64,000 nt of DNA from Geomonas subterranea. Its GTDB lineage: Bacteria > Desulfobacterota > Desulfuromonadia > Geobacterales > Geobacteraceae. Within the stretch, counting starts at the first letter, position 1. The number at the start of each line of letters is the position of its first letter. Both the position numbers and the translations under genes were made by a program. The DNA lies in the NCBI RefSeq assembly GCF_019063845.1, contig NZ_CP077683.1, positions 1,612,001-1,676,000 on the forward strand, written 5' to 3'. Shown piece after piece: positions 1 through 64,000 of the stretch. The notes below the pieces were generated by a model, which worked only from the letters and a program-made list of their open reading frames with translations, searched no databases and had not been told where the DNA came from.

Positions 1-2011
1 TGCCCGCCACCTTGAGCCAGAGCGTTTCCAGCACCAGCCGCAGCGACAGCTCCGGGCGCAACTGCTCCAGAACCTGGTCGCACAGCCGCTCCACCGCAGT
101 CACCCCCTTCGCAGGGCCGCTGCCGCCGCCAGCCGCCTCCATGGCGCTCTCAACCGCGCTCCCCTCCACTTTCCACGACCCGAACAGGGCGCGGTAGCGG
201 TGCCACCCTCCCGACTCCGCCAGGGCCATGACCTCCGCGCCGGGACCATCGCCGGGAGCGCATTCCGCGGCCGCCTCCTCGCCCAACTGCCGCAGCGTCC
301 CGACGGGGTCAGGCTCACATCCCTTCCAATGGTCGCGCCCCAGCAGCTCGGCCGCACGCACCAGCCAGTGTCCGGGCACCCTCCCCCGTTCCATCCCGGC
401 CGCGATGGCCATTCCCAGGCGCAGGTCGAGGTATTCCCCGGTCGACGGCAGGCAGCAGCGCTGGCTGCGGGCGGCCCGAATGAAGTCCTCCCTGTCCCTG
501 CGCGTCTCAAGCCGGACCACCGTGCAGTCGACGATGCCCCTTTCCTGCTGCAGCACGAAGGTGCAGCCGGCATACGCCTCATGGTCCGGGACGATCACAT
601 GGAAGACCTGCCCCCCGGTTCCGTCCAGGCAGCTGGCGTACACGCTCTCGTCACCGGGCGGATCGAGGTGGGCGCACGCAACGCGCGCCCTGCGCGCGTT
701 GCTTATGGTCTGGTCGACGATGCTGCGGGCCGGCTCGGGAAACCAGTTGCGCGCCATGATCAGGCGGCGCAGCGTGTTCGGCGTGAGGGTGGCGGCCGCA
801 ACCGACACCAGCATCCGTGCAGCCTCCCGGGACAGTTCCGGATCGGGATCGAAGATGAGCAGCGCGGCTATCTCGCGCAGGAAGGGGGCGTCGGCGGTCA
901 GGAGCTCCCAAGTCAGCCCGGGCCTCAGTTCCGGGTCGTTTGCCGCGAAGAGTACGAGAATCTCCTGGGCTCCGGCAAAGGGGCAAGTCACTCCCGCCGA
1001 GGCGAAATGCCTGAGAATACCGGCGAGGAATTCTTCCCCCGAGGCGGCGGCCACCTCCAGGGGGGACTCCTTGCCTCCCTCCCCTGACCGGCATATCGCC
1101 TGCAGCTCGGGGATAAGCTTGACGCGAGCGCGGACCAGGATGTCCTTCACCGAAAGGCGCAGCTCCATGCCGCTCTTCTCCCGGTACACCCGCAGCGCGA
1201 GGGCGCTTTGCAACCGCTGCATCTGCTGCCTCGCTCCGATGCGCCCCCCCGCCGTTTCGACCTCGTAGAACTCGAGGGTGAGGGAAAGTATCCTCAACGC
1301 GGCCGAGAGCCTGTCGTGATCGGCCTCCTGGGCGCGACCAAACGACGCCAGCAGGGCGGCCAGCTCCTCCACCGCGAGGGGATCGGCCAGCAGGTGACGG
1401 TGCAGCTCATCCTGCAGGGGCAAAAGGATGGAGACCGGAGCGCTCACCCCGGCCCGGGCGTACAGATCCACCAGGCGCATGGTGCCGGTCGGCTCTCCCT
1501 GCGTGGCGGCTGGGGGGGGCGGACAACAGGGGGTGCAACCGTGACGGACGGATTCGTTCAGCACGCTCTCCAGGTCCGGGGCGGGCATGGCACGATAGAA
1601 AAGGTCGCCGGGAAGCGGAAAAGACCTCCCCTGGTAGGGGGAGCCATCGATCAACTCCCGCACCTCGCCGTAGCGCTGGTACATGCGCGCCACCCACTCC
1701 GGGCGCGAGTTGAGGGTATGTACGCAAAAATCGAGGAGTTCGGGGGCGTAGGGAACCTGGTAGCTGGAGCCGTCCAGGTAGGGGCCTGAGAAGGGGCCGT
1801 CGCCGTCGAAACCAAGGCAGATCATCGCCTTCTGCCTCTGCTTCTGGTCCAGCACCAAAAAGGTAACCCGGCGGCAGTCGCATCCGGGGCTCGTGCAGTA
1901 ACATTCGACGAAGGCGTAGCTCCCCCTGGGGATGCCGCCGCTGCGCGCGTGCAGTTCCAGGGTCATGGTGGCCCCGGCTGCGCCCGGAAAGATCTGGTGG
2001 TAAGGCTTCAT
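1..2011 (-). CDS. Hypothetical protein with N-terminal CxC-x4-CxC motif (3' end beyond window)
   Basis: An open frame runs from an ATG at 2011 (MKPYHQIFPG) to the left edge without a stop, giving about 670 residues of an incomplete protein. Cysteines C37, C39, C44 and C46 form a CYCTSPGCDCRR motif that looks like a small metal-binding site, and a second cluster (CTPCC) follows near residue 150. The rest is mostly soluble and helical, with no signal peptide or obvious membrane segment. I do not recognise the family and give no function. It lies 28 bp downstream of gmhB on the same strand, so it may be read through from that operon. Codon use and absence of stops over 2 kb support a real gene. 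Confidence 0.75.
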   Translation of the reverse strand, partial: MKPYHQIFPGAAGATMTLELHARSGGIPRGSYAFVECYCTSPGCDCRRVTFLVLDQKQRQKAMICLGFDGDGPFSGPYLDGSSYQVPYAPELLDFCVHTLNSRPEWVARMYQRYGEVRELIDGSPYQGRSFPLPGDLFYRAMPAPDLESVLNESVRHGCTPCCPPPPAATQGEPTGTMRLVDLYARAGVSAPVSILLPLQDELHRHLLADPLAVEELAALLASFGRAQEADHDRLSAALRILSLTLEFYEVETAGGRIGARQQMQRLQSALALRVYREKSGMELRLSVKDILVRARVKLIPELQAICRSGEGGKESPLEVAAASGEEFLAGILRHFASAGVTCPFAGAQEILVLFAANDPELRPGLTWELLTADAPFLREIAALLIFDPDPELSREAARMLVSVAAATLTPNTLRRLIMARNWFPEPARSIVDQTISNARRARVACAHLDPPGDESVYASCLDGTGGQVFHVIVPDHEAYAGCTFVLQQERGIVDCTVVRLETRRDREDFIRAARSQRCCLPSTGEYLDLRLGMAIAAGMERGRVPGHWLVRAAELLGRDHWKGCEPDPVGTLRQLGEEAAAECAPGDGPGAEVMALAESGGWHRYRALFGSWKVEGSAVESAMEAAGGGSGPAKGVTAVERLCDQVLEQLRPELSLRLVLETLWLKVAG

Positions 2012-2039
2012 GCCCCACTCCTCGCGGGAAAAAGCCGCT

Positions 2040-2624
2040 TCAGCGCCTCTTGCGCTTCCCCTTCGCCTCGGCGACGAAGATCGCCTCGACCGCCGCCTGG
2101 AGGTCCTCGTAGGCACGAACCCCCTTGGGGAGCCGCGCCGATTCGACGGCGCCGTAACCGGTCAGCACCATGAGCGAGGTGCAGCCGGCGTTGAGCCCCG
2201 CCTCGATGTCCCCCAGCTTGTCCCCGATCATGTACGAGCGGGACAGGTCGATGTCCAGGTCGACGGCCGCCTGCTCCAGCATACCCGGCGAGGGCTTGCG
2301 GCAGCTGCACTCGACGCGGTAATGGCCGACGGCGTGTTCGGGGTGATGCGGGCAGAAATAGCAGGCGTCGATGGTGATGCCGAAAACGCCAAGTTCTTCG
2401 TGCATTCGGTCGTGGACCGCCTGCAGAGCAGTCTCGTCGTAAAGGCCGCGGCCGACGCCGGACTGGTTGGTGACCACCACCAGGAGAAAGCCCGCGTCCT
2501 TCAACCGCTGCAAGGCGTAGGGAACCCCGGGAATGAGACGGAAATCCTCCACCCTGCTCAGATACTGCACTTCCTCGTTGATGGTCCCGTCCCTGTCGAG
2601 GAAGACCGCACGCTGCTTGCCCAT
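2040..2624 (-). CDS. gmhB: D-glycero-beta-D-manno-heptose 1,7-bisphosphate 7-phosphatase
   Basis: This 194-residue HAD-superfamily phosphatase removes the C7 phosphate from heptose 1,7-bisphosphate in the cytoplasmic route to ADP-heptose for the LPS inner core. The catalytic motif FLDRDGT (D10 nucleophile, D12 acid/base) is at the N-terminus. The zinc-finger insertion typical of GmhB follows (CYFCPHHPE ... CSCRKPSPG, about residues 88-115), then the late HAD motif MIGDKLGDIEAG. Length is normal for the family. It lies 42 bp downstream of gmhA on the same strand, and the gene pair is the usual context for this pathway. The function is a confident family-level call. Confidence 0.95.
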   Translation of the reverse strand: MGKQRAVFLDRDGTINEEVQYLSRVEDFRLIPGVPYALQRLKDAGFLLVVVTNQSGVGRGLYDETALQAVHDRMHEELGVFGITIDACYFCPHHPEHAVGHYRVECSCRKPSPGMLEQAAVDLDIDLSRSYMIGDKLGDIEAGLNAGCTSLMVLTGYGAVESARLPKGVRAYEDLQAAVEAIFVAEAKGKRKRR

Positions 2625-2666
2625 GGTACCCCTGGCCTTTCCCGCCGCCCTAAACCCGCCGCGCCA

Positions 2667-3236
2667 TCATGTGAAAAGTTCCCGCTCCACCAGGTCGCAC
2701 AGGATGTGGATCATGGTGATGTGCCCTTCCTGGATCCTCGGCGTGTCGTCGCTCGGGACCACAAGGGAGATCCCGGCCACGTCCTTGATGCTCCCGCCGT
2801 CCTTGCCCAAAAGGGCGATGCTGCGGCACCCAAGCCTCTCCCCCGCCTCCAGGGCGAGCCGCACGTTCGGCGAGTTTCCGCTGGTGGAAATCCCCACCAG
2901 CACGTCCCCCGGAGCGGCGTGGGCCTCAACCTGACGCGAGAAGATACGGTCGAAGCCGTAGTCGTTCCCGACGGCGGTGAGTATGGAGGTATCCGTGCTG
3001 AGCGCGATGGCCGGGAGCGCGCGACGCTCGAGCTTGAAGCGCCCGACGATCTCCGCAGCGAAATGCTGCGCGTCGGCGGCGGACCCGCCGTTGCCGAAAA
3101 CAAGCAGCTTGTTACCGTCCCGAAGCGCGGCCGCCAAAAGCGAAACGGCGCTCTCAAGGGCCGGACAGAGGTCCCTTTCGAGCGCCGCTATGACGTGAGC
3201 ATGGGCCTGGAGCTGGGCCTTGATCTCTTCTTTCAT
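2667..3236 (-). CDS. gmhA: Sedoheptulose 7-phosphate isomerase
   Basis: This 189-residue SIS-domain enzyme converts sedoheptulose 7-phosphate to D-glycero-D-manno-heptose 7-phosphate, the first committed step toward ADP-heptose. The sugar-phosphate-binding loops are visible: [16 protein letters not shown] near residue 50 and [11 protein letters not shown] near residue 115. The C-terminal [15 protein letters not shown] helix is also typical of GmhA. I place the start at the ATG at 3236 because GGAGG lies 4 bp upstream; a TTG just before it (3239) is in frame but less likely. It is followed by gmhB and preceded by a glycosyltransferase on the same strand, consistent with an LPS core operon. Confidence 0.95.
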
Positions 3237-3274
3237 CAACCCTCCGCGTGCCGCGGGGATATCCCGCGGTGATC

Positions 3275-4288
3275 CTAGTGAAGGCGCACCTTGATCCGCT
3301 CGGCAAGCTCGGTGAACGAAAGGTAGCGCTCGCTCCAGGGAAACGGCATCCCGTCCACCGCGGTGACCGGCATGGTGCCCGGCCGCTGTGCGACAAGTTT
3401 CTCATAGAAGCGCCTCCTCTTGCCGTCCCAGGAAAGCCGCGGCAGCGAAACCAGCTTCACGTTCTCGTGCAGACAGCAAAGACCGGACTGGCGGGCGGCC
3501 TGGCCCAGCGCGCTGGGGAGCAGCACCGTGTAGCGGTCCCCGTGGCGCGCCCCCTGGACCAGCCACTCCAGTTTCTGGCGCAGCAGCTCCAGCTCGACCC
3601 CCTTGGGCACGTGCAGGAGATAGCTCCCCCCCTCGCCCCAGCGCTCGCGGAACGCGGTCATGCTCCTTTGCAGGGTCTCGCGGCGCCTCTGTTCCGAGCC
3701 CAGCGGCGCCTCCTCCTGGTGGGAGACCGCAGGGCCCGGCACCTGGCAGGTCAGGTACCCCTTGGCGCAGGCGCGCCTGGTGAAGTCCTTCAGGCACCAG
3801 GCGCCGCCGTCCAGGTTCTCGTCGAGGCCGCCGATCTCGCGGTAGAGTTCGCGGCGGATCACCATGGCGGCGAAAGAGCCGCGTTCCACCTCGCACGGCC
3901 CCTCGCAGGGATCGCCTGGATCGAGACAGGGAAGGAGGATCCCCGCTTCCGGGTGTGCCTCGGCGAACTGCAGCAGCGGGTCGAGCCAGCGGGCGGCTAC
4001 TATGCTGGTGTTGCGCAGCAGGGCCAGGAAAGGGGCCGACGAACTCTCGAAGCCGCGGTTGACCGCACGGACAAACCCGATGTTGCTGTCGTCGCGCATC
4101 AAAAGGGCGCGATCTTCCAGCCCGTCCGCGAACTCCTGCAATATCCTTTCGGTGTCGCGCTCTGAGCCGCAATCGACAATTATGAGACGCGCTTCCGGGG
4201 TGTGATTGATCAGGTTGACCAGGCAGTTTCGAGTCTCGTCGGGCCGGTTCCATACGGGTATGATGACGTCTATGACAGCGTCGGTCAT
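3275..4288 (-). CDS. Family 2 glycosyltransferase
   Basis: The 337-residue protein opens with a GT-A nucleotide-sugar-binding fold: [19 protein letters not shown] at the N-terminus, [12 protein letters not shown] near residue 35, and [18 protein letters not shown] near residue 70. The middle segment (residues 130-160) resembles the acceptor side of GT2 enzymes such as rhamnosyl or core-sugar transferases. The C-terminal 100 residues are not recognised. There are no membrane helices, so it probably acts at the cytoplasmic face. It sits between mreB and the gmhAB heptose genes, which suggests LPS or surface glycan assembly. The sugar transferred cannot be told from sequence. Confidence 0.85.
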
Positions 4289-4330
4289 GAGTATCCCTCG
4301 GGCAGAAACGGCAAATGGGAGAACGGGAAA

Positions 4331-5395
<1,065 letters not shown>

Positions 5396-5432
5396 TCAAT
5401 AAACCGGACCCGGGCCCGGCGTCAAAGGAGGA

Positions 5433-5461
5433 AATATAGCAAATAGTACGCACCCTTGCAA
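5433..5461 (-). promoter_or_regulatory. Sigma70-type promoter of mreB
   Basis: Read on the minus strand, TTGCAA and TATATT are separated by exactly 17 bp, with the -10 box about 58 bp upstream of the mreB ATG. The match is close to the housekeeping consensus and the spacing is ideal. Confidence 0.7.
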
Positions 5462-5617
5462 CAAAGAAAACCCGCGACACGTCATGCGGCGGACGCGGCT
5501 GGCACGGTATACCGCTTCATTCTACCGTTGCTTTTGCGATTAAAGTATATTATCATTCGCAACTCTTGATTATGTTAACAGACTCTATTCTTATGAGCGC
5601 AAAGGAGCCGAACCGGA

Positions 5618-7198
5618 ATGCTAGGCGTAATGAGGAAGTACAAGCAATCCATCGTCATCAAGGTTGTATTCGTCGTCATCGTTCTCTCTTTTATAGGGAC
5701 CATCTTCCTGGTCTGGGGCAAGGGGGGGAGTGACGGACGCGGTGGCAAGAGCTATGCGGCAACGGTCAACGGCACCAAGATATCGCTGGACGAGTTCCAG
5801 AAGAGCTACTATCGCACCCGCGGTCTGTACGAGCAGATCTACGGCCGCACCCTCACCCCGGAGCTGGAAAAGCAGATGGGGATCAAGAAGCTCACCATCG
5901 ACACCCTGATCGACAACGTCCTCATCCTTGGTGAGGCGAAGAAGATGGGGATCAAGGTGAACAAGGACGAGGTCGCCGCCGAGATCGCCAAGATCCCCGC
6001 CTTCCAGAAAAACGGCGCCTTCGACTTCGGCACCTATCAGCAGACCCTGAAGGCCAACCGCATCACCCCCAAGGACTTCGAGGAGTCCCAGGAGCAGGAG
6101 ATGCTGCTGCAGAAGGCGCGCAACAAGGTGAAGGATGGCGCCACGGTGACCGACGCCGAGGTGAAGGAAGCCTTCAAGAAGCAAAACGACAAAGTGAACC
6201 TCGCCTACGTCTCCTTCTCCCCCGCCGACGTCAAGGGGAGCGTGAAGCTCACCGACCAGGAGCTCACCACCTACCTGCAGGATCACCAGAACGATTTCAA
6301 AACACCGGAGCAGGTGTCCGTCGCCTACGCCGTGGTGAACCCGGCCCAGCTCGCGGCCAAGGTGAGCGTCACCCCGGACGAGGTGCAGACCTACTACCAG
6401 AAGAACATCGACCGCTACCAGGGTAAAGGGGGCATCCTCCCGTTCGCCGAAGTCAAGGACAAGGCCACCGCCGATGCCCAGAAGCAGAAGGCAGCCAAGG
6501 AAGCCTACGAGAAGGCCGCCGAGGCGGTCAACAAGTTCAAGGCCAACGGCGACATCGATGGCGCCGCTGCAGCGCTGGGCGCCAAGGTGGAGAAGACTCC
6601 GCTCTTCACCGGCAAGGCGCCGGCCGCCGGGCTTGCCGGCGAGACCGAGGTGGTCGCACGTGCCTTCGCCCTGAAGCAGGGTGAGTTGGGCGGCCCGGTC
6701 GAGACCGCCAAGGGGATCTACCTGGTCAAGGTGCTGGACAAAAAGCCCGCCGCCGTTCCGCCGCTGGCCCAGATCAAGGGCGCCGTCGAAGCCAAGGCCG
6801 TCGAGGTCAAGGCTGCCGACCTGGCCAAGAAGAAGGCCGAGGAGGCGCTCGCGCAGTTCGCCAAGGGCGGCGTCGCCGCCAAGGAAACCGGCAGCTTCGG
6901 CTACGCCCCCACCGGCGCTGTGCCCGCCATCGGCACCTCCCCCGAGCTCATGGAGGCCGCCTTCACCCTCAACGCCCCCAACCAGGCCGCAAAGCAGCCC
7001 TTCAAGGTGGGTGACCGCTGGTATGCCGTGGCGCTCAAGTCCCGCACCGAGGCCCCTCTTACCGACCTCGCCAAGAACTCCGGCTCCATCAAGGCGGCCC
7101 TGTTTCCCAAGAAGCAGCAGGAGGCGCTGGAGAAGTGGGTCAAGGGGCTGCGCGACAAGGCGAAGATCGACATCAATCCGCTGGTGCTCCAGGACTAA
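5618..7198 (+). CDS. PpiD/SurA-like membrane-anchored peptidyl-prolyl isomerase
   Basis: This 526-residue protein has one N-terminal membrane anchor (residues 14-32, VVFVVIVLSFIGTIFLVW). A SurA_N-like chaperone domain follows (about 45-190: VNGTKISLDEFQKSYYRTR ... DTLIDNVLILGEAKKMGI), then a long periplasmic region with a parvulin-like core around 225-390. The layout is that of PpiD, which helps fold outer-membrane and secreted proteins leaving the Sec translocon. PpiD parvulin domains are often catalytically weak, and here the usual conserved parvulin motif is poorly kept, so chaperone activity is the safer call. An AAAGGAG site precedes the ATG. purC follows on the same strand after 106 bp. 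Confidence 0.88.
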   Translation: MLGVMRKYKQSIVIKVVFVVIVLSFIGTIFLVWGKGGSDGRGGKSYAATVNGTKISLDEFQKSYYRTRGLYEQIYGRTLTPELEKQMGIKKLTIDTLIDNVLILGEAKKMGIKVNKDEVAAEIAKIPAFQKNGAFDFGTYQQTLKANRITPKDFEESQEQEMLLQKARNKVKDGATVTDAEVKEAFKKQNDKVNLAYVSFSPADVKGSVKLTDQELTTYLQDHQNDFKTPEQVSVAYAVVNPAQLAAKVSVTPDEVQTYYQKNIDRYQGKGGILPFAEVKDKATADAQKQKAAKEAYEKAAEAVNKFKANGDIDGAAAALGAKVEKTPLFTGKAPAAGLAGETEVVARAFALKQGELGGPVETAKGIYLVKVLDKKPAAVPPLAQIKGAVEAKAVEVKAADLAKKKAEEALAQFAKGGVAAKETGSFGYAPTGAVPAIGTSPELMEAAFTLNAPNQAAKQPFKVGDRWYAVALKSRTEAPLTDLAKNSGSIKAALFPKKQQEALEKWVKGLRDKAKIDINPLVLQD

Positions 7199-7304
7199 CG
7201 GGTAGCAGGGACGCAAAACAGCTTACAGTGTGAGGTGGAGGGTGCGGGTGCACTCTTCACCTTTCACTTTTCACGCTCAGCGCGAATAAAAGGAGAATGC
7301 ACCA

Positions 7305-8195
7305 ATGACAACACCGGTACTCAACACTGACTTCCCCGGCCTCAAACTTGCCGCACGCGGGAAGGTGCGCGACATCTACGACCTCGGTGAGACGCTGCTC
7401 ATCGTCACCACCGACAGGATCTCCGCGTTCGACGTCATCATGAACGAGGGAATTCCCAACAAGGGCTACGTCCTGACCCAGATCTCCGCCTACTGGTTTC
7501 GCCAAATGGAAGACATCATCAAGAACCACATCATCTCCACAGATGTGGCGGAATTCCCCAAGGAGTGCCAGCCCTACGCGGACGTTCTGGCCGGCCGCTC
7601 CATGTGGGTGAAGAAGGCCCAGCCGCTGGCCGCCGAGTGCATCGTGCGCGGCTACATCTCCGGCTCCGGCTGGAAGGATTATCAGCAGACCGGCGCCATC
7701 TGCGGCATCAAGCTTCCCGAGGGGCTCAAGGAGAGCGACCGCCTGCCGCAGCCGATCTTCACCCCCTCCACCAAGGCGGAGCTCGGCACCCACGATGAGA
7801 ACATCTCCTTCGAGCAGATGTGCAAGATCTGCGGCAAGGAGATTTCCGAGAAGGTACGCGAGGTGACGCTGAAGATCTACGAGAAGGCACGCGACCTGGC
7901 CGACCAGAAAGGTATCATAATCGCAGACACCAAGTTCGAGTACGGCATATACGACGGCGAGCTGATCATCATCGACGAGTGCATGACCCCCGACTCCAGC
8001 CGCTTCTGGCCCAAGGAGAGCTACAAGCCCGGCGGTCCGCAGCCCTCCTTCGACAAGCAGTTCCTGCGGGACTACCTGGAGACCCTGGACTGGGGCAAGA
8101 CCGCCCCCGCCCCTCCCCTCCCCGAGGAGATCGTGAAAAAGACCGGCGAGAAGTACATGGAAGCGCTGGTGAAGCTCACCGGCAAAGGGATCTAG
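7305..8195 (+). CDS. purC: Phosphoribosylaminoimidazole-succinocarboxamide synthase
   Basis: This 296-residue enzyme joins CAIR and aspartate, using ATP, to make SAICAR in de novo purine synthesis. Diagnostic stretches are [14 protein letters not shown] (ATP-binding strand), [12 protein letters not shown] near residue 42, and the family signature [13 protein letters not shown] near residue 118. The C-terminal [13 protein letters not shown] segment carries the conserved catalytic acids. The length fits the longer bacterial/yeast-type SAICAR synthetase. AAAGGAG precedes the ATG, and a strong terminator follows at 8221. No other purine gene is adjacent. Confidence 0.97.
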
Positions 8196-8220
8196 CCCCC
8201 CCGCTTTTCAGACGCAGAAA

Positions 8221-8256
8221 GGCCCCGCCCCCAACAAGGGACGGGGCCATTTTTTG
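8221..8256 (+). terminator. Rho-independent terminator after purC
   Basis: GGCCCCG (8221-8227) pairs with CGGGGCC (8242-8248) across a 14-nt loop and is followed by six T residues. It ends purC transcription and separates it from the convergent YtxH gene. Confidence 0.9.
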
Positions 8257-8295
8257 ATTGACTCCTCAGTTCGCCCGCTGCCCCCCTCTTCCCCC

Positions 8296-8652
8296 CTACC
8301 CTATCAGCTTGGCCAGCCGCGACCGCTCTTTCATCAGGCGCGCTTCGCCCTCTTCCAGTGCTTTCAGAAGCCCCTTTTTGGCGCTGTAGGCCATATCCTT
8401 GCCCTGATCAAGGATCTCAGAGGCGCGTTCACCGACCGCCTCCGCCATCTCCCCCACCTGGTCGGTGAAGTCCTCCACCGCTTCCAGCGCTTCTTCCCCT
8501 TTGCGACGGGCCTTCTTGGCGTAGCGGCCGATGTCCTTGCGGGTTTTCTGACCGCTTTGCGGCGCGTACAACAGCGCGATACCGGCACCTAAGATGCCAC
8601 CTGCCAGAATCAGCAGCGCCCCAGCCATCACCTTGTTCTCGTTTTCGGCCAT
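8296..8652 (-). CDS. YtxH domain-containing protein
   Basis: A 118-residue protein with an N-terminal membrane helix (LLILAGGILGAGIALLYAPQ) followed directly by the YtxH hallmark APQSGQKTRKDIGRYAKKAR and then a charged amphipathic coiled-coil tail. YtxH/Gsr-type proteins are general-stress proteins of unknown mechanism, probably anchored in the membrane with the tail outside it. I chose the ATG at 8652 (MAENENKVMAG) because GGAGGGGG lies just upstream; the frame extends 24 codons further but without a good start site. A second, shorter YtxH gene lies at 13579-13815. Confidence 0.8.
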   Translation of the reverse strand: MAENENKVMAGALLILAGGILGAGIALLYAPQSGQKTRKDIGRYAKKARRKGEEALEAVEDFTDQVGEMAEAVGERASEILDQGKDMAYSAKKGLLKALEEGEARLMKERSRLAKLIG

Positions 8653-8817
8653 AGCCCCCTCCCTCACCAGTGTTGTGTTTTCCGACTGCCATCCATATAC
8701 TACCCGATGCCATGGCTTTGCCAAGCCAGCTTCTCATTATTGCTAGGAAGCACCCTTTGAAGCGTGTATAGTTGAACCGCTACCGAAACTCCCTATGAGG
8801 GATCCGCGAGGAGAAAC

Positions 8818-9921
8818 ATGGATCAGAAATACGATGTACTAATCGTCGGCGGAGGCCCCGGCGGGGTGGCTGCGGCGTACCTTTGTCACAAGAACGGACT
8901 GAGCCACATACTGATCGAGTCCGGCAAATCGATCTTCCAGGGCATCGCCAACACCTACCCTGAAGGAAAGAACGTCTATCCATCCAAACCCAAGGAGAAC
9001 CCCGAACCTTTCCTGGTCGAGGAACTGCGTCCGCCCGACAAGCCGGTCACGGTCGAAAAATACATCCAGTACGTGCAGCACTTCGTCCAGCACGAAGGTC
9101 TCAACGTGCTGACCGACACCCAGTTCGAGAACATCGAGGAAGGGCGCGATTACCTGAAAGTGCTCACCTCCAAGGGGACCTTCCAGGCGAAAAAGGTGCT
9201 GCTCGCCTTCGGGAGCTCCATCCCCAAAGAGCTTTCCGTGTATGGCGACGCCAAGATGGTCGCCAAGGGGCTCGACGATCCCAAGAAATACATCGGCGTG
9301 CGCACCCTGGTGATCGGCGGGGGGAACTCGGCCGCCGACGTCATCATCTCCATCCTCAAGGAGAAGAGGAACGCCAACGACAAGGAGCCGGTGTACTGGG
9401 CGCACGTCGCCGAGACCTTCGACGTCAACAAGGAGACCGCGCAGCGTCTGGGCGAGGAGATACTGCTGGGGGGCAACATACGGCTTTTGCCCGGCGCCAC
9501 CCCGAGGATCGGCGAAGTGGACGACGAGGGTGTGGACCGGCTGGTGATCAGGGTCAGCGAGGACAAGATGGCGGGCGGCATAGAGCGCTACCATGCCATG
9601 AGTTTCCCGATGAAGAACGTCATCGCCTGCATCGGGAGCCAGGGTCCCACTTCCATCTACGACAAGATCGGGGTGCAGACCATCGCCTGCGCCGAGGGGG
9701 TGTGCCAGGTGGCCAAGGAAGGTGACCGGTTGCTCCTGCTCACCTCCGATTTCGAGTCCACGCGGAAAGGCGTCTATGTGATCGGCGGCGCCATCTCCCC
9801 CTCGTACATGCGTATCAGCCAGGGCGCCATCCACGAGGAGCGTCATCCCAACCTGATCTACACCGCCGTCAACGACGCCCACCACGTCATCGAGGCGATG
9901 CTCAAGAAGATCAAAAAGTAA
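8818..9921 (+). CDS. FAD/NAD(P)-dependent oxidoreductase, YpdA/thioredoxin-reductase-like
   Basis: The 367-residue protein has two Rossmann dinucleotide-binding motifs: VLIVGGGPGGVAAAYL at residues 7-22 for FAD and TLVIGGGNSAADVI near residue 162 for NAD(P)H. A C-terminal FAD-closing segment (GVYVIGGAISPSYM) follows near 320. This is the class II pyridine nucleotide-disulfide reductase layout, closest in style to YpdA-like bacillithiol reductases. The CxxC redox pair of thioredoxin reductases is absent, so the electron acceptor is unknown. GAGGAG precedes the ATG. It stands alone between a YtxH gene and a repeat cluster. Confidence 0.8.
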   Translation: MDQKYDVLIVGGGPGGVAAAYLCHKNGLSHILIESGKSIFQGIANTYPEGKNVYPSKPKENPEPFLVEELRPPDKPVTVEKYIQYVQHFVQHEGLNVLTDTQFENIEEGRDYLKVLTSKGTFQAKKVLLAFGSSIPKELSVYGDAKMVAKGLDDPKKYIGVRTLVIGGGNSAADVIISILKEKRNANDKEPVYWAHVAETFDVNKETAQRLGEEILLGGNIRLLPGATPRIGEVDDEGVDRLVIRVSEDKMAGGIERYHAMSFPMKNVIACIGSQGPTSIYDKIGVQTIACAEGVCQVAKEGDRLLLLTSDFESTRKGVYVIGGAISPSYMRISQGAIHEERHPNLIYTAVNDAHHVIEAMLKKIKK

Positions 9922-9923
9922 CC

Positions 9924-10090
9924 GCCCCCCTCTCCCTCTGAGGTGAGGGCCGGCGTGAGGGAGATATCCCCCTCTCCCTCCGGTGATAGGGCCGGAGTGA
10001 GGGAGATATCCCCCTCTCCCTCTGGGAGAGGGCCGGAGTGAGGGGAACAGCCCCCTCTCCCTCTGGGAGAGGGCCGGGGTGAGGGAGACC
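9924..10090. repeat. Four tandem copies of a GC-rich hairpin repeat
   Basis: Four units of about 40 bp follow the oxidoreductase stop. The better-preserved copies carry a hairpin with 9-bp arms (CCCTCTCCC and GGGAGAGGG, 3-nt loop) followed by a GCCGGRGTGAGGG tail. Copies 1 and 2 have decayed right arms; copies 3 and 4 are intact. Single copies occur at 15390, 17853, 54260 and 54328, so this is a dispersed intergenic element like REP sequences. It may slow RNA decay or act in termination. Confidence 0.85.
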
Positions 10091-10156
10091 CACCGTCGGC
10101 AGCGCCAGCGACCACCCCGGCTATCGGCCACCCTCTCTGGAGGGGAAAACCAAAAA

Positions 10157-10177
10157 GGGGAGCCCAATCGGCTCCCC
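10157..10177. terminator. Bidirectional intrinsic terminator
   Basis: GGGGAGCC (10157-10164) pairs with GGCTCCCC (10170-10177) around a 5-nt loop. On the minus strand it is followed by TTTTT and serves the TPR gene; on the plus strand a T-rich stretch follows. Confidence 0.75.
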
Positions 10178-10199
10178 TTCTCTTTACTCTATTCTTTAG

Positions 10200-10236
10200 C
10201 TAGTCCCTAGTCCCTAGTCCCTAGTCCCTAACCCCT
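10200..10236. repeat. 9-bp tandem repeat (CTAGTCCCT x4)
   Basis: The unit CTAGTCCCT is repeated four times head to tail, with a degenerate fifth copy (CTAACCCCT), just downstream of the TPR gene stop. It is not coding and has no hairpin. Confidence 0.75.
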
Positions 10237-10241
10237 GCCCC

Positions 10242-11033
10242 CTACTTCATCTCTTCCTTGAGCCCCTCGATAACCGCCTTGACCTCGGCGATCATCTCCC
10301 TGGCCTGGGGCGAGTGCTCCCTCTTCAGGTAGTTCTCGAAGTGCTTGATGGCGTCGGCGGTACGGTCCTGGTCGATGCAGATGTTGCCCAAGGTCAGGTA
10401 GCTCATGGTGAAATCCGGATCGAGGCGGATCGCCTCCAGGGTCTCGCGCTCGGCCGCCTCCAGGTCGTCCATGTCGTAGTAGAGCTCGCCCAGGTTGAAA
10501 CGGGCGGTGGCGTCGGTGGGGTCGATCTCGATCCCCTTGTGGTACGCGGCGATGGCCTTCTCGTTGTCACCCAAACCGTAGTAGAGATCCCCCATGGCGT
10601 TCAGGGCGAAGACATTGCCGGGATCGAGCTCAAGCGCCCTCTCGAACGCCTTCAGCGCGTCGTCGGCTCGTTCCATGGCGTTGTACACGAGACCCATGCT
10701 GACATAGCCGTCGCAATCCTTGGGCTGCAGTTCGGTCACCTTCCGGTAACAGGCCAGCGCGTCCTTGTGCTTGCCTGATTCAAAATAGACATCGCCCAGG
10801 GCGGTAAGCCCGTCCAGGTCCTCAGGGGCGAGTTCCAGCCCCTTCTTGAGGGCGGCGATGGCGTCATCCACCTGCCCCCCCTCGGAGTGTGCCTCGCCGA
10901 GGTAGAAGTAACCCTCCGCGTTCTGGGGCTCCAGTGCGATGCAACCCTTGAATGCCTCCACGGCCTGGGCGTACTCGCCGGACTCCATATGCGCTATGCC
11001 GTTTGCCAGCTTCTCATCAAAAGTTGTTGCCAT
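10242..11033 (-). CDS. Tetratricopeptide repeat protein
   Basis: A 263-residue protein made almost entirely of about seven 34-residue TPR units, each with the W/Y-L-G-A-Y-A-P pattern (for example AEGYFYLGEAHSEGG, VFALNAMGDLYYGLGD, ARFNLGELYYDMDD). TPR arrays form a superhelix that binds other proteins. No signal peptide or catalytic domain is present, so a cytoplasmic scaffold role is likely but the partner is unknown. The ATG at 11033 is preferred because GGAGG lies 5 bp upstream; a GTG four codons earlier is in frame. Confidence 0.88.
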   Translation of the reverse strand: MATTFDEKLANGIAHMESGEYAQAVEAFKGCIALEPQNAEGYFYLGEAHSEGGQVDDAIAALKKGLELAPEDLDGLTALGDVYFESGKHKDALACYRKVTELQPKDCDGYVSMGLVYNAMERADDALKAFERALELDPGNVFALNAMGDLYYGLGDNEKAIAAYHKGIEIDPTDATARFNLGELYYDMDDLEAAERETLEAIRLDPDFTMSYLTLGNICIDQDRTADAIKHFENYLKREHSPQAREMIAEVKAVIEGLKEEMK

Positions 11034-11132
11034 TGCCACCTCCACGACTCCAATCGGATTTCATTGGCGCACACTATAACAGAGATAGGACCGCTTTGCC
11101 AACTTAAGAGCTGCTAAAATTGCATTAAAAGC

Positions 11133-11161
11133 TTTCACATATCATTTTACTCATCTATACT
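11133..11161 (+). promoter_or_regulatory. Sigma70-type promoter of ptsP
   Basis: TTTCAC and TATACT are separated by exactly 17 bp, with the -10 box ending 28 bp before the ptsP ATG. It implies a short leader. Confidence 0.55.
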
Positions 11162-11189
11162 GCGACCATCACACGCAAAGGGGTAGGTA

Positions 11190-13535
11190 ATGCCAGAGGA
11201 GGCAGGTGAGCAACTGGGACTGAGGACACTGGAGGACATCAGCGCGCTGATTCTCCAGTCCCACGATCTGCAGGAGACTCTGGACAACATCGTCAACCTG
11301 GTCGCTAAGAGGATGTCCTCCGACGTATGCTCCATCTACCTCCTGGAGGAGGACGGCGAGACACTGAGGCTGCACGCGACCCGCGGTCTTTCCAGGCTTT
11401 CCGTCGGCATCACCATGAAGATCTCCGAGGGCCTCACCGGCCTGGTCGTGGAGCAGCGCGGCGTGGTGGCCACCGACAACGCCCCGCGGCATCCCCGCTA
11501 CAAGTACTTCAGAAAGACCAAGGAGGAGAAGGTCCTCTCCTTCCTGGGCGTCCCCTTCTTCGAACGCGACACCCCGATGGGGGTACTGGTCATCCAGAAC
11601 AGGGAGGCCAGAACCTTCACCCCCCACGAGATCAGCGCCGTCTCCACTATAGCCTGGCAGATTTCCAGCATCGTCTCCAACGCCAAACTGCTCGACTCCG
11701 TCCGCAAGAAGGAGGAGGAGCGCGCCTTCTACGCCGCCGAGGTTGACCGCCTCATGAAGAGCGGCGTCCTCAAGGAGGGGGGGCGCACCTCGCGCAAGTC
11801 GTCTTCCTCCTCCGCCGCCCTGACCGGCATCGGCATCTCCCCCGGCTTCGCCCTGGGCAAGGTCTCCATCCTGCACCACAGAGGCCCCACAGAGGAGGCG
11901 ATACTGGAGCGCGCCCGCCCCCGCGCCGAAGAGCTGAACATGTTCCAGCAGGCCCTGGAAAAGGCCCGCATCCACACCATATACATGGAAAAGAGGATGG
12001 GGGAGATCCTCTCCGAGGCCGACGCGGCCATCTTCCACAGCCACCTCATGATCCTCGAAGACCGCGGCTTCATAGCCAAGATCACCGCCCTCATCGAGGA
12101 GGGGCTCGGCGCTCACCGCGCGGTGAACCAGGTGGTCGAGGCCTATGTCTCCGCCTTCGCCCGGATGGAGGACCCCTACCTGCGCGAACGCTCCGCCGAC
12201 ATGGAGGACATCGGCCGCAGGATCTGCGACGCACTGAACGGCCACAGCAAACACCGCGAGCGTCTGCGCGACGATCGCATCATCGTGGCGCGGGAACTGC
12301 TCCCCTCGGACCTGGCCATCATGGACCACGGCAAGGTGATCGGCATCGCCACCGAAAAGGGAAACCAGAACGCCCATGCCGCCATCATGGCGCGGGCTCT
12401 CGGCATCCCCGCCGTCTTCGGTGTCGAGGGGCTCCTGAACCGGGTCGGCGTGCGCAGCGAGGTGGTGGTCGACGGCAACTCCGGGTGCGTCTACGTGAAC
12501 CCGGATCAGGCGGTCAAGCAGGAATACGTGCGGCTGCAGGGCGAGTTCGACCAGAGACAGCGCGCCCTGGAGGAAATCCGCGATCTTCCCGCCCGCACCC
12601 CCGACGGCTGCACCATCACCCTCTTGGCCAACATCGGCCTCTTGAGCGACCTGAAGGTGGCGCACCTGCACGGCGCCGAGGGTGTCGGCCTGTATCGCAC
12701 CGAGTTCCCCTTCATGACACGCGCGTCCCTCCCCAGCCGCCAGGTGCAGGCGTCGGTGTACCGCAAGGTGCTGGAAGGATTCCCCGGACTCCCGGTGAAC
12801 ATAAGGACCCTGGACATCGGCGGCGACAAGGGGCTTTCCTACTTCCCGCACCCCAAGGAGGACAACCCGTTTCTGGGGTGGCGCTCCATGCGCCTGTCGC
12901 TGGACCGGGAGGACATCCTCAGGGAGCAGCTGGCCGCGATCCTGATCGCCTCGGCGTCGGGAAAGTGCACCCTCATGCTCCCGATGATCTCGGGGGTGGA
13001 CGAGGTGCGGCGCGTCAAGGTGATCCTCGAAGAGGTGAAGGAAGAGTTGACGCGGGAGGGGCGCGGTTTCGATGCGCGCATCGGCCTCGGCGTGATGGTG
13101 GAGTTGCCGGCGGCGGTGCTGGGGGCCGACATGCTGGTAAAGGAGGTGGACTACCTGAGCATCGGGACCAACGACCTCATCCAGTACACGCTGGCCTGTG
13201 ACCGGAACAACCCCAGGGTGAGGAAATGGTACGACCCGTACCATCCGGCGGTGCTGCATTCGATAAAGAAGGTGGCGGATGCGGCGGCAGGCGCGGGAAA
13301 GCCGGCTTCGCTGTGCGGTGAAATGGCGGGTGAGCCCATTAACGCGATACTGCTCATGGGGCTTGGCCTGCGCAGCTTCAGCCTTTCGGCGCCCAATATC
13401 CCCCGGGTGAAGGAAGCCGTGCGGCGCATCACCCTTCGGCAGGCACAGGAGATCGGCGACCGGGTGCTCGGCATGGAGAGCGCCCGGGCGATAAGGGAAT
13501 ACCTGGAAGCGGCCCAGCGGGAACTGGGGCTCTAA
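11190..13535 (+). CDS. ptsP: PEP-protein phosphotransferase of the nitrogen PTS (EI-Ntr)
   Basis: At 781 residues this has the EI-Ntr architecture. An N-terminal GAF sensor domain (about 20-170) precedes the enzyme I N-terminal domain with LTGIGISPGFALGKV near 210. The swivelling phosphohistidine loop GNQNAHAAIMARALGIPAV lies near 390, and the PEP-binding barrel (IGLGVMVELPAAV, SLCGEMAG) is C-terminal. It autophosphorylates from PEP and feeds NPr and EIIA-Ntr, linking carbon/nitrogen state to regulation; GAF-bearing forms respond to glutamine or 2-oxoglutarate in enterics. No PTS partners are adjacent. It has its own promoter and terminator, so it is monocistronic. Confidence 0.95.
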   Translation: MPEEAGEQLGLRTLEDISALILQSHDLQETLDNIVNLVAKRMSSDVCSIYLLEEDGETLRLHATRGLSRLSVGITMKISEGLTGLVVEQRGVVATDNAPRHPRYKYFRKTKEEKVLSFLGVPFFERDTPMGVLVIQNREARTFTPHEISAVSTIAWQISSIVSNAKLLDSVRKKEEERAFYAAEVDRLMKSGVLKEGGRTSRKSSSSSAALTGIGISPGFALGKVSILHHRGPTEEAILERARPRAEELNMFQQALEKARIHTIYMEKRMGEILSEADAAIFHSHLMILEDRGFIAKITALIEEGLGAHRAVNQVVEAYVSAFARMEDPYLRERSADMEDIGRRICDALNGHSKHRERLRDDRIIVARELLPSDLAIMDHGKVIGIATEKGNQNAHAAIMARALGIPAVFGVEGLLNRVGVRSEVVVDGNSGCVYVNPDQAVKQEYVRLQGEFDQRQRALEEIRDLPARTPDGCTITLLANIGLLSDLKVAHLHGAEGVGLYRTEFPFMTRASLPSRQVQASVYRKVLEGFPGLPVNIRTLDIGGDKGLSYFPHPKEDNPFLGWRSMRLSLDREDILREQLAAILIASASGKCTLMLPMISGVDEVRRVKVILEEVKEELTREGRGFDARIGLGVMVELPAAVLGADMLVKEVDYLSIGTNDLIQYTLACDRNNPRVRKWYDPYHPAVLHSIKKVADAAAGAGKPASLCGEMAGEPINAILLMGLGLRSFSLSAPNIPRVKEAVRRITLRQAQEIGDRVLGMESARAIREYLEAAQRELGL

Positions 13536-13542
13536 AAAACAA

Positions 13543-13574
13543 AGGCCGGACCCATCCAGGGGCCCGGCCTTTTT
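13543..13574. terminator. Bidirectional terminator between ptsP and a YtxH gene
   Basis: AGGCCGG (13543-13549) pairs with CCGGCCT (13564-13570), followed by T residues on the plus strand and by T3-G-T6 on the minus strand. It serves two convergent genes whose stops are 44 bp apart. Confidence 0.85.
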
Positions 13575-13578
13575 CCGT

Positions 13579-13815
13579 TTATATCCAGCAGTCTCCGCCG
13601 TCGTAATTGAGCGGATCCGAGCCGTTCTTCCTGGAGCGCATCTTCGCGTTCCTCACGCATCCCTTCAGTTTGTCCAGCGCCTCGTCTTTCGCTTCGCCCA
13701 GCTTTTCGCGTACCTCGCGGCCGGTTTTCGGTGTAAAGAGGAGTGCGGCACCCGCAGCTACCGCGGCTCCGGCCAGGAAGGCCAGCAGAGCGGCCTGTTC
13801 GCTTTTCTTCGACAT
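13579..13815 (-). CDS. Short YtxH domain-containing protein
   Basis: A 78-residue protein with a small membrane helix (AALLAFLAGAAVAAGAALLF) followed by the YtxH signature TPKTGREVREKLGEAKDEA. The tail is charged and ends in a short Asp/Gly/Cys-rich segment (YDGGDCWI). It is likely a small membrane-anchored stress protein of unknown mechanism, similar in plan to the gene at 8296-8652 but with a much shorter tail. The start ATG at 13815 gives a good N-terminus (MSKKSEQ), with AAAGGAG upstream. Confidence 0.75.
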   Translation of the reverse strand: MSKKSEQAALLAFLAGAAVAAGAALLFTPKTGREVREKLGEAKDEALDKLKGCVRNAKMRSRKNGSDPLNYDGGDCWI

Positions 13816-13946
13816 GTCGTATGCTCCTTTTGGTTCTGGAAGTTGTAACCGGAGAAAAATGTGCAGTCATTCTTATCACATTCCGCAGCGCAATAAAACC
13901 CCCAACAACAAATTATGACGCTTTTCCTTACATTCTGTTTTCTGAT

Positions 13947-13975
13947 TTGAATTGGGCCGTGTTAGATGCTACTAT
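13947..13975 (+). promoter_or_regulatory. Sigma70-type promoter of the parvulin gene
   Basis: TTGAAT and TACTAT are separated by exactly 17 bp, about 33 bp before the chosen ATG at 14008. This placement also argues against the upstream in-frame ATG at 13966, which would lie inside the promoter. Confidence 0.65.
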
Positions 13976-14007
13976 CCGTTGTTAAAAATATCACAAAGGA
14001 GATGTGC

Positions 14008-15321
14008 ATGTTTTCCTTTAAGAAATCCACAGTGCCTGCCGTCGCAGCCCTTCTTATGGCCCTGACGATTCCCGCCGGAGCTCTTGCCGAGGAAGCCGGC
14101 GTCGCCGCAACTGCTGAACCGGCCGCAAAGAGCGCCGCCAAGCCCGCCAAGAAAGCCGCCGCGAAAAAGCACGCCAAGAAGGGAGCCAAGCCCGCAGCCA
14201 AGGTCAAAACCGTCGCCAAGGCCCCTGCAGCCGCCGACAAGGGCGCGGCCAAACCTGCGGTCAAGGCAGCCGTTCAGGAACCGGCCAAGGAGGCCGCCAA
14301 GGCCCCAGCCAAGGAAGTCGCGAAGGAAGCAGCCAAAGAGCCGGCGCGAGACCAGGACAAGGATGCGCTCAAGGAAGTGTCAGACCTTCAGAAAGAGCAG
14401 CAGCAAAGGGAGCTGGCGCAGCAATCCCAGCATCCGGCCAACGTCGCGGTGCTCCGCGTCAACGGCTCCGTGATCACCAAACTGGATATGGACCGTGCCC
14501 TCAAGGTGATGCTGGCGCAAAGCCAGGTGAAGCAGCCACTGGCGCCGGAGGCCCAGAAGGAAGCGGAAGCGGCCGTACTGGAGCAGCTGACCTCGGTTGA
14601 GCTTTTGTACCAGGAAGCCACCAAGCTGGAGATTCCCGATCTGGACAAGCAGGTCACGGACAAAGTGTCCCAAAACCGCTCCAAGTTCAAGACCGACGAG
14701 GAGTTCATCGATGCGCTGAAGAGCGTCGACATGACCATGCAGGACATGCAGGACTTCACCCGCAAAGACATCGTCATCAACAACTTCATCGAGCAGAAGT
14801 TCACCGCCAAGGCGGCGGCCACCGATGCCGAGGCCAAGAAGTTCTACGAGGATAACAAGGACGCCTATTTCAAGTTGCCCGAGGCGGTCCGCGCCAGCCA
14901 CATCCTGGTGGGAGCCGACGCGAAGGCGACCCCGGAGGAGCGCAAGCGCGCCAAGGAAAAGGCCGAAGCGCTCCTCAAGCGGGTGAAGGCCGGTGAGGAT
15001 TTCGCAGCGATCGCCAAAGCAGAATCCTCCTGCCCTTCCGCGAGCCAGGGTGGCGACCTCGGCGCCTTCGGCCGCGGCGAGATGGTTCCCGCCTTCGAGA
15101 AAGCCGCGTTTGGCATGAAGACCGGTGAAGTGAGCGGCGTTGTCGAGTCCGAGTTCGGCTACCACATCATCAAGGTGACCGACAGGCAGGAAGCCGGAGC
15201 CGAGAAGTTCGAGAACGTGAAGGAGAAGATCACCGACTTCCTGAAAAAGCAGAAAGTGCAGCAGGAAATCACGAGCCTCGTGGAGCAGCTGAAAAAGACC
15301 GCGAAGATCCAGAAGGACTAG
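14008..15321 (+). CDS. Periplasmic SurA/PrsA-like parvulin with a Lys/Ala-rich linker
   Basis: The 437-residue protein begins with a signal peptide (MFSFKKSTVPAVAALLMALT, cleavage after ALA). A low-complexity Ala/Lys/Pro region of about 100 residues follows (AAKPAKKAAAKKHAKKGAK and similar). Then comes a SurA_N-type chaperone domain (VLRVNGSVITKLDMDRALKV ...) and a complete parvulin domain (RASHILVGADAKATPEERKR ... GDLGAFGRGEMVPAFEKAAF ... FGYHIIKVTDR). It should catalyse prolyl isomerisation and aid outer-membrane protein folding in the periplasm. The ATG at 14008 is chosen from AAAGGA 7 bp upstream. The basic linker resembles histone H1 tails and may bind peptidoglycan or LPS; that is inference. 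Confidence 0.9.
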   Translation: MFSFKKSTVPAVAALLMALTIPAGALAEEAGVAATAEPAAKSAAKPAKKAAAKKHAKKGAKPAAKVKTVAKAPAAADKGAAKPAVKAAVQEPAKEAAKAPAKEVAKEAAKEPARDQDKDALKEVSDLQKEQQQRELAQQSQHPANVAVLRVNGSVITKLDMDRALKVMLAQSQVKQPLAPEAQKEAEAAVLEQLTSVELLYQEATKLEIPDLDKQVTDKVSQNRSKFKTDEEFIDALKSVDMTMQDMQDFTRKDIVINNFIEQKFTAKAAATDAEAKKFYEDNKDAYFKLPEAVRASHILVGADAKATPEERKRAKEKAEALLKRVKAGEDFAAIAKAESSCPSASQGGDLGAFGRGEMVPAFEKAAFGMKTGEVSGVVESEFGYHIIKVTDRQEAGAEKFENVKEKITDFLKKQKVQQEITSLVEQLKKTAKIQKD

Positions 15322-15351
15322 TTTTCAAACTCCTCTGATCGGAATAAAAAA

Positions 15352-15378
15352 GGGCCCCGTGGTTGCGGGGCCCTTTTG
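15352..15378 (+). terminator. Intrinsic terminator after the parvulin gene
   Basis: GGGCCCC and GGGGCCC form a 7-bp stem around an 8-nt loop and are followed by TTTT. An A-run precedes it, which could also allow weak minus-strand function. Confidence 0.85.
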
Positions 15379-15389
15379 TGTATGTCCGT

Positions 15390-15428
15390 CTCCCCTCTCC
15401 CTCCGGGAGAGGGGCGGGGGTGAGGGCG
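15390..15428. repeat. Single copy of the dispersed hairpin repeat
   Basis: This has the same CCCTCTCCC/GGGAGAGGG-type hairpin and GGGGTGAGGG tail as the array at 9924-10090, with a CCG loop. The remaining bases up to 15570 show no gene or other element. Confidence 0.8.
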
Positions 15429-15570
15429 TCGCCAGTTGCCATCTGTGCCGCAATCCCTTCGTAGCATCCCCCGCACCGCCCTCCGTCACGAAGCGCTGCT
15501 CGTGAGCCGGCGTACTCCCTTTTGCGAAGGAGAGACAGAGGGGATTTCCCCTTTGCCTTGGTTAGGCCCC

Positions 15571-16086
15571 CTACGCCGCTGTAGCCGCCGGCGGCACAAA
15601 CACCCTGGCCGCCAGCTCGTTATCCAGCATCAACAGCCCCTGCCCGTTGTCGCCGATCAGCTTCAGCTTCCCGATGATATCCCTGTCGTTTTCCTCCTCC
15701 TCGATCTGCTCGGTCACGAACCATTGCAGGAAGATGTTGGTGGCGTGATCCTTTTCTGTAAGGGCAAGGTCGGTGAGTTCGTTGATCGAGGAGGTGATGG
15801 TGAGCTCGTGTTTCAAAGTCTGCTCGAACATGTCCAGCAGGTTCTTGAACTCGGCAGGAGGTGCGTCGATCGCCTGCAGCTTCACGTGCTCTCCGCGGCT
15901 GTTGATGTAGTTATAAAACTTCATGGCGTGAACCATCTCTTCCTGGTACTGGACCATGAACCAGTTGGCGCTTCCTTTGAGTCCGATGGAAGAGGCATAG
16001 GAAGACATGGAAAGGTAGAGATAAGCAGAGTAAAGTTCGTTGTTGAGCTGCTTGTTGAGAGCGGAGCACAGCTTTTCGGTCAGCAT
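15571..16086 (-). CDS. Ferritin
   Basis: A 171-residue non-heme ferritin that oxidises Fe(II) and stores iron in a 24-mer cytoplasmic shell. The four-helix bundle carries the ferroxidase residues in LNNELYSAYLYLSMSSYA, WFMVQYQEEMVHAMKFYNY (E and H pair) and QWFVTEQIEEE. The length matches bacterial FtnA. The true start is the ATG at 16086 (MLTEKLCSALNKQ), since AAGGAGG lies just upstream; the frame extends 22 codons further without family similarity. It is monocistronic. No Fur box is claimed: I could not identify a convincing one by eye. Confidence 0.95.
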   Translation of the reverse strand: MLTEKLCSALNKQLNNELYSAYLYLSMSSYASSIGLKGSANWFMVQYQEEMVHAMKFYNYINSRGEHVKLQAIDAPPAEFKNLLDMFEQTLKHELTITSSINELTDLALTEKDHATNIFLQWFVTEQIEEEENDRDIIGKLKLIGDNGQGLLMLDNELAARVFVPPAATAA

Positions 16087-16198
16087 CAGGTATTCCTCCT
16101 TGTAATCAAATAACACGTAGTGTCTTTGTGATCCAGGTACTATGTTACCCAACGCTGTGTCATTGGCAAGCGAGGTATACGCAAGGCAGCAAGCGCGG

Positions 16199-17005
16199 TC
16201 AGATCCGGGAATCGGCGGGGCGGCCGCGCCACCCTTCCAGGTAGCGTTTGTACGCCTTCCTCGCCGGGGTTCTCAGGTAGAAAAGCATGGTGCCGAACTC
16301 CGCCAACGCGTTCAGGTAGTCCGTCATACCGACCTTGGACCCTTTTATATCCCGCCATTCCTGCAGAGGAAATTCAACCCAGTTGGCGCTCGCCTCGGCG
16401 CTGGAGCATTCCAGCGCCAGTGGAAACCGGGCCAGCATCTCCACGTCGAAGGTCCAGCGCACCTTGAACGGGGTGCCAAAGACGATCCTCAACGCGGTGG
16501 AATTTCTGAAGATCTTGGCCCCGCACTGGGTGTCGTAAATGTGCATACCAAGCAGCATCGACGCGAAGGTCGCGAACACACGGCCCAGGTAGTGCCGCAG
16601 CGGCCTGCGTTTGATCCTTCTCCCCAACAGGCGTACGCGTGAACCAAGCACCGCATCGACCTGGCGCGTTTCCAGCACCTCGCAGAAATCCGCGATGGCG
16701 TCGAGCGGCGTGGCCAGGTCGGCGTCCCAATACCCCACATAATCAAAGGGCCCATCGCACGCATCGAGGATCCCGCGTCTGACCGCCTCCGCCTTGCCGC
16801 GGTTGGTCTCGAGATCGAGCACGTCGACCTGCCCGGGATTGCCATCCCGTATGGAGCCGAGAATCTGGAGGGTAGAGTCTGTGCTGCCGTCGTTGACGAA
16901 GAGGAAGGACAAGGAGGGGTTCTCGTGCACCAGGGACAGAAATGCCTGCGGCACAAGGCGCTGTGATTCGTTGTAGCAGGGCACTATTATCCTTGTTTTT
17001 CGCAT
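16199..17005 (-). CDS. Family 2 glycosyltransferase, dolichyl-phosphate-sugar synthase-like
   Basis: The protein (268 residues from the ATG at 17005, MRKTRIIVPCYNESQR) has a GT-A fold with the conserved FVNDGSTDSTLQIL, GKAEAVRRGI and DADLATPLDAI (DxD metal site) motifs, then GSRVRLLGRRI and the TQCGAKIF segment typical of DPM1/Alg5-like enzymes. These transfer a sugar from a nucleotide donor to a polyprenyl phosphate. The start overlaps the upstream methyltransferase by 19 bp, indicating translational coupling. An alternative ATG at 17014 is in frame. The longer 308-residue frame is not credible because it overlaps the neighbour by 139 bp. Confidence 0.85.
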   Translation of the reverse strand: MRKTRIIVPCYNESQRLVPQAFLSLVHENPSLSFLFVNDGSTDSTLQILGSIRDGNPGQVDVLDLETNRGKAEAVRRGILDACDGPFDYVGYWDADLATPLDAIADFCEVLETRQVDAVLGSRVRLLGRRIKRRPLRHYLGRVFATFASMLLGMHIYDTQCGAKIFRNSTALRIVFGTPFKVRWTFDVEMLARFPLALECSSAEASANWVEFPLQEWRDIKGSKVGMTDYLNALAEFGTMLFYLRTPARKAYKRYLEGWRGRPADSRI

Positions 17006-17724
17006 AGCACCCATCCTGTCAGCCCCGGGATCTTGATCCCCAGGCGGCCCGCCGCAAGCAGAAGCTTGTTGTCCAATCTCAGCGCCAGTTTGATGAGAGA
17101 AGTGAGCAGCGCGCCCCGGCGCCACTGCCCTACCCCCTCCGAGACATCGGCGGAGTTCAGCAACTTGAAGAGCACCAACTTTGGCAGCAGCAATGATGAA
17201 AACAGGTAACCCGAGCGCCGGACCTTCAACCCCGCGACCTCGGCGAGTTGAACCAGTGCGGGAAGGCTGTAGCGCCGGTAGTGTCCCAGGAATGCGTCGT
17301 GACCGCTGAAAAGGGCCTGGAAGGCGGGCACCGTTATCATGACGGCGCCTTTGGCCTCAAGGTACCTGTTCACAACGTTCTTGAGGAAAGAGACATCATC
17401 CTCTATATGCTCGAGCACGTCTAACAGCAGGATCAGGTCGAAGCTCCCCGATTGCGGCAACTCCCTTTGAAAGGAGATATCGGACCTGGCCGCGGTGAAA
17501 TTTACTAGTTGTTCACGGGTGAGGTTGCTGTCAACAGCAGCGACTTCCCTGTGTCGGAGGCCACTGAAAAGATTTTCGGCAACAAAGCCATCGCCGCAAC
17601 CGATATCCAGTACCCGCACCCCCTCCGTAAGGTGGTCACAAAGGATGTCGTGCAAGGCATCCAGCCGGGAGGTTTCCCATGGATGTCTTTTCTGGTTATC
17701 CGCCTGTGCCTCTTTCAGGTCCAT
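16987..17724 (-). CDS. Class I SAM-dependent methyltransferase
   Basis: A 245-residue protein whose SAM-binding Rossmann fold is seen in GVRVLDIGCGDGFVAENLF (motif I, near residue 35) and in FDLILLLDVLEHIEDDVSFL (motif post-I to II, near 108). The C-terminal half contains FSGHDAFLGHYRRYSLPAL, common in methyltransferases found next to polyprenyl-linked glycan genes, and ends with a hydrophobic stretch that may touch the membrane. The substrate is unknown; coupling with the DPM1-like glycosyltransferase suggests a glycan or lipid-linked intermediate. Confidence 0.82.
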   Translation of the reverse strand: MDLKEAQADNQKRHPWETSRLDALHDILCDHLTEGVRVLDIGCGDGFVAENLFSGLRHREVAAVDSNLTREQLVNFTAARSDISFQRELPQSGSFDLILLLDVLEHIEDDVSFLKNVVNRYLEAKGAVMITVPAFQALFSGHDAFLGHYRRYSLPALVQLAEVAGLKVRRSGYLFSSLLLPKLVLFKLLNSADVSEGVGQWRRGALLTSLIKLALRLDNKLLLAAGRLGIKIPGLTGWVLCEKQG

Positions 17725-17852
17725 CCGCCGTAACCATGCCTTTGCAAGTTCAAATAAGATGGCGCCAATGTCTCACAACCTGATGGCATAGTCAACGTTT
17801 GCCGCGGTTTCCCGCGCTCTGCCCTCGCGTCCCATCCCCTCTCCCCCGCTCC

Positions 17853-17889
17853 ATCCCCTCTCCCTCTGGGAGAGGGCTAGGGTGAGGGT
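17853..17889. repeat. Single copy of the dispersed hairpin repeat
   Basis: An intact CCCTCTCCC/GGGAGAGGG hairpin with a CTAGGGTGAGGG tail lies between the slipin stop and the methyltransferase promoter region. A partial copy (CCCCTCTCCC) precedes it at about 17836. Confidence 0.8.
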
Positions 17890-17892
17890 ATC

Positions 17893-18648
17893 CTACATCC
17901 GGTCGATGAAAACCTTGATGAGATCGATAGGGACCGGGAAAATGGTCGTTGAATTCTTCTCCGCCGCGATCTCGGTCAGCGTCTGCAGGTAGCGCAGCTG
18001 CAGTGACATCGGTTCGTCCCCCATCACCTTTGCCGCCTGGGCCAGCTTCTCGGAAGCCTGCAGTTCGCCTTCTGCGTGGATAACCTTAGCGCGCCGCTCG
18101 CGTTCCGCCTCCGCCTGCCTGGCTATCGCACGCTGCATCTCCTGCGGCAGGTCGATGTTCTTGACCTCGACCGTCGACACCTTCACCCCCCAGGGCTCCG
18201 TCTGCCGGTCCAGGATCTCCTGGAGTTCCTTGTTGATCTTTTCACGGTTGGCAAGGAGCTCGTCGAGATCCACCTGGCCCAGCACGCTCCTCAGTGTGGT
18301 CTGGGAGAGCTGGCTGGTCGCATAGAGGTAGTTCTCCATCTCGACCACGGCCCGTACCGCGTCGACCACGCGGAAGTAGACGACCGCCGAGACCTTGACG
18401 GTAACGTTGTCGTGTGTGATCACGTCCTGGGACGGCACGTCCATGGCAACGATGCGCAGCGAGACCCGCACCAGCCGGTCGATGCCCGGGATGATGAGCA
18501 CAAGCCCTGGACCACGCACCTTCTTGACCCGGCCGAGGCGGAACAACACCCCTCGCTCATACTCGGGGAGGATACGGATGGCATTAGCCAGGAAAGCGAC
18601 CACGAGGAACAGGACGAACAGGACCGGAAACAGGTTCACGACATTCAT
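17893..18648 (-). CDS. Slipin / SPFH (band 7) membrane protein
   Basis: This 251-residue stomatin-like protein has an N-terminal membrane segment ([19 protein letters not shown]). An SPFH domain follows (about 30-200), including [18 protein letters not shown] and the coiled-coil-prone [24 protein letters not shown] proteins form large oligomeric cages or rings in the membrane and often regulate proteases. The usual partner, a NfeD-like protein, is not adjacent here, so it acts alone or with a distant partner. GGAGGG precedes the ATG. It is divergent from the NtrC-type regulator upstream. Confidence 0.9.
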
Positions 18649-18789
18649 GATTCCCTCCGCAGAGAACTCTTAATTTCACCCGAAAAACCCGCCCAAGTAT
18701 ATCGGAACAAGGCTTTACGTCAAATTGGCGTCTTGCCAAATGCGCTCATACGTGTTATTGAAGAAACCTCTAACAATGGAAATTACCGA

Positions 18790-20166
18790 ATGAAACCGAC
18801 CACCAAGATACTGCTCATAGAAGACGATGACGGCAGCCGCGAGGCGATGCTCATCCTGCTCAAGGCAAGCGGCTTTGCCATCAAGGGATGCTCCAGCGGC
18901 AAGGAAGGCCTGGAGCAACTGGCGAGCGAGCCGTTCGACATCGTCATCAGCGACCTCTTCCTGCCCGACGTGAACGGCATTGACATCCTCACGCGGGTGA
19001 AGCAGGACTCCCCGCGCACCGAGGTCATCCTGGTCACCGGCCACGGCTCCGCCGAAACCGCGGTGCAGGCGATGAAGAAAGGGGCCTACGACTACATCAC
19101 CAAGCCCCTCAACATCGAAGAGCTGCGCATCATCATCGACAAGGCCGTGGAAAAGGGGCAGCTCTTAAGCGAGAACGTCTACCTCAAGAAGCAGCTGCAG
19201 GACAAGTACGAGTTCGCCAACATCATCGGAAACTCGCAGGCCATGCAGCAGCTCTTCTCGCGCATGAAGCGGATCATCAAGACCGATTCCACCGTCCTCA
19301 TCCTGGGCGAGTCCGGCACCGGCAAGGAGTTGGTCGCCAAGGCGATCCACTTCAACGGCAACCGGAAAGAGAAGCCCTTCATCGCGGTCAACTGCTCCGC
19401 TATCCCGGAAAACCTCCTGGAGAGCGAACTCTTCGGGCACGTGAAGGGAGCCTTCACCGGTGCAGTGAAGGAGAAGGTAGGCAAATTCGAGGCCGCCAAC
19501 AACGGCACCATTTTCCTTGACGAGATCGGCACCCTTCCCATGCACCTGCAGACCAAGCTGTTGCGCGTGCTGCAGGAGCAGGAAGTCGAGCGGGTCGGCT
19601 CAAACAAGCAGATCAAGCTGGACGTGCGTGTCATTTCCGCCACCAACGTGAACCTCGAGGAGGAAGTCGCGCGCGGCAACTTCCGCGAGGACCTCTTCTA
19701 CCGGCTCAACGTCATCCCGGTCCTGATCCCGCCTCTGCGTGAGCGCATCGAGGACATCCTCCCCCTCACCAGGCATTTTCTGGAGAAGAACTGCCGTTCC
19801 ATGCAGCGTCCCATCATGCACCTCGACAAGGACGCCCTGGAGGCGCTCGAGGCGTACCCCTGGAATGGCAACGTGCGCGAGTTGGAGAACATCATGGAGC
19901 GCATTGTCGCACTCACCGAAGGTGACGTCATCACGCTTCGCGACCTCCCCGCCAACATCGCCAAGAACCACCAGGAAGGCAACCACTCCGTCAGCGTGAC
20001 GCCGGCCGGCATCGACATGGTGCAGGCCATCAGCGAGATCGAGAAGCGCATGATCGGCGAAGCCCTGCAGCTGTCCGGCGGTGTCAAAGCCCGAGCCGCG
20101 GCCATGCTCAGCATCAACCGCACCACCCTCGTGGAAAAGATGCGCAGGCTGGGTATGCCTCTCTAG
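18790..20166 (+). CDS. Sigma54-dependent NtrC-family response regulator
   Basis: The 458-residue protein has a receiver domain (about 5-120: ILLIEDDDG acid pocket, IVISDLFLPDVNG phosphoacceptor, TGHGS, KP). A sigma54 AAA+ domain follows (about 140-380: GESGTGKELVA Walker A, GAFTGAVKEKVG contact loop, GTIFLDEIG Walker B), and then a Fis-type HTH at the C-terminus (GGVKARAAAMLSINRTTLV). It activates sigma54 promoters when phosphorylated. No kinase is adjacent, so its partner is elsewhere. The ATG at 18790 is chosen by the receiver start; the longer upstream frame overlaps the slipin gene on the other strand. Its stop lies 11 bp before the mobile element. Confidence 0.93.
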   Translation: MKPTTKILLIEDDDGSREAMLILLKASGFAIKGCSSGKEGLEQLASEPFDIVISDLFLPDVNGIDILTRVKQDSPRTEVILVTGHGSAETAVQAMKKGAYDYITKPLNIEELRIIIDKAVEKGQLLSENVYLKKQLQDKYEFANIIGNSQAMQQLFSRMKRIIKTDSTVLILGESGTGKELVAKAIHFNGNRKEKPFIAVNCSAIPENLLESELFGHVKGAFTGAVKEKVGKFEAANNGTIFLDEIGTLPMHLQTKLLRVLQEQEVERVGSNKQIKLDVRVISATNVNLEEEVARGNFREDLFYRLNVIPVLIPPLRERIEDILPLTRHFLEKNCRSMQRPIMHLDKDALEALEAYPWNGNVRELENIMERIVALTEGDVITLRDLPANIAKNHQEGNHSVSVTPAGIDMVQAISEIEKRMIGEALQLSGGVKARAAAMLSINRTTLVEKMRRLGMPL

Positions 20167-20177
20167 GCTGCAGCAGC

Positions 20178-20223
20178 TGTCGGGAGACAATTAAGTTGTT
20201 ACATCGACAATAAAGTCCTTACA
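20178..20223. repeat. Left end of the mobile element: terminal repeat plus one internal site
   Basis: The 26-bp terminal repeat (20178-20203) contains site L1, GACAATTAAGTTGTTACA. Site L2, GACAATAAAGTCCTTACA, follows at 20206-20223, exactly 20 bp (about two helical turns) further in. L2 is the exact reverse complement of site R3 at 26170-26187. Such phased sites are typical of transposase-binding ends. From 20224 to 20448 nothing else is recognised. Confidence 0.75.
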
Positions 20224-20448
20224 TTCTTCATTCACGAGTTGCCGGTTGATGCCGAAACCACCTCCTCCTGGCACCGCAGCAGCACCCCTCAAAAGAAGAA
20301 CATCCCCCCACAACCAAGATGGTAGTAGTGGATGCGACTCGGTAGAATAGGACCGCGACGCCCCAGTACGAGATGTGATTTGGCAGAAGTGACGCAACTG
20401 AAAAAGAGGGAGCCCGGAATTGGGAAAGTTAGAGGGAACTATGGAAAA

Positions 20449-20607
20449 TTAATCAGGCAGATGCATGCCCCCCCATACACCCGACAGATGATGCCGTTCT
20501 AAGGTGCGACAAGTGGTAAACGAAACGTCCTTATCGATAAAACACCTGATCAGCCAGGGACAGGCCACCCGGTCCACTTTGACATGCTCTCGCGTAATCC
20601 ATTTCAT
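20449..20607 (-). pseudogene. Truncated chrB-like chromate-resistance gene
   Basis: A strong AAAGGAGG site precedes an ATG at 20607. The first 30 codons (MKWITREHVKVDRVACPWLI, then RCFIDKDVSF) match what I know of the start of the ChrB C-terminal-type protein that accompanies ChrA chromate transporters. After about residue 32 the similarity is lost, and the frame stops at residue 52, far short of the usual 150 or more residues. The rest is not found downstream, where the element's left end begins. It is most likely a deletion remnant. Its gene order, downstream of chrA and a DUF1080-like gene on the same strand, fits a former chr operon. Confidence 0.65.
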
Positions 20608-20637
20608 CTTGTCCTCCTTTCGCAGCAAGCGTGATGT

Positions 20638-21297
20638 TCATTGAGCAGTTACCTCGACATTATCGAAGCAGGTCACCGAATCCGCCTTGGTCCATAACCC
20701 GACCCGGCCAGCCTTGAAGTCGTCATCGCGGGTTTCGATAACCAGGGCGCCGTTCAAGAACCCGCGCATGGTTTCTCCCTTTACCTCAATCCGTAATTCC
20801 TGCCAGTTGCCTGAAGGGACCCGTGCCGAACCTTCCTTGATGAGGCTACGGCTTCCACCCGAGTACCGATAGAGGTTCACGTTGTCTTCCAAGGCGTTGG
20901 CTCTCAGGATGTAGTAATTATCTTTGTCCTGAATCCGGAAGATAATCCCGGCAGCCCGGTCGACACTGCCTGAGACGGGTTTGAATCGAGCCGTCGCGAC
21001 GAAATCAGCGAAAACTTTGTCGCTCAGGGAGAGCGCCGGGTACTGTGCCGATCCCGTTTGGCACAGCACATTTGGCGAACTCGGAGCGCCTGCATCTTTT
21101 ATAACCTCCCAGGTCCCGCTGAACACCTCGACTCCTGCGGGAACGCCTCCAACCTTATCTGCATCGAAATTCCATCGCAGCGCCTGTCCGGCAGCCCCCC
21201 CTTGGCCCCGCGGATACTTCACGGTTGCCTGGGATCTTGTGCAGCCAATCACAAGGGTTGCCACCATCAGAGGAATTATCAAAAGTCTTCTTCTCAT
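20638..21297 (-). CDS. DUF1080/LamG-like lipoprotein
   Basis: A 219-residue exported protein with a lipobox (LMVATLVIGC, Cys19) and a concanavalin-like beta-sandwich. Its family features are LRWNFDADKVGGVPAGVEVF, VDRAAGIIFRIQDKDNYYIL and GRVGLWTKADSVTCFDNVEV. DUF1080 (3-keto-disaccharide hydrolase-like) domains bind or cut sugars in some proteins, but no catalytic residues are assigned here and the real substrate is unknown. It should sit in the outer or inner membrane facing the periplasm. A broken paralogue lies at 22832-23564 in the same element. AAGGAG precedes the ATG, and chrA lies 63 bp upstream on the same strand. Confidence 0.8.
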   Translation of the reverse strand: MRRRLLIIPLMVATLVIGCTRSQATVKYPRGQGGAAGQALRWNFDADKVGGVPAGVEVFSGTWEVIKDAGAPSSPNVLCQTGSAQYPALSLSDKVFADFVATARFKPVSGSVDRAAGIIFRIQDKDNYYILRANALEDNVNLYRYSGGSRSLIKEGSARVPSGNWQELRIEVKGETMRGFLNGALVIETRDDDFKAGRVGLWTKADSVTCFDNVEVTAQ

Positions 21298-21360
21298 CTT
21301 GATTCTCCTTCTTTTTTTGCTGCCTGGCCTGAACCGGCTGGGCAGCCCCCTTCCTTCCCT

Positions 21361-22539
21361 TCAGCACTTGTACAGCATGACACCTGCCACGGCTGCGATA
21401 GCGATTAGAAGCGGCTCGGGTATCTTGAAGCGCCAGAGGACCAGCACGCTTGCGAGGCCTATGATGGCGGTCGCGGGGTCAATAATGGAGCCTTCCCCAA
21501 GGATGACCGCCGCCCCCGCTATTGCCCCGGACGCGGCCGAAGTTGCCCCCTTTACGAATCCCTTCACGGCGGGCTTTTCCCTATAGCGGATGATATAGCG
21601 GCCGACAAATAGGACGAAACAATAGACCGGCAGGAACACCCCGGCTGCAGCCACGAGCGCTCCCCAGAATCCGGCGACCAGATAACCGACGAAGGCTGCA
21701 GTGATCACCACCGGGCCCGGAGTGATGATCCCCACGGCAACTGCGTCCAGGAACTCGCGCTCGTTCAGCCAGTGGTAGTGGAGGACCACTCCCTCGTGGA
21801 GGAAGGGAACGATGGCCAATCCGCTGCCGAAGGTGAACGCGCCGGCCTTGGTGAAGAAAGTGCCGAGTTCCAGCAGAACCGGAATGCTAACGGGTATGCC
21901 TAAGGCCGCCGGAACGCTGAAAAGACTGGAAACCGTGGACCAGGGTTTTGTCCAACTCCCCGCAGGGGCGTACAGGAGCACGCCGACGAGGCCCGCGGCG
22001 ACGAACAACAGCGCGATTTCGGTACGGGCTGCCACGGTGGCCAGCGCCACGACACCGAATATCGCCCACAGGCGCCGGTCGGAACCGACCGTGGTCCTGG
22101 CCAAGCGAAAAGCGGAAAGGGCCACGATGGCGATTATCGCTGGGCCAATGCCGTAGAAGAGGGCCTGAACCACGGAAAGCCCGTGGTAGGCTACGTAAAG
22201 ATAAGAAATGACGACCACGATCAAGAAGGTCGGTAGTATGAAGACGATGCCCACCAGCGAAGCGCCGACTACGCCGTGACGCAGGAATCCAATCCACATC
22301 GCAAGTTGGGCGGCAAGTGGGCCCGGCATCATCTGGGAGAAGGCGAGCCCCTCCCGGTATTCGTCCTCCGTAATCCATTTACGCGGCATCAGATCACGCT
22401 GCATGTAACCGGCAAGGGCGATGGGGCCGCCGAAACCGCTGGAACCCAGGCGCAGGAAATACAGGACCAACTCCCAGAGGCTGACCGGCATCAGGGCCTC
22501 CCCAGCGTCATTAAGTGTTGTCTCACCTGTCTCTTTCAT
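21361..22539 (-). CDS. chrA: Chromate efflux transporter ChrA
   Basis: This 392-residue inner-membrane protein has the two-half CHR architecture (long-chain ChrA). The first repeat starts with YFLRLGSSGFGGPIALAGYM and the second with FFTKAGAFTFGSGLAIVPFL. About ten hydrophobic segments are seen. ChrA exports chromate from the cytoplasm. I place the start at the ATG at 22539 (MKETGETTLNDAGE); the frame also opens at a TTG four codons upstream. The start almost touches the stop of a broken DUF1259 gene (22541), a sign of former operon coupling. It is intact although its neighbours are decaying, which suggests continued selection. Confidence 0.92.
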   Translation of the reverse strand: MKETGETTLNDAGEALMPVSLWELVLYFLRLGSSGFGGPIALAGYMQRDLMPRKWITEDEYREGLAFSQMMPGPLAAQLAMWIGFLRHGVVGASLVGIVFILPTFLIVVVISYLYVAYHGLSVVQALFYGIGPAIIAIVALSAFRLARTTVGSDRRLWAIFGVVALATVAARTEIALLFVAAGLVGVLLYAPAGSWTKPWSTVSSLFSVPAALGIPVSIPVLLELGTFFTKAGAFTFGSGLAIVPFLHEGVVLHYHWLNEREFLDAVAVGIITPGPVVITAAFVGYLVAGFWGALVAAAGVFLPVYCFVLFVGRYIIRYREKPAVKGFVKGATSAASGAIAGAAVILGEGSIIDPATAIIGLASVLVLWRFKIPEPLLIAIAAVAGVMLYKC

Positions 22540-22540
22540 G

Positions 22541-22787
22541 TCATTTGGCAAGGTTGATCCTTCCGAGCGCCGCCTTGAGGCCGGTCGCCAGTTTCTCCGG
22601 GTCGTCGTAGCCCCATAAGTGGAGGAAGAAAAGGCGCCGAGACTCGAAAAGCATATGGCTGTGCACGGCCGTTACGCTGATGCCATGGCCCACCAGCACC
22701 TGGATCACCGGGTTCACTTCGCTGCCGATCAGGACGAAATCGCCGGTTGTGGCAGCCTAAGGAAAGAATAAACAAGGTACGTTTCAT
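22541..22787 (-). pseudogene. Broken DUF1259 protein gene
   Basis: The 5' part encodes a start and the beginning of a signal peptide (MKRTLFILSLG). The 3' part, in another frame, reads TTGDFVLIGSEVNPVIQVLV, then GHGISVTAVHSHMLFESRRL and FFLHLWGYDDPEKLATGLKA. That is the C-terminal half of DUF1259 (LppY/LpqO-like exported proteins often found near chrA). The middle is missing and the halves are joined out of frame near 22750, so this is a deletion pseudogene. The stop lies 1 bp before the chrA ATG. Confidence 0.75.
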
Positions 22788-22831
22788 TATTCCTCAATTT
22801 GCCCTGTTTCGGGCACGTCAGGATATTGCGG

Positions 22832-23564
22832 TCACTTCGGCTTGACGGATACGTCCCCGAAGAAAATGTACGAGTCCGCCTTGGACCACAGAACGATCCT
22901 GCCGTCGATGTTCTCCTTCCAAGTATAGTCGACATACTTCGTGCTATTCAGGGACCCCTCAATCTTCTTCCCGGTGACCACCACACGGAGCGCGTTCCAC
23001 TGGTTGCCTGGGACCGGGAGCTTGCCGACCCACTGTACCGAGGAGCGCCTCCCTTGTTCCATTTTGAAAAAGACCACGTTGTTTTCCACAGCATTTGCCC
23101 GGATGACTAGGTAATCGCCGTTGGGCTTGATGTTGAAGGCCCGGCGGCCTGGTCGATCCTGCAGCTCACCGGTTTGAAGGTGGTTTCAACGGTTCCTCCT
23201 GGAAGGTTTTCACTTCCTTGAATACAGAGAGCGGGGAGTAGCGATACGCCTCAAGGTTGTGGAGAAACCCTGTGGAACTCTCGCCATAAAGCGCTCTCGC
23301 CTTTGCTCCGGCTGCGGGCGCCATTACCCCCTGTTCCCAGTTTCTACCGTCCACCGCATAGACGGACCTGGAGCCATCCCGGTTGATGTGCCAGTTGCCG
23401 ATCAAGGAACTGAACGACTTAGCTTCCGTCCCCGGCATCTCATTGCTGAAATCGAAATGCTGCAAACCTTTGGCGAGAACGGGAAGAGATCCAAAGCAAA
23501 GGATTGCCGTCACCAGCATGGCTTTCGGATAGGTTCTTTTTTTTGCTATGGTGAAAATGGACAT
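22832..23564 (-). pseudogene. Frameshifted second DUF1080-like exported protein
   Basis: The N-terminal part (23564 down to about 23200) encodes a signal peptide (MLVTAILCFGSLPVLA) and FDFSNEMPGTEAKSFSSLIG. The C-terminal part (22832-23120) encodes YLVIRANAVENNVVFFKM and GRIVLWSKADSYIFFGDV. Between them, ETTFKPVSCRIDQAAG is in a third frame. At least two frameshifts (near 23200 and 23130) break the gene. The product was a paralogue of the intact protein at 20638-21297, sharing the RANA-x-E-x-NV and LW-(S/T)-KADS motifs. A good AAGGAG start site remains. Confidence 0.8.
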
Positions 23565-23679
23565 GGCCCTGTTCGTCTCCTTCAGGTCCCGCCGCTGCTA
23601 GGTTCAAGCCATCAATAGGAAGGGGCCTGCGCAAGCACAGGCCCCCATGTTTGCCTAGGAACACCAAGAATCGGCGTTG

Positions 23680-24918
23680 CTATCCCTTTCTGATCTTAAC
23701 AGCGAGGGTAGTACTGTTTATCTCCGTCTGATCTCCGCTAAAGGACCGGACATTGTAGCGGTTCAGGTCATAGATCAGACGAGCCTTGACCGTGTACTCC
23801 CCGGGCTTCAGTCCGGGCGCCCAGGGAAGAATCCGTTCTTCTCCGGCGCGTATGTTAGACTCGTGGGGTCCCTGTGCATCGGCCTGGCTTGCGGCAACAG
23901 CGTCGGGACGCTTCTTGTCCTCTTCTAGGAACTTCTTGTCGTCGGGACGGTTGCCGTAGGAGGGGGCGATCATCCATTCCTTGGTCGCCACCTTCTTCCC
24001 TTTCTTGTCCGTCACTTCAACGTTCAGGTAAATCGCCCTGCGGTTTGAGCCGGTGGGGACCGAATGTCCCGCGCCGATGTTGATCAGGTGGAAGGTCAAC
24101 CCGGCTTTTCCTTCCTCGGGCTGGCTGATCGCCATGCTGAGGGCGCTGGCCAGCCGCTGCTGGGAGCGGCCGCCGGTCCAAAGGTGCCGAGACACCGGGC
24201 GCTCCGGGTTGTCAAAGTCTTCGGCCACCTTACGCGTGGTGCGCGGCATGTGGCAGTCCTGGCACTGCTGTTTACCCAGCCCCGGCTTGCTGAAATCCTC
24301 GCGCCACTCCAGGAAGGTCTGGGTCTGCTTCCCGACGACCCTTTTCCCCATGCTGTGGCAGTAAGCGCACATGGCCGAGGTCTGGATGGGCGGATCGGCT
24401 ACCGTGCCGTGAGGCGCCGCCACGCTGTGAGGCCCCCTTATCTTGCCTTCCGGGGTGAGGTGGCAACTGGCGCAGGTAATCCCAACCTTTTCCTTGTCCT
24501 TCGCCCGCCCTTTGGGCTTGGTCATCTCGGCGATGTTGATATCCGGGATAGCGAAGGGCTCCGGGTAGTGACAGACGTTGCAAGACTTCCCTTCTTCCTC
24601 CGCCTCGCGGGCGTGAATTGGATAAGGCTCCACCCCTGCAAAGGCGTGGGCTGTTGCCATGGCCGATACACCGGCCGGCATGGTGATCTTTTCCCCCTCC
24701 TTCTGCGGAATGGTCGTCGGCTTGTAGTGAATGTCGCTTCCGAATCCGAAGGCGAACTCACGGTAGATCGCCTTGTGGCACCCTCCACAGGTCTCCGAAG
24801 GCGTTGCGGTCCCCTCCGGGAAGGCCATCTCCTCCGCCATCGCGCTGGCTGCGAACGCGGCTGTTGCCAATAGTGCTGCGAATCCGACCTTCAATCCCGA
24901 TACGGTCCTCTTCTCCAT
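23680..24918 (-). CDS. Periplasmic pentaheme c-type cytochrome
   Basis: A 412-residue exported cytochrome. A signal peptide (GLKVGFAALLATAAFAASAM, cleavage after AMA) is followed by five CxxCH heme sites: CGGCH (44-48), CNVCH, CASCH, CAYCH and CQDCH, all in the N-terminal 240 residues. Extra histidines in between (for example DIHYKP, HAFAG, MPRTTRK region) may be distal ligands. The C-terminal 170 residues form a beta-rich domain (FHLINIGAGHSVPTGSNRR). This two-part plan occurs in metal- and nitrogen-oxide-related multiheme proteins of Geobacter-like bacteria; the substrate is unknown. I chose the ATG at 24918 (GAGGGGG upstream) over the frame's earlier start. Confidence 0.9.
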   Translation of the reverse strand: MEKRTVSGLKVGFAALLATAAFAASAMAEEMAFPEGTATPSETCGGCHKAIYREFAFGFGSDIHYKPTTIPQKEGEKITMPAGVSAMATAHAFAGVEPYPIHAREAEEEGKSCNVCHYPEPFAIPDINIAEMTKPKGRAKDKEKVGITCASCHLTPEGKIRGPHSVAAPHGTVADPPIQTSAMCAYCHSMGKRVVGKQTQTFLEWREDFSKPGLGKQQCQDCHMPRTTRKVAEDFDNPERPVSRHLWTGGRSQQRLASALSMAISQPEEGKAGLTFHLINIGAGHSVPTGSNRRAIYLNVEVTDKKGKKVATKEWMIAPSYGNRPDDKKFLEEDKKRPDAVAASQADAQGPHESNIRAGEERILPWAPGLKPGEYTVKARLIYDLNRYNVRSFSGDQTEINSTTLAVKIRKG

Positions 24919-24963
24919 TTTTTCCCCCTCTGTGTTGTTCGCTTTTTTCAAAGCTGTGTATGG

Positions 24964-25400
24964 TCAAGTTGTGACTGCCGGGATAACGATCCTAAAGGTA
25001 CATCCTTTGCCATCTTCACTCTCCAGTTCAAGCCGTCCGCCGTTAAACTCCACCGCCCAGCGGGCAATAGCCAGTCCCAGCCCCGTTCCACCCATATCCC
25101 GGGAGCGTCCCTTGTCGACGCGGTAGAAGCGGTCAAAGACCTTCGCTTGGTGCTCCTTTGCGATGCCCGGCCCGTCATCTATTACCTCGATTACGGCCCC
25201 GTCCTGCCCCCTTTTTCTGACCACCACCCTGATCTGGCCACGTTGTGGAGCATATTTCACCGTTCACCGCATTATCGATCAGGTTGATCACCCCCTGGCG
25301 GATCGTAGCGGCGTCGACCTCAGCGTAGGCAGGCTCCGCATCCAGAAGAATACTCTGCTCCTTCTCTTCAGCAAGAACCTCGATGCAGTCGATCACCTCG
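24964..25400 (-). pseudogene. Sensor histidine kinase remnant (ATPase domain only)
   Basis: Only the C-terminal catalytic domain remains. The N-box region (ATIRQGVINLIDNAV) is followed, after a one-base frameshift near 25260, by KYAPQRGQIRVVV and then the G boxes VIDDGPGIAKEHQAKVFDRF and GGTGLGLAIARWAVEFNGG. The sensor, HAMP and phosphorylated-histidine regions are gone. Its 5' end joins directly to the receiver remnant, so one deletion removed the regulator's DNA-binding domain and the kinase's front half. Confidence 0.8.
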
Positions 25401-25655
25401 GCGCACCGAATCCTTCGCGGTCAGGATCAGGACAGGCGTCTCGAATCCGCGCGTCCTGAGCGTTGTCAGGATCTCGATCCCGTCGCGTCCAGGAAGCATC
25501 AGGTCGAGAGGGACTAGGTCGAATACTTCCGCGTTCAACTGGAAGAACCCGTCCTCCCCGCTGTAGGCCACCGTTACCTCGTACTGCTCCGCTTCCAGCC
25601 CTATTCTTAGGGCTTGAGCCACCTTTATTTCGTCTTCGATCACCAAAACGTGCAT
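25401..25655 (-). pseudogene. OmpR/PhoB-type response regulator remnant (receiver domain only)
   Basis: From an ATG at 25655 (MHVLVIEDEIKVAQALRIGL, AAAGGA upstream) about 85 codons of a receiver domain remain, including the phosphoacceptor Asp51 in DLVPLDLMLPGRDG and the LILTAKDSV strand. The winged-helix output domain is deleted and the frame runs into kinase sequence. A perfect 8-bp inverted repeat upstream (25715) may have been its operator. The pair probably regulated the cytochrome/chr genes that follow on the same strand. Confidence 0.78.
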
Positions 25656-25714
25656 GTGCGCTGTATCCTTTGTCTGCATTATTGGCGAGAAGCATTGTCT
25701 TCCCAACTGAAGTT

Positions 25715-25736
25715 ATTCTGACAAATTAGTCAGAAT
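25715..25736. promoter_or_regulatory. Perfect palindrome upstream of the regulator remnant
   Basis: ATTCTGAC and GTCAGAAT flank the 6-nt spacer AAATTA, centred about 70 bp upstream of the receiver remnant ATG. It is AT-rich and symmetric like a dimeric-regulator operator, and lies where the promoter of the element's leftward operon should be. The bound protein is unknown. Confidence 0.4.
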
Positions 25737-26169
25737 TAACACGAAAATGGTGTCAGCACTTCTCGGGGGGTGGCAATAGGAGGCGGCCACTATGCAAAAT
25801 ATGTGACCGCAATCGGGGGATATACAACTTCAGGAACAAAGATATTAAACACGGGAAACAGCAAGTTGCAAATGGGGGGGGTAAATCTGGTGTCAAAATA
25901 CAAACCTTTGACCATCATGCACTTCCCACGGACCATGGCCAGGACGGGAGAAGGGCTTTTCTCTCAAACAGAACCAAAAGTCACCTGACGTCAGGCAGGT
26001 AGTTAGCAGAGAAATGCTGATAGTCCATCTGGGTGGGGCGTTGGCGGCATAGAAGCAACAAACTGCTGTCGTCGCAGTTATGATGGTAGGTGGATACGCT
26101 TTTGCTTTGAAGGTTCGGGGAATGCCGTCCTGCTCATGCAGACCACAACTACTCCCTCTTACATCAAAA
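25737..26169. other. Non-coding interior of the element's right side
   Basis: No credible gene is seen on either strand: the open frames are short and have no family features. The only other structure is a 12-bp palindrome, CCTGACGTCAGG, near 25984. This is where a transposase gene might be expected, and none is present. Confidence 0.6.
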
Positions 26170-26314
26170 TGTAAGGACTTTATTGTCTGGGGAATCGTCT
26201 AATGAAAAACATGCAGGAAATGTAAGAACTAATCGTGCTGAGTCAGATAACGCCACCAGCGTAAAAACAGGGGATTCGCGTCTCATTTTGTAAGGACTTA
26301 ATTGTCTCCTGACA
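26170..26314. repeat. Right end of the mobile element: three phased motif copies
   Basis: Site R1 is in the terminal repeat (TGTAAGGACTTAATTGTC at 26289-26306, ending TCCTGACA at 26314). R2 is degenerate (TGTAAGAACTAATCGTGC, 26221-26238). R3 (TGTAAGGACTTTATTGTC, 26170-26187) is the exact inverse of left site L2. All three face outward. Unequal numbers of sites at the two ends (two left, three right) are common in Tn7-like elements. From 26315 to 26514 nothing is recognised beyond the GCAGCAGC flank. Confidence 0.75.
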
Positions 26315-26514
26315 GCAGCAGCATAGTCGGAAGAAACACATGAGATCATGGGCGTCCCCATGTCCCCCCCCATTGATGACCACGACACGACGCCTCCATG
26401 ACGCCCCAGACGTTCAAAACCATAAATCAACCGAGGTTACCTGAGGACTTGGCATGGAGAGTCACTGTGATTCTTCTGCAGATGGGAGATCAGCGCCGGC
26501 TAGCAGTTGCCTGT

Positions 26515-27657
26515 CTACTTGGACGCCGGGTCCATGAGGTATTGTTCCTCGCTGACCTGTTCTTTCCAGTCCGCGGTCTTGCCGTCCAGGCTCTCCTGAA
26601 TGGCGACGTGGGTCATAGCAGAATTTGGCGCGGCTCCGTGCCAGTGCTTTACGCCAGGCGGAATCCATGCCACATCTCCTTGCTTGAACTCCACAATGGG
26701 GTCACCCCACTGCTGTATCCGGCCAGCGCCTGCGGTCACGATCAGAGTCTGACCGTACGGATGTGAATGCCATGCGGTTCGAGCACCAGGTTGGAACGTG
26801 ACGGCTCCCCCGGTAGTGCGTGATGGATCGTGCGCGTTGAACAGCATTTGGATTTTTACGGAACCGGTGAAATAATCAGCTGCCCCCTGGCTTGAAGCCA
26901 GTGAACCGCTTCGAGTAACACTGATCCTATGCTCGGTCTGCCTGAGGCCCAACACGTCACTTAATACTTTATTGGCATTTGCGGCTTCCTTCCTGCCAAC
27001 TGTGATCTCCAGAATATTTATCACATTACGCAACTGCAATTCGGTCAGTCCGACATTCAGCCCGACGTTAAAGTGAGACTGCAACTGAGGATTCACCCCG
27101 TCGATGCAAGCCAGGGCCGAAATTGTCGCTATTTCCCGGCTCTGGAAATCCAGGTTGTCACGTCCGAAGATGTCCCCGAAAAGGTGTCCCTTCAAGAAAG
27201 CGTCAATGGCCGGGGCGAAAGTAATATATTTCCCTGTGGCAGGTGCACCTATCAGGCGAGTCTGGATCTCCGTTCCGAGTTCGACGCTGCTCTTGCCGGC
27301 AGGCATAGGGCCAGGTTCTTTGCCGGGAACGTCCTTGATCCCTTTCCGTTCCCGTTCTTCCAGAACGGCCATGAAGGTATTGATGCCGTTCAGGCTGCGG
27401 GGAAAACCAGCGTAGGCGTACATCTGCACGAGTACTTCCTTAATCTCGTTGATGGTCAAACCGGCATCCAGACCTTCATTCAAGGCCGTTTTCAGTTTCT
27501 GTTGATTGCCATTGGCAGTGAAAGCAGCAATGGTGACAATCTTATCCTCTTTGGCACTCAAACCTCGGTCTGTCATGGCCTGAACCTCCGAAGCGCCCGG
27601 AATAGTCAGGAATGCGCTGAGAATGACCGACAGGATTATTGCTAATTTCTTGTTCAT
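26515..27657 (-). CDS. Exported carboxymuconolactone decarboxylase-like/cupin fusion protein
   Basis: This 380-residue protein starts with a signal peptide (LAIILSVILSAFLTIPGASE). Two CMD/AhpD-like helical domains follow (about 35-110 and 150-235: LNEGLDAGLTINEIKEVLVQ and FNVGLNVGLTELQLRNVINI). A C-terminal cupin (about 265-360) carries metal-binding histidines in WHSHPYGQTLIV and WIPPGVKHWHG. CMD domains here lack an obvious CxxC peroxidase pair. Related exported CMD-cupin proteins are annotated near short-chain and iron dehydrogenases, but their reaction is unsettled. It is the last gene of a leftward group with the MFS exporter and iron dehydrogenase. GAGGTG precedes the ATG. Confidence 0.85.
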   Translation of the reverse strand: MNKKLAIILSVILSAFLTIPGASEVQAMTDRGLSAKEDKIVTIAAFTANGNQQKLKTALNEGLDAGLTINEIKEVLVQMYAYAGFPRSLNGINTFMAVLEERERKGIKDVPGKEPGPMPAGKSSVELGTEIQTRLIGAPATGKYITFAPAIDAFLKGHLFGDIFGRDNLDFQSREIATISALACIDGVNPQLQSHFNVGLNVGLTELQLRNVINILEITVGRKEAANANKVLSDVLGLRQTEHRISVTRSGSLASSQGAADYFTGSVKIQMLFNAHDPSRTTGGAVTFQPGARTAWHSHPYGQTLIVTAGAGRIQQWGDPIVEFKQGDVAWIPPGVKHWHGAAPNSAMTHVAIQESLDGKTADWKEQVSEEQYLMDPASK

Positions 27658-27710
27658 GCGTGCACCTCGCGAAGGTTAATCTAGCTCTTTTTTGGCAAGC
27701 CGGTCGGACA

Positions 27711-28985
27711 TCATGTCTGCAATTCGTCCCTAGAAGGGATCAGCAACAACATCGACAGTAGGCAGCCGATGCCGCTTAGGGCGACGACCAGCCCCAGAGG
27801 CCAGGGAGTACCGTCGGCCCACAGCCCCACCAGCCCCGAACCGAAGATGCCGCTGCCGTACTGAACGGCACCGGTCAACGCAGAAACGGCACCGGCACGG
27901 TGCGGGAAATCGGCCAAGGCACCGGTAATCGAGTTGGCGACGATGAAACCGGTGGTCGAAGCAAAGAGAAACAGAGGCACAACCAGTCCCCAAAGCCCCC
28001 CCAGGCCGCTGTGCGCGGCAAATCCAGCCCAAACGCTGGTCCCCAAGGCCGCGATAGTTCCTGACAAAAGAATCCGGTCGTGGCCGAAACGGCCGACCAG
28101 CCAACGGTTCAGTATATTGGCAAGCATGATGCCGATGATGCCAAGGCCGAACAGCAAGCCGTAGAGTCGGGCCGGGAAATGGTAATAGCTGATATAGGCA
28201 AAGGGGGTTCCGGCAACATAGGCAAACATGCCGGCATAAAGAAAGCCGCCTGCCCCAAGATAACCCAACAGCCGGCGATTCTTCAGCAACTCGACGTAAC
28301 GAAACAGGGCCCTGCTGAACGGTTCGCTGTTGCGCTTTGCCATGGGCAGCGTTTCCGGTATGGTGTAGAGCGCTCCCAGGGTCACAAGTCCGACGGCGAC
28401 CAGGAACCAGAAGATCGCCCGCCAACCTGATACAGCGACAATCTGCCCGCCGAGGAGCGGACCGACCAAGGGCATGATGGCCATCACCGTTATCAGGGTG
28501 GAAAGCATCTGGGCGGCGCGGGTCCCCTCGTAGAGGTCTCGCACCATGGCACGTGACAAGGCGACGCTTGCGCATGCGCCAAGCGCCTGCACGATCCTCC
28601 ACCCGATCATCGTCGCCACGTCGTTTGACAGTGCGCAGCCAGCCGAACCGACCACAAACAGGATCAGCCCGCTGCCGACCGCCAATCGACGCCCGTAGCG
28701 GTCACTGATCACCCCCCAGACCAACTGCCCCGAGCTGAACCCTATCAAATAGCCGGAGATGGTCCACTCGATCATGCCGGTGCGCGCGTGCAAGGAACGA
28801 CTCATCACCGGCATGGCCGGCAGGTAAAGATCGGTCGAAACCGAGGCGAACCCCATCAACAGGCTCAGTACACCGAGCACATACCAGCCGGGCCTGGGAT
28901 CTGTTAGAGCCAAAACATCCCCATCTGTATCGATTTCCGTTCCGCCGCACGGACTCGTACCGCCATTTATTGCAAGAGCTTTCAT
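27711..28985 (-). CDS. MFS transporter, Bcr/CflA drug-resistance type
   Basis: A 424-residue inner-membrane protein with about twelve hydrophobic segments. The MFS loop 2-3 motif is visible as GVISDRYGRRLAVGSGL, and the drug:H+ antiporter style FASVSTDLYLPAMPVMSRSL at TM1 is characteristic of the Bcr/CflA group. It would export small molecules with proton import. Start at the ATG at 28985 (MKALAINGG) is tentative: a GTG four codons upstream is also possible and neither has a strong ribosome-binding site. It lies 53 bp before the CMD-cupin gene and 76 bp after the dehydrogenase, so the three are probably co-transcribed. Confidence 0.88.
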   Translation of the reverse strand: MKALAINGGTSPCGGTEIDTDGDVLALTDPRPGWYVLGVLSLLMGFASVSTDLYLPAMPVMSRSLHARTGMIEWTISGYLIGFSSGQLVWGVISDRYGRRLAVGSGLILFVVGSAGCALSNDVATMIGWRIVQALGACASVALSRAMVRDLYEGTRAAQMLSTLITVMAIMPLVGPLLGGQIVAVSGWRAIFWFLVAVGLVTLGALYTIPETLPMAKRNSEPFSRALFRYVELLKNRRLLGYLGAGGFLYAGMFAYVAGTPFAYISYYHFPARLYGLLFGLGIIGIMLANILNRWLVGRFGHDRILLSGTIAALGTSVWAGFAAHSGLGGLWGLVVPLFLFASTTGFIVANSITGALADFPHRAGAVSALTGAVQYGSGIFGSGLVGLWADGTPWPLGLVVALSGIGCLLSMLLLIPSRDELQT

Positions 28986-29061
28986 TTCTCTGTCCACTAT
29001 CCTTTCAATTGCGGAACCACGGTGCCCATCCGGATGTTCCGAATGGGCACTGACTTGTCGC

Positions 29062-30249
29062 CTAAAATGCCATGCGCATGATTTGCAACACCTCGTCCTT
29101 GCCGAGAGAGGTCAGGATGCCGAGGTTCCCGTTTTCAACGGCTTTCTCTGCCATGACTGCCAGGTCTTCTTCCTTGACGCCTGCCTCGCGCAGGTTCGCC
29201 GGCATTTTGATGGCCGAATAAAATGTTTCCAGCTTCTTAACCCCTTCCTCTGCCGCTTTGGCATCATCGTCCTCTCGGACATCCATGACATTGCGGGCGA
29301 ATCGCGCGAAGACCGGCAGGTGCTCAGGGGCAGTGCTCATGGTGTGGCGCATCCAGGAAGGCGTCAGCAGCGCCAGGGTAACCCCGTGCGTCATGTCGTA
29401 CTTGCTGGAAAGTTCGTGCCCCATGCCGTGCAGCGGGAAAGGGAATCCCGGCTTTCCCAGCACGAACTGGAATCCCGCCAAAGCCATGGAACTGGCCCAC
29501 ATGATGTTGGCGCGGGCGTCGTAATCCTTCGGGTCCGCGAGAATCTTCGGGGCCTCCTCCAGAACAGCCTTCATGACCCCCTCGTTCATGCGGTCCTGGA
29601 CCTTCGCCGCCCCCTCGGGAGTAAAGTATTGCTCCATCAGATGGCACAGGATGTCCGCGACCCCCGCCATGGAATGATATTCCGGCACCGTGTAGGTGTA
29701 CTCAGGGTCCAGGATGGAGAATTTGGGGTTGAGCAGCGGATGCAGGACCACCTTTTTCTTGTGATCTTCGCCGACGGTGATGACACCCCCCATATCCAGT
29801 TCAGAGCCCGTTCCCGCCATGGTCAGGATGGTCGCAAGCGGAGCTACCGCGGTGATCTTGGACGAGATACCGGATTCATCGACAAACAGATCGTGCACCT
29901 GGCCTTCGTATTTCACACCGGCGGCAATGGCCTTGCAGGCGTCCAGGGTCGAACCGCCGCCCACGGCGAGAATGAAATCGCAGCCGTTTTCGCGGTAGGT
30001 GGCAATCCCTTCCTCTACGCTTTCAATCCTCGGATTCGGCTGTATCCCGCTCAACTCAACATAGGCCAAGCCGGCTTTGTGGAGCTGATCGAGGATCGCT
30101 CCGTAGATACCGTTTTGCTTTATGCTGCCGCCGCCATATGCCAAGAGCACCTTGGAGCCGCCATGTGTCTTGATGGTCTCGCCGAGTATCTCGATTTGCC
30201 CCTTGCCGAAATATGCGATGGTGGGAATGCTGAAGATAAAATTATTCAC
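29062..30249 (-). CDS. Iron-containing alcohol dehydrogenase (YqhD/BDH type)
   Basis: A 395-residue group III alcohol dehydrogenase that interconverts aldehydes and alcohols with NAD(P)H. The nucleotide site shows as LLAYGGGSIKQNGIYG and LAVGGGSTLDACKAIA. The metal-binding residues lie in VADILCHLMEQYF (H) and HGMGHELSSKYDMTHGV (two H). It reads like NADPH-dependent butanol dehydrogenase/YqhD, which detoxifies aldehydes. The start is a GTG at 30249 with a strong AAAGGAG 7 bp upstream. It is the first gene of a likely operon with the MFS and CMD-cupin genes. Confidence 0.92.
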   Translation of the reverse strand: MNNFIFSIPTIAYFGKGQIEILGETIKTHGGSKVLLAYGGGSIKQNGIYGAILDQLHKAGLAYVELSGIQPNPRIESVEEGIATYRENGCDFILAVGGGSTLDACKAIAAGVKYEGQVHDLFVDESGISSKITAVAPLATILTMAGTGSELDMGGVITVGEDHKKKVVLHPLLNPKFSILDPEYTYTVPEYHSMAGVADILCHLMEQYFTPEGAAKVQDRMNEGVMKAVLEEAPKILADPKDYDARANIMWASSMALAGFQFVLGKPGFPFPLHGMGHELSSKYDMTHGVTLALLTPSWMRHTMSTAPEHLPVFARFARNVMDVREDDDAKAAEEGVKKLETFYSAIKMPANLREAGVKEEDLAVMAEKAVENGNLGILTSLGKDEVLQIMRMAF

Positions 30250-30762
30250 GTCTGTTCTCCTTTGATGTGTTTGGTACTCGCGTTGATAATCGGATCGTAC
30301 ACCCGTGCAGAAAAAGGAGGTAGTTTGATCCTGTCTGTTTATTGCCTGATCGTCCGGCTGCCGAATTTTTTGGTGCAGCCAGGCTAGGCGGAAGCCGTGG
30401 TTAAGGTAGAGGTCTACTTGGTAAATGGCAGGGTAATGTTCGACTAGTTGCGGTTGGAGCTACCGTAGCGCTGGCTGCAGGTATTGCCCGTTGCACCGGG
30501 ACTAGAAACCTAAGTGGATGCCTGGCATCGGGAATGGGGTTCTGCACCTAAGGAGTCAACTCCCCAGGGCGCACAGGACGGGGGCTGGGGGCAGGCGGTG
30601 CGCTGGTGATCTTCAAAACGACAAATGGCGGCAGGTGAGTCCATCAAAATCGAGCGCTGAAAACGTCGGAAGCATGGTAGGCAGCAGCTTGAAGGAAGAC
30701 CGTTAGGCGAAAGTAGGCGGGAAGTACCTACGCTCAGACGGGGATTGCTGAAGACTGGCTCC
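30250..30762. other. Intergenic region without a recognised gene
   Basis: About 510 bp between the dehydrogenase start and the REP transposase element. An AAAAAGGAGGTAG sequence near 30308 resembles a ribosome-binding site but is followed by no credible frame. I see no structured RNA or terminator. Confidence 0.5.
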
Positions 30763-31480
30763 AAGGAAAAGGGGACAGGCTACTTTTCCTTTTTAGGGCG
30801 CCCCCGTGGATGGAGTGTTGATTCGAGCCCGAGTTCTCCGCAAACAGTTTCTACCCACGCGTCGGCTCCAAACGGTGTGTGCCTGTTGACGCTCCTCCGA
30901 AGACGTTCAACTTCATTTGCCGTCATAGGATCGTCTACGTAGCTAGTCCAATCAGCGGGAAGGGCGATAGGTGCATCATCAATGATATTCCTGGGCTGAC
31001 GACCAAGTCGCTCCACGTGCGAGGACCACTTCCAGTTTTTGCTGCTTTTCACAAGATTTGCCCGAACCGGGTTACCCTCGATATACCGCATCACGGTAAG
31101 CAGGTGGTCATCTTCCTGAACAATGAAACTCTTATACCTTCCTTGCCACACATGCCCGCAGGTCCCGTAGTGCTGGTGATACCGTCTCACATGCGAAGTC
31201 AGCAGCCATTGCATGAACTTACCAAGCGTCTGCGCCTTCCCTGGATTTATAAGAAAATGAAAGTGGTTTGGCATCAGACAGTAGGCAAGTACCCCAATGT
31301 CGAATTCACCCACGGCCTCTTCGATCAACATCAGAAAGGAATAGTAATCGCCATTTTTATGGAAGACTTCCTGTCGAGCATTCCCTCTATTCAGTACATG
31401 GAAAAGGAACCCGTCACTGAGCCCTCGTGCTATTCTCGGCATCCAATATCTCCAGAAAAGTAGCCTGTCCCCTTTTCCTT
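30763..31480. mobile_element. REP-associated tyrosine transposase unit with perfect 26-bp inverted repeats
   Basis: Left (30763-30788) and right (31455-31480) ends are perfect 26-bp inverted repeats with the core GGGGACAGGCTACTTTTC. They bracket one Y1-type transposase gene whose stop codon lies inside the left repeat. No target duplication is evident. I recall similar AAAAGGGGACAGGCTACTTTT sequences around such genes in many genomes. Confidence 0.8.
30780..31442 (-). CDS. REP-associated tyrosine transposase (Y1_Tnp/IS200-like)
   Basis: This 220-residue HUH-superfamily enzyme cuts single-stranded DNA hairpins through a tyrosine. The two-histidine metal motif is in YCLMPNHFHFLINPG near residue 58. 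The likely nucleophile is the Tyr of VMRYIEGNPVRANLV near residue 120. The start (MPRIARGLSDGFLFHVLNRG) and GHVWQGRYKSF segment are typical of the REP-associated (RAYT) branch. GGAGAT precedes the ATG at 31442. The gene is intact, so the unit could be active; such genes usually act on short palindromes in the genome. Confidence 0.92.
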   Translation of the reverse strand: MPRIARGLSDGFLFHVLNRGNARQEVFHKNGDYYSFLMLIEEAVGEFDIGVLAYCLMPNHFHFLINPGKAQTLGKFMQWLLTSHVRRYHQHYGTCGHVWQGRYKSFIVQEDDHLLTVMRYIEGNPVRANLVKSSKNWKWSSHVERLGRQPRNIIDDAPIALPADWTSYVDDPMTANEVERLRRSVNRHTPFGADAWVETVCGELGLESTLHPRGRPKKEK

Positions 31481-31486
31481 TGTCCG

Positions 31487-31828
31487 CTAGCGGGAGGTGG
31501 CGCCTTGCTTAACCGGCGGAATGCCTACTTCCACGGCACCAAGAGCTCTTGTTCCTGAAGCCGCCGTTCCCAAACAACCGGTGATTTCTCCGTTCCTTAT
31601 CACCCACACTCCTTGCTGGGGGACTTCAACCTGACAGACCATCCCAATAGCTACGCTGCAGTCGGAGGTGCTGAAGTTAACCGTGTGGTCAACTTGACCG
31701 TTGTAGGAACAATCGCAGGCACAGTGAAACACCTGCTGCTTCGGTAGGGCCAACCCCGGACTCGCTGACCCACACAAAACGCCAAGAGACACACAACCTG
31801 TCACCAAGTTTTTCGAAAGTCGCCGCAT
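31487..31828 (-). CDS. Small exported Cys-containing hypothetical protein
   Basis: From an ATG at 31828 (MRRLSKNLVTGCVSLGVLCG; GGAGGAG upstream) the 113-residue product has a signal peptide ending near ALA and a mature part with six cysteines, including FHCACDCSYNG, which could form disulfides or bind metal. No family is recognised. It is divergent from the acetyltransferase and lies 7 bp outside the right repeat of the transposase unit. It may be a recent arrival, since its codon use looks less GC-biased than the core genes. Confidence 0.6.
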   Translation of the reverse strand: MRRLSKNLVTGCVSLGVLCGSASPGLALPKQQVFHCACDCSYNGQVDHTVNFSTSDCSVAIGMVCQVEVPQQGVWVIRNGEITGCLGTAASGTRALGAVEVGIPPVKQGATSR

Positions 31829-32092
31829 CGTTCTCCTCCCATGCGTAAAATTAGATTTTTCCAACTGAAAGACAATACTACAAGATCAACATGTGTCAAT
31901 GCCCTGAGGGAAACGTATGGCTGCTTGGTGCCCGAAGGCGTACGGGATCTGGCGATTACTGTTGTTATGACAAAAAGATTGGGCTACCATCTCCTTCCAA
32001 ATCTTTCTGCTGGTCCTGTGAGATCTCTAGGCAAGGTGCTCATAGGGGTGTATCCCCCACTGCAGCACTTAAATTACAATAAGGAAAGCGTG

Positions 32093-32623
32093 ATGAGCGA
32101 ACACACTATTGTGCGCTGCAGCTTCGAGCGACATGCGGACGCGATACTGGAAATCTTCAACGAGGCGATCCTGCACTCTACCGCACTCTATGACTACAAC
32201 GCCCGGACACGGCAATCCATGGTCGACTGGTTCGAGGCCAAACGCACTGGCGGCTTCCCGGTAATCGGAATCGAGGACGGCGATGGGGTGTTGCTGGCAT
32301 TCGGAAGCTACGGCACCTTCCGCGTATTTCCTGCCTTCAAGTACACGGTGGAACACTCTGTATATGTGCATAAGGATCATCGAGGCCGAGGGCTTGGCCG
32401 GACGGTGATGAAAGAGCTGATAGCGGCGGCTCGGGAGAATGATGTGCATGCGATGATAGGCGGGATCGATGCGACCAACGCCAAAAGCATCGCGTTGCAC
32501 GAGCAACTCGGCTTCAAGCATGTCGGCACCCTGCCCCAGGTTGGATTCAAATTCGGCCGCTGGCTCGACCTGACTTTCTACCAGCTGTTGCTGGAGACGC
32601 CGGCCCATCCCAGTGACGGATGA
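32093..32623 (+). CDS. GNAT N-acetyltransferase, phosphinothricin-acetyltransferase-like
   Basis: A 176-residue acetyl-CoA-dependent transferase with the PAT/YncA layout: FNEAILHSTALYDYNARTRQ near the N-terminus, the acetyl-CoA loop VHKDHRGRGLGRTVMKELIA near residue 100, and GIDATNAKSIALHEQLGFKH near 130. The family acetylates amino groups of amino-acid analogues such as phosphinothricin or methionine sulfoximine; the natural substrate is not known here. The ATG at 32093 is preferred since AAGGAAAG lies upstream; the in-frame extension back to 31841 has no family features. Confidence 0.88.
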   Translation: MSEHTIVRCSFERHADAILEIFNEAILHSTALYDYNARTRQSMVDWFEAKRTGGFPVIGIEDGDGVLLAFGSYGTFRVFPAFKYTVEHSVYVHKDHRGRGLGRTVMKELIAAARENDVHAMIGGIDATNAKSIALHEQLGFKHVGTLPQVGFKFGRWLDLTFYQLLLETPAHPSDG

Positions 32624-33160
32624 ACGGTTCCCTCGTGAGAATCAACCGACGCCCCCCCTTGTCTTCCGATAAGTAAAGCCTCCATGGTATCCGGTACCGT
32701 CGCGCTACCAGTCAAACCTCGATCCCCCCCCAGACCTGCGCCCTGGTGTGTCACTTCTACAGCCGAATCGGGTTGAGGAACGCGGGGACGCCACTTGGCT
32801 CTGATATCCACCTCAACATTCCTGTCGATTTTATTTACATCCTTTTCCGGTACAGACTTTTCTTGTAAGGCAACGACTTCCACATGTCGCCAGGAGGAGC
32901 TGTTGTCAATAGTCCACAAGGCAGCGTGATATTAACAAGTTCCGCATGTCGGATAGCTTTACATTCAGGAAAACACCATCGTGGCCGCTCCCCCCAAACA
33001 TCTGAAATAATATTAGTTTTATTTATGGCAATGAATTTGCACATTTAGACAGGTTCCTCAAAGCAAGACTCTCAGTGAAAAGGCACAGAACCATTACAGG
33101 TAATATTAGCATATCCTTACATCAAGGATTGAATCGTCAACTTATTAACAAGGGGGACGT
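32624..33160. other. AT-richer intergenic region upstream of the metalloprotease
   Basis: About 540 bp with no convincing gene. A 113-codon minus frame (32578-32919) overlaps the acetyltransferase end and has no recognisable features. The last 150 bp are AT-rich and probably contain the promoter of the metalloprotease gene, but no clear -35/-10 pair stands out. Confidence 0.5.
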
Positions 33161-35653
33161 ATGGCTAGGTTACTTAGTTCTTCGTGTGCTAAAAGCGCGA
33201 GAAGTATTTCACTGTTGCTTTTGACGCTACTTCTCTTTGTTGTACCTGCTACCACATGGGCGGCTCCTTTCTCTAAATATTTCCACTTCGTCCAGCCTGA
33301 TCATGAAAAAGTCGTACTTTGGGGAGAAGGTGATGATTTTCATGCGATATTCGAAACCACCGACGGCTATGCAGTGGTTTTCGACCCCAAACAAGGCGCG
33401 TACTTTTATGCCACCCGCTCCGAGGACGGCAAAGATCTCGTTTCCACGGGGGTACCCGCACACAAGAAGGCTCCACCCAACCTGGAACGTCACATCCGTG
33501 TAGACCCAAAAGCTGCTTCCGCGATCGCGCAAAGCCGGCGCAGGCAGTGGGAAGCAGAGACCGGCCTGTCTGCCCGCTGGGCTTTGCTGAAGTCGCAGAA
33601 TTTACATCCACCCGCTTCCGTCAATGCAACTGGAGCCCAGACATCGCCACCGGCCACCAGCACCACTGGTACTAAAATCGGGTTGACTCTGCTGATAGAT
33701 TTTCCGGATGTGCCAGCTACCGTAGGCGCGACGGAAATAGATGGTTTTCTCAACGGCACCTCATATGTCGGGTTTGGCAACAACGGCTCGGTGCGGCAGT
33801 ATTTCGGGGATGTTTCAGGGGGGCGTCTTGACTACTCTAACGTGATAACCATGTACGTTCGGATGACCCAGCCCAAAACATACTACGACAATACATCACG
33901 TGATTGCGGAGCTCAGGGACGGCTCCTGATAAACGACGCCTTGACCATTTTGAAGGCACGGAGCGATTACGCCAGTGTGATACTTCCGACATTCAATACG
34001 CTATCCACCGATGGCTCAGGCAATGTTCTGGCATTTAATGTGTATTTTGCCGGTGCAGACAGTGGCGTGTGGAGTTATGGGCTTTGGCCCCACTCGTGGG
34101 TGCTTGCGACCTCAGTTCCGTTGGGGGACGGGAAATCGGTCTACCGTTATCAGGTGACCAATGTGGGCCAAGCTTTGGAACTTGGCACGTTCTGTCACGA
34201 AAACGGTCATATGCTCTGCGGATTTCCCGACCTTTACGACTACGGCTATGATTCCGTTGGTGGCGCTGGCGACTTCAGCTTGATGGGTTACGGCGGGAGC
34301 GGGAACAACCCCGTCCAAGTCGATGCTTACCTGAAGACGGCAGCGGGGTGGGCTACGATTACCAATCTGGATAGTTCTTCAGCCCTGGTAGGGACGCTTT
34401 TGTCTGCCCCGACCAGTGGCAGCGATAATTTCTACCGCTATAGCCGGCCGGGGGTGGCGACCGAGTATTTCCTGCTTGAAAACCGGCAAAAGGTGGGACG
34501 GGACGCGGGACTTCCCGCAGCAGGTGTCGCCGCGTGGCATGTGGATGAACTGGGAGAGCGTGACAATCAGAGCCTTACGCCAAACCAGTCCCACCATAAT
34601 TATGAACTCACCTTGGTTCAAGCGGATAACCAGTGGCATTTTGAAAGATATGTAAACTACGGTGACGCTTTCGATTTATTTTACCTCGGCAACGGCGCTG
34701 CCTCTTACACGAACATTCTGGATGATTTCAGCGCACCTAATACGAGCTGGTGGGACGGTTCAGCATCGGGAATGAAACTGAGCGATTTTGGTGCATCGGC
34801 AACTGCCATGACCTTCAACATCGGTGTTGTCAGCGCCCCGGATTTCTCCATAACCGCTGTGCCAAATTCACTGACCGCGTCTCAAGGGGGGAATGCGACC
34901 GCAAACATTACTATACTGGCAAAGGGCGGGTTTAGTTCGGACGTTGCCCTCTCCGTTTCGGCCCTACCGGAAGGGGTGACGGCTCTGCTCGATAAAGTGA
35001 CTATTACAGCCGGGGCTGGAACAGCTGAACTTTCACTCACCGTCGGGAATACAGCACCGCTCGGCACTTACACGCTGAAGGTAACGGGAGCCAGTGGCAC
35101 GTTGACTCATGATGCAACCATTTCGTTCACCGTTACCCCATCTCCCACGTATGCAGTAGGTGGAACAGTGAGGTATGGAAGTGAAAGAGGTGCGCCGATT
35201 GCTGGAGCTGAAGTTGCCATCGGGGAGAAGGTTACGACCACGGACAGAAAGGGTAAATTTTTGATCACAGGCGTTCCGGCCGGCACATCCCCCCTTACGA
35301 TCAGCAAGACCGGATTTTATGCCTATGCCGATAGCTCGTTTTATGTCAGTTCCGATCAACGAAGCCTGACCTTCTACCTCACACCGATCCCTACATACTC
35401 AATTAGCGGGACTGTCAGGGCAGGGAGCACGACCGGTCCTGTACTGGCGGGAGCGACTGTATCCATCGCCGGCAAGTCGAGCATTACTGGAAAGAAAGGG
35501 ACCTTCGCGATATCCGGCATCGAGGCGGGAACCTACACCCTTACAGTCAGCAAGAGTGGCTACAGCTCATATACTGATGCTATCACCGTAGTGAATAGTA
35601 GCCGGAGCGGACTGAACTATTTCCTGATCCCTGAACCACAACCGACAGACTGA
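33161..35653 (+). CDS. Secreted M6-type metalloprotease with Ig-like and carboxypeptidase-regulatory-like domains
   Basis: The 830-residue protein starts with a signal peptide (SISLLLLTLLLFVVPATTWA). A propeptide-like region precedes an M6 (immune inhibitor A-like) catalytic domain with the zinc motif HENGH at about residues 346-350 (FCHENGHMLCGFPDLYDYG). Beyond residue 560 lie an Ig-like domain (DFSITAVPNSLTASQGGNAT ...) and two carboxypeptidase-regulatory-like repeats (about 665-740 and 745-825, each with a GTVR...G..GTY pattern). It likely degrades extracellular protein. AAGGGGG precedes the ATG. No sorting tag is seen at the C-terminus. Codon use is visibly less GC-biased than the flanking core genes, which suggests acquisition. 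Confidence 0.88.
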   Translation: MARLLSSSCAKSARSISLLLLTLLLFVVPATTWAAPFSKYFHFVQPDHEKVVLWGEGDDFHAIFETTDGYAVVFDPKQGAYFYATRSEDGKDLVSTGVPAHKKAPPNLERHIRVDPKAASAIAQSRRRQWEAETGLSARWALLKSQNLHPPASVNATGAQTSPPATSTTGTKIGLTLLIDFPDVPATVGATEIDGFLNGTSYVGFGNNGSVRQYFGDVSGGRLDYSNVITMYVRMTQPKTYYDNTSRDCGAQGRLLINDALTILKARSDYASVILPTFNTLSTDGSGNVLAFNVYFAGADSGVWSYGLWPHSWVLATSVPLGDGKSVYRYQVTNVGQALELGTFCHENGHMLCGFPDLYDYGYDSVGGAGDFSLMGYGGSGNNPVQVDAYLKTAAGWATITNLDSSSALVGTLLSAPTSGSDNFYRYSRPGVATEYFLLENRQKVGRDAGLPAAGVAAWHVDELGERDNQSLTPNQSHHNYELTLVQADNQWHFERYVNYGDAFDLFYLGNGAASYTNILDDFSAPNTSWWDGSASGMKLSDFGASATAMTFNIGVVSAPDFSITAVPNSLTASQGGNATANITILAKGGFSSDVALSVSALPEGVTALLDKVTITAGAGTAELSLTVGNTAPLGTYTLKVTGASGTLTHDATISFTVTPSPTYAVGGTVRYGSERGAPIAGAEVAIGEKVTTTDRKGKFLITGVPAGTSPLTISKTGFYAYADSSFYVSSDQRSLTFYLTPIPTYSISGTVRAGSTTGPVLAGATVSIAGKSSITGKKGTFAISGIEAGTYTLTVSKSGYSSYTDAITVVNSSRSGLNYFLIPEPQPTD

Positions 35654-35671
35654 TATTAATTGAAGGATAAG

Positions 35672-35711
35672 AGGCTCCAAGCGGTACCCCGAATACTGCC
35701 TGGAGCCTTTG
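35672..35711 (+). terminator. Probable terminator after the metalloprotease gene
   Basis: AGGCTCCA (35672-35679) pairs with TGGAGCCT (35701-35708) around a 21-nt loop, followed by only three T residues. The stem is perfect but the U-tract is short. Confidence 0.55.
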
Positions 35712-35785
35712 CGTCTAGACGTTAGGGAACAGATCTTCAGCCTCCTTCCATCGGCTTTTCGTGTGGATTTAGGCAGAGGCCCTAC

Positions 35786-37204
35786 CTACCTGCCGCCGAG
35801 GGCGAGGCTAAGGGTCATCCTGCTCTTGTAGCGGTTCAGCCGGTTCTGCAGGAGCTGCTTCTCCACGCCACGCCTGGTCTCCTGGGCGTCGAGCCACAAC
35901 TGCACACTGACCAGACCGGTACGGTAGCGTGCCTCCAGGAGCCGCTCGCTATCCTTCGCATTGGCCAGTGCCTTTTCCAGTTCCTTTTGCTGCGCCTCAT
36001 ATTGCTCGCCCGCCGACAAGGCGTTTTCCACTTCTCCGAGCGCGGTATAGAGAGCCTGCCGGAAGTTCACAACAGCCTCTTCGTACTGCGTCTCTGATAT
36101 CTTCACGTCCAGTCGCATCGTTCTCTGCTGCACGAAGGGAAGGGTCACCCCCACCCCCAAGGCGGCCACCGGGTTGCTTAGAACCTCAATCAGCGAGGTG
36201 CTGCTCCCCCCCAGGCTCCCGGTCAGGGTGAAGGCAGGGTAGTAGCTCGCCTTGGTATAGTCCACCTCGGCGAGGTACCCCTTTAGGCGCTCCCCGGCGG
36301 CGCGAAGGTCAGGGCGCCTGCCGAGAATTTCGGCTGGAAGCCCCGCCTCGACCGGTGGCGGAACGATATCAGGAAGCGCCGTCGGCATGGTCGTCCCCGA
36401 TTGGGGTGCCCGATTGAAAAGGATCGCGAGCGCGTTGCGCGCCTCGCAAAGCTGCCGGACGATTTCGGTCCGGTCGGCGCGCTGGCTGGCCAGAGCCTGC
36501 CGAGCCTGCGTGACGTCGATGGCCGAGACCGCTCCGGCGCCGTACTTAGCCTCGGCGAGCGCGAGGCTCTTCCCGGTGTAGGCGATGCTCTTGTCGGTAA
36601 GGTCTTTCAACTGCTGCAGGTAGCCTGTCTGCCAATAGCTTTGCGCCGTCGTTCCGATGAGAGCCAGCGCTACGCTATGCCGGTCGTACTCGGTCGCCTG
36701 CGCCTCGAAGTTCGCCGCGTCCCGTGCGCTCTCCAGCTTACCCCAGAGATCCAACTCGTAGCTCAGGGTGGCGGTCGCCGCATGGCTCGTGCCACTCGCG
36801 CCGTGCCGTTCGCGGTTGATAGTTGTGTTGCCCCCTACCGAGACGCCCGGGGTCCGATTGGTCGCGGTCAGCTCGGACTGCAGTTTCGCCCGGCGCACGC
36901 GGATCGCGGCCGCTGCAAGATCGTTGTTCTCTTTAAGCGCCTGCTCCACGAGTGCGGATAATAACGGATCGTTGAAGCCCTGCCACCACCTGTCGCCGGA
37001 GGCGACCGCGGAGCCACTGGTGCCAGACTTCGCCTCCCAGGCGACGGGGATATCTACTGCCGGCGCGGTTTGAACGCTTCGGGTAAGCCCGCTGCATCCG
37101 CTGCTCAGAAACAGCAGGATAAGCCCGAGCACCCATGCGGCCGATGAACCGCAGCGAAGACAGGATTGGGCGGAAAAAATGTTTCCCAGGGTTTTCCCCC
37201 TCAT
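35786..37204 (-). CDS. Outer-membrane efflux lipoprotein (NodT/TolC family)
   Basis: This 472-residue outer-membrane factor has a lipobox (LILLFLSSGC) and two OEP repeats typical of RND/MacAB outer channels. Features are WWQGFNDPLLSALVEQALKE near residue 70, AAAIRVRRAKLQSELTATN, and the second repeat RPDLRAAGERLKGYLAEVDY near 285. It forms the trimeric barrel and periplasmic tunnel that joins MacA. It is the last gene of the leftward efflux operon, starting 3 bp after macB, with GAGGGAG as ribosome-binding site. The substrate is presumably a drug, peptide or lipid handled by MacAB. Confidence 0.93.
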   Translation of the reverse strand: MRGKTLGNIFSAQSCLRCGSSAAWVLGLILLFLSSGCSGLTRSVQTAPAVDIPVAWEAKSGTSGSAVASGDRWWQGFNDPLLSALVEQALKENNDLAAAAIRVRRAKLQSELTATNRTPGVSVGGNTTINRERHGASGTSHAATATLSYELDLWGKLESARDAANFEAQATEYDRHSVALALIGTTAQSYWQTGYLQQLKDLTDKSIAYTGKSLALAEAKYGAGAVSAIDVTQARQALASQRADRTEIVRQLCEARNALAILFNRAPQSGTTMPTALPDIVPPPVEAGLPAEILGRRPDLRAAGERLKGYLAEVDYTKASYYPAFTLTGSLGGSSTSLIEVLSNPVAALGVGVTLPFVQQRTMRLDVKISETQYEEAVVNFRQALYTALGEVENALSAGEQYEAQQKELEKALANAKDSERLLEARYRTGLVSVQLWLDAQETRRGVEKQLLQNRLNRYKSRMTLSLALGGR

Positions 37205-37207
37205 TGA

Positions 37208-39238
37208 TTACTCCCTCGCCAGCGCCTGGATCGGGTCCAGGCGGGCGGCATTGCGCGCAGGGAGGTACCCGAAAAGTACCCCCACCAGCGTCGAACAGAG
37301 GACGGCGGAGAAGACGGACAGGGCGGAAAACTTCAAGGCGAAGCTCGTCACGAAGACCGCGAAGAGGGCGGAGACACCGTAGGAGAGAACGATCCCGATC
37401 CCGCCGCCGATCAGGCAGACCAACACCGACTCGATCAGGAACTGCTGCATGATGTCGCTCTTCCTCGCCCCCACCGCCATCCGGATGCCAATCTCGAAGG
37501 TCCGCTCGGTCACCGACACCAGCATGATGTTCATGACGCCGATTCCGCCCACCACCAGTGAGATGACGGCTATAGCAGAGATCATGAGGGCCATGGTGGC
37601 CGTTGTTTTCGACACCGTCTTCATGATGGAATCAGAGCTCGTGGTGTAAAAGTCCTTGGTGCCGTGCCTGAGCGACAGGAGCTTCACGATGCTCTGTTCG
37701 GCGACCTGGTTAGACAACCCCTCCTTAACCCTCACCGTAAGCGAGTCGAAGTGCGTCTGTCCGAGAATCTTCCCCATGGCCGCAGTGTACGGAAGCCAGA
37801 GTTCGAGGTTCTGGCTGTTGCCGAAGGGTCCCTCCTTGGGCTTGGTCACCCCGATCACCTGACAGGGAAGGCTGTCAACCATGAGCACCTTGCCAATGGG
37901 GTTCTCCCGTTCACCAAAGAATTTCTGCCTGGTGTTCGGATCGATGACGACGACCTGTGCCTGCCGCGCGACGTCGGCGGCGCCGAAGAAGGAACCATCG
38001 GCCAACTCCAGGCCCCGGACCCGGAAATACTGCTCCCCGACCCCTTTGACGGAGGCGTTCGCCGACTTGCTGCCCAGGCGGACCAGAAGGGTCGCGCTCG
38101 TTACGGGGGTTGCGCTGTCGGTGTAAACCTGCGACGCCACGACGGCCAGGTCCGCCGGCACCAGTGTCTCTATGCTCCCCGACTTCTCGTCGCCGAAATC
38201 GCTCCCTGGATAAACGTCAATCACGTTGGTCCCCATGGAACTAATATCGTCGATCACCTTCTGGCGAGCCCCCTGGCCGAGCCCCACCACCGACACCACA
38301 GAGGTGATGCCGATGACGATCCCGAGCATGGTGAGAAGGGTGCGCATCCGGTGCGAGGCCATGGCGATCATGGCCATCTTGAAGGCTTCGGCGAAACGGC
38401 CCCAGGTATTGCTCCCCCCTTTTGTCCTCCCCGTCCCGTTCCCCTTCTCCATGGCGGTCCCCTCGCCAGCGCTGGGGCTGCCCCCCTTCGAAGGGCCTTC
38501 AGCCAGGAAGCCCTGGTTAGCCGGCGAAACGGGGGGACATGCACCCTCGGAGCCGCTCCACGAATCGCTCAGGATCTCGCCGTCGCTGATCTCGATTATG
38601 CGCCGCGCGTTTTGCGCCACCTGCTGGTCATGGGTGACCAGTATCACGGTGTGCCCCATGGCGTTCAGCTCGTGCAGGATCGCCATCAGTTCCTGCCCGC
38701 TCTTCCGGTCCAGTGCGCCGGTCGGCTCGTCGGCGAGGATAACCGTCCCACCGTTCATGAGAGCCCGGGCGATGCAGACCCGCTGCTGTTGCCCCCCGGA
38801 GAGCTGGCCAGGCCCGTGATCGCAGCGCCCGGAAAGGCCCAGACGGTTGAGGAGCTCGTGCGCCCGCGCCCGCCGCGACGCTTTGTCCGCCCCCGCATAC
38901 ACCGCCGGGATCTCCACGTTCTGCACCGCGTTTAGGTGCATCATCAGGTGGTAGCGCTGGAAGATAAACCCGAAGTGTTCTCGGCGCAGGCGGGCGAGTT
39001 CGTCGCTGGAGAGTTCGGCAGTGTCGCGGCCAAAGATCCTATAGCTCCCCTCGCTGGGGCGGTCCAGGCAGCCCAGGATATTCATCAGCGTGGATTTCCC
39101 CGAGCCGGAGGCCCCGACGATGGCAACCATCTCTCCCTCGCCGATAACCAGATCGACCTCCTTCAGGACCACGAGTTCCTGATCCCCGGTCATGAAGCGC
39201 CGCACCACCCCTTTTATTTCCAGGATAGGCCCACTCAT
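37208..39238 (-). CDS. macB: MacB-type ABC exporter (fused ATPase-permease)
   Basis: The 676-residue protein has an N-terminal ATPase (Walker A VGASGSGKSTLMNILG near 40, signature LSGGQQQRVCIARAL near 145, Walker B VILADEPTGALD). A variable linker of about 60 residues follows, then TM1 (MRTLLTMLGIVIGITSVVSVVG), a large periplasmic MacB_PCD domain (about 330-545) and three C-terminal helices (FtsX domain). With MacA and a TolC-like partner it drives export from the periplasm by a mechanotransmission cycle. It starts 2 bp after macA. Length and domain order are normal. Confidence 0.95.
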   Translation of the reverse strand: MSGPILEIKGVVRRFMTGDQELVVLKEVDLVIGEGEMVAIVGASGSGKSTLMNILGCLDRPSEGSYRIFGRDTAELSSDELARLRREHFGFIFQRYHLMMHLNAVQNVEIPAVYAGADKASRRARAHELLNRLGLSGRCDHGPGQLSGGQQQRVCIARALMNGGTVILADEPTGALDRKSGQELMAILHELNAMGHTVILVTHDQQVAQNARRIIEISDGEILSDSWSGSEGACPPVSPANQGFLAEGPSKGGSPSAGEGTAMEKGNGTGRTKGGSNTWGRFAEAFKMAMIAMASHRMRTLLTMLGIVIGITSVVSVVGLGQGARQKVIDDISSMGTNVIDVYPGSDFGDEKSGSIETLVPADLAVVASQVYTDSATPVTSATLLVRLGSKSANASVKGVGEQYFRVRGLELADGSFFGAADVARQAQVVVIDPNTRQKFFGERENPIGKVLMVDSLPCQVIGVTKPKEGPFGNSQNLELWLPYTAAMGKILGQTHFDSLTVRVKEGLSNQVAEQSIVKLLSLRHGTKDFYTTSSDSIMKTVSKTTATMALMISAIAVISLVVGGIGVMNIMLVSVTERTFEIGIRMAVGARKSDIMQQFLIESVLVCLIGGGIGIVLSYGVSALFAVFVTSFALKFSALSVFSAVLCSTLVGVLFGYLPARNAARLDPIQALARE

Positions 39239-39240
39239 GG

Positions 39241-40425
39241 TCAGCGCCTCGGCGGCGGGGACATCACCCCCCCCTGCGCCTTCGGCACCGTCGAGCTGTC
39301 TCCGATGACTACCCGCTCCCCCTCCTTCACCCCTTCGAGCACCTGCACCGCGACATTGTCGCTCAGGCCCAGGCGCAGCTTCCGCGTCTCAGGTCGTCCC
39401 TCGCGCAGCACCTTGACCGTCCCTCCCCCGTTCCCGCCGCGGTTCTCCACCGAGGCGAGGGGAATGCAGAGCGCGTTCTTCACGCTGGCGATCACCACGG
39501 ACACCTGCGCCGTCATCGAGTTGCGCAGCCGGTGATCAAGGTTGGGCACCTCGAACAGGCCATAGTAGTAGATGGCCGTACTGCTGCCCGAGTTCCCCGT
39601 ACTGGCGGAGGAGGTGGTGCCCGTGCTGACGGCTGCGGGCTCGATCGCGCGCAGCCGACCGGTGTAGCGTTTCTCCGCGTCGCCCAGGAGCGAGAAGTAG
39701 ACCGGAAGGCCCGGTTTTATCCGCATCACGTCGGCCTCGGAGATCTTAGCCTTCACGGTCATGGTGTCCAGGTCCGCCAGGGTGAGGATGGTGGTCGCAG
39801 CCTGGGTCGACACCACGGTCTGTCCCTCCTCCGTGATGATGGAGAGGACGACGCCGTCCATGGGCGCCACGATCCTGGTGTAACCCAGGTTGGCGCCCGC
39901 CGTGTCGACGGCGATGGTCGACTTGCTGATCTGCGCGTCCAGAGCGGCGAGTTCGGCACGGGTGGTCTCCACCTGCGCCTGCGCGCTCTCGAGGTCGGCG
40001 CGGGAGGTGGCATCGAGCGCCGCCAGTTCCTTCTGGCGCCGGTAAGCTAGGGTGTACTGCCTGAGCAGGGCATCCTTGGCGTTTCTCTGCGCCCGGACGT
40101 TGGCCAGGGTCGCTTGCGCGTCCTTAAGTGCGTTTGCCTGCAGCACGGGATCGATCTCCGCCAAGAGTTGCCCCTTGCGCACCACGTCTCCCGCCGCCAC
40201 GTGCAACTTCTTCAACTGCCCCGAGACCTGGGCTCCCACCTCGACCGTCTTTTGCGCGGTGAGGATACCGCTTGCGAGGACCTTCTCCTCGATGTCGCTT
40301 TTTCCTGCGGTGGCGGTAATGTACGCCGGCTCCTCCTTGGCGGACAAATAACGGGCTCCAAGGCCCGCAAATGCGGCGAGTGCCGTGATGGAAATTACTG
40401 TCATTGCGATGAGCTTTCGGTTCAT
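39241..40425 (-). CDS. macA: MacA-type periplasmic adaptor protein
   Basis: A 394-residue membrane-fusion protein beginning at the ATG at 40425 (MNRKLIAMTVISITALAAFA, AGGA upstream). One N-terminal membrane anchor is followed by a lipoyl-like half (VEVGAQVSGQLKKLHVAAGD), a long alpha-hairpin with Gln/Ala/Glu repeats (about 90-190), the second lipoyl half (GYTRIVAPMDGVVLSIITEE) and beta-barrel/membrane-proximal domains. The middle of the barrel has a Ser/Thr-rich insertion (STGTTSSASTGNSGSS). It bridges MacB and the outer channel. The receiver gene ends 1 bp before the start. Confidence 0.93.
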   Translation of the reverse strand: MNRKLIAMTVISITALAAFAGLGARYLSAKEEPAYITATAGKSDIEEKVLASGILTAQKTVEVGAQVSGQLKKLHVAAGDVVRKGQLLAEIDPVLQANALKDAQATLANVRAQRNAKDALLRQYTLAYRRQKELAALDATSRADLESAQAQVETTRAELAALDAQISKSTIAVDTAGANLGYTRIVAPMDGVVLSIITEEGQTVVSTQAATTILTLADLDTMTVKAKISEADVMRIKPGLPVYFSLLGDAEKRYTGRLRAIEPAAVSTGTTSSASTGNSGSSTAIYYYGLFEVPNLDHRLRNSMTAQVSVVIASVKNALCIPLASVENRGGNGGGTVKVLREGRPETRKLRLGLSDNVAVQVLEGVKEGERVVIGDSSTVPKAQGGVMSPPPRR

Positions 40426-40426
40426 T

Positions 40427-40864
40427 TCACGTCCTGTTGCTGTTGGTCCGGTGCAGGCCTCCCGGCATCTGAACGGAAACGGCTTGGGTGCTGCCCGGTT
40501 GGGGCACATTCTCTCCCCGAAGCAGTGCAAGGATGTCCTGTACCCGGCAAGGTTTAGCCACCACCTGCGAGATCCCGAGGCCGGCAGCCTGTCGTACCAC
40601 GCGGGGAGAGGCCACGCCGGTGCAAAGCACCACATCCAGATCCGGGGCAAGCATCCTTGCCAACCGGCTCAGCTCGAAGCCGTCCATTTCCGGCATCTGC
40701 AGGTCAGTTATCATAAGTTCGCACGAGTGCTCGCTGAGGATGCGGAGTGCATCGTTGCCGTTATCAGCCGTTAAAATGGTGAGGCCTTGGCCGGCAAAGA
40801 TTGCGGCCAATAGCCGTAGATATTGAACATCGTCGTCCACCACGAGTGCGGTTCGATATTTCAT
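40427..40864 (-). CDS. Orphan CheY-like receiver protein
   Basis: A 145-residue stand-alone receiver domain. The acid pocket is ALVVDDD, the phosphoacceptor lies in LMITDLQMPEMDGFELS, the Thr is in LCTGVASP, and the conserved Lys is in VVAKPCRVQD. The last 25 residues (QPGSTQAVSVQMPGGLHR) form a short unstructured tail. It has no output domain, so it probably acts by protein contact or as a phosphate sink. It is placed between a PDZ protein gene and macA, and GGAGG precedes the ATG. Likely the CpxA-like kinase in the divergent operon, or another kinase, phosphorylates it; this is inference. Confidence 0.85.
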   Translation of the reverse strand: MKYRTALVVDDDVQYLRLLAAIFAGQGLTILTADNGNDALRILSEHSCELMITDLQMPEMDGFELSRLARMLAPDLDVVLCTGVASPRVVRQAAGLGISQVVAKPCRVQDILALLRGENVPQPGSTQAVSVQMPGGLHRTNSNRT

Positions 40865-40875
40865 CCGGTCCTCCG

Positions 40876-41271
40876 TCACGTGGCCGATGCGATGAAGGAA
40901 AGGTTGACGAAGCGCCAGCCGCGCTCCCCCAGAACGAAGATGAAAATGGGGTCGTGCGGGTCGTGCCCCCGGAGCACCCTCTTCAGGTCCGCGATGCTGC
41001 CGATCCTGGTGCTGCTGACCTCGGCTATGAGGTCGCCATTTCTCACCCCGCCGAGCCAAGCCTCCTGGTTCCGGTCTACCACGAGTGCCACCACGCCCCG
41101 CTTGCCGTGCTTCTCCCGCTTTTCCCCGTCCAACTCGATCTCGGTGAGGGTCATGCCGAGGAATGAAAGCGTTCCGGCTCCCTCGTCCGAGGCGACCCGC
41201 CCCGCCGCCGTGGTGCCGTCCGTCTGCGCGCATGGGGTTGCCATGAAAGAGCGCTTCATGGGGGTCACCAT
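40876..41271 (-). CDS. PDZ domain protein
   Basis: A 131-residue product of which the C-terminal 95 residues form one PDZ-like domain (FLGMTLTEIELDGEKREKHG, GVVALVVDRNQEAWLGGVRN, GDLIAEVSSTRIGSIADLKR). This is the arrangement of a DegP/HtrA PDZ module without the protease. No clear signal peptide is present, so location is uncertain. The ATG at 41271 overlaps the Spy-like gene end by 7 bp; a start at 41259 (MKRSFMATPC) is an alternative. The protein may hold misfolded C-termini within the envelope-stress module. Confidence 0.7.
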   Translation of the reverse strand: MVTPMKRSFMATPCAQTDGTTAAGRVASDEGAGTLSFLGMTLTEIELDGEKREKHGKRGVVALVVDRNQEAWLGGVRNGDLIAEVSSTRIGSIADLKRVLRGHDPHDPIFIFVLGERGWRFVNLSFIASAT

Positions 41272-41762
41272 CCTTCCGGCGCAGCCGGAGCCGCTCCGCC
41301 TTCTTCGGGCCCCAGGCAGGGGGGGCGCAGTTGCCCCTTTTCGGGACGGAATCTTTTAGCCTTTGCCCGCTGGTTCGCAGTCAGAAGAAGATCTATGCGG
41401 TGCCGCGTCTTCAGATGGCCTACCATCCGATCCGCATCCAGGTCCGCCAACGCCCTGGAAAGCTTCCTGGCAGCCTGCTCATCGAAGGACGCCGCCTCCC
41501 CGACCTCTCTTAGCTCCCTGCGCAGCGCCTTCTCCTTCTGTCGCCGCAAATCCTCCTGCGCCCGCTCCTCGCTCAGGATCGCCGCCACCTGCTGTTGCTG
41601 TGTTTCTGTCAGTTCCAGCATCCGGGCCAACTCGCCGTGGGAAGGGCCTGCTCCGCGCTCTTCCCCCCGGGGAGATGGCAACGCCGGGCCGGGCACCGCG
41701 TGCCCTGATACCGCAGCAAAGAGAACCGTTATCGCCGACACCACCAATACCGTGCTTTTCAT
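41265..41762 (-). CDS. Spy/CpxP-like periplasmic protein
   Basis: A 165-residue exported protein with signal peptide (TVLVVSAITVLFAAVSGHA) and an all-helical mature part holding the LTxxQ-type segment MLELTETQQQQVAAILSEER. Spy/CpxP/ZraP proteins are periplasmic chaperones or inhibitors of CpxA-like kinases and are induced by the Cpx pathway. The C-terminus is Pro/Gly-rich and atypical (EKGQLRPPCLGPEEGGAAPA). It is the first gene of the leftward efflux operon and is divergent from the CpxR-like gene, which fits a feedback role. Confidence 0.78.
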   Translation of the reverse strand: MKSTVLVVSAITVLFAAVSGHAVPGPALPSPRGEERGAGPSHGELARMLELTETQQQQVAAILSEERAQEDLRRQKEKALRRELREVGEAASFDEQAARKLSRALADLDADRMVGHLKTRHRIDLLLTANQRAKAKRFRPEKGQLRPPCLGPEEGGAAPAAPEGW

Positions 41763-41896
41763 ATCGTGCCTCCTTCAAGGATCGGGGGCTGCCGTCACCC
41801 CGTTGACATGGAAGCGATACTACGCCGTGCTCCGGTCAATTTGGGTGAAGAGATGTGGGGAAGTGTAAGCAACGATGCGGAATTTCCCGTAGTATC

Positions 41897-41939
41897 TTTA
41901 CATTTCTTAACAGCATGCCGATGGAGTTTCATATATAAT
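41897..41939. promoter_or_regulatory. CpxR-box-like site and -10 element in the divergent intergenic region
   Basis: On the minus strand GTTAA-N5-GTAAA (41897-41911) differs by one base from the CpxR consensus GTAAA-N5-GTAAA. On the plus strand TATAAT lies at 41934-41939, placing the box near -42 from the expected start. No -35 box is visible, as expected for an activator-dependent promoter. Autoregulation is inferred. Confidence 0.5.
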
Positions 41940-42030
41940 CGCCTCGGTTTCATAGTTCTCCCCATCGCTCTTCCTCACCGTACCCCTATCTGACGATGTC
42001 AGGGCGACGAACAATAGGATCAACCCGTAA

Positions 42031-42735
42031 ATGAAAAAATCGATTCTGGTGGTGGATGACGATACTGGACTGTGCGAACTGCTGGCAAGCTACCTCGGGA
42101 GCGAAGGGTACGCGGTGGATGCTGTGCACGACGGAGCCCATGGGGCTGAGCGGGCCGTGACAGGCGGCTACGCGTTCATCGTCCTTGATGTCATGCTGCC
42201 GGGACTCAACGGCTTCGACGTCCTGCGCCGGATCCGGCAGAGTTCGCAGGTGCCGGTTCTCATGCTGACTGCCCGTGGCGACGACATCGATCGCATCGTC
42301 GGCCTGGAGATGGGGGCAGACGACTACCTCCCAAAGCCGTTCAACCCGCGCGAGCTTGTGGCGCGACTACGGGCGATCCAGCGCCGCAGCGAAGCGACCC
42401 AGCTTGGTGTGGAGCAACGGGGCGACCTGCTGGAGGTAGGCGATCTAAAACTCGATATAGGGACGCGCAGCGTGACCATCGATTCAACCGCTGTCGAGGT
42501 CACATCCCTCGAATTCTCCGTGCTGGAGGTGCTCGTCCGCCACGCGGGTACGGTGGTGAGCCGCGATGAACTGACACGCCAGGCGTTAGGACGGGATTTC
42601 ACCAGCTTCGACCGGAGCGTCGACGTGCACATGAGCAGCCTGAGAAGGAAGCTCGGTCCCTCGCCCGGCGGTGACGAGCGGATCAAGTCGGTGCGGGGGG
42701 TGGGGTACCTGTATGCGCGTTCCGGGCAGAGGTGA
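42031..42735 (+). CDS. CpxR-like OmpR-family response regulator
   Basis: A 234-residue regulator with a receiver domain (ILVVDDDTGL acid pocket, FIVLDVMLPGLNGFDVL phosphoacceptor, PKPFNPRELVARL switch) and a winged-helix DNA-binding domain (about 135-230: LEFSVLEVLVRHAGTVVSRD ... FDRSVDVHMSSLRRKLG). The closest well-known relatives are CpxR and RstA. It is followed after 31 bp by its likely kinase and diverges from the Spy-PDZ-receiver-MacAB-TolC operon, so it probably activates both directions on envelope stress. Exact orthology to CpxR is inferred from context. Confidence 0.92.
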   Translation: MKKSILVVDDDTGLCELLASYLGSEGYAVDAVHDGAHGAERAVTGGYAFIVLDVMLPGLNGFDVLRRIRQSSQVPVLMLTARGDDIDRIVGLEMGADDYLPKPFNPRELVARLRAIQRRSEATQLGVEQRGDLLEVGDLKLDIGTRSVTIDSTAVEVTSLEFSVLEVLVRHAGTVVSRDELTRQALGRDFTSFDRSVDVHMSSLRRKLGPSPGGDERIKSVRGVGYLYARSGQR

Positions 42736-42766
42736 CCTGCACATGACAAGGATTTAGAGGCCTGTT

Positions 42767-44137
42767 ATGCGTGGCATATTCTGGAAGATATTCATGTGGT
42801 TCTGGCTGGCGACCGTCCTGTCGGGGTTCGTCTTCTTCCTCATCGCGATAAACCTCAGGCTCACCCCGATGCGGGACGGGCACAGGCGCTACTTCGACAA
42901 CGAACGGCATCGCAACCAGAGCCAGGCTGTCGAAATCTACGGACGCACGGCGGCTGCCATCACAGAACGAGAAGGAAGTCCTGCCTTAGTCGACGCGAGC
43001 CGCCCCACTGGCGCACAAGGGATCTATCTTTTTTCAGCCAATGGCACTCCCCTCTCCAAGGGTGTTCCCCAGCCGGTGCATAGCGCCGTGCTTGCGGCCG
43101 TAGGAACAGCACCGCAACGGAAGCTGCCCCCGGAGGCGGTAGTAGTACGGGTGCTGGGGCCAAACGGCACCCCCTACTTCGCAGCAGCCAGTTTCCCGGC
43201 ACCGCCGCCTCCGCCTGATTTCCCGCCCTTCCCGCTTCCGCCGCATTTCTGGCTGCAGCTTGCCGTGACCCTGGTGGTGAGTGGCTTTGTATGCTACGTC
43301 CTGTCCTGGCGGCTGACCGCCCCGGTAAGAAGGCTGAGGGAGGCGACGCAGGGCCTCGCCGCCGGGAAACTCGGCAGCCGGGTTGCGGTCCCAACCGGGG
43401 ACACAGGAAACGAACTGAGCGACCTCGGGCGTGACTTTAATACCATGGCGGCCCGCATCGAGCAGTTGGTTAAGGCGCACCAGCAGCTCGTGCGCGACGT
43501 GTCCCACGAGTTGCGCTCACCTTTGGCGCGGCTGAACGTAGCGTTGGAGCTTGCCCGCAAAGAGTCCACCGGTTCCGCGGCTCCCGCTCTGAACCGGATC
43601 GAGTACGAGGGGGAGCGGCTGAACCAGCTGATCGGGGAGCTGCTCACCTTGAGCAGGCTTGATGAAGAGGGCACCGGCATGGGGACGGCAGTTGACCTGG
43701 CCGAACTCGTGGGAGAAGTTGTGCGGGACGCGGAGTTCGAGGCGTGCGCGGCGAACCGTCACGTGCGCGCGAGCGCGGTGCAGGGACTGCAGGTTTCAGG
43801 GAACCGTGAGTTGCTGAGACGGGCACTGGAAAACGTGGTGAGAAACGCGGTCTGCTACACGCGGGAAGGAAGCTGCGTGGAGGTCATCCTTGAAGGGCAC
43901 GGGGAGCGGGAGGCCGTTATTCGGGTGCGCGATTCCGGGCCGGGGGTGCCGGACGCCGAACTCGCCGACATCTTCCGCGCCTTCTACCGGGTAGGGGAAG
44001 CGAGGGACCGCCAGTCCGGGGGGACCGGCATCGGGCTCGCCATCGCCGAGAAGACAGTTGCCCTGTACGGCGGGTCAATCAGCGCTAGGAACCTCACTGC
44101 AGGAGGCCTTGAAGTGGAAATCCGCCTCCCAGTATAG
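42767..44137 (+). CDS. CpxA-like sensor histidine kinase
   Basis: The 456-residue kinase has TM1 (IFMWFWLATVLSGFVFFLIA), a periplasmic sensor of about 130 residues, TM2 (FWLQLAVTLVVSGFVCYVLS), a HAMP domain (about 185-240), the H-box DVSHELRSPLARLNVALELA (His near 247) and the ATPase domain with VRDSGPGVPDAEL and GGTGIGLAIAEKTVALYGG. The IFWKIFMWFW start and HAMP style resemble CpxA. AGAGG precedes the ATG. It should sense envelope damage and phosphorylate the adjacent regulator. Confidence 0.92.
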   Translation: MRGIFWKIFMWFWLATVLSGFVFFLIAINLRLTPMRDGHRRYFDNERHRNQSQAVEIYGRTAAAITEREGSPALVDASRPTGAQGIYLFSANGTPLSKGVPQPVHSAVLAAVGTAPQRKLPPEAVVVRVLGPNGTPYFAAASFPAPPPPPDFPPFPLPPHFWLQLAVTLVVSGFVCYVLSWRLTAPVRRLREATQGLAAGKLGSRVAVPTGDTGNELSDLGRDFNTMAARIEQLVKAHQQLVRDVSHELRSPLARLNVALELARKESTGSAAPALNRIEYEGERLNQLIGELLTLSRLDEEGTGMGTAVDLAELVGEVVRDAEFEACAANRHVRASAVQGLQVSGNRELLRRALENVVRNAVCYTREGSCVEVILEGHGEREAVIRVRDSGPGVPDAELADIFRAFYRVGEARDRQSGGTGIGLAIAEKTVALYGGSISARNLTAGGLEVEIRLPV

Positions 44138-44164
44138 GGGCGGATGCCTGTCTCCCCTCACCCT

Positions 44165-44461
44165 TTATTCCACGAGAGGTGGAGCCCATTGCAGCGACGG
44201 ACCCGATTTTTTTGCCTTTGGCTGAGGCTCTTTATGGGTCTGCTCATCAGCAGGCTGTTTTCCCAGCAGGAGCTTCTTCACCTTTTCAGTTAGCGACACA
44301 GAACTTTCACTTATCGCGATATCTTTGATGTCTTTTGCTGCTCCAGCCAGCTCGATGGTCTGCTCATAGCCGGAGCTGTACCTGATTACCAGGGTGTCGG
44401 CGCTAGCCGTCCCACTGACTGCAAGGAATATGGCAGCCACGGGTAGGAATCGGAAATTCAT
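44165..44461 (-). CDS. Small exported hypothetical protein
   Basis: A 98-residue protein with a signal peptide (FLPVAAIFLAVSGTASA) and a short mature domain (DTLVIRYSSGYEQTIELAGA), followed by a Lys/Pro-rich tail (QTHKEPQPKAKKSGP). I do not recognise a family. It converges with the CpxA-like gene and stops 28 bp after it. Length and signal peptide support a genuine gene; no operon partner is seen. The sequence from 44462 to 44652 holds nothing recognised. Confidence 0.6.
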   Translation of the reverse strand: MNFRFLPVAAIFLAVSGTASADTLVIRYSSGYEQTIELAGAAKDIKDIAISESSVSLTEKVKKLLLGKQPADEQTHKEPQPKAKKSGPSLQWAPPLVE

Positions 44462-44652
44462 GCGGGTTCCTTTCTCGGGAGAATGATATTGGCGCTTCGT
44501 CGCTTAATTAAGTGACAGCCGGTTCAATGTTAATAATGCCAGACGTATAGCCGATATACAACCAATCGCGGTCCAGCAGATCCCCCCACTATGCCTATCC
44601 CCCCTCCCTTTGCACCACCTTTCCCTATTGCCTGCTTAGAAGCTGGGACATC

Positions 44653-45070
44653 CATGAGCATCGCGTCGGGGGCATGAGCCTTACGATCGGGGACATGAGC
44701 CTTATGATCGGGGACATGAGCCTTATGATCGGGGGCATGAGCCTTACGATCGGGGACATAAGCCTTATGATCGAGGGCATGAGCCTTATGATCGGGGGCA
44801 TAAGCCTTATGATCGGGGCATAAGCCTTATGGTCGAACACATGAGCCTTATGGTCGATGGCATGAGCCTTATGGTCGAGAACATGAGCCTTATGGTCGAG
44901 AACATGAGCCTTATGGTCGAGGGCATGAGCCGTATGGTCGAGGGCATGAGCCGTATGGTCGAGGGCATGAGCCTTATGGTCGAGGGAACGGGCCTTATCG
45001 TCGAGGGTATGAACCTTATGGAGGACGGCAGGAGCCTCATGATTGAGGGTGTGACCTTCTTGGTGGAAGG
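44653..45070. repeat. 21-bp minisatellite, 20 tandem units
   Basis: Twenty head-to-tail units based on CATGAGCCTTATGGTCGAGGG cover 418 bp: eighteen of 21 bp and two of 20 bp (units 1 and 8). Units drift from GATCGGGG-type in the left half to GGTCGAGG-type in the right half. Read on the plus strand, the units encode the heptad M-S-L-M-(V/I)-(E/G)-(G/D), in one frame before unit 8 and another after it, because that unit lacks one base. No ribosome-binding site precedes either frame. There are no unique spacers, so it is not a CRISPR array. Confidence 0.85.
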
Positions 45071-45176
45071 GAGAGGGTTGTGAGGATGGAAACTTGGGCT
45101 CGCCAAGCACAGATGAGGCGAGGGGCGCCATGATGGCGCCCCAAGGGATGATAGGGATAGGTACTCTACTTTCAGA

Positions 45177-45830
45177 TTAGGATATTGCCACGCTGGTGAT
45201 CGGGGACCAGGGGCCAGGTCCATCGGCACCGTGGTGTCTCATACGGAAAAATGTGTTGCCGGCTTGCAGGTTCTCCATGAGCATCTTGGAGGCATCGGGA
45301 AACATCGAGTGGTGAAACCAGTCGGACTCACGTGTAGGATCCCCCCTGTTGATATGAATCTCGTGATTGTAAGCACCCGGTACGGTCGAGGCACTGCCAA
45401 GGGCCTGGCCCAGTTCACCGAGGTTTATTACGGCAAAGTCTTTGGAGGAGGTCAGGGGCAGCTTGGTCCTTTTATGAGCCCTGCGCTCCTGAGTTATCAG
45501 GAAACCTGTGGTGGACAGTGCGTCAGGATTCCGCACTGAGCTACCCTCCAGAAGAGGGGTGATCTGGTCCAGAATGACCACTATCTCCTCCATGATCTTG
45601 TCTCGATCATGAATCAGGAGCCGGTCGCCGTTACTGGCTGCCCGGAAGGCCACTTCATACACATCGGTCTTTTCGAAAAACTGCTGAAGAAGTGCGAGAT
45701 TCGCACCCCAAAAGGTATCAGGATAATTCCGGTTATTGGTGAGAGAACGTCTCACTGTTAGAATGAACGCGAGAAATCTTGTCGGGGTCAATTGTCGATA
45801 GTTTCGCTTTATCTTACGCTGCACCATCAT
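45177..45830 (-). CDS. Hypothetical protein with C-terminal fibronectin-like segment
   Basis: A 217-residue soluble protein starting at the ATG at 45830 (MMVQRKIKRNYRQLTPTRFL; AGGAGG 5 bp upstream). The first two-thirds are helical (LAFILTVRRSLTNNRNYPDT, NLALLQQFFEKTDVYEVAFR). The C-terminus reads like the end of an Fn3 or YD-type beta strand (TFFRMRHHGADGPGPWSPIT). Similar proteins of unknown function, often in several copies, occur in Geobacter-like and Bacteroidetes genomes as far as I recall. No signal peptide. It stands alone next to the minisatellite. Confidence 0.65.
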   Translation of the reverse strand: MMVQRKIKRNYRQLTPTRFLAFILTVRRSLTNNRNYPDTFWGANLALLQQFFEKTDVYEVAFRAASNGDRLLIHDRDKIMEEIVVILDQITPLLEGSSVRNPDALSTTGFLITQERRAHKRTKLPLTSSKDFAVINLGELGQALGSASTVPGAYNHEIHINRGDPTRESDWFHHSMFPDASKMLMENLQAGNTFFRMRHHGADGPGPWSPITSVAIS

Positions 45831-46128
45831 CGCCACCTCCTTGACTCGGATTTGTTGAAATGCACAGGCATTGGCAGAATTTCTTCCGCCAAGATACACA
45901 ATTAAACATCTTTAATTTGATAAATATATAGAGGGTCGGCTACCTGTCAAGAAAATATTTTTCCGGCGGGGCTCACCCCGGGGGAAAAGCCGCAAGCTGT
46001 TGGGCAGGGGAAGTTGGAATGAGAGGGGGGGCTCTGTCAGGTGGTCCACTGGCCGGAAACTTTATTATTGCCTAATGTAAGAGATGTTTTGTATCGTATG
46101 AGCGATTGTTTCTGAATCCGGAGGCTAC

Positions 46129-46566
46129 GTGTACAACTATGAAGCGGAAATGAATAGCGGCCAGCAGTTCCAGCTACCAGGCTGGATCTCCTGCGCCCCT
46201 TTCGAGGAGTACCTCGGCATGCAGATAGAGGAGTCCGGCGACGGACGAGCGGTGCTGAGCATGCCGTTCAAGGTGAAACTGGCCCAGGGGGTGGGACTGA
46301 TGCACGGGGGGGCAATCACGTCGCTGGCGGACACCGCGGTGGCGATGGCGATAAAGAGCATCCTGCCGGAGGGCTCCGACTTTGTCACGGTGGACCTGCA
46401 CTTGAAGTTCTTCGCGGCGGTGCACGAGGGTACGGTGCGTGCGGTGGCACGCGCCATCCCTCAGGACGAACGCAAGATCGTCGGGGAGGCGGAGATTTTC
46501 AACGGTGAGACCAAGGTGGCGGAGTTCAATGCGTTCTTTATCGTGAAGAGGAGGGGGACGACGTAA
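46129..46566 (+). CDS. PaaI-family hotdog thioesterase
   Basis: A 145-residue single-domain hotdog enzyme that hydrolyses acyl- or aryl-CoA thioesters in the cytoplasm. The active-site region is GLMHGGAITSLADTAVAMAI (HGG with the Asp eleven residues on), and the beta-strand VTVDLHLKFFAAVHEGTVRA is typical of PaaI/YbgC-like members. The start is a GTG at 46129 with GGAGG 4 bp upstream; an internal ATG at 46150 (MNSGQQFQLP) is possible. It is monocistronic and has no pathway neighbours, so the substrate is unknown. Confidence 0.88.
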   Translation: MYNYEAEMNSGQQFQLPGWISCAPFEEYLGMQIEESGDGRAVLSMPFKVKLAQGVGLMHGGAITSLADTAVAMAIKSILPEGSDFVTVDLHLKFFAAVHEGTVRAVARAIPQDERKIVGEAEIFNGETKVAEFNAFFIVKRRGTT

Positions 46567-46650
46567 CTGCGGTTCTGCTAAAGCAAATCCCCCTCTCCCC
46601 CTCGCGAAGATTCACAGGGATGTGTTCTTGTATAGGAGAGACGAGGCAGG

Positions 46651-49254
46651 TTACTGGGAATACTCTTTCCAGACGAGGCCGGTGTCGGCGTTGAACTTGG
46701 TGATGCCTTCGCTGTCCTGCATGCTGCCGGTAAAGGCTTCGTCTTCTTCCCAAAGGACGCCGTCCGGCATCAACACCCTGGCTACAACCGCCTTGCCGGC
46801 GATGGTCTTGGCGCCGAGCTGCTTGGTCTTGCCGCCCTTGTTCAGCTCGAAGACCTTTAGGGTGAACTTCATCGGTGCCGGATCTTTGCCCTCGTTCTCG
46901 GCTATGAAGGTGTAGATCCCCTCCCCCGTCTTCTCGATTACCGCTTCCCTCGTCTTCTCCTGGGTCTTGACCACGACTGGCGACATCTTCTGCTCACGCC
47001 TGGACTCGCTGCGGGTCATCGCCCTACCCCTTCTGGATTTCGGGTACTCCTTGAAGGTGACTGTCACCTTGACGTCGCCGGTCCCGGCAACGATAAGCTT
47101 CAGGTCGCCATGCATGGAAGGGATGACAATCCCTTTCTCTTCCGGCGGCTTCTCTGACGGCTTCGGGCCCACCGTTTCCTTCCTGGCCTGCTCGGGGGGC
47201 TTTACGGGGCTTGGCAACTGGCTGGCGGCCGCGGCGACTGCCCGGCGGGCTTGTTCGGCCCTTTCGGCGGCTAGACGCTCACGCGCCAGTTGATCCGCCT
47301 GGGCACGCAGTGCAGCCAGACGCTCGGCCTCGGCTTTCCTTCTGTCCTGCAGTTCCTGCTCCAGCCTCTTCTTTTCCGCTGCCGCGAGGCGGGCAAGTTC
47401 GGCATTCTTTGCCGCCACCTGCGCCCGTTCCTGAGCGAGCTTTTCCTGCTGCGCCTTCAGGGCTGCCAGTCGTTCCTGCTCGGCTCTCTTCTTTTCCTGC
47501 TGTGCCTGTTCGGCCAGCTTCTTTTTCTCCGCGGATGCCTGGCGACGCTGTTCCGCCTGCTCTGCTGCCAGTCGCGCGCGCTCCCGCGCCTGGCTTTCCG
47601 CCTCGGCACGCTGCGCGGCCTTACGCTCCTTGTCCGCCCGTGCCTTCTCCTCCGCCAGCCGCTTCTTCTCCGCGGCAGCCTGGCGCCGCTGTTCACTCTT
47701 TTGCGCCTCGCGCTCTTCCCGCTCGTGAGCAAGCCTTTGCGCCTCGGCGCGCTGGGCGACCTTGCGCTCCTGCTCGGCCTTGCGTTTCTCCTGCAACGCC
47801 TGCTCGGCCAGCCGCTTTTTCTCCGCAGCCGCCTGGCGACGCTGTTCGGCCCTCTCCGCTTCCTGTTCTGCCCGCTCACGCGCGACCCTTTGCGCCTCGG
47901 CACGCTGGGCTTGCTTGCGCTCCTGCTCGGCCTTGTGTTTCTCCTGCAACGCCTGCTCCGCAAGACGCTTCTTCTCCGCAGCCGCCTGGCGACGCTGTTC
48001 GGCCCTCTCCGCTTCCTGTTCTGCCCGCTCACGCGCGAGCCTTTGCGCCTCGGCACGCTGGGCTGCCTTGCGCTCCTGCTCGGCCTTACGCTTTTCCCGC
48101 AGCGCCTGTTCGGCGAGGCGCTTGTTTTCCGCAGCGACTTCCCGCTCCTGCCGGGCCTTTTCCGCCGCCAACTGTGCACGCTCACGGGCAAGTTCCTCAG
48201 CCCGGGCCTGCTCGGCGGCGACACGCTCCCTTTCCACTTCCAGCTTTTCCTGCTGCTCCTGTTCCGCCTTGGCGGCAGCCTCGCGACGCTCCTGTTCGGC
48301 CTTTTCCGCCACGACCCGCTCACGCTCCCTGATCAACCGCTCCTGCCTGGCCCGCTCCGCCGCTCGCCGCTGCAGCTCGGCCTGTCTCTTTACCTGTATT
48401 TCCCCCTCGGCTTTTTTCGCTTCGGCTGCCCGACGCTCCTGCTCGGCTTTCTCCGCTGCCACCTTCTCACGCTCTGCCGCCAGTTTTTCCTGCCGCACCT
48501 TCTCGACTGCCCTTCTTTCCAGCAGCGCCTTCTCGCGGGCAACCTTGTCTTGCTCGGCTTTCACTTTGAGCGCTTCAGCCGCCTTGCGTTCCGCTTCCTT
48601 TTGCTCGGCCAGTTTCCGTTCCGCCTCTTTTTTCTCCGCAGCCTTGCGGTGACGTTTTGCTTCCTCTTCGGCCTGACGTTCCTGCTCCGCCTGCAGTGCC
48701 GCAAGGCGTTTGCGCTCTGCCTCCTCGCGGGCGCCGGCCTCTTCGGCCGGATCGGGCTGGGGGGGAGTATCCGCTTCCTCGACCTCGGCGCCGTCGTCTT
48801 CTTCCGGCTCGGGTTTGGCCTTGGGAATCAGAGCCGCGCGTTTCTCGGGGGGGGGCGGGGATTTTTTCGGCAGGCTCGCAGCCACCCTGGTGACCATCAC
48901 CCCCATGGCAGCCGCGTCCGTTGCCTCGGGCGGAGGCTCATCAAGCGCGTCACCCGTCTCCACAGCGGCGGGTTCGGGGGGGACCGCCGCGGGAGTCCCT
49001 TGGGCGAGTTCCGCGGTGGGAGGTGCAGCGGTCGAGGAAGCGCTTGCCTGGTCGGGGATCGCGGTTTCAGTCATGGGAATGGATGAAGGGGTAATCCAGA
49101 GGATGTCGAACTTGGCGGCGGTTCCGGTCTGGGGGTAGAAGAGCGATGTGGAAGAGAGCACGATGAACAGCAGCGCGTGGACCCCGAGGGAGCCCAACGT
49201 GGCCCAGAGTACTCCGAACCGGTCCGCCCTTTTGTTCAACACGTGATGTTCCAT
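46651..49254 (-). CDS. Giant TolA/TonB-like coiled-coil envelope protein
   Basis: The 867-residue protein has one N-terminal anchor (VLWATLGSLGVHALLFIVLS), a Pro/Ala-rich section (about 55-155), a very long Ala/Glu/Lys/Arg/Gln coiled coil (about 160-670), and a C-terminal beta domain of about 170 residues (IVIPSMHGDLKLIVAGTGDV ...). The plan is that of TolA, but the helix is about twice the usual length and the C-terminal domain is not a TolA or TonB domain I recognise. The helix contains 51-residue tandem repeats (153 bp in DNA, for example 47822 and 47975). It probably spans the periplasm. No tolQR or exbBD is adjacent. Confidence 0.8.
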   Translation of the reverse strand: MEHHVLNKRADRFGVLWATLGSLGVHALLFIVLSSTSLFYPQTGTAAKFDILWITPSSIPMTETAIPDQASASSTAAPPTAELAQGTPAAVPPEPAAVETGDALDEPPPEATDAAAMGVMVTRVAASLPKKSPPPPEKRAALIPKAKPEPEEDDGAEVEEADTPPQPDPAEEAGAREEAERKRLAALQAEQERQAEEEAKRHRKAAEKKEAERKLAEQKEAERKAAEALKVKAEQDKVAREKALLERRAVEKVRQEKLAAEREKVAAEKAEQERRAAEAKKAEGEIQVKRQAELQRRAAERARQERLIRERERVVAEKAEQERREAAAKAEQEQQEKLEVERERVAAEQARAEELARERAQLAAEKARQEREVAAENKRLAEQALREKRKAEQERKAAQRAEAQRLARERAEQEAERAEQRRQAAAEKKRLAEQALQEKHKAEQERKQAQRAEAQRVARERAEQEAERAEQRRQAAAEKKRLAEQALQEKRKAEQERKVAQRAEAQRLAHEREEREAQKSEQRRQAAAEKKRLAEEKARADKERKAAQRAEAESQARERARLAAEQAEQRRQASAEKKKLAEQAQQEKKRAEQERLAALKAQQEKLAQERAQVAAKNAELARLAAAEKKRLEQELQDRRKAEAERLAALRAQADQLARERLAAERAEQARRAVAAAASQLPSPVKPPEQARKETVGPKPSEKPPEEKGIVIPSMHGDLKLIVAGTGDVKVTVTFKEYPKSRRGRAMTRSESRREQKMSPVVVKTQEKTREAVIEKTGEGIYTFIAENEGKDPAPMKFTLKVFELNKGGKTKQLGAKTIAGKAVVARVLMPDGVLWEEDEAFTGSMQDSEGITKFNADTGLVWKEYSQ

Positions 49255-49294
49255 AAATTCACCCGCTCCACGCGATGCCCGCGCACCTTTCGGT

Positions 49295-50872
49295 TCAGGC
49301 CTTGTCCTTCTTGTCGTCCTGGACCACTGGCCGCACGTTCGGGTACCTATCCAGGAGATACTTGTATTCGGGGATGTTCCTGACGAAGATGTTGGTCACC
49401 TTGTCCGCGTAGATCAGCTTCCAGTTCCCGTCTATGAGCAGGTGGCGCGCAAGCGGCGTGTCCGCAGGGAAAATGATCCACGATATCCGGTATTTTCCCA
49501 GTACCTTTTCCCACCCCTGCTTGAAGTTGGTTACGCGGAAATATTCCTTGAGACGATCGGCGCCGTACATGTCCAGCCTGCCGTCGATAAACACCTTGTA
49601 CGCCGGCGCGGCCGCGTAGATCATGCAGTCGCCGAACTCGTCGTTGTTGAACATGTTGCCGGATATCTTCTCTCTTTTCAGGAAATCGATGGCGGCCATC
49701 GGCTTGATTTTCGGGTCGAACTGGAAATGGACCCGCCCGGATTCCGCCAGGAACAGCACCGCCGCGATGGCGACGAGCGGCCAGACGTACCCGGTCGTGC
49801 AGGAATCGATGCGGGATATGTTGCGCGACCTCTCCTTGAAGAAGCGCGCCAAGCCGGAATCAGAATCCCTGAGCGCCTGGTTGAGCCTCTTGGTCACGAC
49901 CGGGGCGACGATGATGCCGAAAAGAGGTATGTAGCGCGCCGAAAAGAGGGCCATGTGGGTGAAGAGGATGATGAGGATTATCTCGATGACGTTCAACTTG
50001 TACCTGGAAAGCCCGACCGTGGCGAGCAGCAGGAAAATGAGCAGTTCGAAGTACTTTATGTAGTACTCGTGGAAGTTGGGGGAGAGAAATTCGGAGACGC
50101 CGTCCATGAGGTCCTTGGACGAGGTGAGTTGGAACGGGAACAGGAGGATGTGGAACCCGTAGGGGTTGATGACACTGACGGCGATGCAGGCCGCGATGGC
50201 GATTGCGAGGCCGCGCAGTTTGCGCAGGCTCACCACTCTCCCCTTCCCCCGCTGCCTCAATGCATCGACGCAGTTACCAAGGAGATACGCGCCCAGGAGG
50301 ATGAAGCCGCCCATGAAACCGCCATGGAGGTTCGCCCAGAGGATCATGATCACGGGGAGCAGATAGAGGAGGTTCCTTTCCTGATACTGGTACAGGTCCA
50401 ATATGTAGTACCACGCCACCATGATGACCAGCGAGAAGATGTGCGGTCTGGCGAGCCAGTGCAACTGCGAGGCGCCGCTCACCAGGATGACCACGAGAAG
50501 TGAAACCAGGATATCGCTGTCCCCTCTGTGAATGATCTTGAAGAGCAGGAACGAGGAAAGCGCTATGAAGAAGGCGAAGAAGATGACGACGCCTGTGAGC
50601 CCGAAGCCCCTGTGCACCAGCGCCATGATGATCTCGGAGAGCCATTCGTGGGCGGTCCAGGGAAGCGGCGGGGAGAGGAAGGAAAACATGTCGTGGCGTG
50701 GGATGCTTAGCGTGTCGAGTATGTAGTCACCCACGCGGATATGGTATCCGGTGTCGCCGTCGTTGAGCAGCTTCTGCCCCGAATAGAGCGCAATCAGGAG
50801 GAAGATGGCGATGAAGAGGAAATCGCCGATGGAGGGAATCAGTATGGTCTTTTTGTTTTCAGGCTCGCTCAA
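49295..50872 (-). CDS. Multi-spanning membrane protein, possible GT-C-like
   Basis: A 525-residue protein with about ten membrane helices in the first 380 residues, a periplasmic loop after TM1 with LLNDGDTGYHIRVGDYILDT, and a soluble C-terminal domain (FLKREKISGNMFNNDEFGDC ... FIDGRLDMYG). The loop with paired acidic residues and the overall plan are like those of lipid-linked glycosyltransferases (GT-C/PMT-like), but no clear family signature is seen. Neighbouring genes are a methyltransferase, a GT2 enzyme and another such membrane protein, all on the same strand, suggesting surface glycan or lipid modification. Confidence 0.72.
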   Translation of the reverse strand: MSEPENKKTILIPSIGDFLFIAIFLLIALYSGQKLLNDGDTGYHIRVGDYILDTLSIPRHDMFSFLSPPLPWTAHEWLSEIIMALVHRGFGLTGVVIFFAFFIALSSFLLFKIIHRGDSDILVSLLVVILVSGASQLHWLARPHIFSLVIMVAWYYILDLYQYQERNLLYLLPVIMILWANLHGGFMGGFILLGAYLLGNCVDALRQRGKGRVVSLRKLRGLAIAIAACIAVSVINPYGFHILLFPFQLTSSKDLMDGVSEFLSPNFHEYYIKYFELLIFLLLATVGLSRYKLNVIEIILIILFTHMALFSARYIPLFGIIVAPVVTKRLNQALRDSDSGLARFFKERSRNISRIDSCTTGYVWPLVAIAAVLFLAESGRVHFQFDPKIKPMAAIDFLKREKISGNMFNNDEFGDCMIYAAAPAYKVFIDGRLDMYGADRLKEYFRVTNFKQGWEKVLGKYRISWIIFPADTPLARHLLIDGNWKLIYADKVTNIFVRNIPEYKYLLDRYPNVRPVVQDDKKDKA

Positions 50873-50921
50873 TCGATACCACCTTTAGCAGTACTCATCA
50901 CAGGAAATCAAATTCCCCCCG

Positions 50922-51554
50922 TCACGCGGCGACGGCCCGGATCAGCATCTGTTTGCCCAACGGCTTGAAGGGAGACATGAGATACAGGCGAATCAACAAC
51001 GGAGAAACAGGCAAAACCGACTTTATGGTCAGCGGCAGAAACCGCGGCGCGCAGTGAATCACCCTGAAGCCGTAACAGGAGAGGAAGTCGCTCAGGCTGC
51101 GGTCGGAATACACGGTCCTATGGCTGAAGTCGTCGAAGTATTCCCGGTAGGCGAACCGGTAGTTGGGCTGCAGGATGTTGAGGCTACCACCGGGAGCGAG
51201 CTTGTCGCGTAGTTGCGCCAGCGTTTGTGACAATTCGTCCTGGGTCAGGTGCTCGAAGAGGTTGCTGGCGAGGACGAAGTCGACGCAGTGATCCGGCACA
51301 CCCCCCAGGTTGGTGGTGCTGGCGATTATGGGCTCCACACCGGGAGCGGCGTGCGCCGGCATCCCTTCCCAGAGGTCGAGGGCGATGCGACGTGCGCAGC
51401 GGATGTGGTTGATGAAATGGCAGTACCCTGCCCCCAGTTCCAGCACGCAGGCTCCCTCCTGGATCAGGGGCTGGAAGTACGCATCGCACAGCGTTTTCCA
51501 GAGCAGGTCCCTGCGCTCATCGTAAGGGAGGCGTATCTCGTGGTAGTTCTTCAT
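50922..51554 (-). CDS. Class I SAM-dependent methyltransferase
   Basis: A 210-residue enzyme. The SAM-binding motif is ACVLELGAGYCHFINHIRC (near residue 38), then VDFVLASNLFEHLTQDELSQ (near 95) and PGGSLNILQPNYRFAYREYF, which matches glycan-cluster methyltransferases. I chose the ATG at 51554 (MKNYHEIRLPYDERRD), which follows the glycosyltransferase stop by 2 bp; an in-frame start at 51575 would overlap it by 19 bp. The target is unknown but is probably a sugar or lipid made by the adjacent enzymes. Confidence 0.8.
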   Translation of the reverse strand: MKNYHEIRLPYDERRDLLWKTLCDAYFQPLIQEGACVLELGAGYCHFINHIRCARRIALDLWEGMPAHAAPGVEPIIASTTNLGGVPDHCVDFVLASNLFEHLTQDELSQTLAQLRDKLAPGGSLNILQPNYRFAYREYFDDFSHRTVYSDRSLSDFLSCYGFRVIHCAPRFLPLTIKSVLPVSPLLIRLYLMSPFKPLGKQMLIRAVAA

Positions 51555-51556
51555 GG

Positions 51557-52570
51557 TCACTGCCGTTTTCTCCATCCCAGTACGATGCCGAGTATCATCC
51601 GGCTGCCGACCTTAAGGGCCTTCCAGTTGCTGGAATTGCCCCCCTTGCTGAAACCGACCCGGTTGTGAAAGGTTATCGGGCACTCCACCACGGCAAGGCC
51701 ACGCGCAAGCGCCGTGTCCAGGAGATGGGCGTTGAACTCCAAGTTTATCGAGGGGTTCAGGCTGGGCAACAGGCGCTCCAGCGGCCGGTTCCGGCAGAGT
51801 TTGTAGGTGGTCCCGACATCGGTGAAGGTGCCGCGTCCCAGGTGTTTCACCTCGAGGAGTTTCCCCGCGAAGAAATTGCCGTAGTACATGAAGGTGCTCA
51901 ACTGGGTGCGCTGCTCCCGCAGTTGCTCGCTGATGCGCGTGCCGTTGACCAGGTCCGCGTGCGGCAGGTAGGCCAGGAACTTGTCGATGTCGTAAGCCCG
52001 GAAAGTCATGTCCCCTTCGCACAAGAGGGTAAGCTCGGTATCGGTGTAACGAAGCCCCTCGCGCAAGGCGCGATAGACGCAGCTGCCATATCCCGGCACT
52101 GGTTCGTGCACCACGAAAGCGCCGGCTTTTCGGGCCACCTCCGAAGTGCGATCGCTGCTGTTGTTGTCCACCACCACGACGCGCCGCACCAGCGGGTGCG
52201 CTGCGAAGTCCTCCACCGCGCTCCCTATGCTCAACTCGTCGTTGAAGGCGGTCAGAACCACCGTAAGGCTCTGCTCTTTGGAGGGGGCCCAACGTACGAC
52301 CCGGTTGCCGCGCTTGTAAGGGAGCAGGACGAAGAGGTCGCACAGGATGAGGATCAGGCCGGCGACGACCGGCATGCCGCTGTACCAGACGATCCTGTCC
52401 ACCACCCAGAGCAACTGGCCGTCCGCCTGCAGCAGCAGTCTGAAGAAGCCGAGCAGCACACCGGTCAGGTAGACGCCCAGCCCGAGGCCTGCGATAAGGA
52501 GGCCGTAGAGGAAGGCGGGGAACCTGGCGAGCCCCGGGGCAACGGTGGCGGAGGAGCTGATCTCAGTCAT
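51557..52570 (-). CDS. Membrane-anchored family 2 glycosyltransferase
   Basis: A 337-residue protein with two N-terminal membrane helices (FLYGLLIAGLGLGVYLTGVL and MPVVAGLILILCDLFVLLPY) followed by a GT-A domain: LTVVLTAFNDELSIGSAVED, VVVDNNSSDRTSEVARKAGA, the CEGDMTFRAYDIDKFLAYLP acidic site, and NGTRISEQLR. This resembles polyprenyl-phosphate sugar transferases with extra N-terminal anchors. The start at 52570 overlaps the end of the upstream membrane protein by 4 bp, and its stop lies 2 bp before the methyltransferase, so all three are translationally coupled. Confidence 0.85.
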   Translation of the reverse strand: MTEISSSATVAPGLARFPAFLYGLLIAGLGLGVYLTGVLLGFFRLLLQADGQLLWVVDRIVWYSGMPVVAGLILILCDLFVLLPYKRGNRVVRWAPSKEQSLTVVLTAFNDELSIGSAVEDFAAHPLVRRVVVVDNNSSDRTSEVARKAGAFVVHEPVPGYGSCVYRALREGLRYTDTELTLLCEGDMTFRAYDIDKFLAYLPHADLVNGTRISEQLREQRTQLSTFMYYGNFFAGKLLEVKHLGRGTFTDVGTTYKLCRNRPLERLLPSLNPSINLEFNAHLLDTALARGLAVVECPITFHNRVGFSKGGNSSNWKALKVGSRMILGIVLGWRKRQ

Positions 52571-54171
52571 TTGCGCCTGTAGAGGTACCACTGGTTGGAC
52601 TCGGCAGCGAGCCGGAAACGGGCTTGCAGCGCCGGCGTGTAGATTCTCATCAGCCCCGCGTTCATTCGCCCAGGCGCCGCGGGCCGCTTCGGCACCATGA
52701 CGATGTCGGTATCGCCGAAAAACTTCGCGTCGGAGGGGCGGTGGCTGTCGCTGAAGGTGTAATTGTAAGCGATGGCCGCCATGCCTCCCTTGGGAGCAGG
52801 CCGTCCCAGGGCGTAGGGAAAAGGATTCATCATGTCCATGGTCAGGACCTTTTCCGACGGAGCGGAACGTTGCCGCAGCAAAAGGGTCCCGTCATTGACC
52901 GACTCGACGTATGCGTGGCCGTTGCTGTCAGGCTCAGCCTCGTCGTCGTAAAGGAGCATCTCCTTGAGGCGCGGCTCGATGAATCGTGTCACCGACGCGA
53001 CCCCTGAGGGGTGCGCCTTCTGCATGACGCCATAGGCGAGCCCGGTTGCCTGGCTGCAGAAGGAAACAAGGATGAAAACCGTTCCGATGAGGACGGTACT
53101 CTTGACGCCGACAGAGGACCGCCTTGCCTCACCGCCGGGGTTATTCCGGCTCCAGGCGCCGAGGTCGATGACCACCCACAGGGAGTAGATCGCGGTAAGC
53201 GGCAGTTCCGAGTACTGCTGGTTGCTGCACAAAAGCAGCATGTCGACCGCGAAGACGAAGCAGCCCAGCAGAACGCCGGCAAGGCGGCGAGTTCCCGTGC
53301 CCTCGCCCTTCGCACGGGCACTCTGAATGGTCAACAGGAGCACGAACAAAAGGGAGAGCGCGTTGAGGGTGAACTTCCGGAACACCTCTGCGTAACTGAA
53401 GCTTTTGGACCGTGCGCCGGCGGCGATGTCGAGGTCCCGCAAAATGGCACCTATATCGAACTGGAGGTATGCCAAAAAAGCGAGACTCACCAGGCAGAAT
53501 CCGGCGGCGATGCCGGCCAGGCGCCGCTTGTCGAAAGGCTTCCACAAAAAGGAGGCACCGATGAGAAGAACCGCGGCAGCGAAGTAGTTGGCCTTTAGGA
53601 ACAGGCAGAGAGCAGTGACCGCGCCGGTGGAAAGTCCGCCGAGCAGCCGGTCCCTGTCCGGCAGGCCGCTGCCCCCCAGGAAAGCCTCGATCATCAGCAA
53701 GCCGAGCAGCGCGTAGCCGTAGCGGTTGTAGAACATGGCGTGGCTCGAGTTGAGCGCCCCCCACCCCAGGGAGTACGGGGAGACCACCAGTAGCGCCAGG
53801 TAGAGGCAGAGCAGGAACCGCGGCGCAGCCGGCACCGTGTCGCGGCAGAGACGGTAGCCCCAGATGCCCACGGCGAAGGCGAACATCGCGTTGCCGTACC
53901 CGATGGCGTCGACGGAGTAGCGCGAGGCCGCCAGTCCGGCTGCCACCACCAGGAAGGAGAGCGGGCCCCAGGGGCTGGTGTAGTCGAGGTGGGGGCGCTG
54001 CCCCGTGACCACCCGCCACCCGTTGTCGAGCAGGAAAAATATGTCGTGTCCGAACTTGCGGGTGGGAACGGCGCCGGTGTAGACCGCAGCCGCGCAGATG
54101 CCGACCAGGAAGAGCAGAAACAACAACAGGTGGCGGTTGTCGCCGCGAGAGGCGCTGCTGGAACGATTCAT
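52567..54171 (-). CDS. Multi-spanning membrane protein of a glycan cluster
   Basis: A 534-residue protein with about eleven hydrophobic helices, beginning MNRSSSASRGDNRHLLLFLL. After TM1 the loop has GHDIFFLLDNGWRVVTGQRP and HLDYTSPWGPLSFLVVAAGL. The last 160 residues are a soluble periplasmic domain. It looks like an ArnT/PMT-like membrane glycosyltransferase or polymerase, but no signature is firm. It is the first gene of the four-gene leftward cluster (membrane protein, GT2, methyltransferase, membrane protein). I chose the ATG at 54171; a TTG three codons upstream is in frame. Confidence 0.72.
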   Translation of the reverse strand: MNRSSSASRGDNRHLLLFLLFLVGICAAAVYTGAVPTRKFGHDIFFLLDNGWRVVTGQRPHLDYTSPWGPLSFLVVAAGLAASRYSVDAIGYGNAMFAFAVGIWGYRLCRDTVPAAPRFLLCLYLALLVVSPYSLGWGALNSSHAMFYNRYGYALLGLLMIEAFLGGSGLPDRDRLLGGLSTGAVTALCLFLKANYFAAAVLLIGASFLWKPFDKRRLAGIAAGFCLVSLAFLAYLQFDIGAILRDLDIAAGARSKSFSYAEVFRKFTLNALSLLFVLLLTIQSARAKGEGTGTRRLAGVLLGCFVFAVDMLLLCSNQQYSELPLTAIYSLWVVIDLGAWSRNNPGGEARRSSVGVKSTVLIGTVFILVSFCSQATGLAYGVMQKAHPSGVASVTRFIEPRLKEMLLYDDEAEPDSNGHAYVESVNDGTLLLRQRSAPSEKVLTMDMMNPFPYALGRPAPKGGMAAIAYNYTFSDSHRPSDAKFFGDTDIVMVPKRPAAPGRMNAGLMRIYTPALQARFRLAAESNQWYLYRRK

Positions 54172-54259
54172 AGAGATCAATGTTCACCGCCAATGTGGCG
54201 CAATAACTACATCGATAAATTGTTTCTTGAAGTCATAACCTTCCCCCGCATACGTCCAG

Positions 54260-54298
54260 CTCCCCTCTCCCTCTGGGAGAGGACCAGGGTGAGGGCGT
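54260..54298. repeat. Copy of the dispersed hairpin repeat
   Basis: The CCCTCTCCC/GGGAGAGG hairpin with a CCAGGGTGAGGG tail lies upstream of the glycan cluster, on the plus strand orientation. Confidence 0.8.
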
Positions 54299-54327
54299 TG
54301 CCAATGTCACCATAATCGCAGCCGGCA

Positions 54328-54373
54328 GATCCCTCACCCGCCCTTCGGTCACCCTCTCCCTGAGGGAGAGGGT
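54328..54373. repeat. Inverted copy of the dispersed hairpin repeat
   Basis: The opposite orientation to the copy at 54260: CCCTCACCC-type tail first, then CCCTCTCCC/GGGAGAGGG around TGA. The two copies form a larger inverted pair of about 110 bp, which could fold as a cruciform or strong RNA stem between divergent-side and convergent-side transcripts. Confidence 0.75.
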
Positions 54374-54417
54374 GACAAACGCGCCACGGCGGGCAGGCCC
54401 GTAAAGGGGAAGGGCAT

Positions 54418-54759
54418 TCACGCAATCTCGATCTTGTTGCCGATGACGGTAACGGTGGCGTCCAGTGTGCCGGCGGGGAGTTCGAGCACGCTGGACGCCT
54501 TGGGGTGGAAACCGGACACGCGGTTGGGAGCGAGCGTAGTGGCGACCGCCACGACCCGCTGCTCCCCGTCCAGGAAGGCGACGTCGATGGGGAATTTCAT
54601 GCCGAAGGTATGAACGCTGTTGCAGGGCCTGATCCACAGTCCCTGTCCCCGCGGCAGCTCCTTTTTGCCGAGCAGCCCCTTGAGCCTGGTCACAAAGGTA
54701 TCCGCGACCGAGACGGCCCGGGCCAGCTCCATCCCCGATGTGACGTCGACCGCCCTCAT
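54418..54759 (-). CDS. DUF192 family protein
   Basis: A 113-residue small beta-rich domain. The family signature is RPCNSVHTFGMKFPIDVAFL near residue 45, then RVVAVATTLAPNRVSGFHPK and the ASSVLELPAGTLDATVTVIG end. DUF192 proteins are widespread and of unknown function; many have a signal peptide, but this one has none. The ATG follows the stop of the beta-barrel gene without a gap, indicating coupled translation as the last gene of the Tad pilus locus. A role in pilus assembly is possible only from position. Confidence 0.85.
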   Translation of the reverse strand: MRAVDVTSGMELARAVSVADTFVTRLKGLLGKKELPRGQGLWIRPCNSVHTFGMKFPIDVAFLDGEQRVVAVATTLAPNRVSGFHPKASSVLELPAGTLDATVTVIGNKIEIA

Positions 54760-55365
54760 CTAATCCAAGATCTTTTCCGGCAGGAACAGGCGGATGCCGA
54801 CCGTGCCGACGAAACTGTTGGGGTTGTACTCCTGCGGCGTGGTCTTGATGTTTCCGGCCGGGGCGAAGATCCCTTTCAGTTCAGCGGTCAGAGCGATGCC
54901 CCTGGTGGCGAAATAATCGATACCTGCACTGACATGCCCGCCGGTGGTCCATTCAAGGCCGTACCTGCGGTCGCCGAGGTTTTTGAATTTGCCCTTGATG
55001 AAATCGACTCCGGCTCCGAGGTAAGGGACCAGGGGCTGCTCCGGGGTAAAACGGTACTGAAGCCCAAGTGAGATATCGGTCAAGGTCGCCTCCCCCACCT
55101 TCCCGCCTGCCGCCTGGACATTGAGGGTCGGGGCGTGCGTGATGTCGAGTTCGGCGGCGACGTTCTTGCCAATGCCGTAGATCACGCCTCCGCCAGCGGC
55201 AAGGCCGGTGTTGGTATCGTCGACCCCGGTGATGAAGTCATCCTGCACCGGCATAAGGAAGCCGACCTTGCCGGTCAGGCCGATCCTGCCGTCGATGTCG
55301 GCCGCAATGGCGGGCCCTGCTGTTAGAGTTGAAATAAAAACCATCAAGAAGATAACTCTGCGCAT
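54760..55365 (-). CDS. OmpW/OmpA-barrel-like outer-membrane protein
   Basis: A 201-residue exported protein with signal peptide (VIFLMVFISTLTAGPAIAAD) and about eight amphipathic beta strands with alternating aromatic and Gly residues (for example ISLGLQYRFTPEQPLVPYLG and FVGTVGIRLFLPEKILD). This is the small eight-stranded outer-membrane barrel style. The ATG at 55365 is preferred to the one directly before it (55368), because GGAGG is 4 bp away from the former and 1 bp from the latter. It sits between the Ig lipoprotein and DUF192 gene in the Tad locus, so it may support pilus export or attachment. Confidence 0.8.
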   Translation of the reverse strand: MRRVIFLMVFISTLTAGPAIAADIDGRIGLTGKVGFLMPVQDDFITGVDDTNTGLAAGGGVIYGIGKNVAAELDITHAPTLNVQAAGGKVGEATLTDISLGLQYRFTPEQPLVPYLGAGVDFIKGKFKNLGDRRYGLEWTTGGHVSAGIDYFATRGIALTAELKGIFAPAGNIKTTPQEYNPNSFVGTVGIRLFLPEKILD

Positions 55366-55439
55366 CATGCCTCCTCGAATTTGTATATGGCAAGGACCGT
55401 CGCAACCGATTGCAGGTCCAGGATCGAACTGACGCCGGC

Positions 55440-57338
55440 CTACGGGGCCTTTGCTTGCGTGATGGTGACGTTAAACCCGCCGTAACTAAGTAGTTGAACG
55501 CCATCCGCAGTGGTAGCCGTGGCCTGATAGATCACAGATTCAGTATTGGTTAACCCTGGGCCTGGTGCCCCTAGACTTACATTACAGGTGAATATCCCCA
55601 TTCCATGATCATCCGTCGTCACCTTTATTTTCTTTTGATAATCGGCGGGAACGGAATAAACGACCGGGTCCCCCGGAAGGGGTGGAACCAGTTCAATTCT
55701 CGTATCGGGGTTTCTACCTGTGTTGGAGATCCCTAGATATACGTCAAGTCGGGGCAGCGGGATGCCGTTATTGTCGAGTACCTGGAAAGGCACTAGTTGT
55801 TTAAAGGTCGCACCTAAAGCATCAGCCGCAATAGTCCCAGAAAGAGTGTTGAGGTTGCCATTTGGATCAGTCGTGGGGGCCAAAGTAAGGAAGTTTATCA
55901 CGTAGCTGTTCTGCCGGATGATGTCGATGGTATGGTAGGCAGTCACTTCCTTATCGTTAACCGTCGTGGTTGACTTAACGATTATGCTCGAGCTTGTTGG
56001 AGCCGCATCCGACCTGAGGCGGCACACGGCATTGCCTATTGAATCGGTATTAACGGTCAAAGTTTCCTGGACAATGCCAGATGGATCCCGGATGGTGGCT
56101 GAACCGCCGACGACGCTGAAGGTGACCGGGTTGTTCTGCACCGGTTTCGGTGGGGACTGCATGTCCGTGACGGTTGCGGTCAAGATGACGTCGCCGCTGA
56201 TACCTACCGTCTGCTTGTCGCTGGCAAGCGTCATCTTGATAATGGACGCGGAGAACGGCTGCGTCGTGATCTGAACCGGTGCGACCGCGGTAACCACGGT
56301 GCCGTCGATGGTAGCGGTAGCCTGCAGAATGACGGCAGAGGTGGAAGCAGGGTTGAGGGCGCGGACGCGGGCAATCCCCTTGCCAACCGAGTCCGTGACG
56401 GCGGTGGGGGTGATTATCGCGGCTTCCCCCGAGGCGACGCTGAAGGTTACTGTCTCACCGCCTACTGGCTTGGCGCCGGAATCTTTCAACAGCACCGTGA
56501 CGTAAAATTCCTCGTTGTTGTCCACTACCTGCTTGCTGGGAGCCATGGTCATGGTGTAGCTGACCGTGGAGGTGGTTGTCGGCACCACCTGGAACGGAAT
56601 GTTGGCCACCACCTGGGCCCCGCCAACCGTCGCGGTTGCTTCGACGATGACGTTCGATACCACGGTTGAATTGCCGGCTTTGACTATTGACGTGGCCTGG
56701 CCGTTGGAATCCGTGACGGAATTCGCGATCTCCATCGATGCCTGTCCCGCGGTCACCCGGAAAGCGACCGGGAGGTTGGCGATGGGGTTGTTGGAGCCGT
56801 CTTTGGCCGTGGCGACAACGACCTGATCCTGGTTGGGGCTGACCGTCAGCGAGGTCATGCTGAGGGACAGTCTGGTGCTGTTCAGGTTGGCGTCGGCCGG
56901 GGAAACCTGAAAGTTGCCGTAGCCGGTAACGCTATTGTTGATGACGGCCGAGGCGCCCTGCACGATGACGTTGGTGGTGACGGCGGTGGCAGTCGTCCTG
57001 ATAAAGGCCAGGGCGATACCGTTGGAATCGGTCTTGGCCGAGGTGGTCACGACCGTTGCGGGACCGGCGGTGATGGAGAAATTCACCGTCTGGTTGGCTA
57101 CCGGGTTGCTAGAGGCGTCCTTCAGCGAGGCCGTCACTATCATCTGCTCGTTGGCAAATGCCGACGATTTTCCTGGAATGAGGGTCAGGCTGAAGGGGGG
57201 GGTACCGGTCGTCGCCCCGCCGACGGTCCCGCCGGAATTGAACGGGTCGGCGTTGCCGCTGGAACTTGAGCCACATCCGGCCAGCCCAAGCATCAACACC
57301 GGTAATAATATCAAAGCCAACTTCCAAAAATATCGCAT
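55440..57338 (-). CDS. Ig-like (Big_1) repeat lipoprotein
   Basis: A 632-residue surface protein with a lipobox (PVLMLGLAGC, Cys22), a Ser/Gly linker, and about five invasin-like Ig repeats. Each repeat has the (V/I)xATxxDxxxxPVxxxxV(T/N)F and T(D/N)SxGxA pattern, for example VTDSNGQATSIVKAGNSTVV and VTDSVGKGIARVRALNPAST. Such proteins often act as adhesins or as stalks holding an outer-membrane part. It lies directly after the small peptide gene and tadC in the Tad locus, so it may be a pilus-linked adhesin. Exact function unknown. Confidence 0.85.
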   Translation of the reverse strand: MRYFWKLALILLPVLMLGLAGCGSSSSGNADPFNSGGTVGGATTGTPPFSLTLIPGKSSAFANEQMIVTASLKDASSNPVANQTVNFSITAGPATVVTTSAKTDSNGIALAFIRTTATAVTTNVIVQGASAVINNSVTGYGNFQVSPADANLNSTRLSLSMTSLTVSPNQDQVVVATAKDGSNNPIANLPVAFRVTAGQASMEIANSVTDSNGQATSIVKAGNSTVVSNVIVEATATVGGAQVVANIPFQVVPTTTSTVSYTMTMAPSKQVVDNNEEFYVTVLLKDSGAKPVGGETVTFSVASGEAAIITPTAVTDSVGKGIARVRALNPASTSAVILQATATIDGTVVTAVAPVQITTQPFSASIIKMTLASDKQTVGISGDVILTATVTDMQSPPKPVQNNPVTFSVVGGSATIRDPSGIVQETLTVNTDSIGNAVCRLRSDAAPTSSSIIVKSTTTVNDKEVTAYHTIDIIRQNSYVINFLTLAPTTDPNGNLNTLSGTIAADALGATFKQLVPFQVLDNNGIPLPRLDVYLGISNTGRNPDTRIELVPPLPGDPVVYSVPADYQKKIKVTTDDHGMGIFTCNVSLGAPGPGLTNTESVIYQATATTADGVQLLSYGGFNVTITQAKAP

Positions 57339-57380
57339 GCCCCCTCCTCATATTGAACGAGCTGATATCAACGTGTTTTA

Positions 57381-57464
57381 CTACTTCTTGCAGAGCCTCG
57401 AATAAACGAGAGCCAGTTCCACTGCGATGATCATCAAAAGAGCGCTGTTTAAATCGAAGTGCAT
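57381..57464 (-). CDS. 27-residue membrane peptide in the Tad locus
   Basis: AAAGGAGG lies 6-7 bp before an ATG at 57464. The frame encodes MHFDLNSALLMIIAVELALV followed by YSRLCKK and a stop at 57381: one hydrophobic helix with a charged C-terminal end. The ribosome-binding site is better than that of most neighbours, which argues for translation. It lies 30 bp after tadC and 42 bp before the Ig lipoprotein. The function is unknown; it could be a tiny Flp-locus accessory protein. Confidence 0.55.
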   Translation of the reverse strand: MHFDLNSALLMIIAVELALVYSRLCKK

Positions 57465-57494
57465 GACCGTTCCTCCTTTTAGTTATGCTGCATG

Positions 57495-58406
57495 CTATTT
57501 CAAAAGGGTCTTGCTGATCTGAACATAGGCCGGCCCCAGGATGACCACCAAAAGCGCAGGGAAGACGAACACAACCAAAGGAAAGATCATCTTGATTGTG
57601 GTCTTGGCGGCGGCCTCCTCGGCCAACTGCCTTCTCTTGGTGCGCAGGGTCTCGGCATGAACGGAAAGGGCCTGGCTCAGGCTGGTGCCGAACCTCTCGG
57701 TCTGGGACAGCATGGTGACGAACGACTTCACGTCGTCCACCATGGTCCTCTCAGCCATGTCCTTCAGCGACTGAATGCGCGGCTTCCCCGCCCTGGTCTC
57801 CATGCTCGCCGTCTTGATTTCCTTGGCGAGGGGGTCGTTGGCGAACTGGGGGACCTCCGTAGTCTTGATGAGTGCCGCGTCCATGCTGAGCCCGGCGTTG
57901 ACGCAGACAGTCAAGAGATCGAGGATGTCAGGAAGAGTATGAAATATCTGCAGCCTCCGCTCGTTGTACTGGTGAGAGAGCCAGTAACTGGGCGCCAGAT
58001 AGCCGATGATCGCCAGCATAAGCGTCACGAGGAGCAAAAGCCGGTTCAACTCCACCCCCTTCAGCATGACGTAAAACAGCACGAAGACGCCGGGCAAGAG
58101 GATGGTGAGCAGGATCTTGGCCCCAAAGAACACGTAGACGCTCTCCCGCTTGTAACCGGCGGCGACCAGAAGCCTCATGTACTTCCCCTGTTCCTTGGAT
58201 GACAGTTTGAGCGACTTGCCCAACTGCCCCAACTGGTCGTACCATTTAGGCGATTCCGCGACCAGTTCGACCTTGCTTACTTCCTGCACTTCCAACTTCT
58301 CGAGCCTCGTCTGCACCATGCTGCGTCGCGCCAGGTACGGATAAATGGCGGCTACGGTGAGGAGCACGATGGCTAAGAACACGGCTGCTGTTATTGCGAG
58401 AACCAT
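57495..58406 (-). CDS. tadC: Tad pilus inner-membrane platform protein TadC
   Basis: The 303-residue protein has the GspF/T2SF-type platform domain (about 130-300: VCVNAGLSMDAALIKTTEVP and FVTMLSQTERFGTSLSQALS) and three to four membrane helices, including ILLTILLPGVFVLFYVML and MIFPLVVFVFPALLVVIL. It pairs with TadB to form the inner-membrane platform of the Flp pilus machine. It starts 9 bp after tadB and is the last of the core tad machinery genes before the small peptide. Confidence 0.93.
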   Translation of the reverse strand: MVLAITAAVFLAIVLLTVAAIYPYLARRSMVQTRLEKLEVQEVSKVELVAESPKWYDQLGQLGKSLKLSSKEQGKYMRLLVAAGYKRESVYVFFGAKILLTILLPGVFVLFYVMLKGVELNRLLLLVTLMLAIIGYLAPSYWLSHQYNERRLQIFHTLPDILDLLTVCVNAGLSMDAALIKTTEVPQFANDPLAKEIKTASMETRAGKPRIQSLKDMAERTMVDDVKSFVTMLSQTERFGTSLSQALSVHAETLRTKRRQLAEEAAAKTTIKMIFPLVVFVFPALLVVILGPAYVQISKTLLK

Positions 58407-58415
58407 GGCCGCCCC

Positions 58416-59378
58416 CTATATCCTGATCCTGATAATCTTCCTGATGACCAGGAAGCCGAGGATCTGCAGAACCACTGCGAGAGAAAGGACGTACAGCCCC
58501 TCGACCTCTTTGTAGAGAAGCGACTCGTACTTGGGATTAAGGATGTTGAACACGACGAAGGTGAAGGCCGGCAAAACGCCAAGCACGTATCCCGTCATAC
58601 GCCCCTGGGCGGTGTAAACGCGCACCTGCCTGCGTATCTTGAGTCTCTCCCGGATGGTCGCGGCCAGATTCTCGAGAATATCTGAGAGGTTACCGCCGAC
58701 GTCGTTGTTTATGGAAATGGCGGTGGTGAAGAATCTGAGGTCGAGGCTTTCAACCCTCTCGTTCAGGTTGTTCAGAGTCTCCGTGATCCTCAAGCCAAGC
58801 AACTGCTGTTCGTAAGCGGTCTTGAAAAGCTCCCCGACCGGGTCCTGGATCTCCTCCCCGACCAGCTGAATCGCACTGGTAAAGGAGTGTCCGGCGCGCA
58901 GTGAACGCGAAATCATGGTTAGGGCGTCAGGAAAAAGTTCCGTGAACTTCTCCAGTCGCTGTCGGATCTTGAAGGAAAGATAGGCGAAAGGGAGCAGCGA
59001 TATCGCCACGGCCACGGCCAGTGCGATGAGAAACGACTTGAACAGCAGCACGACGACGATGAAGCCGACCACGGTTACCGCCGCGGCGAGCATGAGAAAA
59101 CGGGACGCTGTCAGGTCGAGTCCGGCGTGGTCGAGCTTCTTGTCCAGGTCCCGGGTCAGGGGGAGCGTGGCAAGAATCCGGTCAAGCGGCGGTATCTCTC
59201 TGATTATCTCCGCCCGCAGGTCTTCCGGCATTCCCTGCGCGTCGTTATCCCGGGCCAGACGCTGCAGACGCCTTTTGAGCTCGTACTTTGGGGAGGCCGT
59301 TACCGAGGTGACCCCGAAGTACAGCGCCAGGAACAGGAAGAAAACGGCCAGGAAAGTGACGATGATGATGGGTAGCAT
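58416..59378 (-). CDS. tadB: Tad pilus inner-membrane platform protein TadB
   Basis: A 320-residue T2SF-family protein with an N-terminal membrane helix (IIIVTFLAVFFLFLALYFGV), a cytoplasmic segment (LQRLARDNDAQGMPEDLRAE), paired helices near 100-130, the GspF core (FPDALTMISRSLRAGHSFTS ... AISINNDVGGNLSDILENLA) and two C-terminal helices. It is the first half of the TadB/TadC platform. It lies 14 bp after tadA on the same strand. Confidence 0.93.
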   Translation of the reverse strand: MLPIIIVTFLAVFFLFLALYFGVTSVTASPKYELKRRLQRLARDNDAQGMPEDLRAEIIREIPPLDRILATLPLTRDLDKKLDHAGLDLTASRFLMLAAAVTVVGFIVVVLLFKSFLIALAVAVAISLLPFAYLSFKIRQRLEKFTELFPDALTMISRSLRAGHSFTSAIQLVGEEIQDPVGELFKTAYEQQLLGLRITETLNNLNERVESLDLRFFTTAISINNDVGGNLSDILENLAATIRERLKIRRQVRVYTAQGRMTGYVLGVLPAFTFVVFNILNPKYESLLYKEVEGLYVLSLAVVLQILGFLVIRKIIRIRI

Positions 59379-59392
59379 CGAATTATCCGCCT

Positions 59393-60694
59393 CTAGTTCT
59401 CGAAAATGCCCTGGGGAAGTTCAAAGCCGTAGACCCTGAAGCGCTCGGCGAAGGTAGGCCTCACCCCGGTGGCCCTGTAGGTGCCGACGACCCTGCCATC
59501 CTTGTCGATGCCTTTCTGGTCGAAGACGAAGACGTCGTGCATGACGATGGTGTTCCCCTCCATACCGGTGATCTCCGAGAGCTTGACGACCTTCCTGGTC
59601 CCGTCCGAGAACCGGACCAGTTGGACAACGACGTTCAGAGCCGCGGCCACCTGCTCGCGGATGGCGCGCTCCGGCAGGTCCATGCCCGCCATCAGCACCA
59701 TGGTTTCGATACGCGCCAGCGCGTCACGGGTAGTGTTGGCGTGAACGGTGGAGATGGAGCCGTCATGACCGGTATTCATGGCCTGGAGCATGTCCAGCGC
59801 CTCGCCGCCGCGGATCTCGCCCAGGATGATCCGGTCGGGGCGCATCCTGAGGGCGTTGCGCACCAGGTCGCGCTGGGTCACTTCCCCCCTCCCCTCGATG
59901 TTGGGAGGGCGGGTCTCCAGGCGCACCACGTGTTCCTGCTTGAGATGCAGCTCGGCGGAGTCCTCGATGGTGACCACGCGCTCGTCATGGGGTATGTACT
60001 CGGATAGCACGTTCAGCATCGTAGTCTTACCAGTGCCGGTACCGCCCGAAACCAGGATGTTGAGCCTGGTGCGGACCGCCCCTTCCAGGAGCTTCTCCAT
60101 GCGGGGGTCCAGGGTGCCAAGGTTTATCAGGTCACTCATCTTGAGCGGGTCCTGTCCGAAACGCCGGATGGAAAGCACCGGCCCGTCCAGGGCAAGAGGC
60201 GGGATGATGGCATTGACGCGGGAGCCATCGGGAAGCCTAGCGTCGACGTAGGGCGATGACTCGTCGATGCGCCTCCCCACCTTGGAAACGATCCTTTCGA
60301 TGATCTGCAAGAGGTGCGCGTTGTCCTTGAAGCAGACGTCGCTCTTGACCAGCTTGCCGAAGCGCTCCACGTAAACCTGGGAGCACTTGTTCACCAGGAT
60401 GTCGGAAATGTGGGGGTCCGCCAACAGGGGCTCCAAAGGTCCCAGGCCGAAGGTCTCGTGCTGGATCTCCACGACCAGGCGGTCCCGCTCGAACTGGTTT
60501 AAGGGCACCCCTTCCTCGATGATCAGGTTCTCGATGACGAAACCGATCTCACGGTTGAGTTCGTTGGCGCCCAGAAGATCGAGCTTGGCCAGGTCGAGGC
60601 GCTCTATCAGCCGCCGATGGATGCGGCTTTTCAGGTCCTGGAAGAATTCCTGGTCGTTGATTATCCCCGGCATCTGAAATGGGTTATTCGGCAT
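59393..60694 (-). CDS. tadA: Tad pilus assembly ATPase TadA/CpaF
   Basis: The 433-residue secretion ATPase belongs to the VirB11/GspE family. It has a helical N-terminal domain (about 1-110), the Asp-box and Walker [21 protein letters not shown] near residue 215, Walker [21 protein letters not shown] near 285, and the His box [20 protein letters not shown]. It powers Flp pilus extension and is hexameric. It sits 91 bp after tadZ and is followed by tadB. Confidence 0.95.
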
Positions 60695-60785
60695 GGGTCA
60701 GACCTCTCGAACGCGGGCGGGGCGGCTGTGACAGCTGGGTGTCCGCCCCGTTGGCCCGTTTTTACGGATGGGCCTCCCGCTGGGA

Positions 60786-61910
60786 TTATGGTTTTGCCAC
60801 CAGTTCGGCCAGATTGAGAATCGCCTTACTGACGGTGGAACCCGGGGAGAACTTAACGACCGGCATCCCCTTGTTGATTGAATTGACCACCTCGACGTAA
60901 TCGTTGGGAATGGTCTGGAACACGGCATGCCCCAGCACCTTCTCGGCATCCTTGATCTGGATGTCGGCCTTGGGGAGGTAGCGGTTCACGACCAGCTTCA
61001 AACGGTCCTTGCGCAACCCCTTTCTTTCCATGGCGGTGAGGTAGCGCTTGCTGTTTTTGAGGGCGGGAAGGCTCAGGGCGGTGGTGAACAGGATCAGGTC
61101 CGATGACTCGAAGATGGCCATGTTGCACCCGGCGAGCGGCCCCCCGCAGTCGACCACGACGTAGGTGAACACACTTCTTAGAAAGGAGAGGATGCGGTGC
61201 ACCTGGTCGGGAGTGATGGAGATGGCGTCGTCGACCTCGTTGGGCTCGGTCAGCACGAACGGGCCGGAAGGGTGACGCGTCATGACCGTCATCAGGAAGT
61301 TGGCGTCGAGACGGTCAATGTTGCTGGTGACGCTGCTAAGGGTGTACGTCGGGTTGACGTCGAGGAAGGTGCTGATGTCACCCGAGTAGAGGTTCAGGTC
61401 CACCAACGCCACCTTGACCCCCTCGGAGGCGAGACTGGCAGCCAGGTTGACCGCGACCGTGGTGGTACCCATCCCACCGGTGGGGTAGTAGACGGAAATG
61501 ATCTTGGCCCGGGAAGCCTCCTCGGTCTTGGAGAAGATGAAGCGCCCCACCTTCTGCAGGGCAAGTTTCAACTCGTCCTGGGTCAGGGGGCGCAGCATGT
61601 ATTCCACGGCTCCAGCACGCATGAGGGAGAGGATCCAGTCGGAACTCTTCTCCGAAGAGCTGACGATCACCGAGGTCCTGGGGAACTTGGAGGTGATATG
61701 CTGCACCTCCTGCATGCCGCGCTGAATGTCATTCACCTCGAGGATGACCACGTTGGGAGAGCTCTTCTCAATGATCCTCAGGCCGGCGCTGAAGTTGTCC
61801 ACCGAGCCGACTATGCTGATCGTCTCGGCAAACGGCTTCAGCGTCGCCTCGATTGACTCCCGGGCGGAAGCTTCGCTGTCGATGATGGCTAGACTGATAT
61901 GTGGAGGCAT
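60786..61910 (-). CDS. tadZ: Tad locus MinD/ParA-like protein TadZ/CpaE
   Basis: The 374-residue protein combines an atypical receiver-like N-terminal domain (about 5-120: LAIIDSEASARESIEATL; the usual phosphoacceptor region reads VVILEVNDI) with a MinD/ParA ATPase (about 140-370). The deviant Walker A is YYPTGGMGTTTVAVNLAASL, lacking both lysines of the classical form, as is common in TadZ/CpaE. DLNLYSGDISTFLDVNP and VVVDCGGPLAG follow. TadZ localises the pilus machine to a cell pole. It lies 33 bp after the TadG-like gene. Confidence 0.92.
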   Translation of the reverse strand: MPPHISLAIIDSEASARESIEATLKPFAETISIVGSVDNFSAGLRIIEKSSPNVVILEVNDIQRGMQEVQHITSKFPRTSVIVSSSEKSSDWILSLMRAGAVEYMLRPLTQDELKLALQKVGRFIFSKTEEASRAKIISVYYPTGGMGTTTVAVNLAASLASEGVKVALVDLNLYSGDISTFLDVNPTYTLSSVTSNIDRLDANFLMTVMTRHPSGPFVLTEPNEVDDAISITPDQVHRILSFLRSVFTYVVVDCGGPLAGCNMAIFESSDLILFTTALSLPALKNSKRYLTAMERKGLRKDRLKLVVNRYLPKADIQIKDAEKVLGHAVFQTIPNDYVEVVNSINKGMPVVKFSPGSTVSKAILNLAELVAKP

Positions 61911-61943
61911 AGGTGTTCTCTTCCCTTATGTTATCCGATGCTT

Positions 61944-62996
61944 TTATTTCACCAGGGTGGCTTTACCACCAAGGAAACTGGCAGTGGAGCACCCCTGGCA
62001 GTCTATTCTTTGAATCTCGGCGTAAGCCTCCCCCCCCCCGGCTGTAGTTTTCACATTAATGATATCGACCTCGGCATACTCGACCAGCTTGGTGAAGCTC
62101 TCCCCCCAGGAAACGGAGGAGGGGCAGACCTCGAATATGGGCACCAGGATGGTCCATATCTTGGTACTGGGATCTCTGGCGGCCAGGTAGGCATCGTGCA
62201 GGATATCGATGGTCTTACCTAAGCCATTGTTGGTCCATAGGGTCTCGCCGCAAAGCCCCAGCGGGATTTCGTGGTCGGGGTCGTTGATGAGCTTGGCAAC
62301 GGTGCCGTTGGGGCCGAGTTCGGTGGCTTTCGAGCTGGCGGAAAACTCGGTCCAGCCCACCGTGTACAGCGGGTTGGAAACCCCGGCCGGGTCCACAGCC
62401 TTGGTCTGGTTGAAGTACACCTTGAATGGCAAGGTGGTGACTCCGCACAGGCTCTGGCAGAGAACGATAGGGGCCGAGGGCTTTGGGGGCCTGCAGGCGA
62501 TCGCTTCGGCCCTGGCTGCCATGGTGTCCCAGTTCATCACCTGGGCGAAGAAGGTGTCCACCGGCTTGTTGTCCGTGCTGATCCCGGTCCCCGCCTCTGA
62601 GGTCCTGCGCGTCATGACCTTGACTGCGTTGGCGACCTTGCCGAAGGGGACCACGGGGAGCAGTTTCTTCGTCTTCTTGTCCCAGTACCCCACCACTATG
62701 TCGCCGTTTGCGCTGTTGGTGGTGTTAAGGTCGACTTTCGCCGTTTCGCCGGCGGCCTTGTTGCGCTCAGTGAACTGCTTCGCAGTCTGCCGGGCGACCG
62801 TGACGTTGGGCAGTTGCGATACCCCCGCGAGGGCTCCGGAATCGGCGGCGTTTTGCAGCTGCCCCTTGGTCAGGTACATGTGCCCCATGTCGACTGCGAG
62901 ACCGACAAAGGCAAACAGGACCAGGACCATCAGCGCGATGTAGACCAGAGCGAAACCCTTCTGGTCGGCTCTTACTATTTTCCTAAAGGCATCCAT
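61944..62996 (-). CDS. TadG-like pilus assembly protein
   Basis: A 350-residue protein with an N-terminal pilin-like helix after a short cytoplasmic start (GFALVYIALMVLVLFAFVGL, then DMGHMYLTKGQLQNAADSGA). The QNAADSGALAG segment is the hallmark of the TadE/TadG Flp pilus-assembly domain. The rest is periplasmic and beta-rich, with cysteines near 170 (IACRPPKPSAPIVLCQSLCG) and at the C-terminus (RIDCQGCSTASFL). No von Willebrand domain with MIDAS was recognised. Its start overlaps the secretin gene's end by 22 bp. Confidence 0.87.
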   Translation of the reverse strand: MDAFRKIVRADQKGFALVYIALMVLVLFAFVGLAVDMGHMYLTKGQLQNAADSGALAGVSQLPNVTVARQTAKQFTERNKAAGETAKVDLNTTNSANGDIVVGYWDKKTKKLLPVVPFGKVANAVKVMTRRTSEAGTGISTDNKPVDTFFAQVMNWDTMAARAEAIACRPPKPSAPIVLCQSLCGVTTLPFKVYFNQTKAVDPAGVSNPLYTVGWTEFSASSKATELGPNGTVAKLINDPDHEIPLGLCGETLWTNNGLGKTIDILHDAYLAARDPSTKIWTILVPIFEVCPSSVSWGESFTKLVEYAEVDIINVKTTAGGGEAYAEIQRIDCQGCSTASFLGGKATLVK

Positions 62997-64000
62997 GACA
63001 GTTCCTTCTCCTGCTCAGGAGTAAGCTTCTTGTCAGTCGGCAGTTCGGTCTTTCCCCCCGGCACTGTTGGCTTCACGAGTTTGGGCGTGATGAAGAACAC
63101 AAGTTCCTTCTCGGTGATGTCTTTGCTGCTGGAACGAAACAGCGCCCCCAGGATCGGGATGTCGCCTAGCAGGGGGATCTTGGACATGTTCCTGACCTCA
63201 TCCTCCTGCAACAACCCCGCGAGGATCAGGCTTTCGCCGTCTCTCAGTTCCACGCTGGTTTCGACCGTCCTGGAATCGATGATGGGGTAGCCATTGACGG
63301 GGAGGAAACCCTGGATACTGCTGACCTCGGCAGGATTGATCTTCAGGGAGATCATGCCGTTTTCCAGCACCTCGGGCTTGAACTTCAGTTTTATGCCGAT
63401 CGGCTCGTACCTGATGCTGGTGGTGGCCTGACCGTTGGTGCTCTCGATGATGGCGATGGGTACCTTGCTCCCCGCCAGGAAGTTCCCTTCCTGCGAGCTC
63501 TTGACCAGAAGGTTCGGTTCGGCAAGCACCTTGGCGAGCCCCTTCGAGCTCAGCGCCTGCAGAACCGAGGAGATGCCGGCGGGAAAATAGGACACGCCGG
63601 CCTGGTAGGTATCCAAGGTGGCGAAGTTGCCTATGCCGGTCCCCACCCCGGTGGCCTTGCCGTCCGGTCCGCCGATCACGTTGGAGAACCCCTCGGCGGT
63701 GTTCCCCTTGACCAGAAAGCTTATGCCGAGCTTCTTCAGGGATGTCTTGTCCACCTGGGCGACCTTCACCTGCAAAAGCACCTGCTGGGGCTCGTTCACC
63801 GTGATGTTGTTGATGACCTTGGCGGAGAAGGCCTTGGCGAGTTCCTGGGCCTTGGTCCTGGTCTGGTCGTTGGCGACGTTGCCCGAGAGCACCACGGTGT
63901 CATTGGCGTACTGGACGTCGATGGTGTCCTTGGGCGCCATCTCCCTGATCTGGCCCTGGATGGTCTCGCGGTCACCGACTACTCTCAGGTCGAAAAAGGT
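62975..64000 (-). CDS. Tad pilus secretin RcpA/CpaC (5' end beyond window)
   Basis: The visible 341 C-terminal residues lie in one open frame reaching the right edge. A BON-like N-domain end (IDVQYANDTVVLSGNVANDQ) is followed by an N-type ring domain (INNITVNEPQQVLLQVKVAQ) and the secretin core with ISLKINPAEVSSIQGFLPVN, the TSVELRDGESLILAGLLQED signature and the C-terminal KELVFFITPKLVKP. It forms the outer-membrane pore for the Flp pilus. Several hundred residues at the N-terminus are missing, including the signal peptide. It is the first visible gene of the tad operon. Confidence 0.92.
   Translation of the reverse strand, partial: TFFDLRVVGDRETIQGQIREMAPKDTIDVQYANDTVVLSGNVANDQTRTKAQELAKAFSAKVINNITVNEPQQVLLQVKVAQVDKTSLKKLGISFLVKGNTAEGFSNVIGGPDGKATGVGTGIGNFATLDTYQAGVSYFPAGISSVLQALSSKGLAKVLAEPNLLVKSSQEGNFLAGSKVPIAIIESTNGQATTSIRYEPIGIKLKFKPEVLENGMISLKINPAEVSSIQGFLPVNGYPIIDSRTVETSVELRDGESLILAGLLQEDEVRNMSKIPLLGDIPILGALFRSSSKDITEKELVFFITPKLVKPTVPGGKTELPTDKKLTPEQEKELSWMPLGK

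Follow-up and report, generated by a model that had tools for sequence, protein, structure and literature searches.

The window, that is, the whole stretch of 64,000 nucleotides that was analyzed, contains at positions 20178-26314 what is probably a defective Tn7-like transposon, the tns module of which was most likely lost by internal deletion after the arrival of the element. It lies directly behind a response-regulator gene, and elements with the same kind of ends and with tns genes are found behind the same gene in related genomes.

Ends and flanks of the element

The features of the insertion are as follows.

18847..20166, + strand: 3' part (the in-frame stretch searched) of a sigma-54-dependent NtrC/AtoC-type response regulator, with the presumed attachment (TnsD recognition) site at its conserved 3' end
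20170..20177, + strand: left flanking repeat GCAGCAGC; a 5-bp duplication, GCAGC, would be 20173-20177
20178..20243, + strand: right-type (Tn7R-like) end, with terminal TGTCGGGA followed by predicted TnsB-type sites at 20186-20203 and 20206-20223 in a 20-bp phase
26143..26314, − strand: left-type (Tn7L-like) end, with predicted TnsB-type sites at 26289-26306 and 26170-26187 and a degenerate site between them (~26221-26234)
26315..26322, + strand: right flanking repeat GCAGCAGC, with GCAGC at 26315-26319

The outermost repeats (20178-20203 and 26289-26314) match at 23 of 26 positions in inverted orientation, and the longer arms (20169-20203 and 26289-26323) are 86% complementary. The inner copies at 20206-20225 and 26168-26187 are exact inverses of each other over 20 bp, GCAGCAGC adjoins both ends, and 11 bp lie between the regulator stop (last base 20166) and the start of the element. 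The terminal repeats, inner copies, flanks and distance from the stop are all present as described in the original prediction. The right-type end is on the side of the regulator gene, which is the orientation of Tn7.

Allowing up to two mismatches, the pattern GACAATWAAGTCCTTACA was found four times in the window, always at the ends of the element (the four TnsB-type sites, two on each strand), and never in 100 dinucleotide-preserving shuffles of the window. The exact pattern occurs three times in the 4,991,523-base genome of the host, each time at this element, and the reversed control pattern gave no match in the whole of that genome. The 23-of-26 inverted pair by itself is not extreme, as a simple binomial calculation predicts about 0.2 such pairs in 64 kb; the case for a real element is built on the inner sites together with the flanking repeat and the relatives. 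The length of the target-site duplication had been given as ambiguous, between 5 and 8 bp. This ambiguity persists for the window copy, the GCA-rich repeat of which fits a duplication of 2, 5 or 8 bp; by analogy with two related elements, in the genomes H2geo (CCCTC) and G020 (GTCTC), the duplication is probably 5 bp.

The regulator gene as presumed attachment site

The regulator stretch gave 117 NCBIfam matches, with AtoC and NtrC as the best; the best 25 of the 117 were all under their cut-offs. Orthologous regulator DNA was present in 19/19 genomes of the genus, and the C-terminus of the regulator is conserved as NRTTLV(E/G)KMRRLG(M/I).

The same kind of ends was located 10-12 bp past the stop of this gene in seven of the 20 genomes compared, comprising six of the 19 genus genomes, searched within 40 bp of the stop, and H2geo, which belongs to another genus and was read by eye. 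The offset was 10 bp in G017 and G026, 11 bp in the window, G018, G020 and H2geo, and 12 bp in G016. In six of the seven genomes with an adjoining end, the window included, the right-type end is proximal to the gene; the element of G020 is reversed. When both strands were scanned for 1.5 kb around the regulator gene, only one further end came to light, in G015 (Citrifermentans bremense R1), where a left-type end alone lies ~750 bp downstream of the regulator. The remaining 12 genus genomes had no end within 1.5 kb on either side of the gene. An empty site had been proposed as proof of insertion, but the search for an exact empty allele of the window copy gave none: by eye, the post-stop sequence of these 12 genomes does not align with the right flank in the window. 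The first bases past the stop are common to G014 and G015, but the alignment of these two does not extend across the left end of G015.

Exact matches to GACAATWAAGTCCTTACA were found in five of 48 family genomes, eight in total. Every one of them follows this regulator gene or else, in G. edaphica, belongs to the opposite end of the element that starts at that gene. A degenerate terminal pattern, searched in 84,980 species genomes, retrieved seven stretches: two in H2geo, two in G. edaphica Red53 (G017), one in UBA9964 (G026), one in C. bremense R1 (G015) and one on a Flavobacteriales contig. The last of these was treated as a probable chance match; no Mu-transpos_C was found in that genome, and about two such matches are expected arithmetically. 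Ends lying without relation to insertion boundaries, which had been named as an observation against the element, were not what these searches returned.

Beyond the element boundaries, the DNA of G017 and that of G018 both align with G020 at ~89% identity, so that the same chromosomal place has three different occupants in these genomes. Right beside the element ends, the alignment of the G018 and G020 flanks begins 9 and 23 bp outside and is weak (74% over 136 bp).

Related elements at the site

A search for the ends in the host genome and in related genomes had been suggested, and it led to tns-bearing elements with the same kind of ends. Four two-ended elements serve for comparison.

H2geo, PJFC01000004.1, 233555-253885: 20.3 kb, two ends, tns operon, one tniQ/tnsD gene
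G017 (Geomonas edaphica Red53), NZ_SSYB01000001.1, 330033-408785: 78.8 kb, two ends, tns operon, two tniQ/tnsD genes
G018, 806119-857778: 51.7 kb, two ends, tns operon, two tniQ/tnsD genes
G020, C17:99143-105152: 6.0 kb, both ends, no tns genes found, reversed orientation, other cargo, flanking repeat GTCTC/GTCTC (5 bp)

The first three share the kind of ends, the attachment site and the orientation with the window element; unlike it, they are larger and carry tnsABC and tniQ/tnsD. In each of them tnsA is the tns gene closest to the regulator side, and the operon is directed away from the regulator. The H2geo element encodes TnsA (285 aa), TnsB (724 aa), TnsC (538 aa) and TnsD/TniQ (551 aa), which match the Tn7 proteins (PDB sequences) with E values of 6e-53, 4.5e-93, 5e-65 and 2.5e-21, respectively, and also match the Pfam TnsA-like, Mu-transpos_C, TniB/AAA, TniQ and TnsD models. 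Homologues of all four proteins are present in G017 and G018, with TnsA and TnsB 43-47% identical; tnsC of G018 is split over two frames. The flanking repeat of the H2geo element, CCCTC/CCCTC, is 5 bp in length and lies directly at the ends. In G017 (GTCG) and G018 (CGTC) the repeats measure 4 bp; counting the terminal T of the right end as part of the repeat as well would bring this to 5 bp.

Other occupants of the site are incomplete. Only one end was found in G015, G016 and G026, in stretches of 19, 40 and 87 kb, respectively; G026 is a draft that is 85% complete, and its missing end and tns genes may have been lost in assembly. A search of the 48 genomes gave no TnsB-like protein in G016, G020 or G026. 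The G020 element resembles that of the window in its size, in the lack of detectable tns genes, in its site and in its left-type end, which is 85% identical over 172 bp. Between the right ends of G018 and G020, 88% of the aligned positions agree. Since orientation is controlled by Tn7-like elements, as stated in one part of PMC11406308, the reversed G020 element is unusual.

The right-type ends contain sites in a 20-bp phase, two in the window and G016 and three in G017, G018, G020, G026 and H2geo; those of G016, G017 and H2geo have an extra site ~44 bp further in. The left-type ends of the window, G017, G018 and G020 consist of an outer site, a degenerate middle and an inner site at ~120 bp.

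Cargo

The genes between the ends of the window element are listed below.

20638..21297, − strand: LamG-like/3-keto-disaccharide-hydrolase-domain protein (open frame of 219 aa; Pfam PF06439, E 3.7e-12)
21361..22551, − strand: chromate transporter ChrA (open frame of 396 aa; Pfam PF02417, E 2.9e-78)
22832..23564, − strand: second LamG-like gene, broken into frames at 22832-23089 and 23166-23564, with a sub-cut-off PF06439 match in one and no match in the other
23680..24951, − strand: multihaem c-type cytochrome (open frame; the only copy in its own genome at E <= 1e-20)
24964..25706, − strand: remnants of a response-regulator/histidine-kinase pair, with HATPase_c and Response_reg matches and the middle missing relative to homologues

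Both pieces of the second LamG-like gene match adjoining parts of a single gene in relatives. In G006, of another genus, genes for ChrA, LamG, cytochrome, kinase and regulator occur in the same order, and the kinase and regulator pieces lie ~1.5 kb apart; in the window the distance between them is shorter by more than 1 kb. Relatives of the cytochrome (E <= 1e-20) are present in 21 of the 48 genomes, counting that of the window, and in G013, G016, G017, G018, G020 and G024 the cytochrome is located in a common chromosomal neighbourhood. The cytochrome loci of 12 relatives contain no end-like site within two mismatches. As relatives carry the operon elsewhere, without such ends, the cargo is an operon of a general Geobacteraceae kind that was picked up by the element. 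The same cargo without these ends had been named as grounds for refutation; it was indeed found, literally so, yet it is compatible with a transposon that acquired a chromosomal operon.

DNA beyond the left-type end

The extent of the transposon-derived DNA may be affected by three further genes.

26515..30249, − strand: carboxymuconolactone-decarboxylase/cupin-like protein, MFS transporter and iron-type alcohol dehydrogenase (named by eye), possibly cargo of an older element

It is conceivable, although doubtful, that positions 20178 to ~30.3 kb are tandem Tn7-like remains, in which the 6.1-kb unit lies beside an older, G018-like element without ends. The three genes have the same order as their relatives within the G018 element (46%, 83% and 88% amino-acid identity), relatives of them also lie inside the G017 element, and in G011 the regulator almost directly adjoins the counterpart of the gene at 31488. 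However, no end-like site was found past 26314 in the window, one match with six mismatches at 63031 being discounted, and the pair of MFS transporter and alcohol dehydrogenase also occurs elsewhere in G011, G019, G023 and G024, so that it may be ordinary DNA. Since this pair is found elsewhere too, an older element beyond 26314 was kept as no more than a rival.

Absence of transposition genes and origin of the element

Using tblastn (E <= 0.1) with the Tns proteins of H2geo, G017 and G018, no tns gene or relic was detected at 20178-31600 of the window, and nothing was detected in the searched stretches of G020, G015, G016 and G026. The Mu-transpos_C model (PF09299), which does recover TnsB of H2geo, had no match in the host genome at E <= 1, and no TnsB-like protein was found in that genome at E <= 1e-5. 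Such proteins are present in ten of the 48 genomes, with at least 43% identity only in H2geo, G017 and G018. Because tnsA, tnsB, tnsC and TniQ/TnsD were not found inside it, the window element is filed as a defective derivative and not as a complete Tn7-like transposon. The analysis supports the earlier description of a harmless insertion, behind a regulator gene, of a transposon-derived element that has phased predicted transposase sites and lacks its own transposase.

In the proposed sequence of events, TnsABC, guided by TnsD reading the 3' end of the regulator gene, would have inserted the element 11 bp past the stop, with the right end beside the gene and with 5 bp (GCAGC) duplicated. The element would have brought a chromate-transporter/cytochrome/sensor operon, which relatives carry at other chromosomal places. 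The tnsABC-tniQ/tnsD module would then have been lost, most likely by internal deletion, and the cargo would be decaying; the element would now apparently be immobile, unless an incoming related element acts on its ends. Loss after a normal insertion is favored because the cargo is decaying, other copies at the site are incomplete and the genome has no TnsB homologue. The claim that the element must move, or have moved, in trans was too strong, as the data are accounted for at least as well by an ordinary insertion with subsequent loss of the tns module.

A rather unlikely explanation is that the 6.1-kb unit is a cargo-only, non-autonomous Tn7-like element, for the movement of which a full element provided TnsABC-TnsD in trans. 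Cargo-only units have a precedent in miniature and cassette derivatives of insertion sequences. The unit bounded by the two ends and the flanking repeat has neither tns genes nor relics of them, G020 holds at the same site a 6.0-kb tns-less unit with the same left-end type, other cargo and its own 5-bp repeat, and close species hold tns-bearing elements. However, each tns-less unit occurs once in the 48 genomes, only at this site and in a genome without a TnsB-like protein, and loss seems to be common, to judge from the other incomplete copies there. In addition, the flanking repeat does not tell the timing of the tns loss. It is about equally unlikely that Geobacteraceae possess a whole class of small, cargo-only units that have standard ends but no tns genes, insert at the site of full elements and depend on these for movement in trans; if they do, such units would shuttle respiratory and metal-transport operons while being invisible to surveys that start from tnsB.

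Several observations fit less readily with a defective transposon. The complete lack of tns relics also suits a cargo-only element that never had tns genes. The units in the window and in G020, both ~6 kb and tns-less, have a left-end type in common and different cargo, and could represent a non-autonomous lineage. There is also the want of an exact empty allele, the fit of the window repeat to 5 or 8 bp, the 4-bp flanks in G017 and G018 and the reversal in G020.

Assignment to the Tn7 family

The original prediction had left the family among Tn7, Tn5053 and IS21. Tn7 was chosen because relatives with the same ends carry tnsABC and tniQ/tnsD, and, judged from these sequences, the family of the element is Tn7 and not IS21; Tn5053 was also dropped, tnsA and tniQ/tnsD genes lying between the same kind of ends.

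Tn7 has an 8-bp terminus that starts with TGT and is followed by TnsB sites of ~20 bp. The window element is similar to Tn7, which inserts at attTn7 behind glmS, in having a TGT-starting 8-bp terminus followed by ~20-bp sites and in lying just past a conserved gene. A further likeness is that the H2geo element has homologous TnsA, TnsB, TnsC and TnsD. A duplication of 5 bp, as in Tn7, was seen in H2geo and G020, whereas the window copy is compatible with 2, 5 or 8 bp. The layout of Tn7, in which the right end has close sites and lies upstream of the tns genes and the left end has spread sites, is described in portions of PMC11406308 and PMC8649781; the window element agrees with it, as its predicted TnsB sites of ~20 bp lie close together at the right end and further apart at the left. 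Insertion at a fixed distance behind a conserved chromosomal site with the right end proximal, which is characteristic of Tn7-like elements, was also observed. In contrast to Tn7, the right end has two close sites rather than four, a sigma-54 response-regulator gene takes the place of glmS, its 3' end being the target and insertion falling 10-12 bp past its stop, and the window copy lacks tns genes.

Membership in, or derivation from, the IS21 or Tn5053/Tn402 families is very improbable. Multiple terminal transposase sites are a feature of IS21 as well, and Tn5053/Tn402 elements have tniABQR without TnsA and prefer res sites. Tn5053, too, has multiple terminal transposase sites according to an excerpt of PMC8649781. 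Against this stand the presence of TnsA and TnsD in relatives with the same ends, the best match of the transposase to TnsB of Tn7 and insertion at a single fixed place behind a single gene; the features of Tn5053/Tn402 are not those seen here, where the target is the end of a chromosomal gene. The scans for the end pattern drew attention to no istAB or tniABQR elements with such ends. That the repeats arose by chance, unrelated to transposition, is scarcely credible: the frequency expected for the inverted pair by itself would allow it, but the four sites against none in 100 shuffles, and the relatives that have the same kind of ends and tns genes at the same gene, refute it.

Relation to known islands

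Tn7-like islands at dedicated attachment sites are already well known. The AbaR/Tn6022-type islands in comM, for instance, are site-specific, Tn7-like, inserted in a conserved gene and present in many deletion forms. They differ from the present lineage in the target gene and in the selector, which is TniQ-TnsF in the relevant part of PMC10293859. In the titles, abstracts and main-text passages of the open-licence papers searched, no Tn7-like attachment site behind a sigma-54/Fis-type regulator was found, and no Tn7-like elements of a Geomonas or Geobacteraceae lineage were found there; supplementary tables may list the site. Neither 'sigma-54' nor 'Geobacter' is present in the main texts of PMC10293859 and PMC8649781; in sections of PMC6990116 and PMC2621215, in which 'Geobacter' and 'Tn7-like' co-occur, the two terms are unrelated to each other.

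The present analysis adds a Tn7-like lineage with its attachment site behind a sigma-54 response regulator. Furthermore, since a single site holds, in related species, copies with tns genes, copies without them and copies with one end, it becomes possible to follow how such islands live and decay. The method for finding the boundaries of Tn7-like elements that is outlined in part of PMC8649781 begins from tnsB, and tns-less copies such as the window element therefore escape it. The cargo suggests how an operon for metal transport and a cytochrome can be parked behind a regulator gene. On plasmids, similarity was found only at 60-80% identity, and the annotated matches among the 8 of 87 records listed were chromate transporters.

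Related elements and distant homologues

The Tn7-like elements with tnsA, tnsB, tnsC and tniQ/tnsD at the attachment site differ in tniQ/tnsD copy number, with two copies in those of G017 (Geomonas edaphica Red53) and G018 versus one in that of H2geo. The paired genes are located as follows.

G017 element, G017:C1 391750-395014 (stretch L048): two tandem tniQ/tnsD genes
G018 element, G018:C2 844899-848326 (end of stretch L052 to position 2827 of L053): two tandem tniQ/tnsD genes

The second gene of each pair could have a role in another target pathway. The flanking repeats of these two elements (G017:C1 408785 / 330033 and G018:C2 806119 / 857778) agree at 4 bp; counting the terminal T of the right end as shared extends the agreement to 5 bp, and both duplications would then end in T.

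More distant TnsB homologues (34-38% identity) were found in the same bacterial family at G011:C2:953310-955151 and G019:C2:688834-690858 and on G041:C99 and G045:C154; these presumably represent separate Tn7-like lineages. The G019 homologue lies ~12 kb from a relative of the window MFS gene.

The 6.0-kb tns-less element of G020 (L014, from G020:C17, 6144-12153) occupies the same attachment site as the window element in reversed orientation, attributable either to inversion after arrival or to an insertion that was itself aberrant. The orientation of insertion is normally controlled in Tn7-like elements, according to PMC11406308.

Neighbouring sequences

Beyond the window element, cupin/decarboxylase-like, MFS and alcohol dehydrogenase genes (26515-30249) are arranged in the same order as their relatives within the G018 Tn7-like element, and may be cargo that an earlier element left behind. 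The protein encoded at 30780-31442 is a candidate REP-associated tyrosine transposase, judged by a motif. In the draft genome G026, proteins beyond the element end (L017 11503-15471) resemble TIR-type or other defence-like cargo by eye. Repetitive reading frames lie directly outside the G020 and G017 elements, and alignment with the family genome G021 revealed a repetitive region with a period of ~21 bp at window positions 44653-45057.
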